This document shows positions 1 to 64,000 of a stretch of DNA of 64,000 nt, in pieces. A model generated the notes under the pieces. That model was given only the letters and a program-made list of their open reading frames with translations, did no database searches and was not told the origin of the DNA. The position numbers and the translations under genes were made by a program. The first letter of the stretch is position 1; each line of letters begins with the position of its first letter. The stretch comes from Novosphingobium sp. TH158. GTDB taxonomy: Bacteria > Pseudomonadota > Alphaproteobacteria > Sphingomonadales > Sphingomonadaceae. The DNA is taken from contig NZ_PKRT01000001.1 in the NCBI RefSeq assembly GCF_002855555.1, positions 496,001 to 560,000 of the forward strand, in the 5' to 3' direction.

Positions 1-354
1 ATCGTCATGGCGCCGTGCGGGCACATGCATTTCCACCCGCACGGGCCGCATTACCGCGATGATTTCGCGCTCGCCCCGCTGACCTCGCAGGGCTTGTTCA
101 TTCATGAGATGGTGCACGTCTGGCAGGCGCAGGCGAAGGGCCGGTTCTGGCTCGTCCTGCATCGCCACCCGTTCTGCCGCTATGACTACGAGCTGGAGCC
201 GGGCAAGCCGCTGGCCGCCTATGGGATAGAGCAGCAGGCAGAAATCGTGCGCCACGCCTTCCTGTTGCGCAGCGGCGCGCCCTTGCCGGGAAAGCCGCCG
301 CGCGCCGCCTATGACGCGATCGTTGCCTTTCCCGGCGCTGGCGCTGGCGCTTAG
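1..354 (+). CDS. vgr-related protein, 5' end outside window
   Basis: The frame is open to the left edge, so the gene is cut; about 117 C-terminal residues are visible. A metallopeptidase-like HEMVH (HExxH) lies about 33 residues after the first visible Met, followed by VWQ, HPFCRYDYEL and YGIEQQAEIVRHAFLLR. This arrangement matches proteins annotated as vgr-related in sphingomonads, which resemble the toxin-linked DUF4157 zinc-peptidase fold. The name comes from early database links to VgrG; I see no type VI secretion gene here. The HExxH suggests zinc binding, but activity is unproven. The stop overlaps the convergent SDR gene by 4 bases. Confidence 0.7.
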   Translation: MVMAPCGHMHFHPHGPHYRDDFALAPLTSQGLFIHEMVHVWQAQAKGRFWLVLHRHPFCRYDYELEPGKPLAAYGIEQQAEIVRHAFLLRSGAPLPGKPPRAAYDAIVAFPGAGAGA

Positions 355-1151
355 CTGCGGACGCGACCGCCGGTGAAGCCGGGCTGCGCCGGTTCGCCAA
401 AGGCGCTGTAAAGCGTGTCGATCCGGGCCTTCAGGTTTTCCAGATGATCCGGGTGGGTGACGATGTGGAGGCGGTTTTCCTCTGTTGCGCGCACCACGGC
501 GCGGCCCAGCCAGATGGCGTCCATCATCTTGCCTTCCAGCTCGCACTTGATCTCTTCGGGCAGGCTTTCCCACTGGCCCATCGACATGCGGCTGCGGGTA
601 AGACCGGGGTACAGGATCGAAACGCCGACGCCGAAGGGCTCAAGCTCCTGCCGGATCGCTTCCGAAAGGGCTGCAACGGCAAATTTGCTGGCCGAATAGA
701 CCGCGAAGGTGCCGTGCGGCAGCTGGCCGTTGACCGAACTGGTGTTGACGATGTGGCCGCTCTTGCGGGCCTTCATCTCGGGCATGAACAGGTGGCAGCC
801 CAGGAACACCCCGCGCACGTTGATCGCCATGCAGCGGTCGAACTGGTCAAGCGTGATCTCTTCCATCGGCTTGAACGGCAGCGAAATGCCGGCGTTGTTG
901 CACAGCACGTCAACCGGGCCGAGCTGCGCCTCGACGGCTTCCTTCACCCCTGCCCAGCTTTCGGGCGAGGATACGTCATGCGCTAGGGCAATCGTGCCGT
1001 GGCCAATGCGCGCGGCCTCTGCCTGCGCCCATTCGCCGTTGATATCGGTAATGGCGATGCGCGCGCCCTTTTCGGCAAAGGCCTCGGCAATGCCCGCGCC
1101 GATGCCGCCGCCGCCGCCAGTGACCAGAACAACCTTGCCCGAAACGTCCAT
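351..1151 (-). CDS. SDR family NAD(P)-dependent oxidoreductase
   Basis: Classical short-chain dehydrogenase/reductase of 266 residues. The N-terminal Rossmann motif TGGGGGIG is at residues 11-18, NNAG at 85-88, the catalytic Ser region NTSS near 136-139, and the YSASK active site has Tyr152 and Lys156. Asp at the end of beta-2 (ITDIN) favours NAD over NADP. The ATG is preceded by AGGAGAG, supporting the start. Substrate cannot be read from sequence; the family oxidises or reduces alcohols, ketones and steroids in the cytoplasm. It stands alone, separated from grpE by 85 bases. Confidence 0.9.
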   Translation of the reverse strand: MDVSGKVVLVTGGGGGIGAGIAEAFAEKGARIAITDINGEWAQAEAARIGHGTIALAHDVSSPESWAGVKEAVEAQLGPVDVLCNNAGISLPFKPMEEITLDQFDRCMAINVRGVFLGCHLFMPEMKARKSGHIVNTSSVNGQLPHGTFAVYSASKFAVAALSEAIRQELEPFGVGVSILYPGLTRSRMSMGQWESLPEEIKCELEGKMMDAIWLGRAVVRATEENRLHIVTHPDHLENLKARIDTLYSAFGEPAQPGFTGGRVRS

Positions 1152-1236
1152 AACTCGCTCTCCTGCCGAAAATATCGACAGGACTGTTGCAATTTTTCGG
1201 ACGCTTGGAAAGGGGGCGGTTTTCGCCCCCCCGATA

Positions 1237-1809
1237 TCAATCCGGCTTCTTTGCCACGGCCACCATAGCCGGACGCAGCAGGCGGTCCTTGATCATGTAG
1301 CCGGCCTGCAATTCCTGCAGCACCGTGCCCGGCTCGGCATCGACCGAAGGCACTTCGAGCATGGCCTGGTGCTGGTTGGGATCGAGCGGCAGGCCCATGG
1401 CGGCGATGCGGCTGATGCCGTGCAGGCCGAACACCTTGTCCAGCTCGCGCGCGGTCGCCTCGATGCCGGCGACAAGGCTCTTCAGCTTGTCATCCTCGCG
1501 CAGTTCGGCAGGGATCGATTCGAGCGCGCGGGCCAGGTTGTCGGACACCGAAAGGATATCCCGGGCAAAGCCGGTTGCGGCATAGGCGCGCGCATCGGCC
1601 ACGTCCTTTTCCAGACGGCGGCGCACGTTCTGCGTTTCGGCCTTGGCATAGAGAATCTCCTGCCGGGCCGTTTCAAGATCGTTGCGCAGGTGGGTCAGCG
1701 CGTCGTCGAGCGAATCGCTCGCCTTGTCGAGGTCGATGAGATCCTCGGGGACGCCCTTCAATTCCGCTTCGACCGCGGGATCGACCTGCGGCTTCTTGTC
1801 TTCACTCAT
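1237..1809 (-). CDS. grpE: nucleotide exchange factor GrpE
   Basis: GrpE releases ADP from DnaK in the cytoplasmic Hsp70 cycle. The 190-residue product has an acidic N-terminus (MSEDKKPQ), a long helical middle with NVRRRLEKD and FARDILSVSDNLARAL, and the C-terminal beta-domain ending around LLRPAMVAVAKK, typical of the family. I chose the ATG at 1809; a TTG three codons upstream is also open but is a poorer start. It follows hrcA by 19 bases on the same strand, so the two are probably co-transcribed; dnaK is not in the window. Confidence 0.95.
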   Translation of the reverse strand: MSEDKKPQVDPAVEAELKGVPEDLIDLDKASDSLDDALTHLRNDLETARQEILYAKAETQNVRRRLEKDVADARAYAATGFARDILSVSDNLARALESIPAELREDDKLKSLVAGIEATARELDKVFGLHGISRIAAMGLPLDPNQHQAMLEVPSVDAEPGTVLQELQAGYMIKDRLLRPAMVAVAKKPD

Positions 1810-1828
1810 GGTCTGCAAAATGCCCTGT

Positions 1829-2869
1829 CTAACCGATCAGTTTGCCCAGAGACTGGGCGGTGAAATCCACCATGGGGACTAGCCTCGCATAATTCAACCG
1901 CGTCGGGCCGATTACACCCACCACGCCGACAACCCGGCCATCGCGGTTGCGATAGGGTGAGGCGATGACCGAGGAGCCCGAAAGCGCGAAAAGCCGGTTC
2001 TCCGATCCGATGAAGATGCGGGTGGCATCAGCCTCGCGCGCGGCATCGAGCAGTTCGGCAACCGACTGCTTGTTCTCGAGGTCGTCCAGCAACTGGCGCA
2101 CGCGTTCAAGATCGGTGATCGCGGCTTCGTCCAGCAGGTTTGCCTGCCCGCGCACGATCAGCACCGGGCGATTGAGCGCATCTTCGCTCCACACTGCAAG
2201 GCCGCGCACAACCAGATCGCGACTGGCGGCATCGAGTGCAGACTGACCGGAGGCGATTTCGGCCCGGATCGCGCGCACGGCCTCGCCCAGCGTGCGGCCG
2301 ACGAGCTGGGCGGAAAGATAGTTCGACGCCATTTCCAGCGCTGAACTCGGCAGGTGCGACGGAACATCGAGCACGCGGTTCTCCACCGCCCCGTCTTCGC
2401 CCACCAGCACGGCCAGCGCCTTGCCGGGGGAAAGCGCCACCAGTTGCAGGTGTTGCAGGCGCGGCTCGCGGCGCGGCACCATGACAACGCCGGCGCAGGC
2501 GGAAAGGTCGGACAGGACAGAGGTTGCCGCCGCAAGTGCCGCCTCGATCGGGCCGGGCGCGGCAAGCTGGCGCTCGATGGCGGCGCGCTCGGCCTCGCTG
2601 GGTTCGGCCACCTGCATCATGCCATCGACGAAGAGCCGCAGGCCCACCTCGGTCGGCATGCGTCCGGCAGAGGTATGCGGCGCGGCCAGCAGGCCCAGCA
2701 TCTCCAGATCGTGCAACACCGAGCGGATCGACGCGGGCGACAGGTTGAGGCCCGCGCCCGCCAAGGTCTTCGATCCGACCGGCTGGCCGGATGACAGGTA
2801 GCCTTCCACCACGAGACGGAAAATCTCGCGCGCACGGGTGGTCAGTTCTGTGATCGGCGGGCCGGACAT
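1829..2869 (-). CDS. hrcA: heat-inducible transcription repressor HrcA
   Basis: HrcA represses chaperone operons by binding CIRCE operators and is activated by GroEL. At 346 residues it has family length: an N-terminal winged helix ([23 protein letters not shown], then [14 protein letters not shown]), the central GAF-like domain, and a C-terminal [20 protein letters not shown] segment characteristic of HrcA. It is first gene of hrcA-grpE and divergent from rph across 83 bases. I see no convincing CIRCE in that gap, so regulation of this operon itself is uncertain. Confidence 0.95.
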
Positions 2870-2952
2870 TCTGCCCCCTATTTAAGCACTGGGCTTGCAG
2901 CCTCAAGCCTGTTGCGCCAGAGGCAGCGCGATCAATCGACAAAGGACTATCC

Positions 2953-3669
2953 ATGCGACCTTCCGGCCGCGCGCCAGATGAAATGCGCGCACTTTCGTTC
3001 CAGACCAATTTCACCATCCACGCCGAAGGCTCGGTGCTGGTGAGCTTCGGCAACACGAAGGTGCTCTGCACCGCCTCGGTCGAGGAAAAGGTGCCGCCGT
3101 TCCTTCGCGGCAAGGGCGAAGGCTGGGTGACAGGCGAATATTCGATGCTCCCCCGCGCCACGCACACGCGCGGCAGCCGCGAGGCGGCAAAGGGCAAGCA
3201 GTCTGGCCGCACGCAGGAAATCCAGCGCCTGATCGGCCGGAGCCTGCGCGCCGTTGTGGACCTGAAGAAACTGGGCGAGCGCCAGATCGTGCTCGACTGC
3301 GACGTGATCCAGGCTGACGGCGGTACCCGCACGGCCTCGATCTCGGGCGCATGGGTGGCACTGCGCATTGCCATCGACAAGCTGATGGCCGAGGGCCTGG
3401 TCAAGGAAGACCCCATGCCGCGCCGGGTTGCGGCGGTATCCTGCGGCATCTTCCAGGGCACGCCCGTGCTCGACCTCGATTATGACGAGGACAGCTCGGC
3501 CGATGCCGATGCCAATTTCGTGCTGATTGAAGGTGGCCACATCGCCGAGGTCCAGGCCACGGCCGAAGGCGCGACCTATGACGAGGAAGGCCTGCTGCGC
3601 CTGCTGCGCCTCGCCCGCATCGGCTGCGACCGCATCTTCGCGGCCCAGGCAGAAGCGGTAGGCCGCTGA
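2953..3669 (+). CDS. rph: ribonuclease PH
   Basis: Phosphorolytic 3'-to-5' exoribonuclease that trims tRNA 3' ends. The 238-residue protein starts [12 protein letters not shown] and has the family segments [32 protein letters not shown] and the C-terminal [25 protein letters not shown] lies 9 bases before the ATG. It opens a tightly packed forward run (rph-rdgB-hemW-xerC-ACT protein); its stop overlaps the rdgB start by one base (TGATG). Confidence 0.96.
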
Positions 3670-4292
3670 TGTCGAAGCTCGGCGGAAAGCTCGTCATCGC
3701 CTCGCACAATGCGGGCAAGCTGAAGGAGATTTCCGCCCTGCTTGCGCCCTATGGCGTGGATTGCATTTCGGCCGGCGCGCTCGGCCTGCCGGAACCCGCG
3801 GAAACCGGCACGACCTTTGTCGAGAATGCGCTGATTAAGGCGCGCGCATCGGCAGAGGTCAGCGGCATTCCCTCGCTGGCCGACGATTCAGGGCTTTCGG
3901 TCACCGCGCTGGGCGGGCGTCCCGGTGTCTACACCGCCGATTGGGCCGAACGGCAGTGGTTCGAGGGGGCGCCCGGCCGCGACTGGTACATGGCCATGGG
4001 CAAGGTGGAAGGCATGCTGGCCGAACTTGGCCCGGATGTGGACCGTTCCTGCTGGTTCTCCTGCGTCCTTGCCATCGTCTGGCCCGATGGCGAAACCGCC
4101 GTCTATGAAGGCCGCGCCGATGGCACACTGACCTGGCCGCCGCGCGGCACAATGGGCTTCGGCTATGACCCGGTTTTCGTGCCGCTGGGCGATACCCGAA
4201 CCTTCGCCGAGCATGAGCCGGAAGAGAAGCACGCGATCAGCCACCGCGCCGATGCCTTTGCCAAGCTGGTGAAGGACCAGTTTGGCGGCTAA
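3669..4292 (+). CDS. rdgB: RdgB/HAM1 non-canonical purine NTP pyrophosphatase
   Basis: Hydrolyses dITP, XTP and dHAPTP to the monophosphate, keeping deaminated purines out of DNA and RNA. Length 207 is normal. The substrate-binding motif [10 protein letters not shown] sits near residues 12-21, the catalytic DDSGLSV near 73-79, [10 protein letters not shown] in the C-terminal third and the terminal [10 protein letters not shown]. Coupled to rph by a one-base overlap; hemW follows after 9 bases. Confidence 0.95.
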
Positions 4293-4301
4293 GCTGCGCC
4301 C

Positions 4302-5465
4302 ATGGCCCGCGCGCTCTATATCCATTGGCCGTTCTGCCTGAAGAAGTGCCCTTATTGCGACTTCAACAGCCATGTGCGCGACAGCGTCGACGCGGCGCAA
4401 TGGCAGGCGGCGCTGGTCGCCGACATGCGGCACGAGGCACAGGTCGCCGGCGGCGAGCCACTGGAGAGCATTTTCTTCGGTGGCGGCACGCCCAGCCTGA
4501 TGCCGCCGCAGGTTGTCGAAGCGCTGCTGGCGGAGGCGGAGCGGCTGTGGGGCTTTGCCCCTGACATCGAGATCACGCTTGAAGGCAATCCATCCTCGGT
4601 CGAGGCGGGCAATTATGCCGCACTGGCATCGGCTGGGGTGAACCGCGTTTCACTGGGCCTGCAATCGCTTGATGATGCAGCGCTGCAATTTCTGGGCCGC
4701 CTGCATTCGGCCGCAGAAGGACTGGCCGCGCTGGACGTGGCGCAGCGCAATTTCCGGCGGGTCAGTTTCGACCTGATCTATGCCCTGCCCGGCCAGTCCG
4801 CCAAGGCCTGGGAGGCAGAGCTGGCCCGTGCCATCGCGCTCGGCACCGGGCATCTCTCGCTCTACCAGTTGACCATCGAGCCCGGCACGAAGTTTGCCAC
4901 CATGGTGCGCGAACGCCAGTTCGAGCCGCTGGACGAGAATGCGGCGGCAGACATGTTTGCCATGACGCGCAGCATGACCGCAGCATTCGGCCTGCCCGCC
5001 TACGAGGTCAGCAATCACGCAAAGCCGGGCGAACGCAGCCGGCACAACCTTGCCTATTGGCAGTATCGCGACACGCTGGGCATCGGTCCGGGTGCTCATG
5101 GCCGCCGGTTGGCAGAAGCAACCGTGCGCCACCGCAAGCCGGAAAACTGGCTCGAAGCCGTCGCCCGCAACGGCCACGGCATCGCCGAATCGCGACGTCT
5201 CTGCCGCAACGAGATGGCATCGGAGGCCCTGCTGATGGGCCTGCGCCTGACAGAGGGCGTGGACCTCGCCGATCTGGAAGCGCGCCTCGGCGTGCCGCAG
5301 CATGATCTTTGCGATACCGATCGCCTCGCCTTTTACGAGCGGCAGGGACTGGCTTGGCAGCGCGGCAGCCGCATCGGCGTGACGGAACTGGGCGTAACCC
5401 TGCTCGATGGCCTGCTGGGCGCACTGGTGCCTGACGCCCTGTTTGACGAGGATGCCCCGGCCTGA
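4302..5465 (+). CDS. hemW: radical SAM heme chaperone HemW
   Basis: HemW binds heme and a 4Fe-4S cluster and is thought to hand heme to respiratory enzymes; it was long misannotated as an oxygen-independent coproporphyrinogen III oxidase. The CLKKCPYCD motif (Cys12, Cys16, Cys19) has the HemW-type CxxxCxxC. FFGGGTPSLM, LEGNPSSVE and GVNRVSLGLQS follow in the usual order, and the C-terminal domain with RHNLAYWQYRDTLGIGPGAHG is present. At 387 residues it is full length and lacks the N-terminal extension of true HemN. It is in the rph operon. Confidence 0.93.
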   Translation: MARALYIHWPFCLKKCPYCDFNSHVRDSVDAAQWQAALVADMRHEAQVAGGEPLESIFFGGGTPSLMPPQVVEALLAEAERLWGFAPDIEITLEGNPSSVEAGNYAALASAGVNRVSLGLQSLDDAALQFLGRLHSAAEGLAALDVAQRNFRRVSFDLIYALPGQSAKAWEAELARAIALGTGHLSLYQLTIEPGTKFATMVRERQFEPLDENAAADMFAMTRSMTAAFGLPAYEVSNHAKPGERSRHNLAYWQYRDTLGIGPGAHGRRLAEATVRHRKPENWLEAVARNGHGIAESRRLCRNEMASEALLMGLRLTEGVDLADLEARLGVPQHDLCDTDRLAFYERQGLAWQRGSRIGVTELGVTLLDGLLGALVPDALFDEDAPA

Positions 5466-5467
5466 CC

Positions 5468-6364
5468 ATGCAGCCTTCGGCCATCCTTGAAGCCTGGCGC
5501 GAGCACTTGGCGGACAATCGCCGCCGCAGCCCGCATACGGTGCGCGCCTATGTCAGCACCGCCGGCCGCCTGCTGGAGGAGCTGGGAGAGACGGACTGGC
5601 ATCGGCTGGCAAGGCTTGATGCCGCTGCCCTGCGCAACCAGCTTGCCCGCCGCCGGGCGGATGGCATCGGCAACGTCTCGGCCGCGCGCGAGCTTTCGGC
5701 GCTCAAATCGTTCATCCGCTTCGCGCGCGAGCAGGCAGGCCAGCCCGACCCCTCCCCGCCGCGCCTGCGCGGGCCGCGGATCAGGAAGGGCCTGCCCCGC
5801 CCCGTCACGCCTGACGACGCGGTGAACCTTGCCGCCATGGTGACCGACAATGCGGGCGAGGAATGGATCGGCGCGCGCGATCGCGCCGTGCTGCTGCTGC
5901 TTTACGGTGCGGGAATGCGCATTGCCGAGGCGCTTTCGCTCACCGGTTCGGCCCTCCCGCTTGGGGAAACGCTGACGGTTACCGGCAAGGGCAACAAGCA
6001 GCGCGTCGTGCCGCTGCTGCCCATCGTGCGCGATGCCGTGACCGATTACCTGGGCAAGTGCCCCTATCCCGCCGAGCGGGACAAGCCGTTGTTTCGTGGC
6101 GCACGCGGCGGTCCGCTGGCACAGGGCATGGTGCAGAAGGCGATGGCCCGGGCACGAATGGCCTTGGGCCTGCCCGCCAGCGCCACGCCGCACGCGCTGC
6201 GGCATTCCTTCGCCACGCACCTTCTGGGGGCGGGAGCCGATCTTCGCTCCTTGCAGGAACTGCTTGGCCACGCCAGTCTGGGTTCGACCCAGATCTACAC
6301 CAAGGTGGACGCGGCCGTGCTGCTCGACGTTTACCGCAACGCCCATCCAAGGGAGCAGACATGA
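5468..6364 (+). CDS. xerC: tyrosine recombinase XerC
   Basis: Tyrosine site-specific recombinase of 298 residues; XerC with XerD resolves chromosome dimers at dif. An N-terminal SAM-like core-binding domain (1-90) precedes the catalytic domain with Arg151 (GAGMRIAEAL), Lys174, His242-x-x-Arg245 (HALRHSFATH), His268 and the nucleophile Tyr277 (QIYTKVD). The housekeeping context with no attachment site nearby argues for XerC rather than a phage integrase. It starts 2 bases after hemW and overlaps the next gene by ATGA. Confidence 0.9.
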   Translation: MQPSAILEAWREHLADNRRRSPHTVRAYVSTAGRLLEELGETDWHRLARLDAAALRNQLARRRADGIGNVSAARELSALKSFIRFAREQAGQPDPSPPRLRGPRIRKGLPRPVTPDDAVNLAAMVTDNAGEEWIGARDRAVLLLLYGAGMRIAEALSLTGSALPLGETLTVTGKGNKQRVVPLLPIVRDAVTDYLGKCPYPAERDKPLFRGARGGPLAQGMVQKAMARARMALGLPASATPHALRHSFATHLLGAGADLRSLQELLGHASLGSTQIYTKVDAAVLLDVYRNAHPREQT

Positions 6365-6873
6365 AAGCCCGCATCATCCTTACCGTTCTCGGCAGCGACC
6401 GTCCGGGCCTGACGCAGGAACTGGCAGACGCCGTGCTGGCGGCCGGCGGCAACTGGCTTGAGAGCCACCTTGCCCGGCTTGGCGGCAAATATGTCGGCTC
6501 TATCCTGGTCGAACTCGATGCCGCCAACCTGCCGCAGTTGTCCGAAGAAGTCCTGGGCGTGGATGCCAGCGGATTGCAGGTGGCAATTGTCCCGGCGGGT
6601 GCCGCTCCGGCCGGCGATGCCAAGCCGATCCTGGTCGAGTTGGTCGGGCAGGACCGCCCCGGCATTGTCCGCGAAGTGACGACCGTGCTTTCGGCTATCG
6701 GCGCGAATATCGAATCCTTCGCCTCGGAAACGGAACCCAGCGCCCATTCCGGCGAGGAGCTGTTCAAGGCGAAGATCGAGCTGACCCTGCCCTCCGGCTC
6801 CTCTCCCACCCAGCTTCAGGATGCGCTGGAGGCGATTTCGGGCGAGATCATGGTGGATTTCAGCTTCGGCTGA
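6361..6873 (+). CDS. ACT domain-containing protein, GcvR-like regulator
   Basis: Product of 170 residues made of two ACT domains: residues 1-75 (MKARIILTVLGSDRPGLTQE) and 85-170 (ILVELVGQDRPGIVREV). This double-ACT arrangement is that of GcvR, the glycine-cleavage repressor partner, and its relatives. ACT domains bind small ligands, often amino acids; the ligand here is not shown. The ATG at 6361 overlaps the xerC stop (ATGA), making it the last gene of the rph-to-xerC run. Twelve bases separate it from the convergent dedA. Confidence 0.85.
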   Translation: MKARIILTVLGSDRPGLTQELADAVLAAGGNWLESHLARLGGKYVGSILVELDAANLPQLSEEVLGVDASGLQVAIVPAGAAPAGDAKPILVELVGQDRPGIVREVTTVLSAIGANIESFASETEPSAHSGEELFKAKIELTLPSGSSPTQLQDALEAISGEIMVDFSFG

Positions 6874-6885
6874 ACACCCGCCCGG

Positions 6886-7485
6886 TCATTCCGGGTGCTT
6901 CCAGGTGATGACGCGCCACAGGTACCAACCCAGCGCCAGCACAATCCCGGCAAGGGCGATGATGTTGAGAACTTCGCCGGCATTCTCGAGATAGTGGGCC
7001 AGCGCGCGGCCGCCCTCGATCAGGGCAAAGTTCCAGATCGCCGTGCCGGCAAAGGTGAACACGAGGAAGCGGGCCCGGCTCATGTGGGCAAGGCCAGCGG
7101 GCAGCGAGATCATCGTGCGCATCAGCGGCATGAAGCGCAGCACGAAGATCACCCACTGGCCGTGCTTGCGGAACACGGCGGACACCTTCTCCACCTCGTC
7201 CCATTCGACGGCTAGCCAGCGGCCCCAGCGGTCGAAAAAGGGCTTCAGGCGGCGATAGCCGATGCGCGATCCGACCATGAACCAGAAGTAGTTGCCCAGA
7301 GTCGAGCCGACCGTGCCGACGATCAACAGCGGCCAGAACTCCATCGTGCCGCGCGCAACGGCAACACCGCCCAGCCCCATGATGACTTCGGAGGGCACGG
7401 GCGGCAGGATGTTTTCCAGCACCATCAGGAAGAAGATGCCCCAATAACCCCCGCCCTCGATCAGGCGCATGATCCAGTCGTTCAT
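6886..7485 (-). CDS. DedA family membrane protein
   Basis: Integral membrane protein of 199 residues from the DedA/SNARE-associated family, implicated in lipid-carrier (undecaprenyl-phosphate) flipping and proton-dependent transport. Visible family marks are the hydrophobic entry GYWGIFFLMVLENILPPVPSE, GNYFWFMVGSRIGY, FDRWGRWLAVEW, the signature F-[RK]-R-F/M-P as LRFMPLMRTMISLPAGLA, and a C-terminal membrane helix (ALAGIVLALGWYLW). It is last of rsmI-yraN-gshB-dedA on this strand, 10 bases after gshB. Confidence 0.92.
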   Translation of the reverse strand: MNDWIMRLIEGGGYWGIFFLMVLENILPPVPSEVIMGLGGVAVARGTMEFWPLLIVGTVGSTLGNYFWFMVGSRIGYRRLKPFFDRWGRWLAVEWDEVEKVSAVFRKHGQWVIFVLRFMPLMRTMISLPAGLAHMSRARFLVFTFAGTAIWNFALIEGGRALAHYLENAGEVLNIIALAGIVLALGWYLWRVITWKHPE

Positions 7486-7495
7486 GGCAGGCGCA

Positions 7496-8452
7496 TCACA
7501 TCCGGGCGTGGCGGGCTTCGATGGCGTCCCAGATCCTGGCCGCCGTGTCGGTGCCGTTGAAGCGGTCGATCGCGACGATGCCGGTGGGCGAAGTGACGTT
7601 GATTTCGGTCAGCCACTTGCCGCCGATCACGTCGATACCGACAAACACCAGCCCGCGCGCCTTAAGTTCCGGGCCGATGGCGGCGCAGATTTCTTCCTCG
7701 CGCGCTGTCAGCTCCGTGGCCTCGGCATAGCCGCCCACGGCAAGGTTCGAGCGGAACTCGCCCTCGCCCGGACGCCGGTTGATGGCCCCGGCAAATTCGC
7801 CGTCCACCAGCACGATGCGCTTGTCCCCTTCGGAAATGTCGGGAAGGAAGGGCTGGATCATGTGCGGTTCCACCCAGGCCGCGTCGAACAGTTCGGACAG
7901 CGCGCCAAGGTTGCTGCCATCGGCCGGAATTCGGACAACCGCCCTGCCGCCGTTGCCGTGAAGCGGCTTCATCACCAGGTCACCGGGATGGCGCGCATGG
8001 AAATCGCGGATATCCTCAGCCCGCCGAGCGATCAGCGTTGGCGGCATGAAGCACGCATAGTCGAGCACGAAGACCTTCTCGGGGGCGTTGCGCACGCTTT
8101 CGGGATCGTTGACCACCAGCGTCTGGCCCTTCAGCCGCTCAAGCAGGAAGGTGGCGGTGATATAGCCAAGGTGGAATGGCGGGTCCTGCCGCATCAGGAT
8201 CACATCGACATCCCGGGCCAGGTCGATCTTGCGGTATTCGCCCTTGGTGAAATGATCCCCGGCCACGCGCTGGACCGTGACCGGGCAGGCCCATGCGGTG
8301 AGTCGTCCCTCGTCCAGCGCCAGCGTTCCGACGTCATAGTGCCACACGGCATGGCCGCGCGCCTGTGCCGCCAGCATCAGCGCGAAGCTGGAATCGCCGT
8401 TGATATTGATCGTTTCGATCGGGTCCATCTGGACGGCGACGCGAAGGCTCAT
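7496..8452 (-). CDS. gshB: glutathione synthase
   Basis: ATP-grasp ligase joining gamma-glutamylcysteine and glycine. The 318-residue product begins MSLRVAVQMDPIETININGD, the usual GshB start, so I placed it at 8452 rather than at the longer open frame. Typical segments include VILMRQDPPFHLGYITAT, VMKPLHGNGGRAVVRI, VEPHMIQPFLPDISEGDKRI and the metal/ADP-binding INVTSPTGI near the C-terminus. It follows yraN by 13 bases in the rsmI operon. Confidence 0.96.
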   Translation of the reverse strand: MSLRVAVQMDPIETININGDSSFALMLAAQARGHAVWHYDVGTLALDEGRLTAWACPVTVQRVAGDHFTKGEYRKIDLARDVDVILMRQDPPFHLGYITATFLLERLKGQTLVVNDPESVRNAPEKVFVLDYACFMPPTLIARRAEDIRDFHARHPGDLVMKPLHGNGGRAVVRIPADGSNLGALSELFDAAWVEPHMIQPFLPDISEGDKRIVLVDGEFAGAINRRPGEGEFRSNLAVGGYAEATELTAREEEICAAIGPELKARGLVFVGIDVIGGKWLTEINVTSPTGIVAIDRFNGTDTAARIWDAIEARHARM

Positions 8453-8465
8453 CTGGGTATCCCTG

Positions 8466-8813
8466 TTACATGGTTGCGTTGGCGATGTGGCGTGGCCAGC
8501 GCCCGGGCGCAAGGAGGACAACGTCGATCCGCATGTCATCCCCCGGTTTCATCCAGCGATGGGCCGATGCTTCCACCGCGGCGCGGACCCGGCGCAGGCG
8601 CCAGGCATCGATGGCATAGTCGAGATCGGCGGCGTTGCGGCGCCACTTCACCTCGATGAAGGCGACCAGCCGGCCGCGCCGGGCGACAAGGTCTATCTCG
8701 CCGCGCGGCGTCTTCACGCGCTGTGCCAGCACCCGCCAGCCTTTGAGCCGCAGGTACCAGGCGGTGAGAGCTTCCCCGCGCCTGCCGCGCTGTTCCGCCT
8801 CCTGCCGCTTCAC
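8466..8813 (-). CDS. YraN family protein (UPF0102)
   Basis: Small 115-residue member of the YraN/UPF0102 family with a PD-(D/E)xK nuclease-like core: GRRGEALTAWYLRLKGW, then RGEIDLVARRGRLVAFIEVKWRR, where Asp, Glu and Lys form the putative catalytic set. Physiological role is not settled; links to genome maintenance have been proposed. It overlaps rsmI by 4 bases (ATGA), the common rsmI-yraN order. Confidence 0.9.
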   Translation of the reverse strand: MKRQEAEQRGRRGEALTAWYLRLKGWRVLAQRVKTPRGEIDLVARRGRLVAFIEVKWRRNAADLDYAIDAWRLRRVRAAVEASAHRWMKPGDDMRIDVVLLAPGRWPRHIANATM

Positions 8814-9637
8814 TTCAGCTCCATGGCCCGCGCGTAAAGCATCTTGCGATCAAGCCCGGTGGCCTTGGCCACTTGCGCCGCGGCCTGGCTGGGCTTGGCA
8901 TCGACCATCGCCTGCCTGAGCAGCGCATCGATATCATGGTCCTCCGGCTCGGGCGGCAGCGGCGGCGCGATGACCAGGACGATCTCGCCCTTCGGCGGAT
9001 GGGCCCCGTAATGCGCGGCAAGTTCCGCGGCAGAACCGTTGCGACATTCCTCGAACTTCTTGGTCAGCTCGCGCGCCACGGCAACCTCGCGTCCGGGCAG
9101 CAGGTCGCCGATCGCATGAAGCGCATCGACCAGCCGGGGGGCGGTTTCGTAAAGCACCAGCGTTGCCGGAATGGCGGCGAGCTCGCGCAAGGCATCGCGC
9201 CGCGCCTTGTCCTTGGACGGCAGGAAACCGGCGAACAGGAAACGGTCGCTGGCAATGCCGGAAAGCGTGACGGCCATGATCGCCGCGCTGGCTCCCGGCA
9301 GGCTGGTAACGGGAATGCCCCGTTCCCGCGCCAGCCGCACCAGCTTGAAACCGGGGTCCGAGATCAGCGGCGTGCCGGCATCGCTCACCAGCGCCACGGC
9401 CTGCTCGCTCGCCAGGCGCAGTAGATGCTCTCGCGTCTCCTCGCTCGCATGATCGTCATAGCGGACAAGCTTCTGTTTTATCCCGAGATGATTGAGCAGC
9501 TTGCCCGTAACCCGGGTGTCCTCGCAGGCTATCGCCGATACGCCACGGAACGTCTCTATGGCTCGCAAGGTTATGTCACCAAGATTGCCAATCGGCGTAG
9601 CGACAATGTAGAGCCCGGGGGAAAGTGGCGTGTCCAT
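8810..9637 (-). CDS. rsmI: 16S rRNA (cytidine(1402)-2'-O)-methyltransferase RsmI
   Basis: SAM-dependent enzyme that 2'-O-methylates C1402 in the decoding centre of 16S rRNA. The 275-residue protein has the tetrapyrrole-methylase fold: LYIVATPIGNLGDITLRA at the N-terminus, ACEDTR, VSDAGTPLISDPGFKLV and TSLPGASAAIMAVTLSG. First gene of the rsmI-yraN-gshB-dedA operon, divergent from the LpoA-like gene; the two starts are only 38 bases apart, so promoters must lie within or overlap coding sequence. Confidence 0.95.
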   Translation of the reverse strand: MDTPLSPGLYIVATPIGNLGDITLRAIETFRGVSAIACEDTRVTGKLLNHLGIKQKLVRYDDHASEETREHLLRLASEQAVALVSDAGTPLISDPGFKLVRLARERGIPVTSLPGASAAIMAVTLSGIASDRFLFAGFLPSKDKARRDALRELAAIPATLVLYETAPRLVDALHAIGDLLPGREVAVARELTKKFEECRNGSAAELAAHYGAHPPKGEIVLVIAPPLPPEPEDHDIDALLRQAMVDAKPSQAAAQVAKATGLDRKMLYARAMELK

Positions 9638-9675
9638 CGGGATTTATTGGACCGCCAAACGGGGAGCGGCAAGCG

Positions 9676-10830
9676 ATGTTCGATTGGAATGTGAACAAGC
9701 GGCAGATCATGGCCCTGGGCGCGGTCGCCCTGCTGGCCGGCTGCAAGGTCATTCCCAAGGGCGTGCCGGAAACCGGGCCTGCGCCGACGAGCGAGCCCAA
9801 CGCCAATATCCTGCCCGCAGACCAGCAGCGCCACCGCGTTGCCCTGCTTGTGCCCACCAGCGGCCCGAATGCCGGCATCGGGCAGGCGCTGGCCAATGCC
9901 GCAACCATGGCCCTGCTCGATACCAATGCCACCAACCTGCGCATCACGACCTATGACACGGCTACCGGCCCCTCCTCTGCCGCCACCCGCGCAATCGCCG
10001 ATGGCAACAAGCTGATCCTGGGCCCGCTGCTGGGCGATGAAGTGGCCGCCGTTGCCCAGGTGGCGCGGCCGGCCAGGGTGCCGATCATCTCGTTCTCGAA
10101 CGACGGATCGGTGGCCGGGCGCGACGTGTTCATCATGGGCAGCCTGCCCAACCAGTCGATCACCCGCACGGTAAACTGGGCGCGCTCGCAAGGCGCGCGG
10201 CGGTTCGGGGCGCTGCTGCCCGATGGCGAATACGGCCTGCGCGCAGCGGCCTCGCTCAACACCGCCGTGGCTGAGGCGGGCGGAACGGTTGTGGCCAGCG
10301 AAACCTTCGCCCGATCCAACCCGTCGATCATCAGCGCGGCCAAGCGGTTGAAGGCCAAGGGCCAGTTTGATGCCGTGCTGGTCGCCGATGGCAGCCGCTT
10401 TGCCGTGCTTGCCGCGCCGCAGCTGCGGCCCAAGGGCATCGGTCCGCGCCTGCTGGGCACCGAGCTGTGGAGCGGGGATTCCGCCATCGTTTCAAGCGCG
10501 GCCCTGCGCGGGGCCTGGTATTCGGCCGTCTCGGACGGACGATTCCGCCAATATGCCGACAGTTACCGCAACCGCTTCGGCAACCAGCCCTATCGCATTT
10601 CCACCATGGGTTACGATGCCGTGCTGCTCACCCTGCGCGTGGCCAAGATCTGGAAGCCCGGCACCCTTTTCCCCACCGCCAAGCTCTATGACCGCGAAGG
10701 TTTCCTCGGGCTCGACGGGGTTTTCCGCTTCGGCGACAACGGGGTTGTCGAGCGCGCGCTCGAGGTGGTGGAACTGCGGCAGGGCGGCGTCAGCGTGGTC
10801 AGCCCCGCCCCGGCACGCTTCGCCCCTTGA
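9676..10830 (+). CDS. penicillin-binding protein activator, LpoA-like lipoprotein
   Basis: Lipoprotein of 384 residues with a signal peptide ending in lipobox LLAGC (Cys at about residue 23), then a type 1 periplasmic-binding-protein fold starting RVALLVPTSGPNAGIGQAL, with LILGPLLGDEVAAVAQVAR and PIISFSNDGSVAG. This fold is the C-terminal domain of LpoA, the outer-membrane activator of PBP1A, and is shared with amino-acid-binding proteins. The ATG at 9676 follows GGGAGCGG. I infer a role in cell-wall synthesis; an orphan solute-binding function is the alternative because no ABC transporter genes flank it. Confidence 0.85.
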   Translation: MFDWNVNKRQIMALGAVALLAGCKVIPKGVPETGPAPTSEPNANILPADQQRHRVALLVPTSGPNAGIGQALANAATMALLDTNATNLRITTYDTATGPSSAATRAIADGNKLILGPLLGDEVAAVAQVARPARVPIISFSNDGSVAGRDVFIMGSLPNQSITRTVNWARSQGARRFGALLPDGEYGLRAAASLNTAVAEAGGTVVASETFARSNPSIISAAKRLKAKGQFDAVLVADGSRFAVLAAPQLRPKGIGPRLLGTELWSGDSAIVSSAALRGAWYSAVSDGRFRQYADSYRNRFGNQPYRISTMGYDAVLLTLRVAKIWKPGTLFPTAKLYDREGFLGLDGVFRFGDNGVVERALEVVELRQGGVSVVSPAPARFAP

Positions 10831-10903
10831 GGCACCGGGCCTGACGATAAGTTTCGCTGCCCGCTTGCGCGCGGATTCCTGCCCGTTCTAAGACCTTGGA
10901 CCT

Positions 10904-12892
10904 ATGTCCGACGACCTTTTTGAAGCCCTGCCCAAGTCCGCCGCCGGCGAAAGCTATGACGGCTCCGCGATCGAGGTGCTCGAAGGGCTTGAGCCTGTGC
11001 GCCGCCGCCCCGGCATGTACATCGGCGGAACGGACGAACGCGCGCTGCACCACCTCGCCGCCGAAGTGCTCGACAACGCGATGGACGAGGCGGTGGCGGG
11101 CCACGCCAACCGCATCGAAGTGACACTGGAAGAAGGCAACCGGCTGACCATTACCGACAACGGACGCGGCATCCCGGTTGACGAACATCCCAAGTATCCC
11201 GGCAAGTCCGCTCTGGAGGTGATCCTCACCACGCTGCATTCGGGCGGAAAGTTCTCGGGCAAGGCCTATGCCACCTCGGGCGGCCTGCACGGCGTCGGCG
11301 TCTCGGTGGTCAATGCGCTTTCCACCCTCACCCGGATCGAGGTGGCGCGCAACAAGGAGCTGTTCGCCCAGGAATTCTCGCGCGGGTTGCCGACCGGGCC
11401 CCTGCAGCGGCTTGGCGGCACACCCAACCGGCGCGGCACTTCGGTAACCTTCATTCCCGATGGCGAGATCTTCGGCGAGGACGCGAAGTTCAAGCCGGCG
11501 CGCCTGTTCAGGCTGGTCCGATCGAAAGCCTACCTGTTCGCCGGCGTCGAAATCCGCTGGAAGTGCGCCGCCAGCCTTGCCTCCGAGGATGTCCCGGCAG
11601 AGGCGGTGTTCCAGTTCCCAGGCGGTCTTGCCGATCACCTCAAGGAACAGATCGGCGCGCGCGAATGCGTGACGACGCAGTTCTTTTCCGGCACGCAGGA
11701 TTTCCCCGGCGAGGAACAGGGCCGCGTCGAATGGGCAGTTGCCTGGCCGCTGTGGTCCGAAGGGTCCTATTCCTATTACTGCAACACCATTCCCACCCCC
11801 GATGGCGGCACGCATGAAGCGGGCCTGCGCGCTGCGCTGACCAAGGGCATCCGCGCCTTCGCCGAACTCGTCGGCCAGAAGAAGGCCAAGGACATTGCCC
11901 CGGAAGACGTGGTGACCGGCTGCGAGCTGATGCTTTCGGTCTTCATCCGCGATCCCCAGTTCCAGAGCCAGACCAAGGACCGGCTGACCAGTCCCGAGGC
12001 GGCGCGCATGGTCGAGAACGCGGTGCGCGATCACTTCGACCATTTCCTTGCCGACAACATGGAGCGCGGAAAGGCGCTGCTCGGCCACGTGCTTGAACGC
12101 ATGGACGAGCGTCTGCGCCGCAAGGCCGAGCGCGAGGTCAAGCGCAAGACGGCAACCAATGCGCGCAAGTTGCGCCTGCCCGGCAAGCTGACGGATTGCA
12201 CCGGCGAAGGCGATGCCGAAACCGAACTGTTCATCGTCGAAGGCGATTCGGCTGGCGGCTCTGCCAAGCAGGCGCGCGATCGCAAGACGCAGGCGATCCT
12301 GCCGATCCGCGGCAAGATCCTGAACGTTGCCAGCGCGACGGCGGACAAGATCCGGGCAAACAGCGAAATCGGCGATCTCGGCCTCGCCCTGGGCTGCGGC
12401 TTCCGCAAGGACTGCAACCCCGATAACCTGCGCTATGACCGGATCGTCATCATGACCGACGCCGATGTTGACGGCGCGCATATCGCCACCCTGCTGATGA
12501 CCTTCTTCTTCCAGGAAATGCCCGAGGTTGTCCGTCGCGGTCACCTCTACCTCGCGCAGCCGCCGCTCTATCGTCTCACCTGCGGCAAGGAATTCGCCTA
12601 CGCCCGAGACGAGGCGCACAGGGCCGAACTGGAAGCGGGCCGCTTCAAGGGCAAGAAGGTGGAAGTCGCGCGCTTCAAGGGCCTTGGCGAGATGAACCCG
12701 CAGCAATTGCGCGAAACGACGATGGACCCTGCCAAGCGTTCGCTGCTGCGCATTACCCTGCCCCCCGAATACGAGGGCCGGGCTGCGGTGAAGGACCTGG
12801 TGGACAAGCTGATGGGCCGCGATCCGGCACAGCGCTTCATGTTCATCCAGAACCGCGCGGGCGAGCTTGATCCCGAACTGATCGACGCCTGA
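10904..12892 (+). CDS. parE: DNA topoisomerase IV subunit B
   Basis: ATPase subunit of topoisomerase IV, which decatenates daughter chromosomes with ParC. The 662-residue protein has the GHKL ATPase (RRRPGMYIGGTDERALHHL, EVLDNAMDEA, DNGRGIPVDEH, GGLHGVGVSVVNAL), the transducer, and the TOPRIM domain with EGDSAGGSAKQARDRKTQA near residue 446 and the metal-binding DADVDGAH near 518. PLRGK in GyrB appears here as PIRGKILNV. The size and ParE-type short TOPRIM favour ParE over GyrB. Gene stands alone between the lipoprotein gene and a 324-base gap. Confidence 0.93.
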   Translation: MSDDLFEALPKSAAGESYDGSAIEVLEGLEPVRRRPGMYIGGTDERALHHLAAEVLDNAMDEAVAGHANRIEVTLEEGNRLTITDNGRGIPVDEHPKYPGKSALEVILTTLHSGGKFSGKAYATSGGLHGVGVSVVNALSTLTRIEVARNKELFAQEFSRGLPTGPLQRLGGTPNRRGTSVTFIPDGEIFGEDAKFKPARLFRLVRSKAYLFAGVEIRWKCAASLASEDVPAEAVFQFPGGLADHLKEQIGARECVTTQFFSGTQDFPGEEQGRVEWAVAWPLWSEGSYSYYCNTIPTPDGGTHEAGLRAALTKGIRAFAELVGQKKAKDIAPEDVVTGCELMLSVFIRDPQFQSQTKDRLTSPEAARMVENAVRDHFDHFLADNMERGKALLGHVLERMDERLRRKAEREVKRKTATNARKLRLPGKLTDCTGEGDAETELFIVEGDSAGGSAKQARDRKTQAILPIRGKILNVASATADKIRANSEIGDLGLALGCGFRKDCNPDNLRYDRIVIMTDADVDGAHIATLLMTFFFQEMPEVVRRGHLYLAQPPLYRLTCGKEFAYARDEAHRAELEAGRFKGKKVEVARFKGLGEMNPQQLRETTMDPAKRSLLRITLPPEYEGRAAVKDLVDKLMGRDPAQRFMFIQNRAGELDPELIDA

Positions 12893-13216
12893 CCGGGGCT
12901 AGGCTGAAGCAGCCCGCCAGTCTGTACGCATTGCGCCGGGGCTGTCCTACATCCGGCAATTCTGCAAGAACCACGATCGCTCTTTGCAATCGTGGATGGA
13001 TCGGATGGGCAGAGCGCCTGCCTGCTGCGGAGTTTATTTTTTCCTGCGTGCTTTCGTGAGCGCGAGAAGCGGAAAATGGCGGAATAGTGCGGGCCGGGAA
13101 ACTGGACGCGAGGTTTACACGGTGTCAACCTTGTCAACCTCAACCCGGGAAGCAGATACCGTCCCGCCGATGGCGCGGGACTCGCCTCGGGCACCCAATT
13201 CTGCCAGCATCGCAAG
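12893..13216. other. 324-base intergenic region between parE and acyltransferase
   Basis: No credible gene lies here. Near 12971-12996 a 7-bp stem (CCACGAT/ATCGTGG) follows parE but has no T-run. The right half, about 13030-13145, is copy 1 of the dispersed element described separately. A short T-rich tract at 13035 sits at the left end of that element. Confidence 0.6.
13030..13145 (+). repeat. dispersed TGTCAACCT element, copy 1
   Basis: A roughly 115-base element upstream of the acyltransferase gene. Its right end, 13111-13140, is AGGTTTACA, CGG, TGTCAACCT, TGTCAACCT: one inverted and two tandem copies of a 9-mer. The left end carries TTTATTTTTT. A second copy lies upstream of ppdK (34643-34765, minus strand) with the 9-mers nearly identical and the T-rich tract at a similar distance. 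Both are in the same orientation relative to the downstream gene. Whether it is an operator array, a leader or a small mobile repeat is not known. Confidence 0.7.
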
Positions 13217-14401
13217 ATGTTGCTGACTGCTTCCGCTCTTGGCTTTGCTGCCGCGCTGCTGGTCGCCTGGGGCTTGTTGCGCGCCGGATTCCCGATGCCC
13301 GATGGCGGCGGACGGGCGCAGTCGGTTGACGGTCTGCGCGGTTTCCTCGCCTGCGCCGTGGCTATCCATCACCTGATCATCTGGTTCGGGGCGATTTCAT
13401 TGGGGCGAGGCTGGCAGGCACCCGAAATGCCGCTGTTGAACCAGTTCGGCGCCGGATCGGTGGCGCTGTTCTTCATGATCACTGCCTGGCTGCTCTATCC
13501 GAAGATCGAAAAGGGTCTTGGAGCACGGGACTGGGTGCAGCTTTACGTCGGCCGCGCCTTTCGCATCCTGCCGATGGTGGCCCTCGCCATTGCTGTCGTG
13601 ATCCTGCTGGCCTGGCTTAAGAGCGGCACGGCCTTGACGGCGGAGCAGGTGCCGGGCCTGTTCCTCTGGCTGTTCGGCCTGAAACTGCCGGCTATCGGCG
13701 GGGTGAGCGACGCGGCGCGGATCAATGCCTCGGTGTTCTGGTACCTTGGGCAGGAATGGTTCTTCTATGTCGTGATCCTGCCGCTGCTCTACGTCGCGGT
13801 GCGGCTGTGGATGCGCCTCGCCCGACCGGGCTGGCTGATCCTGTTGCTGCTGGTCGCCAGCTGGGCAGTCTCGATCATCTGGCCGCTGCGGGGCGAGGAC
13901 TATTTCGTGGCGCGCAGCCCCTGGGCTTTCCGCCTGTTCCTGCCGGTGCTGCTGGCCGGCATGGCGATCGCCGCGGTGCTGCGTTCTGGGCTGCTGGACA
14001 GGCTGATCGCCAGTCCGCTGTTCGCCTGGGCTTCGCTCGCCCTGTTCGCGGCTACGGTGTGGTTCTGCCAGTTCCCCTATGGCTGGTCCCTGCCCGGCTT
14101 CCTGCCCTTCATGCTGTGTCTGGCGAGCGGCAGGCATTACGGCGCGCTGCTCTCGGCCCGGCCGGTGCTGCTGCTCGGCAACCTGTCGTTCTCCATCTAT
14201 GTCATGCACCCCGAACTGCTTTACGCCCTGTTCGGGTTCGATACGGCGCTGCGCTCGGCAATGGGGGGAATGTCGGCGCTGGTCACGGTGCCGGCGGTCA
14301 TGGTGGCGGTGGTTCTGCTGGCGGCGCTGGTCCACCTGCTGGCAGAGCGCCCGATGATCGCGCTGGGCAACCGGGTGCGCAAGGCGATCCAGCGGGCGTG
14401 A
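13217..14401 (+). CDS. acyltransferase family 3 (OafA/YrhL-type) membrane protein
   Basis: Membrane-bound O-acyltransferase of 394 residues. After a first membrane helix it has QSVDGLRGFLACAVAIHHLIIWF, the usual acyltransferase-3 start with the conserved Arg and a His in the helix, followed by about nine more hydrophobic helices (for example LFLPVLLAGMAIAAVL, LLGNLSFSIYVMH). Such proteins acetylate or acylate surface polysaccharides, lipids or antibiotics; the target cannot be told. The leader region contains the TGTCAACCT element. Confidence 0.85.
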   Translation: MLLTASALGFAAALLVAWGLLRAGFPMPDGGGRAQSVDGLRGFLACAVAIHHLIIWFGAISLGRGWQAPEMPLLNQFGAGSVALFFMITAWLLYPKIEKGLGARDWVQLYVGRAFRILPMVALAIAVVILLAWLKSGTALTAEQVPGLFLWLFGLKLPAIGGVSDAARINASVFWYLGQEWFFYVVILPLLYVAVRLWMRLARPGWLILLLLVASWAVSIIWPLRGEDYFVARSPWAFRLFLPVLLAGMAIAAVLRSGLLDRLIASPLFAWASLALFAATVWFCQFPYGWSLPGFLPFMLCLASGRHYGALLSARPVLLLGNLSFSIYVMHPELLYALFGFDTALRSAMGGMSALVTVPAVMVAVVLLAALVHLLAERPMIALGNRVRKAIQRA

Positions 14402-14460
14402 CTGCCGCGATGTAGACGCGCTTTACCTAAGGATAAGGGATTTGCCTTAGCCTTGGCCCG

Positions 14461-14964
14461 ATGAAGCTGACCTGCCGCACCCTTGCCCTCGCCCTAGCGC
14501 TCCCCCTCGCCGCCTGCAGCAGCAGCGGCAGCGATGCCGATCAGGCTGCCTTGGCCGAGGAAGCGGTCGATGGCCTCGCCTCCGGCAAGTGGGACATATC
14601 CAGCCGCCTTGCCTCGATGGACCTGTCGCAGGCCGATCCGGACGGGGTCGAACGGGCGCAGGAGATGATGCAGGAAGAGCGCACGAACACCATGTGTCTT
14701 GAGCTCTCGCAGCGCACGTCGCCGCCCGCGACCATGTTCTACCCGGGCAACGAGCCATGCAGCTTCAAGAGCTTCACCATGGCCAAGGGCCGCATTACCG
14801 GCCGGCTGCAATGCGCCAGCGATACCATCGAGCCGGCGCGCCTGACGGGGCATTACGACCAGAAGGCCTTCTCGGTGACCATCATCAAGACGCTGCCCGG
14901 CAACGAAGGCCGGACCACCGAGCGGACCTACTCCACCGGTGGCCGTCACAAGGGCACCTGCTGA
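14461..14964 (+). CDS. DUF3617 domain-containing lipoprotein
   Basis: Lipoprotein of 167 residues: signal peptide MKLTCRTLALALALPLAAC with Cys19 as the acylation site, then a serine-rich linker and a DUF3617-like body (GKWDISSRLASMDL, TMCLELSQ, then a Cys-containing CSFKSFTMAKGRITGRLQC, ending TYSTGGRHKGTC). The family is common in alphaproteobacteria and periplasmic, but its function is unknown. Four cysteines after the lipobox suggest disulfides. It converges with the SnoaL-like gene, 3 bases apart. Confidence 0.8.
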   Translation: MKLTCRTLALALALPLAACSSSGSDADQAALAEEAVDGLASGKWDISSRLASMDLSQADPDGVERAQEMMQEERTNTMCLELSQRTSPPATMFYPGNEPCSFKSFTMAKGRITGRLQCASDTIEPARLTGHYDQKAFSVTIIKTLPGNEGRTTERTYSTGGRHKGTC

Positions 14965-14967
14965 GGG

Positions 14968-15402
14968 CTAGCCCCTTGCGTCGAAGTGCAGGTAGCTGAG
15001 GCGCGATTCCCTGATCCGCCACTGGCCATCAGGGCAGCGGACATAGCGTTCGTGATAGTGCCCGTAGCCGGTATGGCCGATATGCCCGGTCGCCGCCTGC
15101 CGTTCCGCGCTCATCTCCACCCGGTCCTGCATGGCCCAGATGACGTCTGCGGCGTCCTCGCCATCGAAGGTGATCTCGGGATTGTGGACCTGATGCGATG
15201 TCTTCGCATCCTCGATCGAGCCGCGGACCGTCGCGATGGCCTTGTCGCGACCTTCGATGCGGTAGCCGCCCGCGGGGGTGCTATCGAGGACCAGGTCTTC
15301 GGTGAACACGTCTGCCCAGGCTTGCCAGTCCTTGGTGTCCATCAGCCGGCAATAGCGCGCCTTGGTCTCGCAGATCGCCTTCCAGTCCTCAAATCCCGGC
15401 AT
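14968..15402 (-). CDS. SnoaL-like / NTF2-fold nuclear transport factor 2 family protein
   Basis: A 144-residue cone-shaped NTF2-like protein: MPGFEDWKAICETKARYCRL, DWQAWADVFTEDLVLDSTPAGG, then RDKAIATVRGSI and HYHERYVRCPDGQWRIRESRL. This is the SnoaL_4 type with aromatic-pocket residues, found in dehydratases, isomerases and ring-hydroxylating beta subunits. I chose the ATG at 15402, preceded by AAGGGAGCAAGG, over a start 13 codons upstream. Substrate unknown; divergent from the MoxR gene. Confidence 0.82.
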   Translation of the reverse strand: MPGFEDWKAICETKARYCRLMDTKDWQAWADVFTEDLVLDSTPAGGYRIEGRDKAIATVRGSIEDAKTSHQVHNPEITFDGEDAADVIWAMQDRVEMSAERQAATGHIGHTGYGHYHERYVRCPDGQWRIRESRLSYLHFDARG

Positions 15403-15485
15403 CGCCTTGCTCCCTTTCGCTCTTGCAGCCTTGAAAAGCACAACCTAACGCCGCTGGCAAAGCCTCTGAAAGGGACAGATCGCCG

Positions 15486-16328
15486 ATGCGTTTCGAAGGA
15501 ACCAGCAACTACGTCGCCACCGATGACCTGAAGGTCGCGGTAAACGCCGCCGTCCTCCTGCGCCGCCCGCTCCTGGTGAAGGGTGAGCCCGGTACCGGCA
15601 AGACCGTGCTGGCGCACGAAATTGCCAAGGCCATTGATGCGCCGCTGATCGAATGGCACATCAAGTCCACCACCAAGGCGCATCAGGGGCTCTACGAGTA
15701 CGACGCGGTGGCTCGCCTGCGCGATGGCCAGCTGGGCGATGAACGGGTGCATGACATCCGCAACTACATCAAGAAGGGCAAGCTGTGGGAAGCCTTCACC
15801 TCGCCGCAGCTGCCGGTCCTGCTGATCGACGAGATCGACAAGGCAGACATCGAGTTCCCGAACGACCTGCTCCAGGAACTCGATCGCATGAGCTTCGATG
15901 TCTACGAAACGGGCGAGCGGATCGCCGCTGTGGATCGCCCGGTCGTGGTGATCACCTCGAACAATGAAAAGGAGCTGCCCGACGCCTTCCTGCGCCGCTG
16001 CTTCTTCCACTACATCAAGTTCCCCGACCGCGAGACGATGCAGGCGATCATCGATGTCCACTTCCCCGGCATCCAGAAGACGCTCGTCTCCAAGGCGCTC
16101 GAGATCTTCTACGAAGTGCGCGAGGTTCCCGGACTGAAGAAGAAGCCTTCGACCTCCGAATTGCTCGACTGGCTGAAGCTGCTGCTTAACGAGGACATGC
16201 CGCTCGACGTGCTGCAGAATCGCGATCCCGCCAAGGCTATCCCGCCGCTGCATGGTGCTCTGCTCAAGAACGAGCAGGATGTGATGCTGTTCGAACGGCT
16301 TGCCTTCATGGCCCGGCGGCAGAGCTGA
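15486..16328 (+). CDS. MoxR family AAA+ ATPase
   Basis: AAA+ ATPase of 280 residues. Walker A GEPGTGKTVLA is at about 35-45, Walker B VLLIDEIDKAD near 112-122, sensor-1 VVITSNNEKELPDAFLRRC after that. MoxR ATPases act with VWA-domain partners as metal-insertion or maturation chaperones. The partner is three genes downstream (17610). The stop overlaps the next start by one base (TGATG). This subtype pairs with CoxE-like VWA proteins. Confidence 0.92.
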   Translation: MRFEGTSNYVATDDLKVAVNAAVLLRRPLLVKGEPGTGKTVLAHEIAKAIDAPLIEWHIKSTTKAHQGLYEYDAVARLRDGQLGDERVHDIRNYIKKGKLWEAFTSPQLPVLLIDEIDKADIEFPNDLLQELDRMSFDVYETGERIAAVDRPVVVITSNNEKELPDAFLRRCFFHYIKFPDRETMQAIIDVHFPGIQKTLVSKALEIFYEVREVPGLKKKPSTSELLDWLKLLLNEDMPLDVLQNRDPAKAIPPLHGALLKNEQDVMLFERLAFMARRQS

Positions 16329-16759
16329 TGCCTGCGCCTTATACCGGCAGCTGCCAGTGCGGCGCCGTAAAGGCGATAATCTCGGGCGAGCCCATCGCCG
16401 TGCGCCAGTGCTGGTGCCGCCAGTGCCAGAAGCTTACCGGCGGCCCGGCCACGGCCAATGCGATGTTCCTGCTGAAGGACATCGAGATGACCGGCGAACT
16501 GGTCGATAGCGGCTATACGGCGGCAAGCGGCAATGCCTATCGCCAGCTGCGCTGCGCCAGCTGCGGCAACCCGGTGATGGGCGACAGCTCGGGGCGTCCG
16601 CATGCGCGTATTATCCGGTTGGGCTTTCTGGACGAAGGCCATGGCCTGAAGCCGACTGCCGCGATCTGGCTGTCGGAAGCGCCGGACTGGGCGGAGGTTG
16701 CCGAAGGGGTCGAGCGCTTCGAAGGCCAGCCGCCGCCACCGCCCCAAGCCGTCGGCTGA
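16328..16759 (+). CDS. GFA family zinc-binding protein
   Basis: The 143-residue product belongs to the GFA / CENP-V family (glutathione-dependent formaldehyde-activating enzyme-like). Zinc ligands are visible: GSCQCGAVK near residues 6-14, CWCRQCQKLTGG near 28-39, and a later CASCGNPV. Actual formaldehyde-glutathione condensation is doubtful for the family, so I call it by fold only. It is translationally coupled to moxR and followed 3 bases later by the DUF817 gene. Confidence 0.88.
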   Translation: MPAPYTGSCQCGAVKAIISGEPIAVRQCWCRQCQKLTGGPATANAMFLLKDIEMTGELVDSGYTAASGNAYRQLRCASCGNPVMGDSSGRPHARIIRLGFLDEGHGLKPTAAIWLSEAPDWAEVAEGVERFEGQPPPPPQAVG

Positions 16760-16762
16760 CAC

Positions 16763-17605
16763 TTGGCCAACACTGCACATACCCGATTTGGCGCGGTCCG
16801 GGCGAGGCTTGAGGCTTTCGAGCCCCGGCCGGGCTGGCGTGCGTGGCTGTTCGAGTTCCTGCTGTTCGGCTTCAAGCAGGCATGGGCTTGCCTGTTCGGG
16901 GCCTTGATGCTGGCGCTCCTGCTGGGCACGCACCTGTTCTATCCCGCAGGAGCGTCGCTTGCGCGCTATGACTTCCTCACGATAGCCGCGCTGGCGATCC
17001 AGGTGGCCATGCTGGCGCTGCGGCTCGAGACGCTGGACGAGGCGAGGGTCATCCTTGCCTTCCATGTCGTCGGCACAGTCATGGAGCTGTTCAAGACCGC
17101 GTTCGGATCGTGGACCTATCCGGAAGCGAGCCTGCTTCGCATCGGGGGCGTGCCACTGTTCTCAGGCTTCATGTATGCCGCGGTTGGCAACTACATCGCC
17201 CGGGTCTGGCGCATCTTCGACTTCCGCTACTCGGCCTATCCCGCCGTCTGGGCCACCCAGCTGCTGGGCGTGGCGATCTATGTGAACTTCTTTGCCCATC
17301 ACTGGCTGCCGGATGTTCGCCTGGTGCTGTTTGCCGCCATCGGCCCGCTGTTCTGGCGCACCCGGATCCACTTCCTCAACTGGCGATCACATCGCTGGAT
17401 GCCTCTGCTGCTGGGCTGGTTTCTTGTCGCCCTGTTCATCTGGCTGGCGGAGAACATCGCGACATTCTCGAACGCATGGATCTACCCCGATCAGAAGGAC
17501 GGCTGGCAGATGGTTTCGCCATCCAAGCTTGGGGCCTGGTACCTGCTGATGTATATCTCCTTCGTGCTGGTGGCTTCGGTCCACGGCACCCGCAAACCGG
17601 ATTGA
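16763..17605 (+). CDS. DUF817 family membrane protein
   Basis: A 280-residue protein with about seven to eight membrane segments, matching DUF817: FLLFGFKQAWACLFG, LAFHVVGTVMELFKTAFGSWTYPE, FSGFMYAAVGNYIARVWRIF, VYVNFFAHH-like NFFAHHWLPD and IATFSNAWIYPDQ. Function unknown. The start is TTG, since no ATG or GTG precedes conserved sequence. It sits between GFA and VWA genes with 3- and 4-base gaps. Confidence 0.85.
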   Translation: MANTAHTRFGAVRARLEAFEPRPGWRAWLFEFLLFGFKQAWACLFGALMLALLLGTHLFYPAGASLARYDFLTIAALAIQVAMLALRLETLDEARVILAFHVVGTVMELFKTAFGSWTYPEASLLRIGGVPLFSGFMYAAVGNYIARVWRIFDFRYSAYPAVWATQLLGVAIYVNFFAHHWLPDVRLVLFAAIGPLFWRTRIHFLNWRSHRWMPLLLGWFLVALFIWLAENIATFSNAWIYPDQKDGWQMVSPSKLGAWYLLMYISFVLVASVHGTRKPD

Positions 17606-17609
17606 GCTG

Positions 17610-18791
17610 ATGCTTCTGAACTTCCTCGACGAACTGCGCGCCGCGGGTATTCCCGCCTCGATCAAGGAGCACCTGGTGCTGCTTGAGGCGCTGGACAAGG
17701 AGGTGATCGAGGAGACGCCTGAAGCGTTCTACTACCTCGCCCGCAGCACCTTTGTGAAAGACGAAGGCCTGCTCGACCGCTTCGATCAGGTGTTCGCCAA
17801 GGTCTTCAAGGGCGTGCTGACCGACTATGGACAGCAGCCGGTCGATATCCCGGAAGACTGGCTGCGTGCCGTGGCCGAACGCTTCTTCTCCGAAGAGGAG
17901 ATGGAAAAGATCAAGGCGCTCGGCTCGTGGGACGAGATCATGGAGACGCTCAAGAAGCGGCTCGAAGAGCAGAAGGAACGCCACCAGGGTGGCAACAAGT
18001 GGATTGGCACCGGGGGCACCTCGCCGTTCGGCCACTCGGGCTATAACCCGGAAGGCGTGCGGATCGGGGGCGAGAGCAAGCACGGTCGCGCGGTGAAGGT
18101 TTGGGAGCAGCGCGAGTTCAAGAACCTCGACAACACGCGCGAACTGGGCACCCGCAACATCAAGGTAGCGCTGCGCCGCCTGCGCCGTTTCGCCCGCGAA
18201 GGGGCGGCCGAAGAGCTGGACCTTGAAGAAACCATCCGCGGAACCGCCAAGCAGGGCTTCCTCGATATCCATATGCGCGCCGAACGCCGCAATGCGGTGA
18301 AGGTGCTGCTGTTCCTTGACGTCGGCGGATCGATGGACCCGCATATCCGGCTGGTCGAGGAGCTGTTCAGCGCGGCGACCACAGAGTTCAAGAACCTGGA
18401 ATTCTTCTACTTCCACAACTGCCTGTACGAAGGCGTCTGGAAGAACAACGCGCGCCGCCGCACGGAGCGCACGCCCACCTGGGACGTGCTTCACAAGTAC
18501 GGCCATGACTACAAGGTGATCTTCGTCGGCGATGCGGCGATGAGCCCTTACGAGATTACCCATCAGGGCGGTTCGGTCGAGCATTTCAACCCCGAGGCGG
18601 GGGCCGTCTGGATGCAGCGCGTGACCAACACCTATCCGGCGACGGTCTGGCTCAATCCCGTGCCGGAGCGGCAGTGGGACTATTCCGGATCGACGAAGAT
18701 CATGAAGGAACTGCTCGGCGGCAACATGTTCCCCCTGACGCTCGAAGGGCTGGATGACGCCATGCGCGAGCTGACGCGAAAGAAGCATTGA
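17610..18791 (+). CDS. VWA domain-containing protein, CoxE-like
   Basis: A 393-residue protein. The N-terminal helical part (LLNFLDELRAAGIPASIKEH) is typical of the family; a charged linker with GGNKWIGTGGTSPFG and a VWA domain from about residue 228 follow. The metal-site motif is LFLDVGGSMDPH (near 231-242), the DxGxS variant usual in CoxE-like proteins rather than DxSxS. The C-terminal GDAAMSPYEI contributes the acidic metal-site part. It is the expected partner of the MoxR ATPase encoded at the start of the operon. Confidence 0.88.
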   Translation: MLLNFLDELRAAGIPASIKEHLVLLEALDKEVIEETPEAFYYLARSTFVKDEGLLDRFDQVFAKVFKGVLTDYGQQPVDIPEDWLRAVAERFFSEEEMEKIKALGSWDEIMETLKKRLEEQKERHQGGNKWIGTGGTSPFGHSGYNPEGVRIGGESKHGRAVKVWEQREFKNLDNTRELGTRNIKVALRRLRRFAREGAAEELDLEETIRGTAKQGFLDIHMRAERRNAVKVLLFLDVGGSMDPHIRLVEELFSAATTEFKNLEFFYFHNCLYEGVWKNNARRRTERTPTWDVLHKYGHDYKVIFVGDAAMSPYEITHQGGSVEHFNPEAGAVWMQRVTNTYPATVWLNPVPERQWDYSGSTKIMKELLGGNMFPLTLEGLDDAMRELTRKKH

Positions 18792-18847
18792 AGGCGTTGA
18801 AAGCAGGCGTTGATTGATTGACGCGGCAGGCTCACCATCTGGGTGCC

Positions 18848-19648
18848 ATGACGCAACGCTTTCCCGCCCTGTTCCTCGGCCATGGGTCGCCGATGATGCT
18901 GATCAGCGATACCGCCGAGCGTCGCGCCATGAGCGTACTTGGGCAGCGGCTGCCCCGGCCCCGGGCCGTTCTGGCCATCAGCGCGCATTGGCAGACGCAG
19001 GGGCGCACCCATTACACCGCTGCACCTTGGCCGCGCACGATCCACGATTTCGGCGGATTTCCCGATGCGCTCTATCAGGTCCGCTATCCTGCTCCCGGAT
19101 CGGACTGGCTTCAGGACCGGCTGGCGGACCTGCTGGGCGAACAGGGGCAACCGGATAGGGATTGGGGCTTTGACCACGGGACCTATGGCGTCCTCCTGCC
19201 GCTGTTCGGCGAAGACTATGTGCCGACCGTCGCCATGAGCCTTGACCGGAGCCTCGATCCTGCCGGTTTCATTGCCCTGGGGCGGGCTCTCGCACCCCTT
19301 CGCGAAGAAGGCGTATTGATCGTCGGCAGCGGCAATGTGGTTCATAACCTTTCGCTTTGGCGCCAGTCGCAGGGCACACAGCCGGATTGGGCGGTGGAGT
19401 TCCAGGGGCGGATCAATCACGCGATGGTCTCCGCAGACAGCACCGCGCTCAGCACTTTCCAGGCGGATGACCGCGCGGCGGCCTTGGCGATCAACAGCGG
19501 CGAGCATTACTTGCCGCTCCTGCCGAGCCATGGGGCACGGATGCCCGGCGACACAGTCGGTGTGTTCAACGATACCGTCGACGGTGCGCTTTCGATGACG
19601 AGTTATCTCATCGGTGATGCAGCGCTTGTCGAAGGGCTTGGTCAGTAA
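18848..19648 (+). CDS. DODA-type extradiol aromatic ring-opening dioxygenase
   Basis: Class III extradiol dioxygenase-like protein, 266 residues, of the plant DODA / bacterial YgiD type. It starts MTQRFPALFLGHGSPMML, with His and Gly of the metal-site HGSPM, then AISAHWQTQG, DWGFDHGTYGVLLPLF and GSGNVVHNL, giving the His ligands of the family. Such enzymes cleave catechols, DOPA or protocatechuate derivatives with Fe or Zn. The ATG at 18848 is preferred to an upstream TTG at 18818. It converges on and overlaps the NamZ-like gene by 7 bases. Confidence 0.88.
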   Translation: MTQRFPALFLGHGSPMMLISDTAERRAMSVLGQRLPRPRAVLAISAHWQTQGRTHYTAAPWPRTIHDFGGFPDALYQVRYPAPGSDWLQDRLADLLGEQGQPDRDWGFDHGTYGVLLPLFGEDYVPTVAMSLDRSLDPAGFIALGRALAPLREEGVLIVGSGNVVHNLSLWRQSQGTQPDWAVEFQGRINHAMVSADSTALSTFQADDRAAALAINSGEHYLPLLPSHGARMPGDTVGVFNDTVDGALSMTSYLIGDAALVEGLGQ

Positions 19649-20844
19649 AGCAGGAAAGGCGCAATTCGTTCGCGCCACTTCGCTTCGTCCGCCCCGGCAA
19701 TGCGTTCGAGGTCGGCGGGGGACGATGCAGGATTGTCCACCCATTCGCGCAGCGCCGGGCCACCGTTGATCACGTCGATCGCCAGCCTCTCGAACTCATA
19801 CTCGTAGGGGAAGTCGCGCCAGATCGGATAGTCGGGATAGAGCCGCCGGATCGCCTTGAAGGCCAGCGCCTGCAAGCGCCAGGGGCGGAATTCATGGTGC
19901 TCGTAGAATGGCCCCTCGGCGTGGATCATCAGGCCCGAGCACAACTTGCCAGCATGCTTGTGAAAGGTCGGTTCGAACCAGCATTCGCGCAGCGCGCATC
20001 CCTTCAGCCAGTCCGGTGCAAGCCGGCGCATTTCGGCAAGCACCGCCTTGGCATCGACATCGGGTGCGCCGAACAGGACTTCCAGCGGACGGGTCGTTCC
20101 CCTGCCCTCGCTCAGCGTTGCGCCCTCCAGCATTACGGTACCGGCATAGGCGCGGGCCATGTTGATGTTGGCGGCATTGGGGCTCGGGTTGATCCAGACC
20201 CGGTCCTGCGGCCAGCCATGGCCTCGACCGGCCGGTTCCCAGCCCTGCATCGCAATGACGCGATAGGCCACATCGAGCCCGAAGTGATCGATGAACCAGT
20301 GCCCCATTTCGCCCATGGTAAGGCCGTGGCGCATCGGCATGGGCGCAGCGCCGACGAAGCTTTCCTGTCCCGGAACGAGCAAGGTACCTTCCACCGGGCG
20401 CCCTGCGGGGTTCGGGCGGTCGAGCACCCAGACTTCCTTGCCATGCTCGGCAGCGGCCTCGAGCAGGTAGAGCAGCGTTGTAACGAAAGTGTAGATGCGG
20501 CAGCCCAGGTCCTGCAGGTCGAACAGGAAGACGTCTGCCGTGCCCATCATCTGGCCAGAGGGGCGGCGCACTTCTCCGTAAAGGCTGAAGACCGGGATGC
20601 CGTAGAGCGGATCGGTCTCGTCCGCCGTCTCGACCATATTGTCCTGCTTGTCGCCCTTGAGCCCATGTTGCGGGCCGAATGCCGAGGTAACATTCACGCC
20701 CGCCGCAATCAGTGCGTCGAGCGAATGGATCAGGTCTTCGGTCACGCTCGCCGGATGGGCGACGAGCGCGACGCGCTTTTGCGACAGTTCACCCAGAAGC
20801 GCCGGATCGCCCAGCAGGCGGTCTATACCGAATTTCACAGTCAT
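19642..20844 (-). CDS. NamZ-like exo-beta-N-acetylmuramidase, DUF1343 family
   Basis: A 400-residue DUF1343 protein; the characterised member NamZ removes terminal N-acetylmuramic acid from peptidoglycan fragments. Segments in order: FGIDRLLGDPALLG, VALVAHPASVT, SAFGPQHGLKGDKQDNM, FSLYGEVRRPSGQMM, FLFDLQDLGCRIYTFV, VLDRPNPAGR, NPSPNAAN and EGRGTTRPLEVLFGAP. I see no signal peptide from the ATG at 20844, and the upstream open frame is not signal-like, so it may act in the cytoplasm on recycled muropeptides. Its ATG overlaps the DOMON-like stop (ATGA). Confidence 0.88.
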   Translation of the reverse strand: MTVKFGIDRLLGDPALLGELSQKRVALVAHPASVTEDLIHSLDALIAAGVNVTSAFGPQHGLKGDKQDNMVETADETDPLYGIPVFSLYGEVRRPSGQMMGTADVFLFDLQDLGCRIYTFVTTLLYLLEAAAEHGKEVWVLDRPNPAGRPVEGTLLVPGQESFVGAAPMPMRHGLTMGEMGHWFIDHFGLDVAYRVIAMQGWEPAGRGHGWPQDRVWINPSPNAANINMARAYAGTVMLEGATLSEGRGTTRPLEVLFGAPDVDAKAVLAEMRRLAPDWLKGCALRECWFEPTFHKHAGKLCSGLMIHAEGPFYEHHEFRPWRLQALAFKAIRRLYPDYPIWRDFPYEYEFERLAIDVINGGPALREWVDNPASSPADLERIAGADEAKWRERIAPFLLY

Positions 20845-21383
20845 GCCGCGCCGGGTGCCGCAAGTGTTGCGACGAAGCAAGCGGCATGGTGAAAGTCCGG
20901 CCCGCCGGGTGCGTGGGCCAGGGCCCAGTACGACTTGTGGCCGCCTTCCTCCTCGATAACCGCGGTCAAGTTGAATTCCCACGGCAATTCGGGAAGGCCG
21001 GCGAGTGGCACGGCGGCATCAAAGAAGGCCATGGCCCCGCCGCGCCGCAGTGTGCAATCGGCATCGCGAGGCATGGGCCTTTGCGCCATGCCCTCGCGGT
21101 ATCCGGCGAAGTCATAGGCTGCCCACCGCTCGGAAGGAGAAAGGTTCAGCTCGATATAGGAGCGGCTTCCGGGCTGGCGCAGGAACATCTCGAAGCAGGT
21201 GGCCTGCCACAGCCCATCCGCCCTGCCCCGGCCGGCAAAGGCGGGGATGACAAGGCGCTCTGTCCCTTCCAACTTCCAGCGCAGGCGTAGCCAGCCATGC
21301 TCGATCCCCAGGACGGCAGCCTCGATACTGCGCAGCGCCAGGGGCGGGGTATCGTCATGCGGTTTCAGCGGCAAAGTTCCCAA
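20841..21383 (-). CDS. DOMON-like domain-containing protein
   Basis: A 180-residue protein matching the bacterial DOMON-like type 1 group: LALRSIEAAVLG, LWQATCFEMFLRQPGSRSYIELNLSPSERWAAYDFAGYREGM in outline, and LTAVIEEEGG. DOMON domains bind heme or sugars; no signal peptide is visible, so the ligand and location are open. It is upstream of, and overlaps by 4 bases, the NamZ-like gene, which hints at a shared role in sugar or cell-wall metabolism. Confidence 0.8.
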   Translation of the reverse strand: MGTLPLKPHDDTPPLALRSIEAAVLGIEHGWLRLRWKLEGTERLVIPAFAGRGRADGLWQATCFEMFLRQPGSRSYIELNLSPSERWAAYDFAGYREGMAQRPMPRDADCTLRRGGAMAFFDAAVPLAGLPELPWEFNLTAVIEEEGGHKSYWALAHAPGGPDFHHAACFVATLAAPGAA

Positions 21384-21429
21384 ACCGATTTCCCCGTGCT
21401 AGGCGCGCGCCCGTAACCGGAAGACGCCC

Positions 21430-22653
21430 ATGACATACACTTCATCCCTGCTCCGCCTGCTCGACGAACGTGGCTACATTCACCAGCTCACCGACGCCGA
21501 AGGGCTCGACAAGCTTGCTGCATCGCAAGTGGTGCCCGGCTATATCGGCTTCGATGCGACTGCGCCATCGCTCCATGTCGGCAGCCTTGTGCAGATCATG
21601 CTGCTCCGCCGGCTGCAGCAGGCCGGCCACAAGCCGGTCGTGCTCATGGGCGGCGGCACCACCCGGATCGGCGATCCCACCGGGCGTGATGAAAGCCGCA
21701 AGATGCTCTCGGACGAGACGATCGATGCCAACATCGCCTCGATCCGCACGATCTTCGAACGCTTCCTCAGCTTCGGCGATGGCCCGACCGATGCAATCAT
21801 GGTCAACAACCACGATTGGCTGGGCAAGCTGGGCTATATCGAGCTGCTTCAGGAAGTGGGCACCCACTTTACCGTGAACCGCATGCTGACCTTCGATTCG
21901 GTGCGGCTGCGGCTTGATCGCGAACAGCCGATGACCTTCCTCGAATTCAACTACATGATCCTGCAGGGCTACGATTTCCGGCACCTGGAAAAGTCCATGG
22001 GCGTGCGTCTGCAGATGGGCGGCAGCGACCAGTGGGGCAATATCGTCAACGGTATCGAACTTGCGCGGCGCATGGACGGCGTCGAGGTGTTCGGCGTTAC
22101 GACTCCGCTGCTTACCACCGCCGATGGCGGCAAGATGGGCAAGACCGCGGCCGGTGCGGTGTGGCTGAACGAAGACCAGCTGCCTTCCTACGATTTCTGG
22201 CAATACTGGCGCAACGTGGATGACCGCGACGTCGGCAAGTTCCTGCGCCTGTTCACCGACCTGCCGCTTGAGGAAATCGCGCGGCTCGAATCGCTCGGCG
22301 GCAGCGAGATCAACGCGGCGAAGGTTGTGCTTGCCAACGAAGTGACGGCCCTGTGCCGCGGTGCCGATGCCGCCAAGGCTGCCGAAGCCACGGCTTCTGC
22401 CACATTCGCGGGTGGCGGCGTTGGCCAGGACTTGCCGGTCTTCACCCTGCCCGCAGAGGGAATCGGCATCATCGATGCGCTCGTCGGAATCGGATTCGCG
22501 GCCAGCAGGGGTGAAGCCAAGCGCCTTGTCGCCGGCGGCGGCGCCCGCGTCGATGGTGAGCAGGTCACGGATGAAAACCTTGTGATCGCAGGCGGTTCGG
22601 AGGTTCGCATCTCGTCCGGCAAGAAGAAGCACGGGGTCCTGCGCCCGGCCTGA
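21430..22653 (+). CDS. tyrS: tyrosyl-tRNA synthetase
   Basis: Class I aminoacyl-tRNA synthetase of 407 residues. [15 protein letters not shown] carries the HIGH-equivalent, [14 protein letters not shown] and [17 protein letters not shown] are TyrS signatures, and [14 protein letters not shown] is the KMSKS equivalent. A C-terminal S4 RNA-binding domain is visible ([21 protein letters not shown]). GGAAG precedes the ATG. The short upstream gap separates it from the divergent DOMON-like gene. Confidence 0.97.
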
Positions 22654-22717
22654 CCCGGCAAAATGTTTCCGCGTTTTACTCTTTTTTCGCCATTTCCCGG
22701 CAAAAGGTTGCCGGACC

Positions 22718-23080
22718 ATGCGAAAGGAGCTGACGCGGACAATGCCGGTTGGAGCACAACTCACTGTCACCGACATGCGCCGCGCCGCGCGCCATCCGGT
22801 AGACCACAAGGTCATCGGTGAGCACCGCCGTCTGGGTGATCTGCATCTCCATATCGTCAACATCTCCGCGCATGGGTTCATGGTTGAAGGCGACCTGCCC
22901 CTCAGCCGTGGTGAGCGCATTGTCATCCGCCTGCCTCACGTCGGCCGGATCGAGGCGCACCTGATCTGGACAACCGAGGGCCGTGGCGGATTCCAGTTCG
23001 AACGCATCATCCGTCCGGATGATTTCTTTGCCCTGATCGATACGCTCCAGCCGAACCCCCGCCTGCGCCGCGCCCGCTGA
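22718..23080 (+). CDS. PilZ domain-containing protein
   Basis: A 120-residue single-domain protein with the PilZ layout: RRAARHPVDHKVIGEHR (basic N-terminal motif, RxxxR region), then LHIVNISAHGFMVEGD, the counterpart of the D/NxSxxG motif, and later GRIEAHLIWTTEGRGGFQFE. PilZ proteins bind cyclic di-GMP; the NISAHG motif is close to consensus, so binding is plausible. Target process unknown. It follows tyrS by 64 bases. Confidence 0.85.
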   Translation: MRKELTRTMPVGAQLTVTDMRRAARHPVDHKVIGEHRRLGDLHLHIVNISAHGFMVEGDLPLSRGERIVIRLPHVGRIEAHLIWTTEGRGGFQFERIIRPDDFFALIDTLQPNPRLRRAR

Positions 23081-23149
23081 AGGCGCGCTTTAGGCAACGC
23101 AATCAAGGCTTGGATTGGCAAGCGCACGCAGCCCTGCCAATGAAGGCGG

Positions 23150-24421
23150 GTGATCGAACCGACCTCCCCCACCCAGATCCCGGCGTTTCGCCTGATATGG
23201 ATCTCACGGCTGTGCGCCGTCGTGGCGACGACCGGGATGGTCGTGATCCTTGGCTACCAGATCTATGACATAGCGCGCAGCGTGCATGGCATGAGCATCG
23301 TCGATGCATCGTTCCTGCTCGGACTGCTGGGGCTGGCGCAATTCGTGCCCTATGCCCTGCTAAGCCCCGTTTCCGGCGTCGTTGCCGACCGGTTTGACCG
23401 CAGGCGCGTTGCGCTGATGGCGACCATTCTGGACTTCGCGATTGCCCTTGCACTCGCAATTGCGACCTTCAGCGACACCAGTTCCCTGACGCTGCTGTTT
23501 GCCCTGGCAGCAGCACATGGCGCAGCCCGCGTGTTCCTCGGCCCCTCGCTGGGCGCTCTTGTGCCGAACCTCGTGCCCGAAAGGCTGCTGCCCCGCGCGG
23601 TGGCGCTCAGCTCGACTGCCTGGCAATTCGGCGCGCTCGCCGGGCCGACGGTTGCCGGGCTGCTCTATGGCGGTGCGGACTGGATGCCCTATGCGCTATC
23701 GACCAGCCTGCTGGTCGTTTCTTGCACGGCGCTGTTCTCCATCGGGCCGGTGCCGCAGGCACTGAGCGACCGCGAGACCCACCCCATCCGCCAGTTCATC
23801 GAAGGGTATCGTTTCCTGCGCGGACACCGCTTCCTGCTTGGCTGCGTGACTTTGGACCTGTTCGCCGTGCTCATGGGCGGCGCTACCGCGCTGTTGCCCG
23901 TCTTTGCCCGCGATATCCTGCACGTCGGGCCGGAAGGCCTGGGCCTCATGCGCGCCATGCCGGGAGCCGGCGCGGCGGTCGTTGCCTTCATCCTCTCATG
24001 GCGTCCGATCGAGCGCGAGGTTGGCACCAAGATGCTGCTGGGTGTCGCGGCCTATGGCGCGGCGACTGTCGGTTTCGGCCTGTCGACGAATTTCTTTCTT
24101 TCGCTCGCCTGCCTTGCTGCGCTGGGGGCGGCGGACATGATTTCCGTGTTCATCCGCTCGGCCTTGCAGCAGCTCAGCACGCCGGACGAAATGCGTGGCC
24201 GGGTCGGTGCGATCTCGGGGCTGTTCATCTCGGCATCGAACGAACTGGGCGAAATGCAGTCCGGCGTCGCGGCAGCCCTGCTGCACAGCGCGGTCGCCGC
24301 GGTTGTTTTCGGCGGTGCCGGTGCCATAGTAGTTACACTGGTCTGGGCCGTGATCTTTCCGGAGCTGCGAAACGCCCGGACGTTTGCGCCCCAGACCCGC
24401 GAAAAGGAGCAAGTAGCATGA
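23150..24421 (+). CDS. MFS transporter, enterobactin exporter-like
   Basis: Major facilitator of 423 residues with twelve predicted membrane helices. The loop 2-3 motif is [17 protein letters not shown]. Helical stretches include [20 protein letters not shown] and [20 protein letters not shown]; the end [26 protein letters not shown] is typical of the MFS_3 (EntS-like) exporters. Start is GTG at 23150 because no in-frame ATG precedes the first helix. Its stop overlaps cysK by ATGA. Substrate unknown. Confidence 0.85.
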
Positions 24422-25335
24422 AGGTCGAATCGATCCTCGCCACCATCGGCGGAACGCCGCACATCCGCCTTTCGCGGCTGTTCCCGGACCATGAGGTCTG
24501 GGTGAAGTGCGAGCGCGCCAACCCTGGCGGTTCGATCAAGGACCGTATCGGCCTTGCCATGATCGAAGCGGCCGAGGCCGATGGCAGCCTGAAGCCGGGC
24601 GGCACCATCGTTGAGCCTACTTCGGGCAACACCGGCATCGGCCTTGCCATGGTTGCGGCCGTCAAGGGCTACAAGCTCATCCTCGTCATGCCTGAATCGA
24701 TGTCGATCGAGCGGCGCCGGCTGATGCTTGCCTATGGGGCGAGCTTCGATCTTACGCCGCGCGAAAAGGGCATGAAGGGAGCAATCGAGCGCGCCAGGGA
24801 ATTGCTCGCCGAAATTCCGGGCAGCTGGATGCCGCAGCAGTTCGAAAATCCGGCCAACATCGACGTGCACGTTCGCACGACCTCGCAGGAAATCCTCGCC
24901 GATTTCGCCGACACGCCGGTTGACGTGCTGATCACCGGCGTGGGCACTGGCGGTCACCTGACCGGCTGCGCCGAGACACTGAAGAAGGCCTGGCCGGGCA
25001 TGAAGGCCTATGCCGTGGAGCCTACCCTTTCCCCCGTAATCTCCGGCGGCCAGCCGGCTCCTCACCCGATCCAGGGCATTGGCGCCGGCTTCATTCCGGG
25101 CAACCTGCATACCCAGTCAATCGACGGGGCCATCCAGGTCGATCCGGCCGACGCCAAGGAATGGGCCCGCCGCTGCGCCACGCAGGAAGGCATGCTGGTG
25201 GGCATCAGCTCTGGCGCGACACTGGCCGCAATTGCCCAAAAGCTGCCCGAACTGCCCGCGGGCAGCCGCGTGCTCGGCTTCAACTACGATACGGGCGAGC
25301 GTTATCTTTCGGTGCCGGATTTCCTGCCTGAATGA
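24418..25335 (+). CDS. cysK: cysteine synthase A
   Basis: PLP-dependent O-acetylserine sulfhydrylase, 305 residues. The PLP lysine is in [14 protein letters not shown], the substrate-binding loop is [13 protein letters not shown], the phosphate-binding loop is [11 protein letters not shown], and [13 protein letters not shown] supplies the PLP pyridine-nitrogen Ser. The ATG at 24418 overlaps the MFS stop, so translation is likely coupled, and it overlaps the hydrolase start in the same way. Confidence 0.95.
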
Positions 25336-26036
25336 GCGCGCTTGAACGGCTGGATTACCGCGACGGTGAAACGGCGCTGACCGGGTGGCTGGCCCGCCCG
25401 GTCGGTCCGCCACGCGGGGCCATCGTTGTTTTCCCGACAATCGCGAATGTCACCCCGGCCATTGAGCGACGCGCCGCCATGCTGGCCGAGGCCGGTTTCC
25501 TGGCCCTGATCGCCGACTTCTATGGTGAGCCGGTCGCCAGCCTCGAAGCTTCACGCCCAATGGCGGAAAAGCTGCGCGCCGATGTGGGGCATTACCGCCG
25601 CCGGCTTGTCAGCGCCGTCGAAGCCCTGCGTTCATTGCCGGAAGCATCTGGCCTGCGCCTGGGTGCTATCGGCTATTGCATGGGCGGACAGGCCGCACTG
25701 GAAGTGGCGCGCGCCGGTGAAGACCTGGCGCTGGTCGCCAGCTTCCACGGCATCCTTTCCACCGACAGGCCCGCAGATCAGCCGATCAGGCCGCGCCTTC
25801 TGGTTTGCCATGGTGATGCGGATCCCATGGTTCCGCGCGAACAGGTGCTCGCCTTCTGGCAGGAAATGGACGCGGTGCAGGCCCACTGGCATTTCCACGC
25901 CTATTCCGGCGTCCGTCACGGCTTCACCGATCCCGGCAGTGACGCGCGCGGTCTGGCGGCAATCGCATACGACGCCAGCGCCGACCGGCAATCATGGTCG
26001 GCGCTGATGGGCCTTTGCGACGAGGTGTTCGCCTAG
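25332..26036 (+). CDS. dienelactone hydrolase family protein
   Basis: Alpha/beta hydrolase of 234 residues from the dienelactone hydrolase family. The nucleophile elbow is [10 protein letters not shown] (Cys as nucleophile), the acid is in [13 protein letters not shown], and the His lies in [10 protein letters not shown]. The family opens dienelactone in chlorocatechol degradation, but many members have other ester substrates. It overlaps cysK by ATGA and converges on the P450 gene by 4 bases. Confidence 0.9.
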
Positions 26037-27331
26037 GCACCCTTTCCCGGCACATCCCAGACGATCGGCAGGTTGCGGATCGAAAGTAGGAAGGGGAAAA
26101 CGGTCGTGTCCGTGCCTTCCTTCACGCGGAAGGGCGGGATGCGCTTGAACCATTCGTCCAGCAGGATGCGCAGCTCGCGGCGGGCAAGCGGTGCGCCCAG
26201 GCACAGGTGAACCCCGCCGACAAAGGTGAAATGCCGGTTGGCCTTGCGCGCGGGATCGAAGGTGCGCGGATCGTCGAACTGCGCCGGGTCGAAATTGCCC
26301 GAGGGGTTGAGGCACTGGAAGCTGTCCCCCGCCTTGATCTGCTGACCATGCCAGACGAAGTCGCATTTGGCTGAACGGCCGGAGCTGAGGATCGGCTGCG
26401 TGCGCAGGAATTCCTCGACTGCTGTCGGGATCAGTTCGGGATTGGCCCGGATCGCGTCCTGGATCTCCGGCTGGAGCGCCATGCGCCGGAACATCTGGCT
26501 GATCGTGGCAGCGACGGTATCGAGCCCGCCGAGCCACAGGAACCAGACCATGCCGATCTTTTCCTCGTCGGTCAGCGGCTTGCCATCGATGGTGCCGTTG
26601 ACGATGGCGGAAACCAGCCCGTCATCGGGTCGGGCTTCCTTTTCGGCGATGAAGCCGCGCAGGAAATCAAGCACCGAGCGCAGGGCCCAGGCCATCTTTT
26701 CGTGGCTGCCGCCGTGCAGGATGTTCCATTCCCATTCGAGGAACTCTTCGAACATCGACATGGGAAAACCCATCAGGCCCATGAAGATCCGCACGGGATA
26801 GACCCGTCCGAAATCGTAGGCGATGTCGACCTCGCCCTTGTCCTGGAACTCCTCGATCATCTCGACCACGACGGCGCGGATCTGGTCCTGCATCCGGTTC
26901 AGCCGGGCGGGCGAGAAATGCGGCATCAGGAACATCCGGTACTTCGAATGCTCCGGCGGATCTATGGCCAGCGGGATCGAGCGAAAGGTCTCGCCGATCA
27001 TCCGCTGGAATTCGGCAGTCCCTTTGTTCGAGAAGTGCTGGTTGTCGGTATAGACGCGGTTGATGTCATCGTAATGCGTGACGATCCAGGTGCCGCGCGT
27101 GCCGCCGGCGGTTCCGGCTGCGCCCAGTTGCTACCTGCCCGGCACCGGGGGTTGATAAAGCAGCGGGGGGACATCCCCGCCCGAAAGCCAGGCGCAGGGT
27201 TCGTAAGGGTCGACAAGATCGTTGGGCACCATGCCCGATGCCCAGGTCAGATCGACCTTCAGCTCTTCCGGCACATGATCGGGCGCGGGCCAATCGACCC
27301 GCATTTCCGCAACGGACTTCGGATATTGCAC
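26033..27331 (-). pseudogene. cytochrome P450 interrupted by in-frame TAG
   Basis: P450 reading frame of 432 codons starting GTG at 27331 behind GGGAGAG. Residues 1-66 look like a P450 N-terminus (PYEPCAWLSGGDVPPLLYQ). A TAG at 27131-27133 interrupts it, and the same frame then continues with GTWIVTHYDDINRVYTDNQ. Downstream are the I-helix WFLWLGGLDTVAATI, the ExxR EEFLR and the heme-Cys motif FVGGVHLCLGAPLARREL. About twelve extra codons flank the TAG compared with what P450s usually have there. It may be inactive, or made as a 322-residue piece from ATG 27001 lacking the N-terminus. It follows the acyl-CoA dehydrogenase gene by 86 bases. Confidence 0.85.
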
Positions 27332-27417
27332 GTTTTCTCTCCCGCTTTCGCAAGAGAGTGCCAGCGCTTTGGCGGGCAGGCAATGCGCCTGCCCGCATAT
27401 TCGCCCTGCCGATTGCC

Positions 27418-29220
27418 TCAGGCGGTCGCGAAAGCCTCAAGCGGCAGGGTCATCATCGTGGCGCTGCCGGCCTCCATCTTGCGACGCAGCGCCCCGGCAT
27501 CGGGGGTGAAGCGCTCGCCATAGTAACGGCCCGTCACGAGCTTGGCCTCGTAGAACGCAGCATCGCCGGAACCTGCTGCCAATGCGGCGACTGCGGCTTG
27601 GCCCATGCGGATCCACATCAGGCCAAGGGTAACGATGCCCATGATGTGCATGTAGTGATGGGCGCCTGCCCCGGCGTTGTTCGGGTTGGAAAGCCCGTTC
27701 TGCATCAGCCACATGGTTGCGGCCTTCAGTTCGCCGTTCGCCTTTTCCACCCGCCCGGCGAGGTCTGCCAGCCGTTCCACGCCCTTCGCTTCGGCGCATT
27801 CCCTGTCGACCATGGCGAAGAAGGCCTGGATCGCCTTGCCTCCGTTCATGCCCAGCTTGCGGCCGACGAGGTCCATGGCCTGAACGCCGTTTGTGCCTTC
27901 GTAGATCATGGCGATACGCGCATCGCGGACGAACTGGCTCATGCCGTGTTCCTCGATGTAGCCATGGCCACCGAACACCTGCTGCATGTTGACCGCGGTT
28001 TCGAAGCCCTTGTCGGTGCCGTAACCCTTGATCACCGGCGTCAGCAGGTTGATCATGTCGTTCGCGTTTGCCCGCTCTTCCTCGGTCGCGGCCTTGTGGC
28101 TCAGGTCGACCAGCAGGCCACCCCACATGGCCAGCGCGCGCATGCCTTCGGTGAAGGCCTTGGCGTCCATCAGCATGCGGCGTACGTCCGGGTGGACAAA
28201 GATCGGGTCAGCCTTCTCGCTGGGTTCGGCCGGGCCGGTCAGTGCGCGGCCCTGCCGGCGTTCGGCAGCATAGACAACGGCGTTCTGGTATGCCGCTTCG
28301 GCCTGGGCCAGTCCCTGTATGCCCACGCCGATGCGGGCAGCGTTCATCATGATGAACATGGCGGCAAGGCCCTTGTTTTCCTCGCCGACCAGCCAACCCT
28401 TCGCACCGTCATAGTTCAGCACGCAGGTGGCGTTGCCGTGAATGCCCATCTTGTGCTCGATCGAACCGCACGAGACAGCGTTGCGCTCTCCAGGGTTTCC
28501 ATCGGCATCGAGCAGGAACTTGGGCACGATGAACAGCGAAATGCCCTTGGTCGAATCCGGGGCATCGGGCGTCTTGGCCAGAACCAGATGGATGATGTTC
28601 TCGGTCAGGTCGTGTTCGCCGGCGGAAATGAAGATCTTCGTTCCGGTGATTGCATAGGTGCCATCGGCCTGCGGCACGGCCCGCGTGCGGATCATGCCAA
28701 GGTCGGTGCCGCAATGCGGCTCGGTCAGGTTCATCGTGCCGGACCACTGCCCCGAAATCATCTTGGGCAGGTAAGTCTGCTGCTGTTCGGGCGAGCCCTT
28801 GGCCTTGATGGCGGCGACCGCACCGCTGGTCAGCCCGGAATACATAGCGAAGGACTGGTTGGCCGAGCAGAGGTATTCCTCAAGCAGCAGGCCGAGCACG
28901 TGCGGCATCCCCTGCCCGCCGAGCTCCTCCGGCTGCGCCAGCGTGCCCCAGCCCGATTCGACGAAAGCGTCATAGGCCTGCTTGAAGCCCTTGGGCGTGG
29001 TTACCGAACCATCAGGGTGCCGGGTGCAGCCTTCCTGATCGCCCGAAAGGTTTAGCGGGGCGATCACTTCGCTGACGAACTTGCCGAGTTCCTCAACCAC
29101 GGTATCGACCACGTCCGTGCCGGAATTCTCGAATCCCGGCAGGTTGCCGTAGCTGTCGATCTTGAGCACCTCGTTCACCACGAAGCGCGAGTCACGGGTC
29201 GGAGCCTTGAAGCTGGGCAT
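27418..29220 (-). CDS. acyl-CoA dehydrogenase, long form
   Basis: FAD-dependent acyl-CoA dehydrogenase of 600 residues, the larger class with an extra C-terminal region, as in FadE5-like or DmdC-like enzymes. Signatures: LAQPEELGGQGMPHVLGLL, FAD/substrate loop MNLTEPHCGTDLGM, and the catalytic base region MIYEGTNGVQAMDLVGRK, followed by the C-terminal acyl-CoA_dh_C-like segment. It starts MPSFKAPTRDSRFVV behind AAAGGAC. Located between merR (21 bases upstream) and the P450, so probably under MerR control. Acyl chain preference cannot be read. Confidence 0.93.
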   Translation of the reverse strand: MPSFKAPTRDSRFVVNEVLKIDSYGNLPGFENSGTDVVDTVVEELGKFVSEVIAPLNLSGDQEGCTRHPDGSVTTPKGFKQAYDAFVESGWGTLAQPEELGGQGMPHVLGLLLEEYLCSANQSFAMYSGLTSGAVAAIKAKGSPEQQQTYLPKMISGQWSGTMNLTEPHCGTDLGMIRTRAVPQADGTYAITGTKIFISAGEHDLTENIIHLVLAKTPDAPDSTKGISLFIVPKFLLDADGNPGERNAVSCGSIEHKMGIHGNATCVLNYDGAKGWLVGEENKGLAAMFIMMNAARIGVGIQGLAQAEAAYQNAVVYAAERRQGRALTGPAEPSEKADPIFVHPDVRRMLMDAKAFTEGMRALAMWGGLLVDLSHKAATEEERANANDMINLLTPVIKGYGTDKGFETAVNMQQVFGGHGYIEEHGMSQFVRDARIAMIYEGTNGVQAMDLVGRKLGMNGGKAIQAFFAMVDRECAEAKGVERLADLAGRVEKANGELKAATMWLMQNGLSNPNNAGAGAHHYMHIMGIVTLGLMWIRMGQAAVAALAAGSGDAAFYEAKLVTGRYYGERFTPDAGALRRKMEAGSATMMTLPLEAFATA

Positions 29221-29241
29221 GGGCGTAGGTCCTTTGCGGGG

Positions 29242-29685
29242 TCAGGATTTCTTGAGCGGAAGTTCGAGCGCTTCGATCTGCGTCACGAAGGCGGAAAGCT
29301 CTGCTATTGCCGCATCCAGATCGGCGCGCTGGCGTTCCATCTGCGAAATGCGGTCGCGGCATTTCTGGGCCGTGACGCGCCGCTGTTCGACGCGGCCGTC
29401 ACCAAGATCGTAGAGGTCGATCATCTCTCGCACCTCTGAGAGGCTGAAGCCAACGTTCTTGGCGCGCAGGATCCAGGCAAGCCGGGCGCGGTCGCGCTTC
29501 GAATAGATGCGCGCAAGTCCCTGCCTGCTGGGCGATATCAGCCCTTCATCTTCATAGAACCGAAGAGCGCGGGCGGTAACGCCGAATTCCGCCGTAAGGT
29601 CGGAAATGGTGAACTGTTCGCGCTCAAGCGCGTCCGGCCGCTCCAGGTGAGCGCCGTTGTGCGGAAGGTTTGCGAGACTGGCCAT
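29242..29685 (-). CDS. MerR family transcriptional regulator, LiuR-like
   Basis: A 147-residue MerR-type activator. The N-terminal winged helix reads FTISDLTAEFGVTARALRFYEDEGLISPSRQ in outline; the region after YSKRDRARLAWILRAK and GFSLSEVREMIDLYD is typical, and a coiled-coil ends the protein. The DNA-binding part resembles LiuR-like regulators of branched-chain or fatty acyl-CoA catabolism, in keeping with the acyl-CoA dehydrogenase behind it. I chose the ATG at 29685 over an upstream TTG. A dyad at 29706-29721 is its likely operator. Confidence 0.88.
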   Translation of the reverse strand: MASLANLPHNGAHLERPDALEREQFTISDLTAEFGVTARALRFYEDEGLISPSRQGLARIYSKRDRARLAWILRAKNVGFSLSEVREMIDLYDLGDGRVEQRRVTAQKCRDRISQMERQRADLDAAIAELSAFVTQIEALELPLKKS

Positions 29686-29705
29686 GTCTCGCAAGCTAAT
29701 TTCCC

Positions 29706-29721
29706 TTTACGTAAACGTCAA
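29706..29721 (-). promoter_or_regulatory. putative MerR/LiuR-type operator
   Basis: On the minus strand the 16 bases read TTGACGTTTACGTAAA: half-sites TTGACGT and ACGTAAA, complementary at 6 of 7 positions around TT. It lies 21-36 bases upstream of the merR ATG and covers the hisI stop codon. Similar ACGTAAACGT-type palindromes are described for LiuR-family regulators (recalled, not searched). Confidence 0.5.
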
Positions 29722-30095
29722 GAGGTTGCGCGGACCAGCTGGCCTCCCTCCAGGCGGCGATAAAAACAGGTCGGTGCAAGCGTATGGCAAGCCGGCCCTG
29801 CTGGCTCGCAGCGCAGGACGAGTGCGTCCTGATCGCAGTCGACAAGGATTTCCTGCACCTTCAGGACATGGCCCGAACTCTCCCCCTTCATCCACAACCG
29901 TCCGCGTGAGCGCGAATGAAAGTGGGCAAGCCCGGTTTCCTGCGTCTTGTTCAGTGCTTCGGCGTCCATGTGCGCGAGCATCAGAACCGTGCCATCGCGC
30001 GCGTCCACGGCGACTGCCGTCAGCAGGCCCGCAGCATCGAATTTCGGCATGAAAGCAGTGCCCTGCTCACGATCGGCGGGATCAACGGACGGCAT
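29718..30095 (-). CDS. hisI: phosphoribosyl-AMP cyclohydrolase
   Basis: Third step of histidine synthesis, opening the adenine ring of PR-AMP; a zinc enzyme. The 125-residue product has the family segments VLMLAHMDAEALNKTQETG, FHSRSRGRLWMKGESSGH and the metal-site residues DCDQDALVLRCEPAGPACHT. I chose the ATG at 30095 (MPSVDPADREQG) behind AAGGA; upstream Met codons at 30152 lack family sequence. It stands apart from other his genes; its 3' end overlaps the merR operator. Confidence 0.95.
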   Translation of the reverse strand: MPSVDPADREQGTAFMPKFDAAGLLTAVAVDARDGTVLMLAHMDAEALNKTQETGLAHFHSRSRGRLWMKGESSGHVLKVQEILVDCDQDALVLRCEPAGPACHTLAPTCFYRRLEGGQLVRATS

Positions 30096-30204
30096 GTGTA
30101 ATATCCTTGAAACTGCAATTGCGGGAATGGAAGCTTGTTGCACGATAACCACAGATAATCGGCAAAATCCACCAAACCTGCGGTTGAGACTTTCCTTTCA
30201 TGAC

Positions 30205-30430
30205 GTTGTCGGGGAAACAGGTCGCGCAGCTGGGAGGCTGCCCCGCCAAGGCTGGCGGCGTCGTGAAGACGCCAAGGTTTCAGGGAAAGGCACTGATCGC
30301 CACAAGGCAGGTCGGGCCAAAAGTGAGGGTTCGGGCGAGGCTGGCGTGGGGGCGCCTGCCGATACCGGGAAACCGGCGCTCAAGAGTTTCGTCACGAGGG
30401 CGCCCGGAGCTTCGGTTCCGGGCGTTTTCG
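30205..30430 (+). ncRNA. candidate structured small RNA between hisI and comF
   Basis: Both neighbours are on the minus strand, yet this 335-base gap (30096-30430) ends in a strong terminator on the plus strand. Before it lie successive perfect hairpins: CAGC/GCTG at 30227-30240, CCGCCA/TGGCGG at 30243-30258 and GGCGTC/GACGCC at 30257-30273 (alternatives, they share two bases). GGCAGG near 30306 can pair with CCTGCC near 30354. Open frames here match no family I know. I checked by eye for RNase P, SRP, tmRNA, 6S and cobalamin-riboswitch signatures and saw none. The 5' end is not defined. Confidence 0.4.
30401..30428 (+). terminator. rho-independent terminator, UUCG tetraloop
   Basis: Stem CGCCCGGAGC / GTTCCGGGCG (one G-T wobble) closed by a TTCG loop and followed by TTTTCGTT. 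The T-run is only on the plus strand, so it ends a forward transcript, not the minus-strand comF, whose stop codon is 3 bases away. Confidence 0.75.
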
Positions 30431-31180
30431 TTATGCCTTGTCGGCCAGCGGCAAGGCTTCGTCCAGCACCCGCGCAAAGCAGGCAATCCGCACCCGTTCC
30501 GCCCCCGCCCGGCGCAGGGCCGAGAGGCAGGCATCGGTGGTGGCGCCGCTCGTCAGCACGTCATCGACCAGCAGAACCTTTGCCCCCTTGATCCGCGCAA
30601 GCCGCCCGGGGTTTGCCGCGATGGCACCTGATAGCGCCCTTGCCCGCGCCCGCCGGCCCAGTCCGCCGAGCGTTGGGGTCTGCTTGCGGCGCTGAAGCCC
30701 GTCCACCAGAAGCTGAGCGCCCTTGGCCCGGGCGATTTCCCCAGCCAGCAGCGCCGCCTGATTGAAGCCGCGCCGCCAGAGGCGCCAGCGATGCAGGGGC
30801 ACGGGAACCACGATCCATTCCGGCCCGATGTCAGCCAAGCGCGCCAGCATCAGCCTTGCCAGCATCGGGGCCAGGGCAATCCGGTGGCCATGTTTGAAGG
30901 CCAGCACCAGTCGCCGCGAAGCCTCGTTGTAGAGCGTACCTACCGCTATGCCGTCATGCCGTGGCGGCTCAGCCATGCAGGGCGCGCAGATCGCACCTTC
31001 GGGCATGCCATCGGGGAACGGCCGCTGGCACAGCTTGCAGCTGGGCTCGCCGGGTATCGCCAGTTCCCCCCAACAGGCAGCGCACAGCCCCTGCTGCTGC
31101 GACAGCCCTTCGCCGCAGAGCGGGCACCTCGGCGGGAAGACCAGGTCGACGATCGGGGCGATGGCGGCAGGCACCTGCAT
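30431..31180 (-). CDS. comF: ComF family protein
   Basis: A 249-residue ComF/GntX protein: an N-terminal zinc-finger-like region with repeated CxxC pairs (PPRCPLCGEGL, GLCAACWGEL, CKLCQRPF, ICAPCM) and a C-terminal phosphoribosyltransferase domain with KVLLVDDVLTSGATTDACL, the PRPP loop. ComF is needed for natural transformation in some bacteria; in many, including alphaproteobacteria, its role is unproven. It is divergent from the methyltransferase gene (51 bases). Confidence 0.9.
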   Translation of the reverse strand: MQVPAAIAPIVDLVFPPRCPLCGEGLSQQQGLCAACWGELAIPGEPSCKLCQRPFPDGMPEGAICAPCMAEPPRHDGIAVGTLYNEASRRLVLAFKHGHRIALAPMLARLMLARLADIGPEWIVVPVPLHRWRLWRRGFNQAALLAGEIARAKGAQLLVDGLQRRKQTPTLGGLGRRARARALSGAIAANPGRLARIKGAKVLLVDDVLTSGATTDACLSALRRAGAERVRIACFARVLDEALPLADKA

Positions 31181-31231
31181 GATGGCCGACTATCGCTTGC
31201 ACTCCGCCCATGCGCAAGGCAGGAGCCTCGC

Positions 31232-31969
31232 ATGGCCACATCACCGCCCGCGATCTTCTCTCCCCGCCGCAGGGAGCTGGCTCTTCTGCGGGCCGAGCGG
31301 TTGCAGGCCCATGCCGATGCCGCACGCTTCCTTGCCGACGATGCGGCGGACGACCTGCTGGACCGGCTGGCCTTCCTGCGGCACGAGCCGCAACGCGCGC
31401 TGGTGGCGGGCGACCGTTCCGGACTTCTGGCAAGCGCCCTGCCGCACGAGGCGTCGCCGCCCGGCCTGGCGTTCGAGCAGCCCTGGCCGGTCGAGGGGTT
31501 TGACCTCATCGCCCTGCCCTTCGTGCTCGATACCGCCAACGACCTGCCCGGTGCCCTGATCCATGCCCGCCGGGCGTTGGCCACGGGCGGACTGGCTTTC
31601 ATCACCCTGCTGGGCGCCGGCAGCCTGCCAGTGCTGCGCGAAGTGATGCTCGCCGCCGATGGAGAGCGCCCGGCTCCGCGCCTTCACCCCCAGGTCGATG
31701 TCCGCGCCGGGGGCCAGCTGCTCCAGCGCGCGGGCTTTGCCGATCCGGTGGTCGACAGCCGCAGCATCAGGGTGCGCTATGGCAGCCTGCGCCGGCTTGT
31801 GGCGGACCTGCGCGCCCAAGGCCTTGGCAACCAGTTGGCCGATCCCGGCCCGCCCCTCACCCGGACCGCCTGGGCCCGGGCGGAAGCGGCCTTTGCCGCG
31901 CTTGCCGACAGCGAAGGCCGCGTGACCGAGACCTTCGAGGTGCTGACGCTCAGCGGTTGGAAGCGTTGA
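31232..31969 (+). CDS. class I SAM-dependent methyltransferase
   Basis: A 245-residue protein resembling BioC-like methyltransferases that also occur as NDUFAF5 homologues: FSPRRRELALLRAERLQAH at the start, FDLIALPFVLDTANDLPGAL in place of the acidic motif II region, then LATGGLAFITLLGAGSLP and a C-terminal LRRLVADLRAQGLGNQL. Motif I (glycine-rich) is weak at DRSGLLASALP. Start ATG 31232 follows AGGAGC. The alternative is a malonyl-ACP methyltransferase; the gene is not in a biotin cluster. Its end overlaps ppdK by 20 bases, tail to tail. Confidence 0.8.
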   Translation: MATSPPAIFSPRRRELALLRAERLQAHADAARFLADDAADDLLDRLAFLRHEPQRALVAGDRSGLLASALPHEASPPGLAFEQPWPVEGFDLIALPFVLDTANDLPGALIHARRALATGGLAFITLLGAGSLPVLREVMLAADGERPAPRLHPQVDVRAGGQLLQRAGFADPVVDSRSIRVRYGSLRRLVADLRAQGLGNQLADPGPPLTRTAWARAEAAFAALADSEGRVTETFEVLTLSGWKR

Positions 31970-34622
31970 TCGCCGCCTGCGCCGCCGCCAGCCGGGCAAT
32001 CGGCACGCGATAGGGCGAGGCGCTGACGTAATCGAGGCCCTGGGCTTCGCAGAAGGCGATGCTGGCCGGATCGCCGCCATGCTCTCCGCAGATGCCCAGC
32101 TTGATTTCGGGACGGGTTTCCCGGCCGCGCTCTGCTGCGAGCGACACCAGTTGGCCGACCCCTTCGATATCGAGGCTGACAAAGGGATCGCGCGCGAAGA
32201 TGCCCTGTTCGACATAGGCGGGCAGGAACTTGCCCGCATCGTCGCGGCTGAGGCCCAGTGTCGTCTGCGTGAGGTCGTTGGTGCCGAAGGAGAAGAATTC
32301 GCCCACCTTGGCGATCTCGCCGGCCATCAGCGCCGCGCGCGGCAGCTCGATCGTCGTGCCGACATGGTATGAGAGCGTGCGGCCCTTTTCCTCGAACACC
32401 TTGGTGGCCGTCCGGTCGACAAGAGCCTTGAGGATCTCCAGTTCCTTCGCCGTGGCGACAAGCGGGATCATCACTTCGGGAACCGGTGCTTCGCCGGCCG
32501 CGGCAACCTCGCAAGCGGCCTCGAAGATGGCGCGGACCTGCATCTCGTAGATTTCCGGGAAGGTGATACCCAGCCGGCAGCCGCGATGGCCCAGCATCGG
32601 GTTGAATTCGTGGAGCTCCCCCGCCCTGCGCCGCAGCGTGGGGACGCCAATGCCGATCGCCTGCGAAAGCTCTTCGAACTCGGCATCGCCATGCGGCAGG
32701 AATTCGTGCAGCGGTGGATCGAGCAGGCGGATCGTCACTGGCAGGCCGGCCATCACCTCGAATATAGCGCGGAAATCGTCGCGCTGTTCAGGCAGCAGGC
32801 GGGTAAGCGCGGCGCGGCGGCCAGCCTCGTCCTCGGCCAGGATCATCTGGCGCACGGCAGAGATGCGGGCATCGTCGAAGAACATGTGCTCCGTGCGGCA
32901 CAGGCCGATGCCTTCCGCGCCGAACGCGCGCGCGGTGCGGCAATCGTCAGGCGTTTCGGCGTTGGTCCGCACCTTCATGCGGCGATGCCGGTCGGCCCAT
33001 TCCATCAGGGTGCCGAAATGGCCGGAAAGCTCGGGCTCCACGGTCGGAACCTTGCCCGCCATGATCTGACCGGTCGCGCCGTCGAGGGTGATGACATCCC
33101 CTTCCTTCAGCTCGCGCCCACCGATCTTAAGGGTGCGCGATGCCATGTCGATAGACACGCAGCTGGCACCGGAAACGCAAGGGCGACCCATGCCGCGCGC
33201 CACCACCGCGGCGTGGCTGGTCATGCCGCCGCGCGCGGTCAGGATGCCGCGGGCGGCGTGCATGCCGTGAATGTCTTCGGGGCTGGTTTCGACACGCACC
33301 AGGATCACCGCATCGCCGCGTTCGGCGCGCTTCTCGGCCATATCGGCATCAAGCACGATGGCGCCGGAAGCTGCACCCGGGCTGGCCGGCAGGCCCGTTC
33401 CCAGCACGTCGCGCGGGGCATCGGGATCAAGCGTGGGGTGCAGCAACTGGTCCAGAGCCATGGGATCGACCCGGCCAATCGCGGTGGCTTCGTCGATCAG
33501 GCTTTCCTCGACCATTTCCACCGCCATGCGCAGCGCCGCCTTGGCCGTGCGCTTGCCGCTGCGGGTCTGCAGCATCCACAGCTTGCCGCGTTCGACGGTG
33601 AATTCGATGTCCTGCATGTCGCGGTAGTGCTTTTCCAGCAGGTCGAACACGGCGGCGAGTTCGCCGTAGGCCGCGGGCATCGCTTCTTCCATGGAAAGCG
33701 GCTTGGCCCCGGCCTTTTCGCGGGCGGAGCGGGTCAGGTACTGCGGCGTGCGGATGCCGGCGACAACATCCTCGCCCTGGGCATTGACCAGCCATTCGCC
33801 GTAATAGGCGCGCTCGCCGGTCGCCGGATCGCGGGTGAAGGCTACGCCGGTGGCGCTGGTATCGCCCATGTTGCCGAAGACCATGGCCTGCACGTTCACC
33901 GCAGTGCCCCAGTCACCGGGAATGTCGTTCAGGCGGCGATAGACCCTTGCCCGGTCCGAATCCCAGCTGTCGAACACCGCGCGGATCGCGCCCCACAGCT
34001 GTTCGTTAACGTCCTGCGGGAAATCGCGGCCAAGCTCGTTGCGGACGATGGCCTTGTATTCGCCCACGATAGCCTGCCAGTTCTCAGCCGCCATCTCCAC
34101 ATCGGCGTAAAAGCCGTTGTCTTCCTTGGCGATTTCGAGTGCATCCTCGAACAGGTGATGGTCAAGGCCAAGCACCACGTCGGAATACATCTGAATGAAC
34201 CGGCGATAGGAATCCCAGGCAAAGCGCGCATCGCCCGAAGTCGCCGCCAGCCCTTCAACCGTTGCGTCGTTGAGGCCAAGGTTGAGCACCGTATCCATCA
34301 TGCCCGGCATCGAGACGCGGGCGCCCGAACGAACCGAGACAAGCAGCGGATCGGCAGCATCGCCAAAACGCTTTCCAACAGAAGTTTCGATATGATTCAG
34401 AGCTGTTTGGACTTCTTTCGTCAGGCTTTCCGAGAAGTCTGCACCTTCGGCAAGGTAGCGTACGCATTCTTCGGTGGTGATGGTAAAGCCCGGGGGAACC
34501 GGCAGGCCGATCCCGGCCATCTCCGCAAGGTTGGCACCCTTTCCGCCGACAATCGTCTTGTCGCGGCTACGGGGATCTTCACTGCGAACCCTGCCACCGA
34601 AGGTATAGATCTGCTTGTTCAT
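31950..34622 (-). CDS. ppdK: pyruvate, phosphate dikinase
   Basis: Interconverts pyruvate, ATP and phosphate with PEP, AMP and PPi. The 890-residue enzyme starts MNKQIYTFGG, the family start; a longer frame beginning in the repeat element at 34667 is ignored. N-terminal ATP-binding domain includes VGGKGANLAEMAGIGLPVPPG in outline, the phosphohistidine loop is RGGMTSHAAVVARGMG, and the PEP site has LGICGEHGGDP near the C-terminus with the catalytic Cys region. The leader contains copy 2 of the TGTCAACCT element 27-56 bases upstream of the ATG. Confidence 0.95.
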   Translation of the reverse strand: MNKQIYTFGGRVRSEDPRSRDKTIVGGKGANLAEMAGIGLPVPPGFTITTEECVRYLAEGADFSESLTKEVQTALNHIETSVGKRFGDAADPLLVSVRSGARVSMPGMMDTVLNLGLNDATVEGLAATSGDARFAWDSYRRFIQMYSDVVLGLDHHLFEDALEIAKEDNGFYADVEMAAENWQAIVGEYKAIVRNELGRDFPQDVNEQLWGAIRAVFDSWDSDRARVYRRLNDIPGDWGTAVNVQAMVFGNMGDTSATGVAFTRDPATGERAYYGEWLVNAQGEDVVAGIRTPQYLTRSAREKAGAKPLSMEEAMPAAYGELAAVFDLLEKHYRDMQDIEFTVERGKLWMLQTRSGKRTAKAALRMAVEMVEESLIDEATAIGRVDPMALDQLLHPTLDPDAPRDVLGTGLPASPGAASGAIVLDADMAEKRAERGDAVILVRVETSPEDIHGMHAARGILTARGGMTSHAAVVARGMGRPCVSGASCVSIDMASRTLKIGGRELKEGDVITLDGATGQIMAGKVPTVEPELSGHFGTLMEWADRHRRMKVRTNAETPDDCRTARAFGAEGIGLCRTEHMFFDDARISAVRQMILAEDEAGRRAALTRLLPEQRDDFRAIFEVMAGLPVTIRLLDPPLHEFLPHGDAEFEELSQAIGIGVPTLRRRAGELHEFNPMLGHRGCRLGITFPEIYEMQVRAIFEAACEVAAAGEAPVPEVMIPLVATAKELEILKALVDRTATKVFEEKGRTLSYHVGTTIELPRAALMAGEIAKVGEFFSFGTNDLTQTTLGLSRDDAGKFLPAYVEQGIFARDPFVSLDIEGVGQLVSLAAERGRETRPEIKLGICGEHGGDPASIAFCEAQGLDYVSASPYRVPIARLAAAQAAINASNR

Positions 34623-34642
34623 CCCGATCACCGTTTTCCTGA

Positions 34643-34765
34643 ACCTTGAGGTTGACAAGGTTGACACGGTGTCAACCTCGCCGTCCTGTGGCTCCGTCCC
34701 TGATTTCTGCCGTTTACCGGCAATTTCGAGACCGTCTGTTGCCGGGAAAATAAAAAAAGTCCGGC
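34643..34765 (-). repeat. dispersed TGTCAACCT element, copy 2
   Basis: On the minus strand (the ppdK direction) the core 34678-34649 reads AGGTTGACA, CCG, TGTCAACCT, TGTCAACCT. A T-rich tract (TTTTTTTATTTT) lies about 75 bases further upstream, as in copy 1 at 13030-13145. Core identity between copies is near complete apart from one or two bases; the middle is looser, with shared blocks such as a C-rich/T-rich TTTCCGG-like stretch. It fills most of the ppdK-glyS gap. Confidence 0.7.
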
Positions 34766-34775
34766 GCCGGGGCGG
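34752..34775 (-). terminator. possible glyS terminator
   Basis: Downstream of the glyS stop on the minus strand, GC-rich CCCCGGCGCCGGAC is followed at once by seven T then ATTTT. The palindrome gives only a short stem, so it is a weak terminator candidate. It overlaps the left end of repeat copy 2, where the T-rich tract may instead be part of that element. Confidence 0.4.
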
Positions 34776-34778
34776 TGT

Positions 34779-36866
34779 TTACCCTTCGATACGGCTGAAA
34801 TCGGCAACACGATGCACCGCGTCGCGGAACTGCGCGAGCAGTCCCAGGCGGGCAGAGCGTTTCGCCGGATCGGCATCGTTCACGGTCACCTCGTCGAAAA
34901 AGGCATCGATCGGCGCGCGCAGCGTGGCGAGAGCCGCCATGGCAGAAGCAAAGTCCTCGCCCTCCACGGCCGCGGCGGCACGCGGACCGGCCACCTCAAG
35001 CGCGTCGATCAGCGCCTTTTCCGCCTTTTCGGGCGTGTAGGACAGCGCATTCTGCACCTCGATCCGCTCCCGCATGGCGTGGGCCACATCGGGATCGTCG
35101 ACCATGGCAAAGGGGTCTTCCTCGCCATCGCGCGGGATGCGGGTGGTGGCCTCGAAGCCTTCCTTCTTCAGGATATTGGCGGCGCGCTTGTAACCGGCGA
35201 GCAGGTTCTTGCCGTCTTCGGTGCCCACGAAGGCCTGAAGTGCATGAACGCGGGCGAGCAGGCGGACAAGATCATCCTCGCCGCCCAGCGCGAAGACCGC
35301 GTCGATCAGGTCATGGCGAACCCCGGCTTCGCGCTGCTGGACCTTGAGGCGGTCGGCGAAGAAGGAAAGAACATCGCCTTCAGCGACGCCGAAGCGAAGG
35401 CCGTTGGCCGTGATGATCTGGATTATGCCCAGAGCTGCGCGGCGCAGGGCAAACGGGTCCTTTGACCCGGTGGGCTTCTCATCAATCGCAAAGAAGCTGC
35501 GAACCGTATCGAGTTTGTCCGCCAGCGCTACAGCAACGGTGACCGGCGCGGTGGGGACTTCATCGCCCTGCCCGACCGGCTTGTAATGGTCGGCTATGGC
35601 ATCGGCGACGGCACCGGGCAGGCCTTCGGCGCGGGCGTAATAACCGCCCATAAGGCCCTGAAGTTCAGGGAATTCGCCAACCATTTCAGTGACGAGATCA
35701 GCCTTGCACAGCCGCGCAGCAAGTTCGGCATCGTCAGCGCTGGCACCCTTTACGATCTCCTGCTCCACCAGCCAGCGCGCCAGCTTGGCGACGCGCTCGA
35801 CCTTGTCGGCAACGGTGCCCAGCTTTTCGTGGAAGGTGATGCGCGAAAGCTTCTTCGCCTGTTCGGCGAGCGGCACCTTGCGGTCCTGCTGCCAGAAGAA
35901 GCGCGCGTCGGACAGGCGGGCGGCGAGCACCTTGCGGTTGCCGGCGACGATGGCCTCGCCGCCGTCGCTTGCCTCGATATTGGCGGTGCAGACGAAGGCA
36001 TTGGCCAGCTTGCCGCCGCTTTCGCAGACGAAATACTTCTGGTTGGTGCGCGCGGTGAGCTGGATGACTTCGGGCGGAACCTCAAGAAATGCCTCGTCGA
36101 ACCGGCCGAGCAACGGCACCGGCCATTCGGTGAGGCCGGCGTTCTCGATGACCAGCCCCTCGTCCTCCACCAGCGTCAGCCCGGCAGCTTCGGCCGCGGC
36201 CTTGGCGCGGGTGCGGATCAGGTCCTGTCGCTCGACGTGATCGACGATGACGTGGCAGGCGCGCAGCTTTTCCTGGTAATCGGAAGCGCTGCCGATGGTG
36301 ATCTCGCCCGGGTGATGGAAACGGTGGCCCTTGGTGGCATAGCCCGAGGTCACGCCGCCAGCCTCGCATTCGACGAGCGTCTCGCCGAAGATGGCGACGA
36401 TGCCGGAAAGCGGGCGGACCCAGCGGGTGCTTTCGGTGCTGATCGATGCCGCGCCCCAGCGCTGCGACTTCGGCCAGGGGAAGGCGCGGATGATGGCCGG
36501 GATGGCCTCTGCCAGCACCTCTGCGGTGTTGCGGCCCGGCTTTTCGCTGATCGCAAAGAGTACGCCATCCCGCTCGACCAGCTGGTCCTCGGTGAGCCCG
36601 GTCTTGCGCAGGAAACCCTCGAGCGCTTGCGGCGGGGCGCCGACGCGCGGGCCCTTCACCTCTTCCGAGACAGCCGCAGTGGCATCGGGCAGGCCGCGCG
36701 CAATCAGCGCCAGTCGGCGCGGCGTGGACCACACGGTGATCTCGCCCACGGCGACACCGGCAGCGTCCATTTCCTTGCGGAACAGCTTTTCCAGATCGGC
36801 GCGCGCGCCGGCCTGCATGCGGGCGGGAATTTCTTCCGAGCGCAGTTCGAGGAGGAAATCGCTCAT
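34779..36866 (-). CDS. glyS: glycyl-tRNA synthetase beta subunit
   Basis: Beta chain of the alpha2-beta2 bacterial GlyRS, 695 residues, binding tRNA. It starts [17 protein letters not shown], the hallmark of the family, so I placed the ATG at 36866, overlapping the glyQ stop by ATGA. Later landmarks: [19 protein letters not shown] in outline, [32 protein letters not shown] and the C-terminal anticodon-binding helical domain. Confidence 0.95.
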
Positions 36867-37765
36867 ACCGTCCACCCCGGGAACTTTTCTGACCACTGCG
36901 CTTCGTTCTTCCTGATCCATGCCTCGCACGATCCCTTGGCAAGGTCGCGCACGCGGCCGATATAGCTGGCGCGTTCCTGCACGGAGATCACGCCGCGCGC
37001 CTGCAACAGGTTGAACAGGTGGCTCGCCTCGATCGCCTGGTCATAGGCGGCCAGCGGCACTTCCGCCTCGATGCAGCGCTTGCACTCGGCCTCGGCATTG
37101 CGGAAGCCCTGGAACAGCTGATCGGTATCGGCGATCTCGAAGTTCCACTTGGAGTGCTGGCGCTCGTTCTCGAGGAACACATCGCCATAGGTCACGCCGT
37201 GATTGTTGAAGGCGAGGTCATAGACGTTGTCGACGTTCTGGATGTACATCGCCAGGCGTTCCAGCCCGTAAGTCAGCTCGCCGGCAACCGGCTTGCAGTC
37301 AAAGCCGCCCATCTGCTGGAAATAGGTGAACTGGGTAACTTCCATGCCGTCACACCAGACCTCCCAGCCCAGCCCCCATGCGCCCAGCGTCGGGCTTTCC
37401 CAGTCATCCTCAACAAAACGGATATCGTGGGCCATGGGATCGACGCCGATCACGCCAAGGCTCTGCAGGTAAAGCTCCTGCAGGTTCTCGGGGCTCGGCT
37501 TCATGATGACCTGGTACTGGTAATAGTGCTGCAGCCGGTTCGGGTTCTCGCCATAGCGGCCGTCGGTGGGCCGGCGGCTCGGCTGGACATAGGCCGCGTT
37601 CCACGGCTCCGGGCCGAGGCTGCGCAGGGTGGTCGCGGGATGGAAAGTCCCCGCGCCCACGCGCATGTCATAGGGCTGAAGGATAAGGCAGCCCTGCGCG
37701 CTCCAGAAATCGTGGAGGCGCAGGATCATGTCCTGAAAGCTGAGCGGTGCGTCACTTGCGGCCAT
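36863..37765 (-). CDS. glyQ: glycyl-tRNA synthetase alpha subunit
   Basis: Catalytic class II synthetase alpha chain, 300 residues, starting [20 protein letters not shown]. Family segments: [70 protein letters not shown] chose the ATG at 37765, not the longer frame from 37801. First of the glyQ-glyS operon; divergent from the XRE regulator gene with 140 bases between the starts. Confidence 0.96.
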
Positions 37766-37840
37766 GGCCGGCCCTTTGGCGGATCGCGGGGCGCAAATCA
37801 ACCTGCTGTGCCGCCGGACCGTGCCCGATGTCAGGTTTTG

Positions 37841-37896
37841 TTGACATGTCAGCGAATCATGACTAGATGTAATGCATACCTGACAAAACGACAGGT
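37841..37896 (+). promoter_or_regulatory. promoter and dyads upstream of XRE gene
   Basis: TTGACA at 37841 and TAGATG at 37864 are 17 bases apart and 36 bases before the XRE ATG at 37906. The -35 overlaps the perfect palindrome TGACATGTCA (37842-37851). Further down, ACCTG and CAGGT at 37878-37896 form a spaced dyad. This layout suggests autorepression by the XRE protein. The palindromes recur as TGTCA/TGACA pieces near 37829 and 37901. Confidence 0.55.
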
Positions 37897-37905
37897 CGTT
37901 ATGAC

Positions 37906-38103
37906 ATGAACAACCGACTTAAAGTTCTGCGCGCCGAGCGCAACTGGAGCCAGGCCGAGCTGGCCGATCATCTCGACGTGTCCCGCCAGGCGGTGAACGC
38001 GATCGAGACCGGCAAGCACGACCCATCCCTTCCCCTCGCCTTCCGCATTGCGCGGCTGTTCGGGCTTTCGATTGAGGAGATTTTCGATGACGGAGCAAAT
38101 TGA
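37906..38103 (+). CDS. small XRE family transcriptional regulator
   Basis: A 65-residue HTH protein, essentially a lone DNA-binding domain of the YozG type: [20 protein letters not shown], then [38 protein letters not shown] in outline. Its 3' end overlaps the next gene by 17 bases. Members of this group usually precede a membrane protein gene and repress their own operon; dyads at 37842 and 37878 fit this. Confidence 0.92.
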
Positions 38104-38731
38104 CGTCAAGGGCGCAGAGCCTTCGCCCCTGTTTCGTGCGTTCGCGATCATCTTTGCCGTTCTTATCGGCATATTCACCCTCGGCATGATTGGCGGCTTT
38201 GCCTACGCCTCGATCGAGCGCGGTTCGGCAAGCTGGAAAGGCATTGCCATCGTCGTGCCGCTGGCGCTGCTCCTGGGCTATTGTTCCTGGTGGCTGCTGC
38301 GCAAGGGCGTTGCCGGAGACTGGCTGCCCCGCTCGCCCCGGCAAAGGGCCAACCGGCTGGTGCTCTACAGCACGATGGCGGTCGGCGTGGTCGCGGGCAT
38401 CCTGCTGCAGATCGGCGAGCAGGAAATGGGCGGATCGACAAGCTTCCTTGGCTATGACACGCCGCTCGACCCGGCGGTTGCCATCGGCCTGCTGGCCACC
38501 CTGCCGGTGATCGCATGGCTCTATTACCGCTGGCACCAGAGCGCCGACGAGCATGACCAGGCCGCCTACAACTTCGGTGGCATGCTGTCGCTCTACACCT
38601 ACTTCTTCGCCAGCATCGGCTGGTGGATCGCATGGCGCGGCGGACTGGCGGATGAACCCGATGGCTTCGCGATCTTCTGGGCGGTGATCATCGTCTGGTC
38701 GCTCGGTTGGGTCTGGAAACGTTTCCGCTGA
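38087..38731 (+). CDS. hypothetical membrane protein paired with XRE regulator
   Basis: A 214-residue integral membrane protein. I chose the ATG at 38087 ([13 protein letters not shown]), overlapping the regulator gene by 17 bases. Five to six hydrophobic helices are visible: FRAFAIIFAVLIGIFTLGM, IAIVVPLALLLGYCSWWLL, YSTMAVGVVAGILL, PAVAIGLLATLPVIAWL, MLSLYTYFFASIGWWIAW and FAIFWAVIIVWSLGWVW. Family not recognised. The arrangement suggests that the regulator controls it; its own function is unknown. Confidence 0.8.
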   Translation: MTEQIDVKGAEPSPLFRAFAIIFAVLIGIFTLGMIGGFAYASIERGSASWKGIAIVVPLALLLGYCSWWLLRKGVAGDWLPRSPRQRANRLVLYSTMAVGVVAGILLQIGEQEMGGSTSFLGYDTPLDPAVAIGLLATLPVIAWLYYRWHQSADEHDQAAYNFGGMLSLYTYFFASIGWWIAWRGGLADEPDGFAIFWAVIIVWSLGWVWKRFR

Positions 38732-38765
38732 TCTGTCAGATACTTGTCTTCAATGGAGTCCCCCC

Positions 38766-39695
38766 ATGATGTTCCTTCGCAAACTTGCCCTTTCCGTGGC
38801 CGCACTGGCCCTGTTCCAGGCCGGCCCTGCCCTTGCAGAACAGCAGAAGCACCCGACGCCGGTTGCCAATGCCAAGGCTGCCGCCCCCGCCGGCATGGCC
38901 CGCCCGGCGCTGTGGAAGGTGAGCGATCCGGATACCACGATCTACCTTTTCGGCACGATCCACGCCCTGCCCGGCGGCATCAACTGGTTCGAGGGGCCGG
39001 TGGCCAAGGCCTTCAACGCTTCCGAGGCGCTCGTCACCGAAATCCCCGAGGCCGATCCGGCTGCCATGCAGGGCACCGTGATGAAGCTCGCCGCGCTGCC
39101 CAGGGGCGAGAGCCTGCGCACCATGCTCTCGGCCAAGGACAATGCCGCGCTCGACAAGGCGCTGAAGGACCTCAGCCTGCCCAAGAGCGCGCTGGACCAG
39201 TTCGAGCCGTGGTTCGTTGCCGTGACGCTGGGCACCATGCCGCTGCTGCGCAACGGCTATTCCGCTGAAAACGGCATCGAAATGCAGCTGCAAAACCGCG
39301 CCAAGGCGGCAAAGCGCCCGCATCTGGGGCTTGAGACGGTCGAGTTTCAGCTGGGCATCTTCGATTCCCTGCCGCGCAAGAAGCAGGTTACCTACCTGCG
39401 CCAGGTCATCAAGGGGCTGCCCAAGTTCAAGCAGCAGCTCGATGGCATGGTGAAGTACTGGAGCACGGGCAACGCCACACGCCTTGGCCAGATGATCAAT
39501 GCCGACCAGAGCGATCCGGCGCTGATGAAGGCCCTGCTTTCCAACCGTAACCGCAACTGGACGGGCTGGATCAGGAACCGCCTTGACCAGCCGGGCACGG
39601 TGTTCGTCGCGGTAGGCGCTGGCCACCTTGCCGGTCGGGACAGCGTCCAGGCCATGTTGAAGAAGCGCGGCATCAAGGTTACCCGCGTCCAGTAA
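38766..39695 (+). CDS. TraB/GumN family protein, secreted
   Basis: A 309-residue member of the TraB/GumN (Tiki-like) family: signal peptide (FLRKLALSVAALALFQAGPALA), then IYLFGTIHALPGGINW with the conserved Gly-Thr-His-Pro metal-site signature near 60-70, a helical middle, and the C-terminal FVAVGAGHLAGRDSVQAMLKKRG. The family is thought to be metallopeptidase-like; GumN-type function in bacteria is unknown. It is followed 4 bases later by a second, shorter paralogue. Confidence 0.88.
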   Translation: MMFLRKLALSVAALALFQAGPALAEQQKHPTPVANAKAAAPAGMARPALWKVSDPDTTIYLFGTIHALPGGINWFEGPVAKAFNASEALVTEIPEADPAAMQGTVMKLAALPRGESLRTMLSAKDNAALDKALKDLSLPKSALDQFEPWFVAVTLGTMPLLRNGYSAENGIEMQLQNRAKAAKRPHLGLETVEFQLGIFDSLPRKKQVTYLRQVIKGLPKFKQQLDGMVKYWSTGNATRLGQMINADQSDPALMKALLSNRNRNWTGWIRNRLDQPGTVFVAVGAGHLAGRDSVQAMLKKRGIKVTRVQ

Positions 39696-39699
39696 TTCG

Positions 39700-40554
39700 A
39701 TGCGCCAGCTTCTCGCCGCCCTTGCCCTGCTGCTGCTTGCCGCCTGCGCCCGGCCTGATCCCGCGCGCCCGGCGATGTGGGAAGTGACCGGGCCGGGCGG
39801 CGAGCACGGCTGGCTTTTCGGCACGATCCACCTGCTCCCGCGAGAGGCGGACTGGCGATCGCGCGATATCGATCAGGCATTGGCCGGTGCAGACCTGCTG
39901 GTGCTGGAAATCGCGCGGATCGAGGACGAGGCGGAGCTTGGCGCCGTGTTCACCGAACTGGGGCGGACACCGGGCCAGCTGCCACTTTCCCAGCGTATCG
40001 ATCCGGCCCTGCGGCCTTCGCTGGAAAAGCTCTACGCCGAAACGAAGGCGCAGGATTCGACCTTCGCCGAACTGGAAACCTGGGCGGCAGCGCTGACGCT
40101 GGCGCAACTGGCCAACAAGCAGGGCAATTCGGACCACGGCATAGACCTGGCAATCGCGCGGGCCGCCTCCCACCTGCCGCGTGCCGAACTGGAAGGCGCG
40201 CGCAACCAGCTGTCGATCTTCGATCGCCTGCCGGAAAAGGAACAGCGCGACCTGCTGAACCTGGCGCTGCGCGACGATCGCGGCGCGGCTGACGAAGCGC
40301 AGCTTGCCGAAGCCTGGCGCAAGGGCGACATGGCCCTGATCGGGCGCGAAACGCGCACAGGCATCCTTGCCGATCCCGAACTGCGCAAGGCGCTCTATTC
40401 CGGTCGCAATGCCGCATGGATCGGCCAGATCGAAGACCTGATGCGCAAGGGCAGACGCCCTTTCGTGGCGGTGGGCGCCGCCCATCTGGCCGGGGACGAG
40501 GGCCTGCCCATCCTGCTGGAAAAGCGAGGCTGGAAGGTCGTTCGCGTCCAGTAA
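39700..40554 (+). CDS. TraB/GumN family lipoprotein
   Basis: A 284-residue paralogue of the preceding protein. Instead of a plain signal peptide it has a lipoprotein signal, MRQLLAALALLLLAACARPD, with Cys16. The motif WLFGTIHLLPREADWRSRD and the end FVAVGAAHLAGDEGLPILLEKRG match the family. Identity with the first copy is strong at both ends and low in the middle, consistent with an old tandem duplication giving one soluble and one membrane-anchored version. Confidence 0.88.
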   Translation: MRQLLAALALLLLAACARPDPARPAMWEVTGPGGEHGWLFGTIHLLPREADWRSRDIDQALAGADLLVLEIARIEDEAELGAVFTELGRTPGQLPLSQRIDPALRPSLEKLYAETKAQDSTFAELETWAAALTLAQLANKQGNSDHGIDLAIARAASHLPRAELEGARNQLSIFDRLPEKEQRDLLNLALRDDRGAADEAQLAEAWRKGDMALIGRETRTGILADPELRKALYSGRNAAWIGQIEDLMRKGRRPFVAVGAAHLAGDEGLPILLEKRGWKVVRVQ

Positions 40555-40666
40555 CCTTGCATTCTGCGCGCAATGCCGCTAACGGCCCGCGCTTCTCGTC
40601 ATGGTCATCCCTGGAGGCGTGGCGGAGAAGTTGTTTGAATTTACCGTATATCGAAAGGCAAGTCAC

Positions 40667-41281
40667 ATGAGCGATACTCTGACCCTGCCGGCCGAGACGC
40701 GCGATCGGGCTGGCAAGGGAGCCTCCCGTGCACTGCGTCGTGAAGGCCGCGTCCCCGCCGTTGTCTATGGCAACAATGAAGCCCCTGTTTCGATCCACGT
40801 CGAAGAGAAGGAACTGGTCCGCCAGCTCGGCACCGGCCACTTCTTCAACTCGATCGTCGAGATCCAGGTTGGCGGCCAGACCGTGCGGACGCTGCCGAAG
40901 GACGTTGCCTTCCACCCCGTCAACGATCGTCCGCTTCACGCTGACTTCCTGCGCATTTCGAAGGACCACAAGGTCCACGTCGAAGTGCCGGTTGTGTTCG
41001 AGAACGAAGCCGCCTCGCCGGGCCTCAAGCGCGGTGGCGTGCTGAACATCGTCCGCCACGAGCTGGAACTGGTCTGCGATCCGGAACTGATCCCCGATGC
41101 GGTCCACATCGACGTGACCGGCCTCGAAGTCGGCGCCTCGATCCACATCAGCCACGTGAATCTGCCGCAGGGCTCGGCCTCGGCCATCACCGACCGTGAC
41201 TTCACCATCGCCACCATCGTTGCCCCCTCGGGCCTGCGCAGCGAAGAAGGCGACAACAGCAAGACCGAAGCGGCTTCGTAA
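40667..41281 (+). CDS. rplY: 50S ribosomal protein L25/general stress protein Ctc
   Basis: Binds 5S rRNA. The 204-residue long form has the N-terminal L25 domain ([31 protein letters not shown]) and the C-terminal TL5 domain ([38 protein letters not shown]) with a short acidic tail. The ATG at 40667 follows AAAGG; an upstream in-frame GTG-like extension is not family sequence. It is followed by a clear terminator and then pth. Confidence 0.95.
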
Positions 41282-41323
41282 GCCTGCTTGGTTGACCGGG
41301 GCGGCCCTGCTGCCCCACAGAAG

Positions 41324-41351
41324 CCGGGCCGCAGCGATGCGGCCCGGTTTT
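41324..41351 (+). terminator. rho-independent terminator after L25
   Basis: Perfect 9-bp stem CCGGGCCGC / GCGGCCCGG, six-base loop AGCGAT, then TTTT. It lies 43 bases after the L25 stop. The pth gene starts 31 bases further on and may need its own promoter or readthrough. Confidence 0.8.
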
Positions 41352-41382
41352 CGTTTGCCGGCAATCTGTTTGGAGAATCAGC

Positions 41383-41952
41383 GTGCAACTCTGGGTCGGC
41401 CTCGGCAATCCCGGTCCGCAATATGCGATGCACCGGCATAACGTCGGCTTCATGGCGATCGACCTGATCGCCGATATGTGGTCGTTCGGCCCGGTCCAGA
41501 AGAAGTTCCAGGGCTGGTTTCAGGAAGGGCGCATCGGCAACCAGAAAGTCCTGCTGCTCAAGCCCGCGACCTTCATGAACGAAAGCGGCCGCGCCGTGGG
41601 CGAGGCGCTGCGTTTCTACAAGCTGGGCACCGATGCCCTGACCGTATTCCATGACGAGCTCGATCTCGCGCCGTTCAAGGTCAAGGTGAAGCAGGGCGGC
41701 GGCACGGCAGGGCATAATGGTCTGCGCTCCATCGATCAGCACCTTGGACCCGATTTCCGGCGCGTGCGCCTTGGCATCGGCCATCCGGGGCACAAGGACC
41801 GCGTAACCGGCTACGTGCTGGGCAACTATGCCAAGTCGGAGATGGACGATCTGGCCGGGATGCTGGGTGCCGTTGGCGCAGAGGCCGAATGGCTGGTCAA
41901 GGGTGACGATGCCCGCTTCATGAGCGATGTCGCCCTGCGCCAGCAGGACTGA
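41383..41952 (+). CDS. pth: peptidyl-tRNA hydrolase
   Basis: Releases peptides from peptidyl-tRNA that has dropped off the ribosome. The 189-residue protein starts (GTG) MQLWVGLGNPGPQYAMHRHN: Asn10 and the catalytic His at about 19. Also FMNESGRAVGEAL, FHDELDLAPFKVKVK with the active-site Asp, and GTAGHNGLRS. It follows rplY, the usual neighbour. Confidence 0.95.
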   Translation: MQLWVGLGNPGPQYAMHRHNVGFMAIDLIADMWSFGPVQKKFQGWFQEGRIGNQKVLLLKPATFMNESGRAVGEALRFYKLGTDALTVFHDELDLAPFKVKVKQGGGTAGHNGLRSIDQHLGPDFRRVRLGIGHPGHKDRVTGYVLGNYAKSEMDDLAGMLGAVGAEAEWLVKGDDARFMSDVALRQQD

Positions 41953-42020
41953 GAGCCCACTCGACAAGCCGCTGCCGCGCGCTAGTCTCCACGCCCGGGA
42001 AGGGATCGAAGGAGACTGTC

Positions 42021-43043
42021 ATGCCAAAGGTCAGCCGCCGTACCATGCTTGCCGGAACCGGGGCGCTTGCCGCCGGGGCCGCTGCTGCCCAGGCAACGGC
42101 CGCAACCCCTGCCCCGCAAAGCCTCAAGGGCAAGTCGATCCTGATTACCGGCACCTCATCGGGCTTCGGCCGGGCGGGCGCGCTGCTCTATGCCCGGCTT
42201 GGCGCAAAGGTCTTTGCCACCATGCGCAACCTGCCCCGGCCCGAAGCGGACGAGTTGCTGAAGCTCGCCCGGGCCGAAAAGCTGGATATCACCGTTCTGC
42301 CGCTCGACGTGCGGGACGAAGCGCAGGTCAACCGCACCGTTGCCAAGGCGGAGAAGCTGGCAGGCGGCGCGCTTGACGTTCTGGTGAACAATGCCGGCGT
42401 CGTCTTTGGCGGGCCTGTCGAAGTGCACGATATCGAGGCGGCGCAGCTGGCCTTCGATACCAACGTCTATGGCCCGCTGCGCACGATCCGCGCGGCCCTG
42501 CCGGCCATGCGCGCGCGCAAGTCCGGGGTTATCGTCAACATGTCCTCGCAGCAGGGGCGCTTCGTCATGGCCGGTGGCGGACTCTACGCCCCCACCAAGT
42601 TCGCGCTCGAGGCGATGAGCGAGCAGCTCGCTTATGAAGTCGCCCAGTTCGGCATCGAGGTGCTGGTAATCCAGCCCGGCGGCTATCCCACCAATGTCGG
42701 GCCTAACCGCGCGCGCTACCAGGATGCACTGGCCGCGCGGATTCCGCCACGGCACGGCGATGCCTATGGCGACATGGTTGCCCGGCTGAAGGCGCCGCCG
42801 CCCGATCCCGCGCGGATGCAGGCTGCCATGGCCGCATCGCCGATGGGCCGCGCCGATCCGGAAGACATTCCCCGCGCCATTGCCGAGGTGCTGGCGATGC
42901 CCGCCGGCACCCGACCGCTGCGCCGCGCCGTCCACCCTGTCAGCCGCCCGCAGGAGCCGATCAACGAGGTGTCTCGGCAGGTCCAGCTAAAGCTGGCGGA
43001 GAACTCGCCGATGGGTGTCTGGGTGAAGGCCGTTCTGGACTGA
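42021..43043 (+). CDS. SDR family oxidoreductase with Tat-like signal
   Basis: A 340-residue short-chain dehydrogenase with an unusual N-terminal leader: MPKVSRRTMLAGTGALAAGAAAA carries the twin-arginine SRRTML and an Ala-rich hydrophobic stretch, so export through Tat is predicted. Then the Rossmann motif TGTSSGFG near 43-50, NNAG, IVNMSSQQG and active-site YAPTK (Tyr and Lys). The cofactor Gly pattern and the NADP-like MRNLPR end of beta-2 are seen. An exported SDR is uncommon. Substrate unknown. Confidence 0.88.
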   Translation: MPKVSRRTMLAGTGALAAGAAAAQATAATPAPQSLKGKSILITGTSSGFGRAGALLYARLGAKVFATMRNLPRPEADELLKLARAEKLDITVLPLDVRDEAQVNRTVAKAEKLAGGALDVLVNNAGVVFGGPVEVHDIEAAQLAFDTNVYGPLRTIRAALPAMRARKSGVIVNMSSQQGRFVMAGGGLYAPTKFALEAMSEQLAYEVAQFGIEVLVIQPGGYPTNVGPNRARYQDALAARIPPRHGDAYGDMVARLKAPPPDPARMQAAMAASPMGRADPEDIPRAIAEVLAMPAGTRPLRRAVHPVSRPQEPINEVSRQVQLKLAENSPMGVWVKAVLD

Positions 43044-43115
43044 CCTTCGCGGGGGCTGGCGCAAAGCGCCGCGCAAGGCTAAGCGCGCGCCAGCTTTCAC
43101 GAAGGATCGAGATAG

Positions 43116-44216
43116 ATGGGTTTCCGCTGCGGTATCGTCGGCCTGCCGAATGTCGGCAAGTCCACCCTGTTCAATGCGCTTACCGAAACGCAGGCGGCGC
43201 AAGCGGCGAACTATCCGTTCTGCACGATCGAGCCGAACGTCGGCAATGTCGGCGTGCCCGATCCCCGGCTGGACAAGCTGGCCGCGATCGCCGGCAGCCA
43301 GAAGATCATCCCCACCCAGCTCGGCTTTGTCGACATCGCCGGCCTCGTCCGCGGGGCGAGCAAGGGCGAAGGGCTCGGCAACCAGTTCCTTGGCAACATC
43401 CGCGAGGTTGATGCCATCGTCCACGTGCTGCGCTGCTTCGAGAACGACGACATCCAGCATGTCGACAACCGGGTTGATCCCGTCTCCGATGCCGAAACCG
43501 TCGAAACCGAGCTCATGCTCGCCGACCTCGACAGCCTCGAAAAGCGCGTTCCCGCTGCGCAGAAGAAGGCGACCGGCGGCGACAAGGAGGCCAAGATCAT
43601 GGCCTCGGTGCTCGGCCAGGCGCTCAACCTGCTGCGCGAAGGCAAGCCCGCCCGTCTCACGGTGCCAAAGGACATCGAGGAAGAGCGCGTCTTCAGGCAG
43701 GCCCAGCTGCTCACCGCCAAGCCGGTGCTCTACGTCTGTAACGTTGAGGAAGAAAGCGCAGCCAACGGCAACGCCTTCTCCGCCAAGGTATTCGAAAAGG
43801 CCAAGGCCGAAGGGGCGAACGCCGTGATCGTCTCCGCCGCGATCGAGAGCGAACTCGTCGGCATGGACCTGGAGGAACGCCTGGTCTTCCTAGAGGAGAT
43901 GGGCCTCCACGAAACCGGCCTCGCCCGCGTGATCCGCTCTGGCTATGACCTGCTGCACCTGATCACCTTCTTCACTGTCGGCCCCAAGGAAGCCCGCGCG
44001 TGGACCGTGCACAAGGGTGCCAAGGCGCCTGACGCTGCCGGCGAAATCCATTCCGACATGCAGCGCGGCTTCATCCGCGCCGAAACCATCGCCTTCGACG
44101 ATTACATTGCGCTGGGCGGGGAAACGGCCTGCAAGGATGCCGGCAAGCTGCGGCAGGAAGGCAAGGAATACGTCGTGCAGGATGGTGACGTCATGCACTT
44201 CAAGTTCAACGTGTGA
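43116..44216 (+). CDS. ychF: redox-regulated ATPase YchF
   Basis: Obg-family P-loop protein with ATP preference; 366 residues. N-terminal GIVGLPNVGKSTLFNALT, then FVDIAGLVRGASKGEGLGNQF, the NVEEE motif (ATP specificity region), a coiled insert, and a C-terminal TGS domain (FFTVGPKEARAWTV, then GFIRAETIAFDDY, ending DVMHFKFNV). It binds ribosomes and responds to oxidative stress. The start follows AAGGA. Stop GTGTGA overlaps or abuts the MaoC gene. Confidence 0.95.
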   Translation: MGFRCGIVGLPNVGKSTLFNALTETQAAQAANYPFCTIEPNVGNVGVPDPRLDKLAAIAGSQKIIPTQLGFVDIAGLVRGASKGEGLGNQFLGNIREVDAIVHVLRCFENDDIQHVDNRVDPVSDAETVETELMLADLDSLEKRVPAAQKKATGGDKEAKIMASVLGQALNLLREGKPARLTVPKDIEEERVFRQAQLLTAKPVLYVCNVEEESAANGNAFSAKVFEKAKAEGANAVIVSAAIESELVGMDLEERLVFLEEMGLHETGLARVIRSGYDLLHLITFFTVGPKEARAWTVHKGAKAPDAAGEIHSDMQRGFIRAETIAFDDYIALGGETACKDAGKLRQEGKEYVVQDGDVMHFKFNV

Positions 44217-44224
44217 GTGCTGCG

Positions 44225-44671
44225 ATGGAATGGTTTGAGGATATGGAAACCGGCACGGTCAAGAGCTTCGGCTCTTATCCGGTCACGCGTGAAGAGGTTC
44301 TCGACTTCGCGCGGAAATACGATCCGCAGCCGTTCCACCTTGACGATGAAGCCGCTGCGCAGACCCATTTCAGGCGGCTGGCGGCTAGTGGCTGGCACAC
44401 CTGCGCCATGACCATGGCGATGATCGTCAGGTATCAGGACGAATGCGGCCATCAGGGCCTCGGCTCCCCGGGTATCGACGAGCTGCGCTTCCTCAAGCCC
44501 GTCTACCCCGGCGACACGCTGACCTGCGAACGCGAAGTGCTGGAAAAGCGTGTCAGCGCATCGAAGCCGGGAATGGGCATCTTCCGCACCCGGGTGCGCA
44601 CGCTGAACCAGCATGGCGAACCGGTGCTGAGCTATGTTGCCAACGCCTTCGTCAGGACGCGGCCGGACTGA
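44225..44671 (+). CDS. MaoC family dehydratase (hotdog fold)
   Basis: A 148-residue single hotdog-domain MaoC-like hydratase: MEWFEDMETGTVKSFGSYPV, then FARKYDPQPFHLDDEAA with the Asp-x-x-x-x-His catalytic pair, and FLKPVYPGDTL. Such enzymes hydrate enoyl-CoAs in fatty acid or aromatic degradation. The start is either ATG 44225 or GTG 44213 (overlapping the ychF stop); I chose ATG because GAG sits at a normal distance. It converges on mutL. Confidence 0.88.
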   Translation: MEWFEDMETGTVKSFGSYPVTREEVLDFARKYDPQPFHLDDEAAAQTHFRRLAASGWHTCAMTMAMIVRYQDECGHQGLGSPGIDELRFLKPVYPGDTLTCEREVLEKRVSASKPGMGIFRTRVRTLNQHGEPVLSYVANAFVRTRPD

Positions 44672-47707
<3,036 letters not shown>

Positions 47708-47784
47708 TCGACAAGGGATAATTCGGCGGCCGCGTGCATCTGGAGGGGCTGGAAGCAGGGTCGCCGGGATAGAAGGAGAGGCGC

Positions 47785-48687
47785 ATGGCGCCGCCGAGCA
47801 TCCGGCGCACCGGCTTTTCCAAACGGGCGCAATACGGAACATTTTTCGGTTACATGGCTGCGGTTGTCGGCGCGCTGATCGGCGTTGCCGCGCTGCTGGT
47901 CTCGATCTACGAGCCGAAGGCCTTTTCAGGCCTGCGCGGCGCGGCTTCGGATGCCACAGCCCCGGTCGGGCAGGCAGTGGCCGCAGGTCGCGAAACCGGC
48001 AATGGCTTCCTCGACATCATCGGTGGCTATTTCACGCGGGGCAGCCGGGTTGCGCGGCTCGAAAAGGAAGCCGAGCTCAATCGCATCCGGCTCGCAGAAG
48101 CCGCCGCGACCGCTGAAGAAAACCGCCGCCTGAAAGCATTGCTGGACTTGCCGAAGGAAACCACCGGCGAGGTTGCCAAGGCGCAGCTTATTGCCTCGAC
48201 AGGATCGAGCCCCCGCCGCTTTGCCACCATTTCCGCCGGTTCCTCGCGCGGGGTTGCAACCGGAATGCCGGTCCGCTCGCCGCTCGGGCTTGTGGGCCGC
48301 GTGCTCGAAGCCTCGCGCAATACGGCGAGGGTCCTGCTGATTACCGACAGCGAAAGTGTCGTCCCTGTGCGCCGTTCGCGCGATGGCATTACGGCCACCG
48401 CCCGCGGTGTCGGCGATGGCACGCTGCGCCTTGAACTGGTCAACCTCGGCCTCAATCCGCTCAAGCCTGGTGACGTGTTCGTCACCTCCGGTTCCGGCGG
48501 ACTCTTCCGCCCCGGGATTGCCGTCGCCGTGGTAAGCAAGCTGACGCACGATGGGGCCATAGCCCAGGTGCTCAGCGATCCCTCGGCGAGCGAATTCGTG
48601 GTGGTCGAACCGGCATGGGCGGCGAGCCTTGGCCTTCCCGACGCTGCAGCCACGGCCACCCCGCCTTCGGAACCGGCGAAGCGCTGA
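47785..48687 (+). CDS. mreC: rod shape-determining protein MreC
   Basis: A 300-residue bitopic protein linking MreB to periplasmic PBP2. After a short cytoplasmic stretch there is one membrane helix (GYMAAVVGALIGVAALLVSI), a coiled-coil (VARLEKEAELNRIRLAEAAATAEENRRLKALL in outline) and the beta-barrel domain with GVATGMPVRSPLGLVGRVLEAS and VFVTSGSGGLFRPGIAV. Strong Shine-Dalgarno AAGGAGAGG. Stop overlaps mreD by one base. Confidence 0.95.
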   Translation: MAPPSIRRTGFSKRAQYGTFFGYMAAVVGALIGVAALLVSIYEPKAFSGLRGAASDATAPVGQAVAAGRETGNGFLDIIGGYFTRGSRVARLEKEAELNRIRLAEAAATAEENRRLKALLDLPKETTGEVAKAQLIASTGSSPRRFATISAGSSRGVATGMPVRSPLGLVGRVLEASRNTARVLLITDSESVVPVRRSRDGITATARGVGDGTLRLELVNLGLNPLKPGDVFVTSGSGGLFRPGIAVAVVSKLTHDGAIAQVLSDPSASEFVVVEPAWAASLGLPDAAATATPPSEPAKR

Positions 48688-49244
48688 TGGCCGGTGGCCG
48701 CCCTCCCCTCTTTGCGCAACGCCGTTACCGCAAGGAGATCAACCGCACCCATTCGCCGATCCTTGCGGTCCTGGTACCCTGGCTTTCGATCATGCTGGGC
48801 TCGCTGGCGACGCAGTGGCTGTCGATCTTTTCCAGCGCGCTTGCCCCGCCCTTCGGCTACCTGCTGCTGGTGAGCTGGCGACAGATCCGGCCCGGCGTTC
48901 TGCCGGTCTGGTCCGGTCTGCCCCTGGGCCTGTTTGACGATCTATATTCTGGCCTGCCCTTCGGTTCGGCCATCCTGCTCTGGTCGCTGACCCTGATCGT
49001 CATGGAAATGGTCGAGGCGCGTTTTCCCTGGCGCAGCGTGCTGGTGGACTGGCTCGCCGGATCGGTGCTGGTCACGGCTTACATTGTCCTTTGCTTCCTC
49101 TTCGGCACTCCGGGTGAGCATGGCGTCTCGCCGCTGGCCCTGCTGATCCAGGTGCCGCTGGCCATCCTGCTGCTGCCGCTTTCGGGCCGCTTCGCCGCAT
49201 GGTGCGATCGCATGCGTCTTGTCCGCTTCCGGAGCATCGATTGA
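48687..49244 (+). CDS. mreD: rod shape-determining protein MreD
   Basis: A 185-residue membrane protein with about five helices: HSPILAVLVPWLSIMLGSL, FGYLLLVSWRQIRPGVLPVWSGLPLGLFDDLYSGLPFGSAIL in outline and LLIQVPLAILLLPL. The helix content and position between mreC and mrdA identify it. Start at 48687 overlaps the mreC stop (TGATG); stop overlaps mrdA the same way. Confidence 0.92.
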   Translation: MAGGRPPLFAQRRYRKEINRTHSPILAVLVPWLSIMLGSLATQWLSIFSSALAPPFGYLLLVSWRQIRPGVLPVWSGLPLGLFDDLYSGLPFGSAILLWSLTLIVMEMVEARFPWRSVLVDWLAGSVLVTAYIVLCFLFGTPGEHGVSPLALLIQVPLAILLLPLSGRFAAWCDRMRLVRFRSID

Positions 49245-51346
49245 TGCTCAAGTGGATTCGCGAACGCTTTACCCAGACGACCCGCAGGCACGTCACGAGC
49301 GGCCAGCTTGCCAATTCGTTTGACCGGCGGGCCATGGTCGTCGGCGCCATGCAGGGCGGGCTTGGCGTGCTGCTTGCCGCGCGCATGACGTGGATTGCGG
49401 TTGCCGAGAACGAGCATTTCAAGACCCTGGCCGAGAGCAACCGCGTCAACCTCAGCCTCATTCCGCCCCGCCGCGGGCTGATCCTCGATCGCAACAACCA
49501 GCCCCTGGCCGCGAACCAGCAGTACTACCGTGTCGACCTCATCCCCGAGCGTGTCGCGGATATTGACGAGACGCTGGGCAAGCTGGGGCAGATCCTTCGC
49601 CTGACGCCTTCGGAAATGCAGGACCTGAAGGACAAGGTCGAACATTCACAAGGCTTCCAGCCGGTCGAGATCTCCGCGCGACTGGACCATGAACAGTACG
49701 ATGCGATCAGCATCCGCCTTCCCGAAATGCCCGGTGTCCTGCCTCAGCGCGGCTTTGCCCGGCTTTACCCGACCGGCCCATCGGTTGGCCATCTGGTCGG
49801 CTATGTCGGCGCGGCTTCTGCCGAAGAATACAAGAAGGACCGGAACCCGCTGCTGATCACGCCCGGCTACAAGCTGGGCAAGGACGGCCTGGAAAAGCGT
49901 TTCGAGGAGCTCCTTCGCGGCACCCCGGGTGCACGGCGTACCGAGGTGACGGCCAGCGGCCGCGTGGTGCGTGACCTCGAAATGCGCGAAGACGTGCCGG
50001 GCAAGCCGCTGAAGCTGACCATCGACGCTGGCCTGCAGGACTATGCCTCGCGCCGCATCGGTCCGGAATCGGCAGCAGTCGTCGTCATGGACTGCTACAC
50101 CGGCGACCTCTTGTGCATGGCATCGATGCCCAGCTTCGATCCGAACAGCTTTTCCGACGGCATCGGCCGCATCGAATGGAAGATGCTGTCGGACGACGAT
50201 CACGTGCCGCTGCGCAACAAGGTGCTGCGCGGGCTTTTCCCGCCGGGATCGACCGTCAAGCCGATGGTGGCCATGGCTTTCCTTGAGGCCGGGCTCGATC
50301 CGGCTGCCTCGGTCGGCTGCAGCGGCGGCCTGCGCGTGGGCAACCGCGTGTTCCATTGCTGGAACCGCCGCGGCCACGGTTCGGTGGACATGGCCAAGGG
50401 CATCTACCAGAGCTGCGACGTCTATTTCTATCACTTCGCCCAGAAGATCGGGATGGAAAAGATCGCCGCCATGGCCCGGCGACTTGGCCTGGGGCAGAGC
50501 TTCGACCTGCCGGTTGTCGGCCAGTCCTATGGCACGGTGCCCGATCCCGCCTGGAAGGAACGCAAGTACAACAAGCCCTGGGCCGTGTTCGATACGGTGA
50601 ACGCCACCATCGGCCAGGGCTACATGCTGGTCAATCCGCTGCAGCAGGCGGTGATGGCGGCACGCATCGCATCGGGGCTGGAAGTGCAGCCACGCCTGAT
50701 CCACGATCCCAATCCGCCGCAGTTCAAGTCGCTCGGCTTCTCGCAGGAACACCTCGATTTCGTTCACAAAGCGATGAGCGATGTCGTCAACGGACCCGGC
50801 ACCGCCGGCAAGGCGCGTCTGCCGGTCGAGAATGTGCTGCTTGCCGGAAAGACGGGCACGGCGCAGGTGGTCGGACTGAACATCTCCAGCGGCAAGGGCG
50901 GCCTGTGGAAGCACCGCGACCACGGCCACTTCATCTGTTTCGCCCCGTTCGATAAGCCGCGTTACGCCTGCGCGGTCGTTGTCCAGCACGGGGGCGGTTC
51001 GGGGGCGGCCTATCCCATCGCGCGTGACGTGATGACGTACCTGTTCGATCCCGCCAAGGCATGGGAAGTGCTGCACGGCATGGAGGCCGGCTGGGGCGGA
51101 ACGCCGCAACAGCGCATGGCTGCCCGCTTCCGCGCCTATGAATCGCAGTATGGCACCGGCGCGCCCAAGGTGGGCACGGATGCCGATGTGCAGCAGACCG
51201 CAGAACGGGTGGACGCCGCAGGAACGCCCAGCCAGGGCATCGTCAACGATGCAACCGCTCCGCGGCCGGAAGTGGACCTGCCGCAACCGGCGTCCTCCCC
51301 CTCCCCGGCATCCAGCCCGGCACCGGGCGGGGGCAATCCGCAATGA
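49244..51346 (+). CDS. mrdA: penicillin-binding protein 2 (elongasome transpeptidase)
   Basis: Class B PBP of 700 residues. Single N-terminal membrane anchor (AMVVGAMQGGLGVLLAARMT), the pedestal domain with NRVNLSLIPPRRGLILDRN in outline, and the transpeptidase: active Ser in PPGSTVKPMVAMAF (SxxK), SCD in place of SxN, KTGTAQ. A C-terminal tail rich in Pro, Ser and Ala (last ~60 residues) is an extension beyond the usual PBP2. With RodA it forms the wall synthase; start chosen at 49244, TGATG overlap with mreD. Confidence 0.95.
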   Translation: MLKWIRERFTQTTRRHVTSGQLANSFDRRAMVVGAMQGGLGVLLAARMTWIAVAENEHFKTLAESNRVNLSLIPPRRGLILDRNNQPLAANQQYYRVDLIPERVADIDETLGKLGQILRLTPSEMQDLKDKVEHSQGFQPVEISARLDHEQYDAISIRLPEMPGVLPQRGFARLYPTGPSVGHLVGYVGAASAEEYKKDRNPLLITPGYKLGKDGLEKRFEELLRGTPGARRTEVTASGRVVRDLEMREDVPGKPLKLTIDAGLQDYASRRIGPESAAVVVMDCYTGDLLCMASMPSFDPNSFSDGIGRIEWKMLSDDDHVPLRNKVLRGLFPPGSTVKPMVAMAFLEAGLDPAASVGCSGGLRVGNRVFHCWNRRGHGSVDMAKGIYQSCDVYFYHFAQKIGMEKIAAMARRLGLGQSFDLPVVGQSYGTVPDPAWKERKYNKPWAVFDTVNATIGQGYMLVNPLQQAVMAARIASGLEVQPRLIHDPNPPQFKSLGFSQEHLDFVHKAMSDVVNGPGTAGKARLPVENVLLAGKTGTAQVVGLNISSGKGGLWKHRDHGHFICFAPFDKPRYACAVVVQHGGGSGAAYPIARDVMTYLFDPAKAWEVLHGMEAGWGGTPQQRMAARFRAYESQYGTGAPKVGTDADVQQTAERVDAAGTPSQGIVNDATAPRPEVDLPQPASSPSPASSPAPGGGNPQ

Positions 51347-52461
51347 TGTGGCGCCATATCATTCCCGAACCCATCGCGCGCCAGCCATGGCGGGTGATCC
51401 TGCCGCTGATCGCATTGGTACTGTTCGGCGGTTCGGTGCTCTATACGGCCGCCGGCGGCTCGCTTCAGCCCTGGGCGCTAAGCCACGTCGTGCGCTTCGG
51501 CGTATTCCTGGTGATGGCGCTGGTGATCTCGCTGTTCCCCAAGGACCTGTTCAAGGTGGGGGCCTATCCCGTCTATGGGCTGGTCGTGATCCTGCTGGTG
51601 CTGGTCGACCTGATCGGCGGCATCGGCGGCGGCAGCCAGCGCTGGCTGAACCTTGGCTTCATGATGCTGCAGCCATCGGAACTGATGAAGCCGGTGATCG
51701 TCCTCGTCATGGCACGCTTCTATGCCGACCTGCCGCCCACCATGACCACCGAATTCAAGGCGCTGTTTCCCGCACTTGGCCTGCTCGCCGTGCCGGCGCT
51801 GCTGGTGATGATCCAGCCCGACCTTGGTACGGGGCTGGCGATCAGCTTCGGCGCGCTGGTGGTGATCTTCCTTGCCGGCCTGCCGCTGCGCTGGTTCATC
51901 GCGGGCGGTGCAGTGGCCGTCGCTGCCGCACCGATCGCCTTTTTCACCCTGCTGCACGATTACCAGCAGAAGCGCGTCTTTGTGTTCCTCGACCCCGAAG
52001 CGGACCCCAGCGGCACCGGTTACCACATCCTGCAATCGAAGATCGCGATCGGTTCTGGCGGCATGTTCGGCAAGGGGTTCGGCCAGGGATCACAATCCAT
52101 GCTTGGCTACCTGCCCGAAGCCCACACCGACTTCGTCTTCGCCACGATGGCCGAACAATGGGGCATCCTTGGCGGACTTTTCGTCCTGGCGATCTTCGGC
52201 CACATCCTGCGCTGGGGCATGAATGTGGCCCGCAACGCGCCGGACCGGTTCTCTCAACTGCTCGCCGCCGGGATGACCTGCACGGTGTTTTTCTACATTG
52301 CGATCAACCTGATGATGGTCATGGGCCTTGCTCCGGTCGTCGGAATTCCGCTGCCTTTCGTCAGCCACGGCGGCTCCTCGATGATGACCAACATGATCTG
52401 CATCGGCACTTTGATGGCGGTGGATCGCTGGTCGAAGACGGGGAAACGCTGGGCAGATTGA
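51343..52461 (+). CDS. rodA: peptidoglycan glycosyltransferase RodA
   Basis: SEDS-family polymerase of 372 residues with ten membrane helices. Typical segments: GGSQRWLNLGFMMLQPSELMK, VMIQPDLGTGLAISFGAL with the catalytic Asp, KGFGQGSQSMLGYLPEAHTDFVF and PLPFVSHGGSSMMTNM. It overlaps mrdA by ATGA and closes the operon; 91 bases later is tRNA-Lys. Confidence 0.95.
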   Translation: MMWRHIIPEPIARQPWRVILPLIALVLFGGSVLYTAAGGSLQPWALSHVVRFGVFLVMALVISLFPKDLFKVGAYPVYGLVVILLVLVDLIGGIGGGSQRWLNLGFMMLQPSELMKPVIVLVMARFYADLPPTMTTEFKALFPALGLLAVPALLVMIQPDLGTGLAISFGALVVIFLAGLPLRWFIAGGAVAVAAAPIAFFTLLHDYQQKRVFVFLDPEADPSGTGYHILQSKIAIGSGGMFGKGFGQGSQSMLGYLPEAHTDFVFATMAEQWGILGGLFVLAIFGHILRWGMNVARNAPDRFSQLLAAGMTCTVFFYIAINLMMVMGLAPVVGIPLPFVSHGGSSMMTNMICIGTLMAVDRWSKTGKRWAD

Positions 52462-52552
52462 GAAAGTCAAAAAAAGGCCTTCCATCCCGCGATTCAACCG
52501 CTATAGGGGGCGCTCCCGAGATTCGGGACCCCGCGGAACTTACCGCCCGTGT

Positions 52553-52628
<76 letters not shown>

Positions 52629-52753
52629 CCCCCTCTCCTCGCGATCAGTCGCCCAAGCCGCACAGCACGGCTCTGCTGCGCCCTCGCCTGCACTTCTGCA
52701 TGGACCTTTGCCCGCGTTGCGCCGTTTCTTCGGCGTACCCAAAGGAGAGTAAC

Positions 52754-53164
52754 ATGGCAGACTATCCCAACCCTTCCGGCCGCCAGCGTCGTTTCGGCAA
52801 CCGTGACGATGAACGGGCAGTCGCCATCGACGAGACCGATTCGCTGATCGCGTCGAACAAGGTGGAAGGCACCGCGGTGTACAACCACCAGGGCGAGCGG
52901 CTTGGTTCGATCATGAACTTCATGGTCGACAAGCGTTCGGGTGAAGTCGAATATGCGGTGATGAGCTTCGGCGGCTTCCTCGGCATGGGCCAGGAATATT
53001 ACCCGCTGCCCTGGGATATCCTCGATTACGACACCGAGCAGGGTGGCTACGTGGTGGACCTTGACGAGGCAGACCTCGAACATGCCCCGCGTTACGAGGC
53101 CAGCTCGGAGCCGGTTTACGACCAGGCCTACATGACCTCGGTCCAGGGATATTACGGCCTGTAA
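52754..53164 (+). CDS. PRC-barrel domain-containing protein
   Basis: A 136-residue protein with a PRC-barrel: SLIASNKVEGTAVYNHQGERLGSIMNFMVDKRSGEVEYAVMSFGGFLGMGQEYYPLPW in outline. The charged N-terminus (RQRRFGNRDDERAV) is disordered-looking. The family includes photosynthetic reaction-centre H subunits and stress-linked soluble proteins; in heterotrophs the function is unknown. AAAGGAGAG gives a strong start. It begins a patch of small stress/envelope genes. Confidence 0.88.
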   Translation: MADYPNPSGRQRRFGNRDDERAVAIDETDSLIASNKVEGTAVYNHQGERLGSIMNFMVDKRSGEVEYAVMSFGGFLGMGQEYYPLPWDILDYDTEQGGYVVDLDEADLEHAPRYEASSEPVYDQAYMTSVQGYYGL

Positions 53165-53207
53165 GCCGAAGGGCTCGATCCGGTCGCTTTGGGATGCCTC
53201 TGCCGTG

Positions 53208-53226
53208 TTGCTTGCCTGACAAGCAA
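53208..53226. other. perfect hairpin TTGCTTG/CAAGCAA
   Basis: Seven-base stem with loop CCTGA, no T-run, so a poor terminator. It sits 7 bases from the point where the hemerythrin-like reading frame loses family sequence. Confidence 0.5.
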
Positions 53227-53229
53227 GGA

Positions 53230-53428
53230 GCCTTCGTGCCTTTTCGAAGCTTGCGACAAGCTCGTCCACCTTGCGGTGATCGGCCGTCAGCACGGCGATG
53301 GCATCCTGGCCACCCTGCCCCTTAGACCCGGCCTGCTTGCCTTGTTCGCCGGCCGACTGGGTACCGTTCGCCCCCTTGCCAGTCGCCGAGGTCATGTCTT
53401 CATTCTGCGGTTTTTGTGCTTCCGCCAT
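53230..53428 (-). pseudogene. truncated hemerythrin-domain protein
   Basis: From ATG 53428 about 65 codons read as the N-terminus of a hemerythrin HHE protein: a low-complexity Gly/Gln/Lys stretch (GKGANGTQSAGEQGKQAGSK) then DAIAVLTADHRKVDELVASF with the first iron-ligand His. After FEKARR the family sequence stops; the frame runs on antisense into the PRC-barrel gene with no further HHE features. The remaining helices and ligands are missing, so it cannot bind a di-iron site. I infer a deletion. Confidence 0.7.
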
Positions 53429-53541
53429 GTCTGATCCCTCGATTGGTGTTGGACTGTCCGGAAACCAACCGGGGACGAGGATTGTTTCGCCAATCCGCCG
53501 CTCCATCCCGGTTTGGTGCGGAGGCGCACAGAGGAAAACGA

Positions 53542-54192
53542 ATGAAAACCGTGCCGCCTTTGCTGGCCAACTTGCCGCGCTGCGAGACCGTGTGGCTGGA
53601 ATCGGTGCTGGTCGGGCAGGCTCTCGCAAAGGGCACTGTGCTTGCAGAGGCGGACCGGGCATCGAGCGGCCTGTGGCTGCTTGGCGATGCGGTGACCTGT
53701 CGCCTTGCTCTCGGCCTCCGCGGGGCGAACCAGGAGTTCGGTCTAGACCCTGCCGGCTCCATTGCCTGCGCCTTCGCAATCATCGGCGATGGTCGCATCC
53801 CGTGGCGCACGAAGGTTTGTCGAGGCGGATCGGGCTGGATGCTGCCCGCAGCTCTGATACCGGGCTTGCGAGACAGGGCACCCACGCTTGCCGACCGTAT
53901 CGAGTGCAAGGCGCAGCAGGAAGCAGCGCAGCTTGCCCGGGAATTTGTCCTCGGAGGCCGCAGGAGCGCCACTGCCAGTGTCGCTGCAAGGCTGCTCGAT
54001 CACTTCCAGACGCTGGGCGACGATATCCTGCGCACGACCCACCGCGAGATCGCAGGCCTTCTGCACTTGCGCCGCGAAACGGTGACGCTCGCCCTGCAGG
54101 AACTGGAGGGTGCGCACGCGATCCGCAGCCTGCGCGGCGAGATCCGCCTGGTCGATCGCGCAAGGCTGCTGGCCCTGTCGCTGGCACACTAG
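53542..54192 (+). CDS. Crp/Fnr family transcriptional regulator
   Basis: A 216-residue regulator. The N-terminal half is a degenerate cNMP-binding-like beta domain (MKTVPPLLANLPRCETVWLE). The C-terminal winged helix begins near residue 150: ILRTTHREIAGLLHLRRETVTLALQELEGAHAI in outline, the Crp recognition helix being LHLRRETVT. No FNR-type cysteine cluster is visible, and the glycine-rich phosphate loop of CRP is not conserved. The ATG follows GAGGAAAA. Ligand and targets unknown; divergent from the hemerythrin fragment. Confidence 0.82.
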   Translation: MKTVPPLLANLPRCETVWLESVLVGQALAKGTVLAEADRASSGLWLLGDAVTCRLALGLRGANQEFGLDPAGSIACAFAIIGDGRIPWRTKVCRGGSGWMLPAALIPGLRDRAPTLADRIECKAQQEAAQLAREFVLGGRRSATASVAARLLDHFQTLGDDILRTTHREIAGLLHLRRETVTLALQELEGAHAIRSLRGEIRLVDRARLLALSLAH

Positions 54193-54263
54193 CCGCACTC
54201 CCGGCGGAACAAATGCGCGGAGCGCGCGGTTTGCCGTGCCCTACCCTTGCATGGAGAACCTGG

Positions 54264-54584
54264 ATGTCCCGAATTCGTATCGCCGCCGTCACGGTGGCCC
54301 TGGTCGCAACGAGCGCTTGTAACCGCACCGACCCCGCCGCCGAACGCACGGCGGATGCCCTGGAAAACCAGGCTGATGCCATTCGTGAAAGCGGGGATGC
54401 CCGCGCCGACGCCATGGAGGACAAGGCTGACCAGATGGACAATCGCGCCGACGGCATCGATTCCCCCGTCGAGCAGCGCATGGAAAGCCAGGCCGCACGT
54501 GTGCGCGACCGGGCGGAAGACAAGGCCGACGCCGTTGAGGACAAGGCCGACCGGGTGCGCGACCGCAATGAGCCTAACAACTAG
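54264..54584 (+). CDS. small Asp/Ala-rich repeat lipoprotein
   Basis: A 106-residue protein with signal peptide MSRIRIAAVTVALVATSAC (Cys19). The mature part is a run of imperfect repeats of the type A(D/E)ALEDKADxxxDRADG, with Ala and charged residues spaced to form an amphipathic helix or coiled coil. No named family recognised. Such entropic Lpp-like proteins may act as envelope spacers, which is speculation. A hairpin at 54608 may end the transcript. Confidence 0.8.
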   Translation: MSRIRIAAVTVALVATSACNRTDPAAERTADALENQADAIRESGDARADAMEDKADQMDNRADGIDSPVEQRMESQAARVRDRAEDKADAVEDKADRVRDRNEPNN

Positions 54585-54607
54585 ACGATCATAAAACGAC
54601 TTGCGCA

Positions 54608-54638
54608 GAAGGCGGGCCCCGGATCGGGACCCGCCTTC
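54608..54638 (+). terminator. hairpin after repeat lipoprotein
   Basis: Nine-base stem GAAGGCGGG / CCCGCCTTC with a 13-base GC-rich loop; followed by AATTTCATC, so the T-run is weak. It lies between convergent genes and may serve either strand. Confidence 0.5.
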
Positions 54639-54656
54639 AATTTCATCAGCTTCTCG

Positions 54657-54946
54657 TCAGCGGCAGGTTACCCGGCCCCGGTCGACCTCGCGGCCCAGCA
54701 GAGCGCCGGCCCCGCCACCGATCAGGGTGGCGATTGTCCGCGAGTCACCGCGCCCCAGCCGGTTGCCGATTACGCCGCCGATCACGGCACCGATGACAAG
54801 GCCCGTGGTCCCGTCGCTGCGGCGGCAATAGAACCGGCCGTCGCTGCCCCGGTATATCCGGTCCCGGCGTGTCAACCGGTAGGGCCGGTAATAGCGCCCG
54901 TCCCGATAGTAATAGTCCGCGTAATATCCCCGGTAATAGGGATCCA
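54657..54946 (-). pseudogene. 5'-truncated glycine-zipper protein
   Basis: The frame carries the C-terminal 96 residues of a sphingomonad-type glycine-zipper 2TM protein: DPYYRGYYADYYYRDGRYY, RDRIYRGSDGRFYCRRSDG, GLVIGAVIGGVIGNRLGRG and LIGGGAGALLGREVDRGRVTC. The signal peptide and start are missing. Upstream of about 54946 the DNA is instead the GlsB gene in another frame. A pipeline might start it at 54995, but those 20 residues are GlsB sequence out of frame. Confidence 0.75.
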
Positions 54947-55167
54947 ACCGCGCCAAGCAGCGAGACCACGAAGGAGCCCAGGTTGAAGGCGCCATCGGTG
55001 ATCGGACGACCGCCGAAGAACGGCGTGATCAGGAAGCCGGCAAGAATGGCGCCGACTATGCCAACCACAACATTCAGGAACACGCCCTGGCTTGCGTCCG
55101 TGCGCATGATCAGGCTGGCCAGCCAGCCGATGATGCCGGCGGCGATGAGGGTGATGATAAGGTTCAT
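54745..55167 (-). CDS. GlsB/YeaQ/YmgE family membrane protein, 3' end fused
   Basis: Residues 1-75 are a normal transglycosylase-associated (GlsB/YeaQ/YmgE) stress protein: MNLIITLIAAGIIGWLASL, MRTDASQGVFLNVVVGIVGA and FNLGSFVVSLLGAV. The usual C-terminal LAIVNL-type helix is absent. From about 54946 the frame runs through the glycine-zipper gene out of frame, giving a 65-residue proline/arginine-rich foreign tail and 140 residues in all (normal length is about 80-85). It may still insert its first two helices. Confidence 0.75.
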   Translation of the reverse strand: MNLIITLIAAGIIGWLASLIMRTDASQGVFLNVVVGIVGAILAGFLITPFFGGRPITDGAFNLGSFVVSLLGAVGSLLPGILRGLLLSGRALLPALPVDTPGPDIPGQRRPVLLPPQRRDHGPCHRCRDRRRNRQPAGAR

Positions 55168-55229
55168 GCCTGTCTCCTGTTGTATGACTTGTTATTCAGA
55201 GCCGTTGTCCGGTGCCGGTGGGCGCCGGT

Positions 55230-55358
55230 TCAGATCTCCTTGTCCACCGCATCCGCCGCTGATTCGAGGTCCTGCCCTGCCCCGCGCACCGTGTTGCACG
55301 CGCTGACCGTGAGCGCTGCCGAACCTGCTGCAAACAGGATGAAGAGCTTCTTGATCAT
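55230..55358 (-). CDS. entericidin A/B family lipoprotein
   Basis: A 42-residue lipoprotein: MIKKLFILFAAGSAALTVSAC with Cys21, followed by NTVRGAGQDLESAADAVDKE. This is the entericidin (EcnA/EcnB) pattern of small envelope lipoproteins induced under stress. Start ATG 55358 is preceded by AAGGA; longer frames lack family sequence. Confidence 0.85.
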   Translation of the reverse strand: MIKKLFILFAAGSAALTVSACNTVRGAGQDLESAADAVDKEI

Positions 55359-55446
55359 GATCTTGTCCTTCTTCGCCCGACCGGAACGTGCCCGGCCTGC
55401 GAGAAGGAAACTGATCAAACCGCGCCGGGTTCCGGCATGGCTGCCA

Positions 55447-55620
55447 TCAGTCTGTCGGGGGTGATTGCGCCGCTTCAGGAACCGAGGAGGCAAGTTCGCG
55501 GTCGATTGCAGCGGCCTCGCTGTTTATGGCCTTCTCGACGGCGGCGTATTGCTCGTCGAAGCTGGGTGCGCGGCGACATCCGGCGATGAGCAGCAGGCAA
55601 ACAGCAACAGCGACCCGCAT
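55447..55620 (-). CDS. small lipoprotein after tamB
   Basis: A 57-residue product with lipoprotein signal MRVAVAVCLLLIAGC (Cys15), then RRAPSFDEQYAAVEKAINSE and an Ala/Glu-rich helical tail. The ATG overlaps the tamB stop by one base (TGATG), so it is translated from the tamA-tamB transcript. Family not recognised. Confidence 0.7.
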   Translation of the reverse strand: MRVAVAVCLLLIAGCRRAPSFDEQYAAVEKAINSEAAAIDRELASSVPEAAQSPPTD

Positions 55621-58600
55621 CAGTAGTCCTTCCTGATCCGCACGTTGAAGTTGTTTACACCGGCCTGCCCTGCCTGGCTGAGAATCGAGAGCCACCGGGT
55701 GATGCTGATTTCCAGCTGCGTGGCGGTGAAGCCCTGGGCATCGGTGATCAGTTCAAGGTAGATGTCGTCGGTGATGTACTTGCCGGCAGCAAACGCGGTC
55801 TTGCCGCCCGGGCTCTCCTGCGCGGCAATGATGCGTAGCCGGTCGATCCCTGCCGCTGCGCGCAGCTTGCCCAGCGGGGTTAGCCCGCCGCTGCCGCCGC
55901 GCAGTGTGTTGAGCGAGGCGGCCAGCTGCACGGCCTGCAACGATGATACCCCGGCAATGGAGCGGCCGAACAGCACGCGAGAGAGGATTTCGTCCTGTGG
56001 CAGGCCCGGAACGCTCGCAAAAGTGATCTGCGGGTTTAGCGCGCGCCCGCTGATGGCGACCGTTACGGTTGCGTCATCGATCGTCTCGACGGCTGAAACC
56101 GCGATTGAGGGATTGCCGACGCGGTCCGGGGTAAAGGCGATGCGGCCGGAAGTCAGGTCGAACGAGCGCCCGGCAAAATCCAGCGATCCGCGCACAAGCC
56201 GCAATTCGCCATCGAGCAGCGGACTGGCGGTTGTACCACTGACCCGCAGGCTCGAACTCCATTCCGATTGCAGGCCCATGCCTTCGACCTGAAGGCGCTG
56301 GGGCGCGAGGAGCTGTAGGTCGAGCCGGACAGGAGGGAACAGCGAGGGTGCCGCCGGCTGGCCGGCCTCTCCTCCGCCGGCTCCGGCCAGACGGGCACCG
56401 CGCTGCTTGAAGCGCACGCCGGTCAGCTGCGGCACCTCGGCAGCACCTTGCCGGACAATGCGGTAGCGTGCCTCGGGCAGGACGAGTTCGCCGGAGAGGA
56501 CGGCTGCGGCAGCGGCAACCTTGGTCAGGCGCACCTTGCCGGTCGCACTGCCGGAAACGGCGTCACTGCGTGCCAGGCGGGCATTGTCGAGCGTGATCGC
56601 CAGGTCCATCGGATAGCCAAGTGACTGGGAAAGGCTGACATAGCCGCGCGCCTCGACCGTGCCGTTGCCCGCCTTGGCCGTAAGCGAGGCAAATTCGATC
56701 CGGTCGCCGCCGAACCGGCCGTTCACCGCCATGTCGGTCAGGCGGGTTCCGTATTGCGTGTTCTCATAGACGAGGCTGTTTGCGCGAATGATGCCGTTGA
56801 GGCAGGGATTTTCCAGCTTGCACGAGAAATCCGCTGCCATGCCGATCGGCCCTGCAAAACTGTGGCCGGCTGGTGCCGCAAACGAAAACAGCGTTTCGGC
56901 TGGGCCATTGTAGCGAATGCCGCCGCCCAGCGGAGCCGCCCGCAGCCTCGTCAGCCAGCTGCCTGCATCCGGCCCTAAAGGCCGCAGCGAAGCGGCAAGT
57001 CGCCCGATTACCGCACCGCGCTGCCGGATTACCACCTTGGCCTCGCCACCGTCGGGAAGCAGCCGCCCGACCACCTGCAGGTCGACCGGGCGACTGGCCC
57101 CGGTGGGTGACAGCCGGGTGAAGCCGGTGATGGACAGGCGGGCATCGGCGCTGGGAAACGCGCTTGCACTGGCCTGCGCGAAATCGAGCACGCCCGTGGC
57201 CTTCCCGGTCAGGCCGGAATCCGGATAGAACACGTCGAATATCGCGAGATCGAGCGAATCCAACCGGCTCTCAAGCTTGATCCCGTCGCCAAAACGGCCT
57301 GCCAGTCGCATGCTGCCCTTCCCCGCGTTTACCCGCACGGGTTGCAGTTCGTAGCCATCCCTCAGGGGAACAATCCGCGCGGGGCCGACGGTGGCAAAAT
57401 CGATCCCGCCAACCCTGCCGGTGAGCATCGCGCGCCACAGGCCCGGCTGGAGCTGCGCATTCGCCGCGATCCGGAAGGGTGAAACACTCCGGCCTTCGAC
57501 CAGTGCGCGAGCCGTGCCCTGCCCCCCGCGATAGTCGACCGCAACCCGCGCAGCATCGATGCGGTATCCCCGGAAGCTCGTGTCGGCGAGCTGGAAGTCC
57601 CCCGTCACCTGTGGCTGCTCATAAAGCACGATGCGACCGTCGGCCGTTGCCATGCCGACCGCCAGCTGGGCGGGGCCGGGCAGGACGGTGTCATTGGCGC
57701 GCAGGTTGAACTGCACCGCCTGTACCGATCCCTGGGCGGCTAGTACGGCCTTGCCGGTAACCCCGTTGCCCAGCGCGCTGAGCTCGCCCGTGAACGGGCC
57801 CTGCCCGCTGCGGACCAGCGATCCGGCAAAGACAATGCCCGAAAGGTCTGCCCGGTCTATCCTGATCCGCGTCGTCTTGCCGCCGAACAGCGTCGCATCG
57901 GCGCTGAGCGGGCCATAATCGGTTTCGCCCGTGGCGAGCAGCCGATAGCCGCCCTGCACTCCTGCAATGTCTGCTTTCAGGTTCGCCAGGCCTATACCCA
58001 GCCCGGGCCGCTCCGCGCTGACCTGAGCGCGTGGCTGCGTGAAAGTCCCGGAAAGGCGGAAGCCAAGCGCCCCGTAATGGCGAGATCGCGCGGCAGCGTC
58101 GAAGTTGATGGCGCCGCCCGGGACAAATCCGCCCCGCACATCGCTGATGCTGAGCAATGGCGCGTTGAGGCGCAGTCCGCTCAGGCGGATGACGCCGTCC
58201 GGTCCGTAGCTGATCCTGCTTGCCGCGGTGAAGTTCCCGCCCAGCAGGTCGCGCAGGCTTTCGTTGACCAGTTGCAGCGACCGCGCCCGGATCGTTCCCG
58301 ACAGCGAGAACCCGCGCGGGTTGCTCTCAAGGTCGAGCGCGGTCGTCAGGTTGAACGTTCCGACGCTCGCGAGGCGATAGTTACCGAGTTGCCCGTTCAA
58401 GGCCCCGGCATAGAAGCCCTTTGAAAGATCGGCGAGCAGCACGGCCTTGGCGTCGATGCGCTCCGATTTCAGGCGCATGTTGTCGGAAAGGACGCGGGTG
58501 CCGTCCACGGCAAGATCGCCCGCCAGCCGGACATCGCGCAGGGTGCCGCCTGCCACGGCGTCCAGCCCGGTTATGCGGGCAACGCGGGCGGAAACGGGCA

Positions 58601-59846
58601 CCAGGATGCGATCGCTGTTCACCACGGCCGCACCGCTGGCGTGCAACTGCTCAAGCGCCATATCTCCGATGGCCAGCCGGGCCGCGTCGATCGTATAGTC
58701 GGCTCGCGGCCGCGCAAACGGCCCGTCCAGAACAGCCCGGCCCAGCACCGGCGATCCCGCAAGGTTCGTGCCGAGAACCGCCGGATCGTCCAGCTGCAGA
58801 TCGAGGGCCAGCCGGTCGAAAGTATTGTCGGAGAGATCGGCCACGCCTTTCACGGCCAGCTCCACGCCATCGCTGGCGGCGGTTCCGTCCAGCGCCACCC
58901 GCCGATCTTGCGGACGGGCAGTAAGGTCGATCCGGACCATCGGCTGCAAGGCCCTGGTCAATTGCCCTGAGACGAGCCGATCCGCACGCGCCGTGCCGGT
59001 GAGCGAGAACGTTCCCTCTCGCAGGCCCAGGGCAAGGCGCGCGAGTTCGCTCCCGGCCAGGTCGGCATCCAGCCTGCCGTTCCACTTGCTCCAGCTGCCG
59101 CTGCCTCCGATGCGCAGGACCAACGCTTCGCGAATGCCGGCGAGAGTGGCGATCACCCCCTCAGCCGGTGCATCGACAGTGCCGTTGAGGGCAAAACGGT
59201 CAGCATCGGGATTGGCATCGAGGGAGAGCCGCATGCGGTCGTGCAACCTGCCATCAGGCGCAGCAAGACTGCCCGACAGATCGACCAGCGCCCGGCCATC
59301 GGCGATATGAGCGCGGCCTTCGATGAAGCCGCCGCGCCGCTCGCCGGCAACGGGGGCCTCGGCTATGAACCGGTCGATCCTCAGCTTGCCGATATCGATG
59401 TCGATGTCTGGCAGGATCGGGCCTTTGCTGGTGGTCGGATGCAGGGCCGGTCGGCGCTCCAGCACCACCGTCTGCGCAGTCACAGAACGGACATCGATGC
59501 GGTTGCGCAGCCAGGCGGTGGGCTTCCAGTCCACCTCGATCCGCGGCGATTGCAGGAACTGACCCTTGCCGTCGCGCACGGACACGGCATGCAGGGTCAT
59601 CCGGCCATAGATCGAGCCGTCGATGCGCCCGATATGGATGCTCATGCCGTTCTCGAAGGCGATCTGGGCAATCCGCTCCGCCACGAACCTGCGGCCCGGC
59701 CCGGTGTCCAACCAGACCAGCGCCAGACCGAGCAAAAGCAGCAGTGCACCGAACACGCCGGCGGACCAGCGGGCTGTGCGGCGCCAGTTGACCCGCCGAC
59801 GAACCGGCTTGTCGGTCTCAACCGGGGCGATCGGTTCCTCCGCCAT
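55620..59846 (-). CDS. tamB: translocation and assembly module protein TamB
   Basis: An AsmA-like bridge protein of 1408 residues carrying lipids or helping outer-membrane protein assembly with TamA. Residues 1-30 are basic cytoplasmic, then a membrane helix (WSAGVFGALLLLLGLALVWL), a long repetitive beta-groove, and the C-terminal DUF490/TamB domain with DEILSRVLFGRSIAGVSSLQ and the final IRKDY. The ATG at 59846 overlaps the tamA stop by one base. Length is at the longer end of the family. Confidence 0.93.
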   Translation of the reverse strand: MAEEPIAPVETDKPVRRRVNWRRTARWSAGVFGALLLLLGLALVWLDTGPGRRFVAERIAQIAFENGMSIHIGRIDGSIYGRMTLHAVSVRDGKGQFLQSPRIEVDWKPTAWLRNRIDVRSVTAQTVVLERRPALHPTTSKGPILPDIDIDIGKLRIDRFIAEAPVAGERRGGFIEGRAHIADGRALVDLSGSLAAPDGRLHDRMRLSLDANPDADRFALNGTVDAPAEGVIATLAGIREALVLRIGGSGSWSKWNGRLDADLAGSELARLALGLREGTFSLTGTARADRLVSGQLTRALQPMVRIDLTARPQDRRVALDGTAASDGVELAVKGVADLSDNTFDRLALDLQLDDPAVLGTNLAGSPVLGRAVLDGPFARPRADYTIDAARLAIGDMALEQLHASGAAVVNSDRILVPVSARVARITGLDAVAGGTLRDVRLAGDLAVDGTRVLSDNMRLKSERIDAKAVLLADLSKGFYAGALNGQLGNYRLASVGTFNLTTALDLESNPRGFSLSGTIRARSLQLVNESLRDLLGGNFTAASRISYGPDGVIRLSGLRLNAPLLSISDVRGGFVPGGAINFDAAARSRHYGALGFRLSGTFTQPRAQVSAERPGLGIGLANLKADIAGVQGGYRLLATGETDYGPLSADATLFGGKTTRIRIDRADLSGIVFAGSLVRSGQGPFTGELSALGNGVTGKAVLAAQGSVQAVQFNLRANDTVLPGPAQLAVGMATADGRIVLYEQPQVTGDFQLADTSFRGYRIDAARVAVDYRGGQGTARALVEGRSVSPFRIAANAQLQPGLWRAMLTGRVGGIDFATVGPARIVPLRDGYELQPVRVNAGKGSMRLAGRFGDGIKLESRLDSLDLAIFDVFYPDSGLTGKATGVLDFAQASASAFPSADARLSITGFTRLSPTGASRPVDLQVVGRLLPDGGEAKVVIRQRGAVIGRLAASLRPLGPDAGSWLTRLRAAPLGGGIRYNGPAETLFSFAAPAGHSFAGPIGMAADFSCKLENPCLNGIIRANSLVYENTQYGTRLTDMAVNGRFGGDRIEFASLTAKAGNGTVEARGYVSLSQSLGYPMDLAITLDNARLARSDAVSGSATGKVRLTKVAAAAAVLSGELVLPEARYRIVRQGAAEVPQLTGVRFKQRGARLAGAGGGEAGQPAAPSLFPPVRLDLQLLAPQRLQVEGMGLQSEWSSSLRVSGTTASPLLDGELRLVRGSLDFAGRSFDLTSGRIAFTPDRVGNPSIAVSAVETIDDATVTVAISGRALNPQITFASVPGLPQDEILSRVLFGRSIAGVSSLQAVQLAASLNTLRGGSGGLTPLGKLRAAAGIDRLRIIAAQESPGGKTAFAAGKYITDDIYLELITDAQGFTATQLEISITRWLSILSQAGQAGVNNFNVRIRKDY

Positions 59847-62050
59847 CAGAACGCCTGTCCGATGGAGGCATAGACCGTGATCTTGGCCTCGCCCGGTCGC
59901 CGGGCAATCGGGGTGGCTATGTCGAGCCGTACGGGGCCGAAATTGGTATAGTAGCGCCCGCCGATGCCCACACCGGCGCGCAGGTCCGAAAAGCGGGGAA
60001 GCGAGGAATCCCACGACTGGCCCACATCGACGAAGCCGACCACGCCGAAATCGCCGAACCGCACGCGCGCCTCGATCGCGCCCTCCGCTACGCTTCGCCC
60101 GCCGTTCGGCTTGCCATCGGGATCGAGTTGCCCGAGCTCCTGGTAACCGAACCCGCGAACCGATCCGCCCCCGCCGGCATAGAGCCTGCGGCTGGGTGCG
60201 ATTTCATCCAGTTCCGATCCCAGGATCGTTCCCACGCGCGCGCGCCCGGCGATGACCACCCGCTTCGACACCGGGAAATAGCCCGAGGCATCGAGCCTGG
60301 CGCGGACATAGGGACTGAAGCCCCCGGCCAGCGATCCTTCGGGCTGGACAAGTGCGACCAGCCTGAAACCCTTTTGCGGATCGAGCAGGCTGTCAGTGAA
60401 ATCCAGGCCATATTGCCCGCTCAGCCCGGCGATGAAATAGGTGCGCCTGTCACGCCGGCCGAGATCGAAGTCATAGTCCTCTTCGGCCGTACCAAGCAGT
60501 TCCGCGCCAAGTGCCCAGGTATGCTTCTTCTGCCAAAGCGGCGTTGAATCCCGGCTGATCCGCACACCGAGGCGACCGGTATAGGCATCATAGGCCTCGT
60601 AATTGCGGTGCGATGCTTCAAGCGCCAGTTCGAAGGTCCGGTCGCGCATTCCAGCGTTGGATCGCCTGAAGGTCACGCCCGCGCCCTGCTCGTCCGTACC
60701 GGCAACGCCGTGAACGATCAGCGCGCCTTCGGGAGGGAACAGGTTGCGATGGGTCCAGCTTGCCTCGGCGCGGAAGCCCTCGCCCGCGCCATAGCCAAGT
60801 GTCGCGGCGATCGTGCGCGGCGGGCCGGCTTCCTGGCTGACCATCATGGTGACCAGTTCCGTCCCATCAGCGCCCTTCACGCCGCTGCGCTTCGGCTCGA
60901 CTGCAACCGATGCGAAAAGGCCGGTTGCCACCAATGCCTCGCGCAGGTCGTCCACCTGGCGGCTGTCGTAAAGCTCGCCGGGCTTGAACCGGGCAATTGT
61001 GGCGAGGTGCCCGGTGCCGACGGCCAGTTTGCCCTGCGTCGCAAAGTCACCGAAGCGGGAACGCGGCCCGGTCTCGACAGGCAGGGTATAAAGCCCGGCA
61101 CCGGTCGCCCGGTCGAGCAGGATATCGCGCTCTCGCACCTCGGCGAAGGGATAGCCGTTCTGCGCCAGGGCAACCGCGGCTTCCGCCTCTGCCGCCAGCA
61201 CCCGCGCCGCGACGATGGGCTCCCCCTTCTCGATGGCGACGCTGTTGCGGATCAGGCCGGGTGGTTCGGTGGGCGCGGCGGCGATGACGATGTCCGAATA
61301 GACATAGCGTTTGCCCGGCACCACATCGAGCACGGCGGTGATGCCGGAGGAGCTGTTTTTGTCCTCATCGCGCGGGATATCGATGCGCGATTTCACCTCG
61401 GCGTCGTACCAGCCTTCGGAGGAAAGCAACCGCTGGAGCAGATCCCTGTCCTCGCGAAGCCTTGCTGCGACAAGTGCCGTGCTGTTGGCGCGGGCCCCTT
61501 CGGATCGGAGTGCGGAAAGGTCGGAAAAACGATCAGCGAGGTTCGTCGCCGTCTGGCTATCGGCACTGTCGAGACCGTTGACCTGGACCTTGTAGGCGAA
61601 GGTCTCGGGCGGCTTGCTTGCCGGACTGTCGGGAATCTCGACCGGCTCCACCTGGAACTGCTCGAGCGGGGGCAGCGGGGCGGTGAGTTCCGGATCGGGC
61701 ACAGGCGGGGTGGCCTGCGGGGCCGCAGGCGTTCCGGCAGGCGGTGGCGCAGCAGTTGCCGCCGCCTCGCTTGCCAGACGACGCTCGAACTCCTCGATGG
61801 ACTCCAGCGGCGCTTCGAGTTCCGGGTCCTTGTCCGGAAAACGCGGAACGGCCTTGTCGAATTCGGCATCGGGAACGATCGGTTCCGGCGCCGGTGGTTG
61901 CGGGGCCGGGAATGGCTGCGCGATTGCCTGGGCAGAGACAAGCAGCAAAAACCCCGTGATCCCGGCAGACCGGAGGAGCCGGCCCGCGCGCGCGCACCTG
62001 CCGCCAATTCTGCGCCCTGGCATGTGCAGCGTCTGCATCGGATCAGGCAT
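59846..62050 (-). CDS. tamA: BamA/TamA family outer membrane protein TamA
   Basis: Outer-membrane Omp85 protein. A signal peptide (SAGITGFLLLVSAQAIAQ) is followed by a proline-rich, acidic extension of about 100 residues (PFPAPQPPAPEP, GTPAAPQATPPVPDPEL) not usual for TamA. POTRA domains start at about FAYKVQVNGLDS, and the 16-strand barrel ends ITVYASIGQAF with the C-terminal Phe signal. The strand 6 motif GGGGSVRGFGYQELGQ is present (VRGF). I chose ATG 62050 (734 residues); 62128 and 62023 are alternatives. Overlaps tamB. Confidence 0.88.
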   Translation of the reverse strand: MPDPMQTLHMPGRRIGGRCARAGRLLRSAGITGFLLLVSAQAIAQPFPAPQPPAPEPIVPDAEFDKAVPRFPDKDPELEAPLESIEEFERRLASEAAATAAPPPAGTPAAPQATPPVPDPELTAPLPPLEQFQVEPVEIPDSPASKPPETFAYKVQVNGLDSADSQTATNLADRFSDLSALRSEGARANSTALVAARLREDRDLLQRLLSSEGWYDAEVKSRIDIPRDEDKNSSSGITAVLDVVPGKRYVYSDIVIAAAPTEPPGLIRNSVAIEKGEPIVAARVLAAEAEAAVALAQNGYPFAEVRERDILLDRATGAGLYTLPVETGPRSRFGDFATQGKLAVGTGHLATIARFKPGELYDSRQVDDLREALVATGLFASVAVEPKRSGVKGADGTELVTMMVSQEAGPPRTIAATLGYGAGEGFRAEASWTHRNLFPPEGALIVHGVAGTDEQGAGVTFRRSNAGMRDRTFELALEASHRNYEAYDAYTGRLGVRISRDSTPLWQKKHTWALGAELLGTAEEDYDFDLGRRDRRTYFIAGLSGQYGLDFTDSLLDPQKGFRLVALVQPEGSLAGGFSPYVRARLDASGYFPVSKRVVIAGRARVGTILGSELDEIAPSRRLYAGGGGSVRGFGYQELGQLDPDGKPNGGRSVAEGAIEARVRFGDFGVVGFVDVGQSWDSSLPRFSDLRAGVGIGGRYYTNFGPVRLDIATPIARRPGEAKITVYASIGQAF

Positions 62051-62130
62051 GGCTCCCCGAGGTGGCCGGCAAACCTGCCGGTCCTCCGTCTCGATAATCT
62101 CCGGTAATTGCCAAAGGTTCCGCTGCATGG

Positions 62131-62982
62131 TCAGAGCACGACATCGCGAACAATCTGCCCCGGCACATCGACCTCGAAGCGGAACAGCGATCCGGCAAGC
62201 GGCTGGCGGGATAATTTCGCCTCATCCAGACCTGTCCGGGCAGAAGTGACATAGGCAGTCCTGCGAGCTGGTCCGCCCAGCGCAACCTTGGTCGGGCGCG
62301 CGCAAGGCAGCTCTACCGTCCGCAAGTGACGGCCGGCGGGCGAATACAGCCGAACGCACCAGCCATCCCAGAGTGCGACCCAGATATTGCCCTGTTCATC
62401 CGCGACCAGCCCGTCCGGGAAGCCATCGTCGATTGCCAGGAAAGGCTGCGGATCAGCCAGGCTCACTCCATCCATGGCGCAGCGATACACGACGCCTTGC
62501 TGCGAGTCAGCATAATAGAGGGTGCGACCATCGGGTGAAATTGCCGGGCCGTTGGTGACCACGGCGCTCACGCTGCTGCGGGTCAATTGTCCTCCGGCAA
62601 GGCACCAGATCGTACCGGATGGCTGCTCCTCGCCATCATCCATGGTGCCGAACCAGAGCCTGCCCGCGGCGTCGACCGTTGCGTCGTTGGTGCGGTTGCC
62701 GGATGGTTGGGGAATATTCGCAAGGGGCTGTACGTACCCTGACGCATCGACCAGCAGGAGTTCGTGCCGGGAGCCGACGATCCTGCCTCCTCCGGCAAAA
62801 GGCAGAACAAAGCTGGGTTTGCCGCCAATGCTCGCGGTAGTCAGCTTCCCGGTGGCGGGCTTGAACAGGTGGAGCTGGCCCTTGGCGATATCGACAAAGT
62901 GCAGTTCCGCCTCCGTCGCAAACCAGGCCGGCCCTTCGCCGAGTTCGCATCGCATGGAGCAGGCAGCTTCGACCTCAGTCAC
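62131..62982 (-). CDS. SMP-30/gluconolactonase/LRE family protein
   Basis: A 283-residue six-bladed propeller of the SMP-30 family, which hydrolyses sugar lactones with a divalent metal. Signatures: CELGEGPAWF with the metal Glu, NRTNDATVDAAGRLWFGTMDD with the metal Asn/Asp, NGPAISPDGRTLYYADS, DGFPDGLVADEQGNIWVALWDG. Start is GTG at 62982 behind GAGCGGA. It ends just before tamA and may be co-transcribed, though the functions look unrelated. Confidence 0.9.
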   Translation of the reverse strand: MTEVEAACSMRCELGEGPAWFATEAELHFVDIAKGQLHLFKPATGKLTTASIGGKPSFVLPFAGGGRIVGSRHELLLVDASGYVQPLANIPQPSGNRTNDATVDAAGRLWFGTMDDGEEQPSGTIWCLAGGQLTRSSVSAVVTNGPAISPDGRTLYYADSQQGVVYRCAMDGVSLADPQPFLAIDDGFPDGLVADEQGNIWVALWDGWCVRLYSPAGRHLRTVELPCARPTKVALGGPARRTAYVTSARTGLDEAKLSRQPLAGSLFRFEVDVPGQIVRDVVL

Positions 62983-62994
62983 GGTCGGTTCCGC

Positions 62995-63519
62995 TCAGTT
63001 CCACCAAGGGAGCCAACGCCTTCGCCAGTCACCCCGTTGATGGACGGCGGGACGCCTCCAGCCGGCATGGGGGCGGTGCAGATCATGTTCCGCCTCGTTC
63101 CGCTCCACCAGAGCCGCATCGCGTTCGGCGAGCGCCTCTTCCCGATCGGCCCGCGCAGCCTCATAGCCATGCCGTGCCTGAGCAGCGGCGAAGGCACAGA
63201 GCAGGCCGCCGATTATCGCCAGGTTCTTGAAGAAATGCGCAGACTGCGCCGGGTCGGTAATGTCGTTGTGGAAGAACAGCGTGGCCAAAGCTGTGAAGAC
63301 GATCATCACCAAGGGCGCCAGGCGGGCGAACAGTCCGGTGGCGATCAGCAACCCGCCGAGCAGTTCGACGAGCCCGGCGGGCCCGGCAAAGTTGGCGGGC
63401 AGGCCTGCGGTGAGCATGAGCGCCTCGGTCGCATCGGTATCGAGAAGCTTGGTACTGCCCGAAACGATGAAGACGAGGCCGAGAAGGACACGGCCGATTG
63501 CGGCGATAAGGCTTGCCAT
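62995..63519 (-). CDS. DoxX family membrane protein
   Basis: A 174-residue protein with four membrane helices in the DoxX order: AAIGRVLLGLVFIVSGSTKL, GLVELLGGLLIATGLFARLAPLVMIVFTALATLFF in outline, and LAIIGGLLCAFAAAQA. The C-terminal 45 residues are charged and hydrophilic (ADREEALAERDAALVERNEAE), a non-standard tail. DoxX-type proteins are linked to quinone or oxidoreductase systems; function here unknown. GGAG precedes the ATG. Confidence 0.85.
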   Translation of the reverse strand: MASLIAAIGRVLLGLVFIVSGSTKLLDTDATEALMLTAGLPANFAGPAGLVELLGGLLIATGLFARLAPLVMIVFTALATLFFHNDITDPAQSAHFFKNLAIIGGLLCAFAAAQARHGYEAARADREEALAERDAALVERNEAEHDLHRPHAGWRRPAVHQRGDWRRRWLPWWN

Positions 63520-63647
63520 TTCGACCGGCTCCGGAAGCTGTGGCGGCCTGGGGCAGTGGGAGGGAAAGGGTGCAGCAGGCCGCCACAGCCATACGGGTAA
63601 ACCCTTTGCGGGTATCGAGGTTCCGCAGGCTTGAATTTTTTCCGTTT

Positions 63648-64000
63648 TCAGCCCGGTTGCGACATGTCTGCCCGGCGCGACGCCATGACGGCAAGCTGGC
63701 CAAGTGCCGCCGCGACCACCGCCGCACCGCCGACGATCGCCATCGGATGCCGCACGACCAGTTCGCGCGTCCGCTCCACAAGCCTGTGCGCTTCCTGATC
63801 GCGAAGCACACCGGCGAACTGTTCGATCTTGCCGGACAGCGGCTCAATGGTGGAGCGAAGGCCCTGCCCCATGTGCTGATCGTCCCTGGTGGTGGCATCC
63901 GCGAGCACGGCGGCGAAGCTTTCGAGGTCTTCGGCGATCACGCCAAGCTGGCGGTCAATGAAGCCCTCGACGCGCGAAGAGCCCGTGCGGCGATCGGCAG
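63648..64000 (-). CDS. hypothetical membrane protein, 5' end outside window
   Basis: The frame is open to the right edge without a Met, so the gene is cut; at least 116 residues are visible. Upstream residues (SSRVEGFIDRQLGVIAEDLE) form a charged helix, a middle helix follows (VLRDQEAHRLVERTREL), and one hydrophobic segment ends the protein (PMAIVGGAAVVAAALGQLAV), then RRADMSQPG. The layout resembles DUF883/phage-holin-like proteins, which I cannot confirm. A GTG at 63941 would give only 97 residues. Confidence 0.6.
   Translation of the reverse strand, partial: ADRRTGSSRVEGFIDRQLGVIAEDLESFAAVLADATTRDDQHMGQGLRSTIEPLSGKIEQFAGVLRDQEAHRLVERTRELVVRHPMAIVGGAAVVAAALGQLAVMASRRADMSQPG

Follow-up and report, generated by a model that had tools for sequence, protein, structure and literature searches.

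Within the 64,000-nucleotide stretch of Novosphingobium sp. TH158 DNA that was analysed (the window), the same small array of 9-base repeats stands upstream of two genes, one for an acyltransferase and one for ppdK, and the question raised by this locus is what the array is for and which protein reads it. An earlier note on this DNA had described a dispersed element of ~115 bp (13030-13145), and had suggested that it was a regulator-binding array or a small mobile leader element.

The repeated element in the window and in its genome

Both arrays were recovered from the window sequence as the earlier note had described them: copy 1, AGGTTTACACGGTGTCAACCTTGTCAACCT, at 13111-13140 on the forward strand, and copy 2, AGGTTGACACCGTGTCAACCTTGTCAACCT, at 34649-34678 on the reverse strand, upstream of ppdK. 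Each consists of an inverted 9-mer, a three-base spacer, and two direct 9-mers. The three 9-mers claimed for copy 1 are all present, two of them exact and the inverted one (TGTAAACCT) with 1 mismatch, and the T-rich tract reported upstream was also found (Table 1). The genome and its relatives were searched for the 30-base core, as the note had proposed. The whole-genome pattern search located 15 copies (7 forward, 8 reverse) in the 2.98-Mb genome, which is in three contigs; 12 of the copies fit the degenerate pattern exactly, and close core variants were present in a few other Novosphingobium genomes. The reversed pattern, used as a control, gave 0 matches in the same genome; a chance origin of the array was ruled out by these counts, and the claim of a binding array rather than chance is supported, the same architecture being found in other species.

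Alignment of the copies gave a conserved unit of ~200 bp, which includes TGTCCTACA and GCTCTTTGCAAT in copy 1, and the extent of ~115 bp was too narrow. In the orientation of copy 1, the unit is made up of a left motif, T[T/G]TCCTACA, followed by N10, CTGNCA, often a boxA-like GCTCTTTGA, a T-tract or AT-rich stretch, and the array. A CTGNCATA-like block lies ~ten bases after the left motif; in copies from the TH158 genome, the T-tract lies ~70 nt before the array and, in some of them, GCTCTTTGA is found ~36 nt after the left motif. A single half-site upstream of the array is an extra part of the layout in several species.

Table 1. Coordinates of the parts of the two element copies in the window
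Feature	Position	Strand	Remark
Left motif TGTCCTACA, copy 1	12943..12951	+	52 nt past the stop of a parE-like gene; read as the -35-like part of a putative GTA-type promoter
TTCTGCAAGAAC, copy 1	12960..12971	+	Position of CTGNCATA in other copies (-10-like); weak here
boxA-like GCTCTTTGCAAT, copy 1	12979..12990	+	36 nt after the left motif
T-tract TTTATTTTTTCC, copy 1	13033..13044	+	Fixed distance from the array
Inverted half-site, copy 1	13111..13119	-	TGTAAACCT on the minus strand
Direct half-site TGTCAACCT, copy 1	13123..13131	+	
Direct half-site TGTCAACCT, copy 1	13132..13140	+	
Array AGGTTGACACCGTGTCAACCTTGTCAACCT, copy 2	34649..34678	-	Between glyS and ppdK; ppdK start codon at 34622, minus strand
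T-tract GACTTTTTTTATTTTCCC, copy 2	34744..34761	-	
Left motif TGTCCTACA, copy 2	35036..35044	-	Inside the glyS coding sequence, codons of LSYTP

The boxA-like site was found in 28 of 64 elements, where 2.2 would be expected. The string has no origin in rRNA leaders, because exact GCTCTTTGACA occurs in the TH158 genome solely within one element. In elements of G175, G188, and G194 (L216-L251), a boxA-like GCTCTTTGAAAT was observed, its preferred spacing downstream of the left motif being 36-39 or 50-59 nt. An Rfam search of the window at gathering score found no RNA family at the element, a tRNA being the sole match. A plasmid or phage origin of the element was rejected, with no match to plasmids, matches of E~0.9 at best to phages, and no exact core in the viral contigs searched. 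No report of such sites was found in the library of papers that was searched.

In the TH158 genome, the unit usually starts just past the stop codon of the upstream gene. Eight of the 15 arrays end against the 3' end of a convergent gene, with 7-38 nt to its stop codon in most cases and 129 nt in one, and the remaining arrays are followed by the start of a downstream gene; genes outside the window were predicted by a simple caller that had learned codon usage from the window, and gene distances are rough in less GC-rich genomes. The acyltransferase and ppdK genes therefore do not have the element as a leader, and this part of the earlier proposal was dropped.

Arrays, terminase-like genes, and the gene transfer agent across species

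The generic pattern ACACSGTGT-N6-TGT was run over 150 genomes of the genus. Elements of the same ~200-bp architecture with other half-sites (TGTCTCCTT, TGTAACCTT, TGTCGCTTT, TGTCACCTC) were found in other species, and G063 combines the left motif with an array of another sequence, GGACAGTGGTCCATGTGGTCCATG. Species with a dispersed array type of their own by the generic pattern include G175 (11 matches), G194 (20, two types), G188 (5), and G141 (4), among others. The left motif was present upstream in 36 of the 40 generic-pattern arrays that were fetched. A set of 88 arrays was taken from nine or ten genomes; some of the arrays are at orthologous positions and not fully independent. The left motif lies 100-300 bp upstream of 79 arrays (about one by chance), and 39 arrays have, 30-100 bp upstream, a single half-site that matches them, compared with 7.7 expected from shuffles. 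This lone fourth half-site is not above chance in the TH158 genome (2 vs 1.1) and is strong in some other species. Arrays with the left motif, of the same layout and with half-sites that differ, were also detected in other genera of Sphingomonadaceae.

The glyS-ppdK site is a single orthologous position that carries different array types in different species. The left motif lies within glyS in the genomes with an array after this gene (G000, G063, G072, G080, G067, G082, G114, and G194, of which G080, G067, and G082 have a variant or degenerate array), and in 1 of ~21 genomes without such an array (G065). The LSYTPE codons in glyS of array-bearing species (L080-L109) spell T[T/G]TCCTACA, and in array-free G081 these residues are encoded by different codons; common descent may account for some of this association. 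Between the element and ppdK, remnants of a second glyS 3' end were noticed in the DNA of G072 and G067 (L087, L097), and G078 has a stretch like them; it looks as though the end of glyS had been replaced along with the element. In some species, in-frame insertions such as CCTTCGACAGGCTCAGGACG are found in the N-terminal coding region of ppdK (L097, L098).

A complete cluster resembling RcGTA, the gene transfer agent (GTA) of Rhodobacter capsulatus, is located at C1:2281491-2295121 of the TH158 genome and encodes small and large terminase, portal, protease, HK97 capsid, GTA hub, and megatron proteins; the GTA_TIM profile found no GTA, and the capsid, portal, GTA_megatron, and hub families did match. 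The left motif is absent from the main promoter of the cluster. It precedes the GTA_holin_3TM gene in the same genome and a DUF6456 gene in four species (TH158, G114, G080, and G086), DUF6456 proteins being the gafA homologues of these orders (PMC9765227). We infer that the motif is an activator-dependent promoter with a -35-like TTTCCT, ~17 nt, and a -10-like CATAAT; alternatively, the block might be a cosN-like cut site recognised by a conserved large terminase. A gene for a Cro/C1-type helix-turn-helix (HTH) protein, divergent from the gafA homologue, was observed at G000 C1:210710-211282 (L146), and its product may correspond to RogA, the GTA repressor of Caulobacter.

On contig C3 the element is long, and the left motif is followed by a gene for a 199-aa HTH protein, its stop codon, the T-tract, and the array; G072 has the same arrangement. 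The C3 protein and its relatives match the profile PHROG 4044 'terminase small subunit' with E values from 6e-10 to 1e-19, and the small terminase (TerS) of the GTA cluster gave a profile match of E 6e-14. C3 carries ordinary chromosomal genes, by which a separate replicon was ruled out. An AlphaFold model of the L059 protein, generated without an alignment, had a pLDDT of 41 and was set aside. TerS-like paralogues in other genomes have the same left motif upstream, and a large-terminase-like frame follows the relative in G081. The array-linked paralogues stand alone, without an adjoining terL, and the GTA-cluster copy adjoins terL; the dispersed short copies are gene-less and lack terS. No close relatives of the TerS-like protein were found in the viral contigs searched.

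For the cases with readable DNA after the gene, an array of the genome's own type was found 3' of the closest paralogue in G000, G072, G080, G124, G141, and G187, and after two G194 genes, which have two different array types. The gene-adjacent array is of the dispersed type in 8/8 testable TerS-like genes from seven genomes. Summed over the eight arrays, the distance between gene-adjacent and dispersed types is 1 mismatch, compared with a permutation mean of 21, and the true genome assignment alone reaches this value (1 of 5040 permutations). The matches in G124, G141, and G187 were predicted before inspection, after the rule had been formulated, and their arrays, which the script's array pattern had not flagged, were read by eye from the sequence. 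The TerS-like gene of G175 runs off the contig end, and in G188, where dispersed arrays are present, no terminase-like gene was found beside a matching array. In another genus (G034, G262), an array lies directly 3' of a frame resembling the C-terminus of the G194 terminase-like protein, as seen by eye and missed by an automatic check with a narrow pattern. Two TerS-like paralogues of G194 (L152, L158) have near-identical recognition helices (MSRQSAYRLRSRL, MGRQSAYRLRSRL) and are followed by different half-sites (TGTAACTTG, TGTCTCTTT), and this pair is possibly a natural specificity switch.

Proposed packaging sites and the rival explanations

The reading preferred here, to which a probability of about 0.58 is given, is that the arrays are chromosomal recognition sites at which a GTA-linked, small-terminase-like HTH protein would start packaging. 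It is built on what can be read from the DNA, namely the element with its conserved parts and its scatter over the chromosome, the agreement of dispersed arrays with those beside the TerS-like genes, the homology to terminases, the left motif ahead of gafA and holin genes, and the GTA cluster; to these the model would add binding, promoter activity, recruitment, and directional packaging. The order and orientation of the repeats, which match those of phage lambda cosB (PMC4669245), also count in its favour. In each genome, a TerS-like gene would lie away from the GTA cluster with an array behind it, and up to ~20 dispersed, gene-less elements would carry arrays of the same type. Upon activation of the GTA regulon, the TerS-like protein would occupy the array and bend the AT-rich segment that separates the single upstream half-site from the group of three. 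It would then bring in the large terminase of the GTA, and packaging of chromosomal DNA would begin at the array sites. An AT-rich stretch was seen between the lone and the clustered repeats, and the IHF consensus is weakly enriched (15% vs 5%). No cosN-like nick site was identified in the element, and the retention by gene-less copies of a promoter-like motif, superfluous for a packaging site, was counted against packaging, as were the weak IHF signal, the chance-level lone half-site of the TH158 copies, the missing gene-array pair in G188, and the near-random packaging by RcGTA.

In a rival reading, the elements are transcription units of the GTA regulon, in which a TTTCCTACA-CTGNCATA promoter would drive a short non-coding RNA with a boxA-like site, and a TerS-like protein repurposed as a regulator would act at the array as at a terminator, roadblock, or operator. 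The motif does precede gafA, holin, and TerS-like genes, the boxA-like site is enriched as described above, and Caulobacter GafY binds ~20 promoters with IHF, GafZ being an anti-terminator (PMC11150451). We nevertheless consider this unlikely: 8 of the 15 TH158 copies face a convergent gene from its 3' side, an array directly past the TerS stop codon is poorly placed for autoregulation, and the Rfam search yielded no known RNA family.

The left motif, T-tract, and array common to short and long copies would also be expected of selfish cassettes, that is, descendants of a mobile TerS cassette that have lost the gene and persist through over-packaging into particles or are moved by some recombinase, with no benefit to the cell. 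Positions that differ between species, except for a few such as glyS-ppdK, and the second glyS 3'-end remnant that G072 and G067 carry past the element point the same way. The copies, however, have neither terminal inverted repeats nor a transposase, they diverge outside conserved parts that stay fixed, and the array type changes between species at the one orthologous glyS-ppdK position, which makes purely selfish elements quite improbable. The small mobile element of the earlier note keeps some plausibility, in that the short gene-less copies and the one long copy with a terminase-like gene share both ends; the lack of terminal inverted repeats and the orthology of some positions across species speak against it. 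As for an ordinary operator, through which a conventional regulator would control the acyltransferase and ppdK genes, the palindrome and direct half-site do lie just upstream of both start codons, but the targets are unrelated, half of the copies are at gene ends, those between convergent genes largely refute the reading, and the array types follow the terminase-like gene; we regard it as highly improbable. The protein that binds the array is likely the small-terminase-like HTH protein and not an ordinary operon regulator.

The broader proposition, for which the odds appear about even, is that Sphingomonadaceae possess a network of species-specific chromosomal packaging-start sites that co-evolve with a domesticated DNA-binding small terminase, and that their GTAs would move chosen regions and not random DNA. 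The GTA small terminases reviewed to date lack a DNA-binding domain, no packaging sites are known, and some GTAs display unexplained coverage peaks (PMC11841831). How GTAs choose their DNA is an open question, which the matched TerS and chromosomal sites make testable, since the set gives exact, oriented positions at which packaging should start. If the proposition is true, GTA-mediated transfer can be directed, and natural terminase-site pairs become available for recognition studies. The motif also offers a way of finding GTA-linked genes.

Comparison with known systems

The many short intergenic copies, with a few gene-bearing ones, recall MITEs and REPINs, from which the elements differ in having no terminal inverted repeats or transposase and in a conservation limited to functional parts; the ends of the aligned copies differ and their interior is divergent. 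Caulobacter has a set of ~20 dispersed, GTA-controlled sites, the promoters bound by GafY and IHF (PMC11150451), to which the elements would be comparable, but GafY sites are promoters of accessory genes and the GafY site (ACTATG region) is unlike the motifs found here. RcGTA packages DNA near-randomly with a TerS, gp1, that has no DNA-binding domain (PMC6854486, PMC11841831); the TH158 genome shares with it an RcGTA-like cluster and a TerS family linked to GTA genes, and differs in the extra HTH-bearing TerS paralogues that pair with chromosomal arrays. In PICI satellites (Rpp-TerS, altered cosB), the terminase specificity and the recognition site differ from those of the helper in a matched way (PMC6739421), as would be the case between species here, where there is no island, integrase, or helper phage and most elements are gene-less. 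In phage lambda, the small terminase binds cosB, in which R3 is followed by an IHF site (I1), an inverted R2, and R1 (PMC4669245). Unlike cosB, the elements are dispersed ~15 times on a bacterial chromosome and have one extra direct half-site, no cosN or cosQ was recognised, and the IHF site is at candidate level. The likeness to cosB lies in a site of ~200 bp with, where the lone half-site is present, a lone direct half-site, an AT-rich spacer, and an inverted and then a direct half-site, and in the long copies, which adjoin a gene of the small-terminase type.
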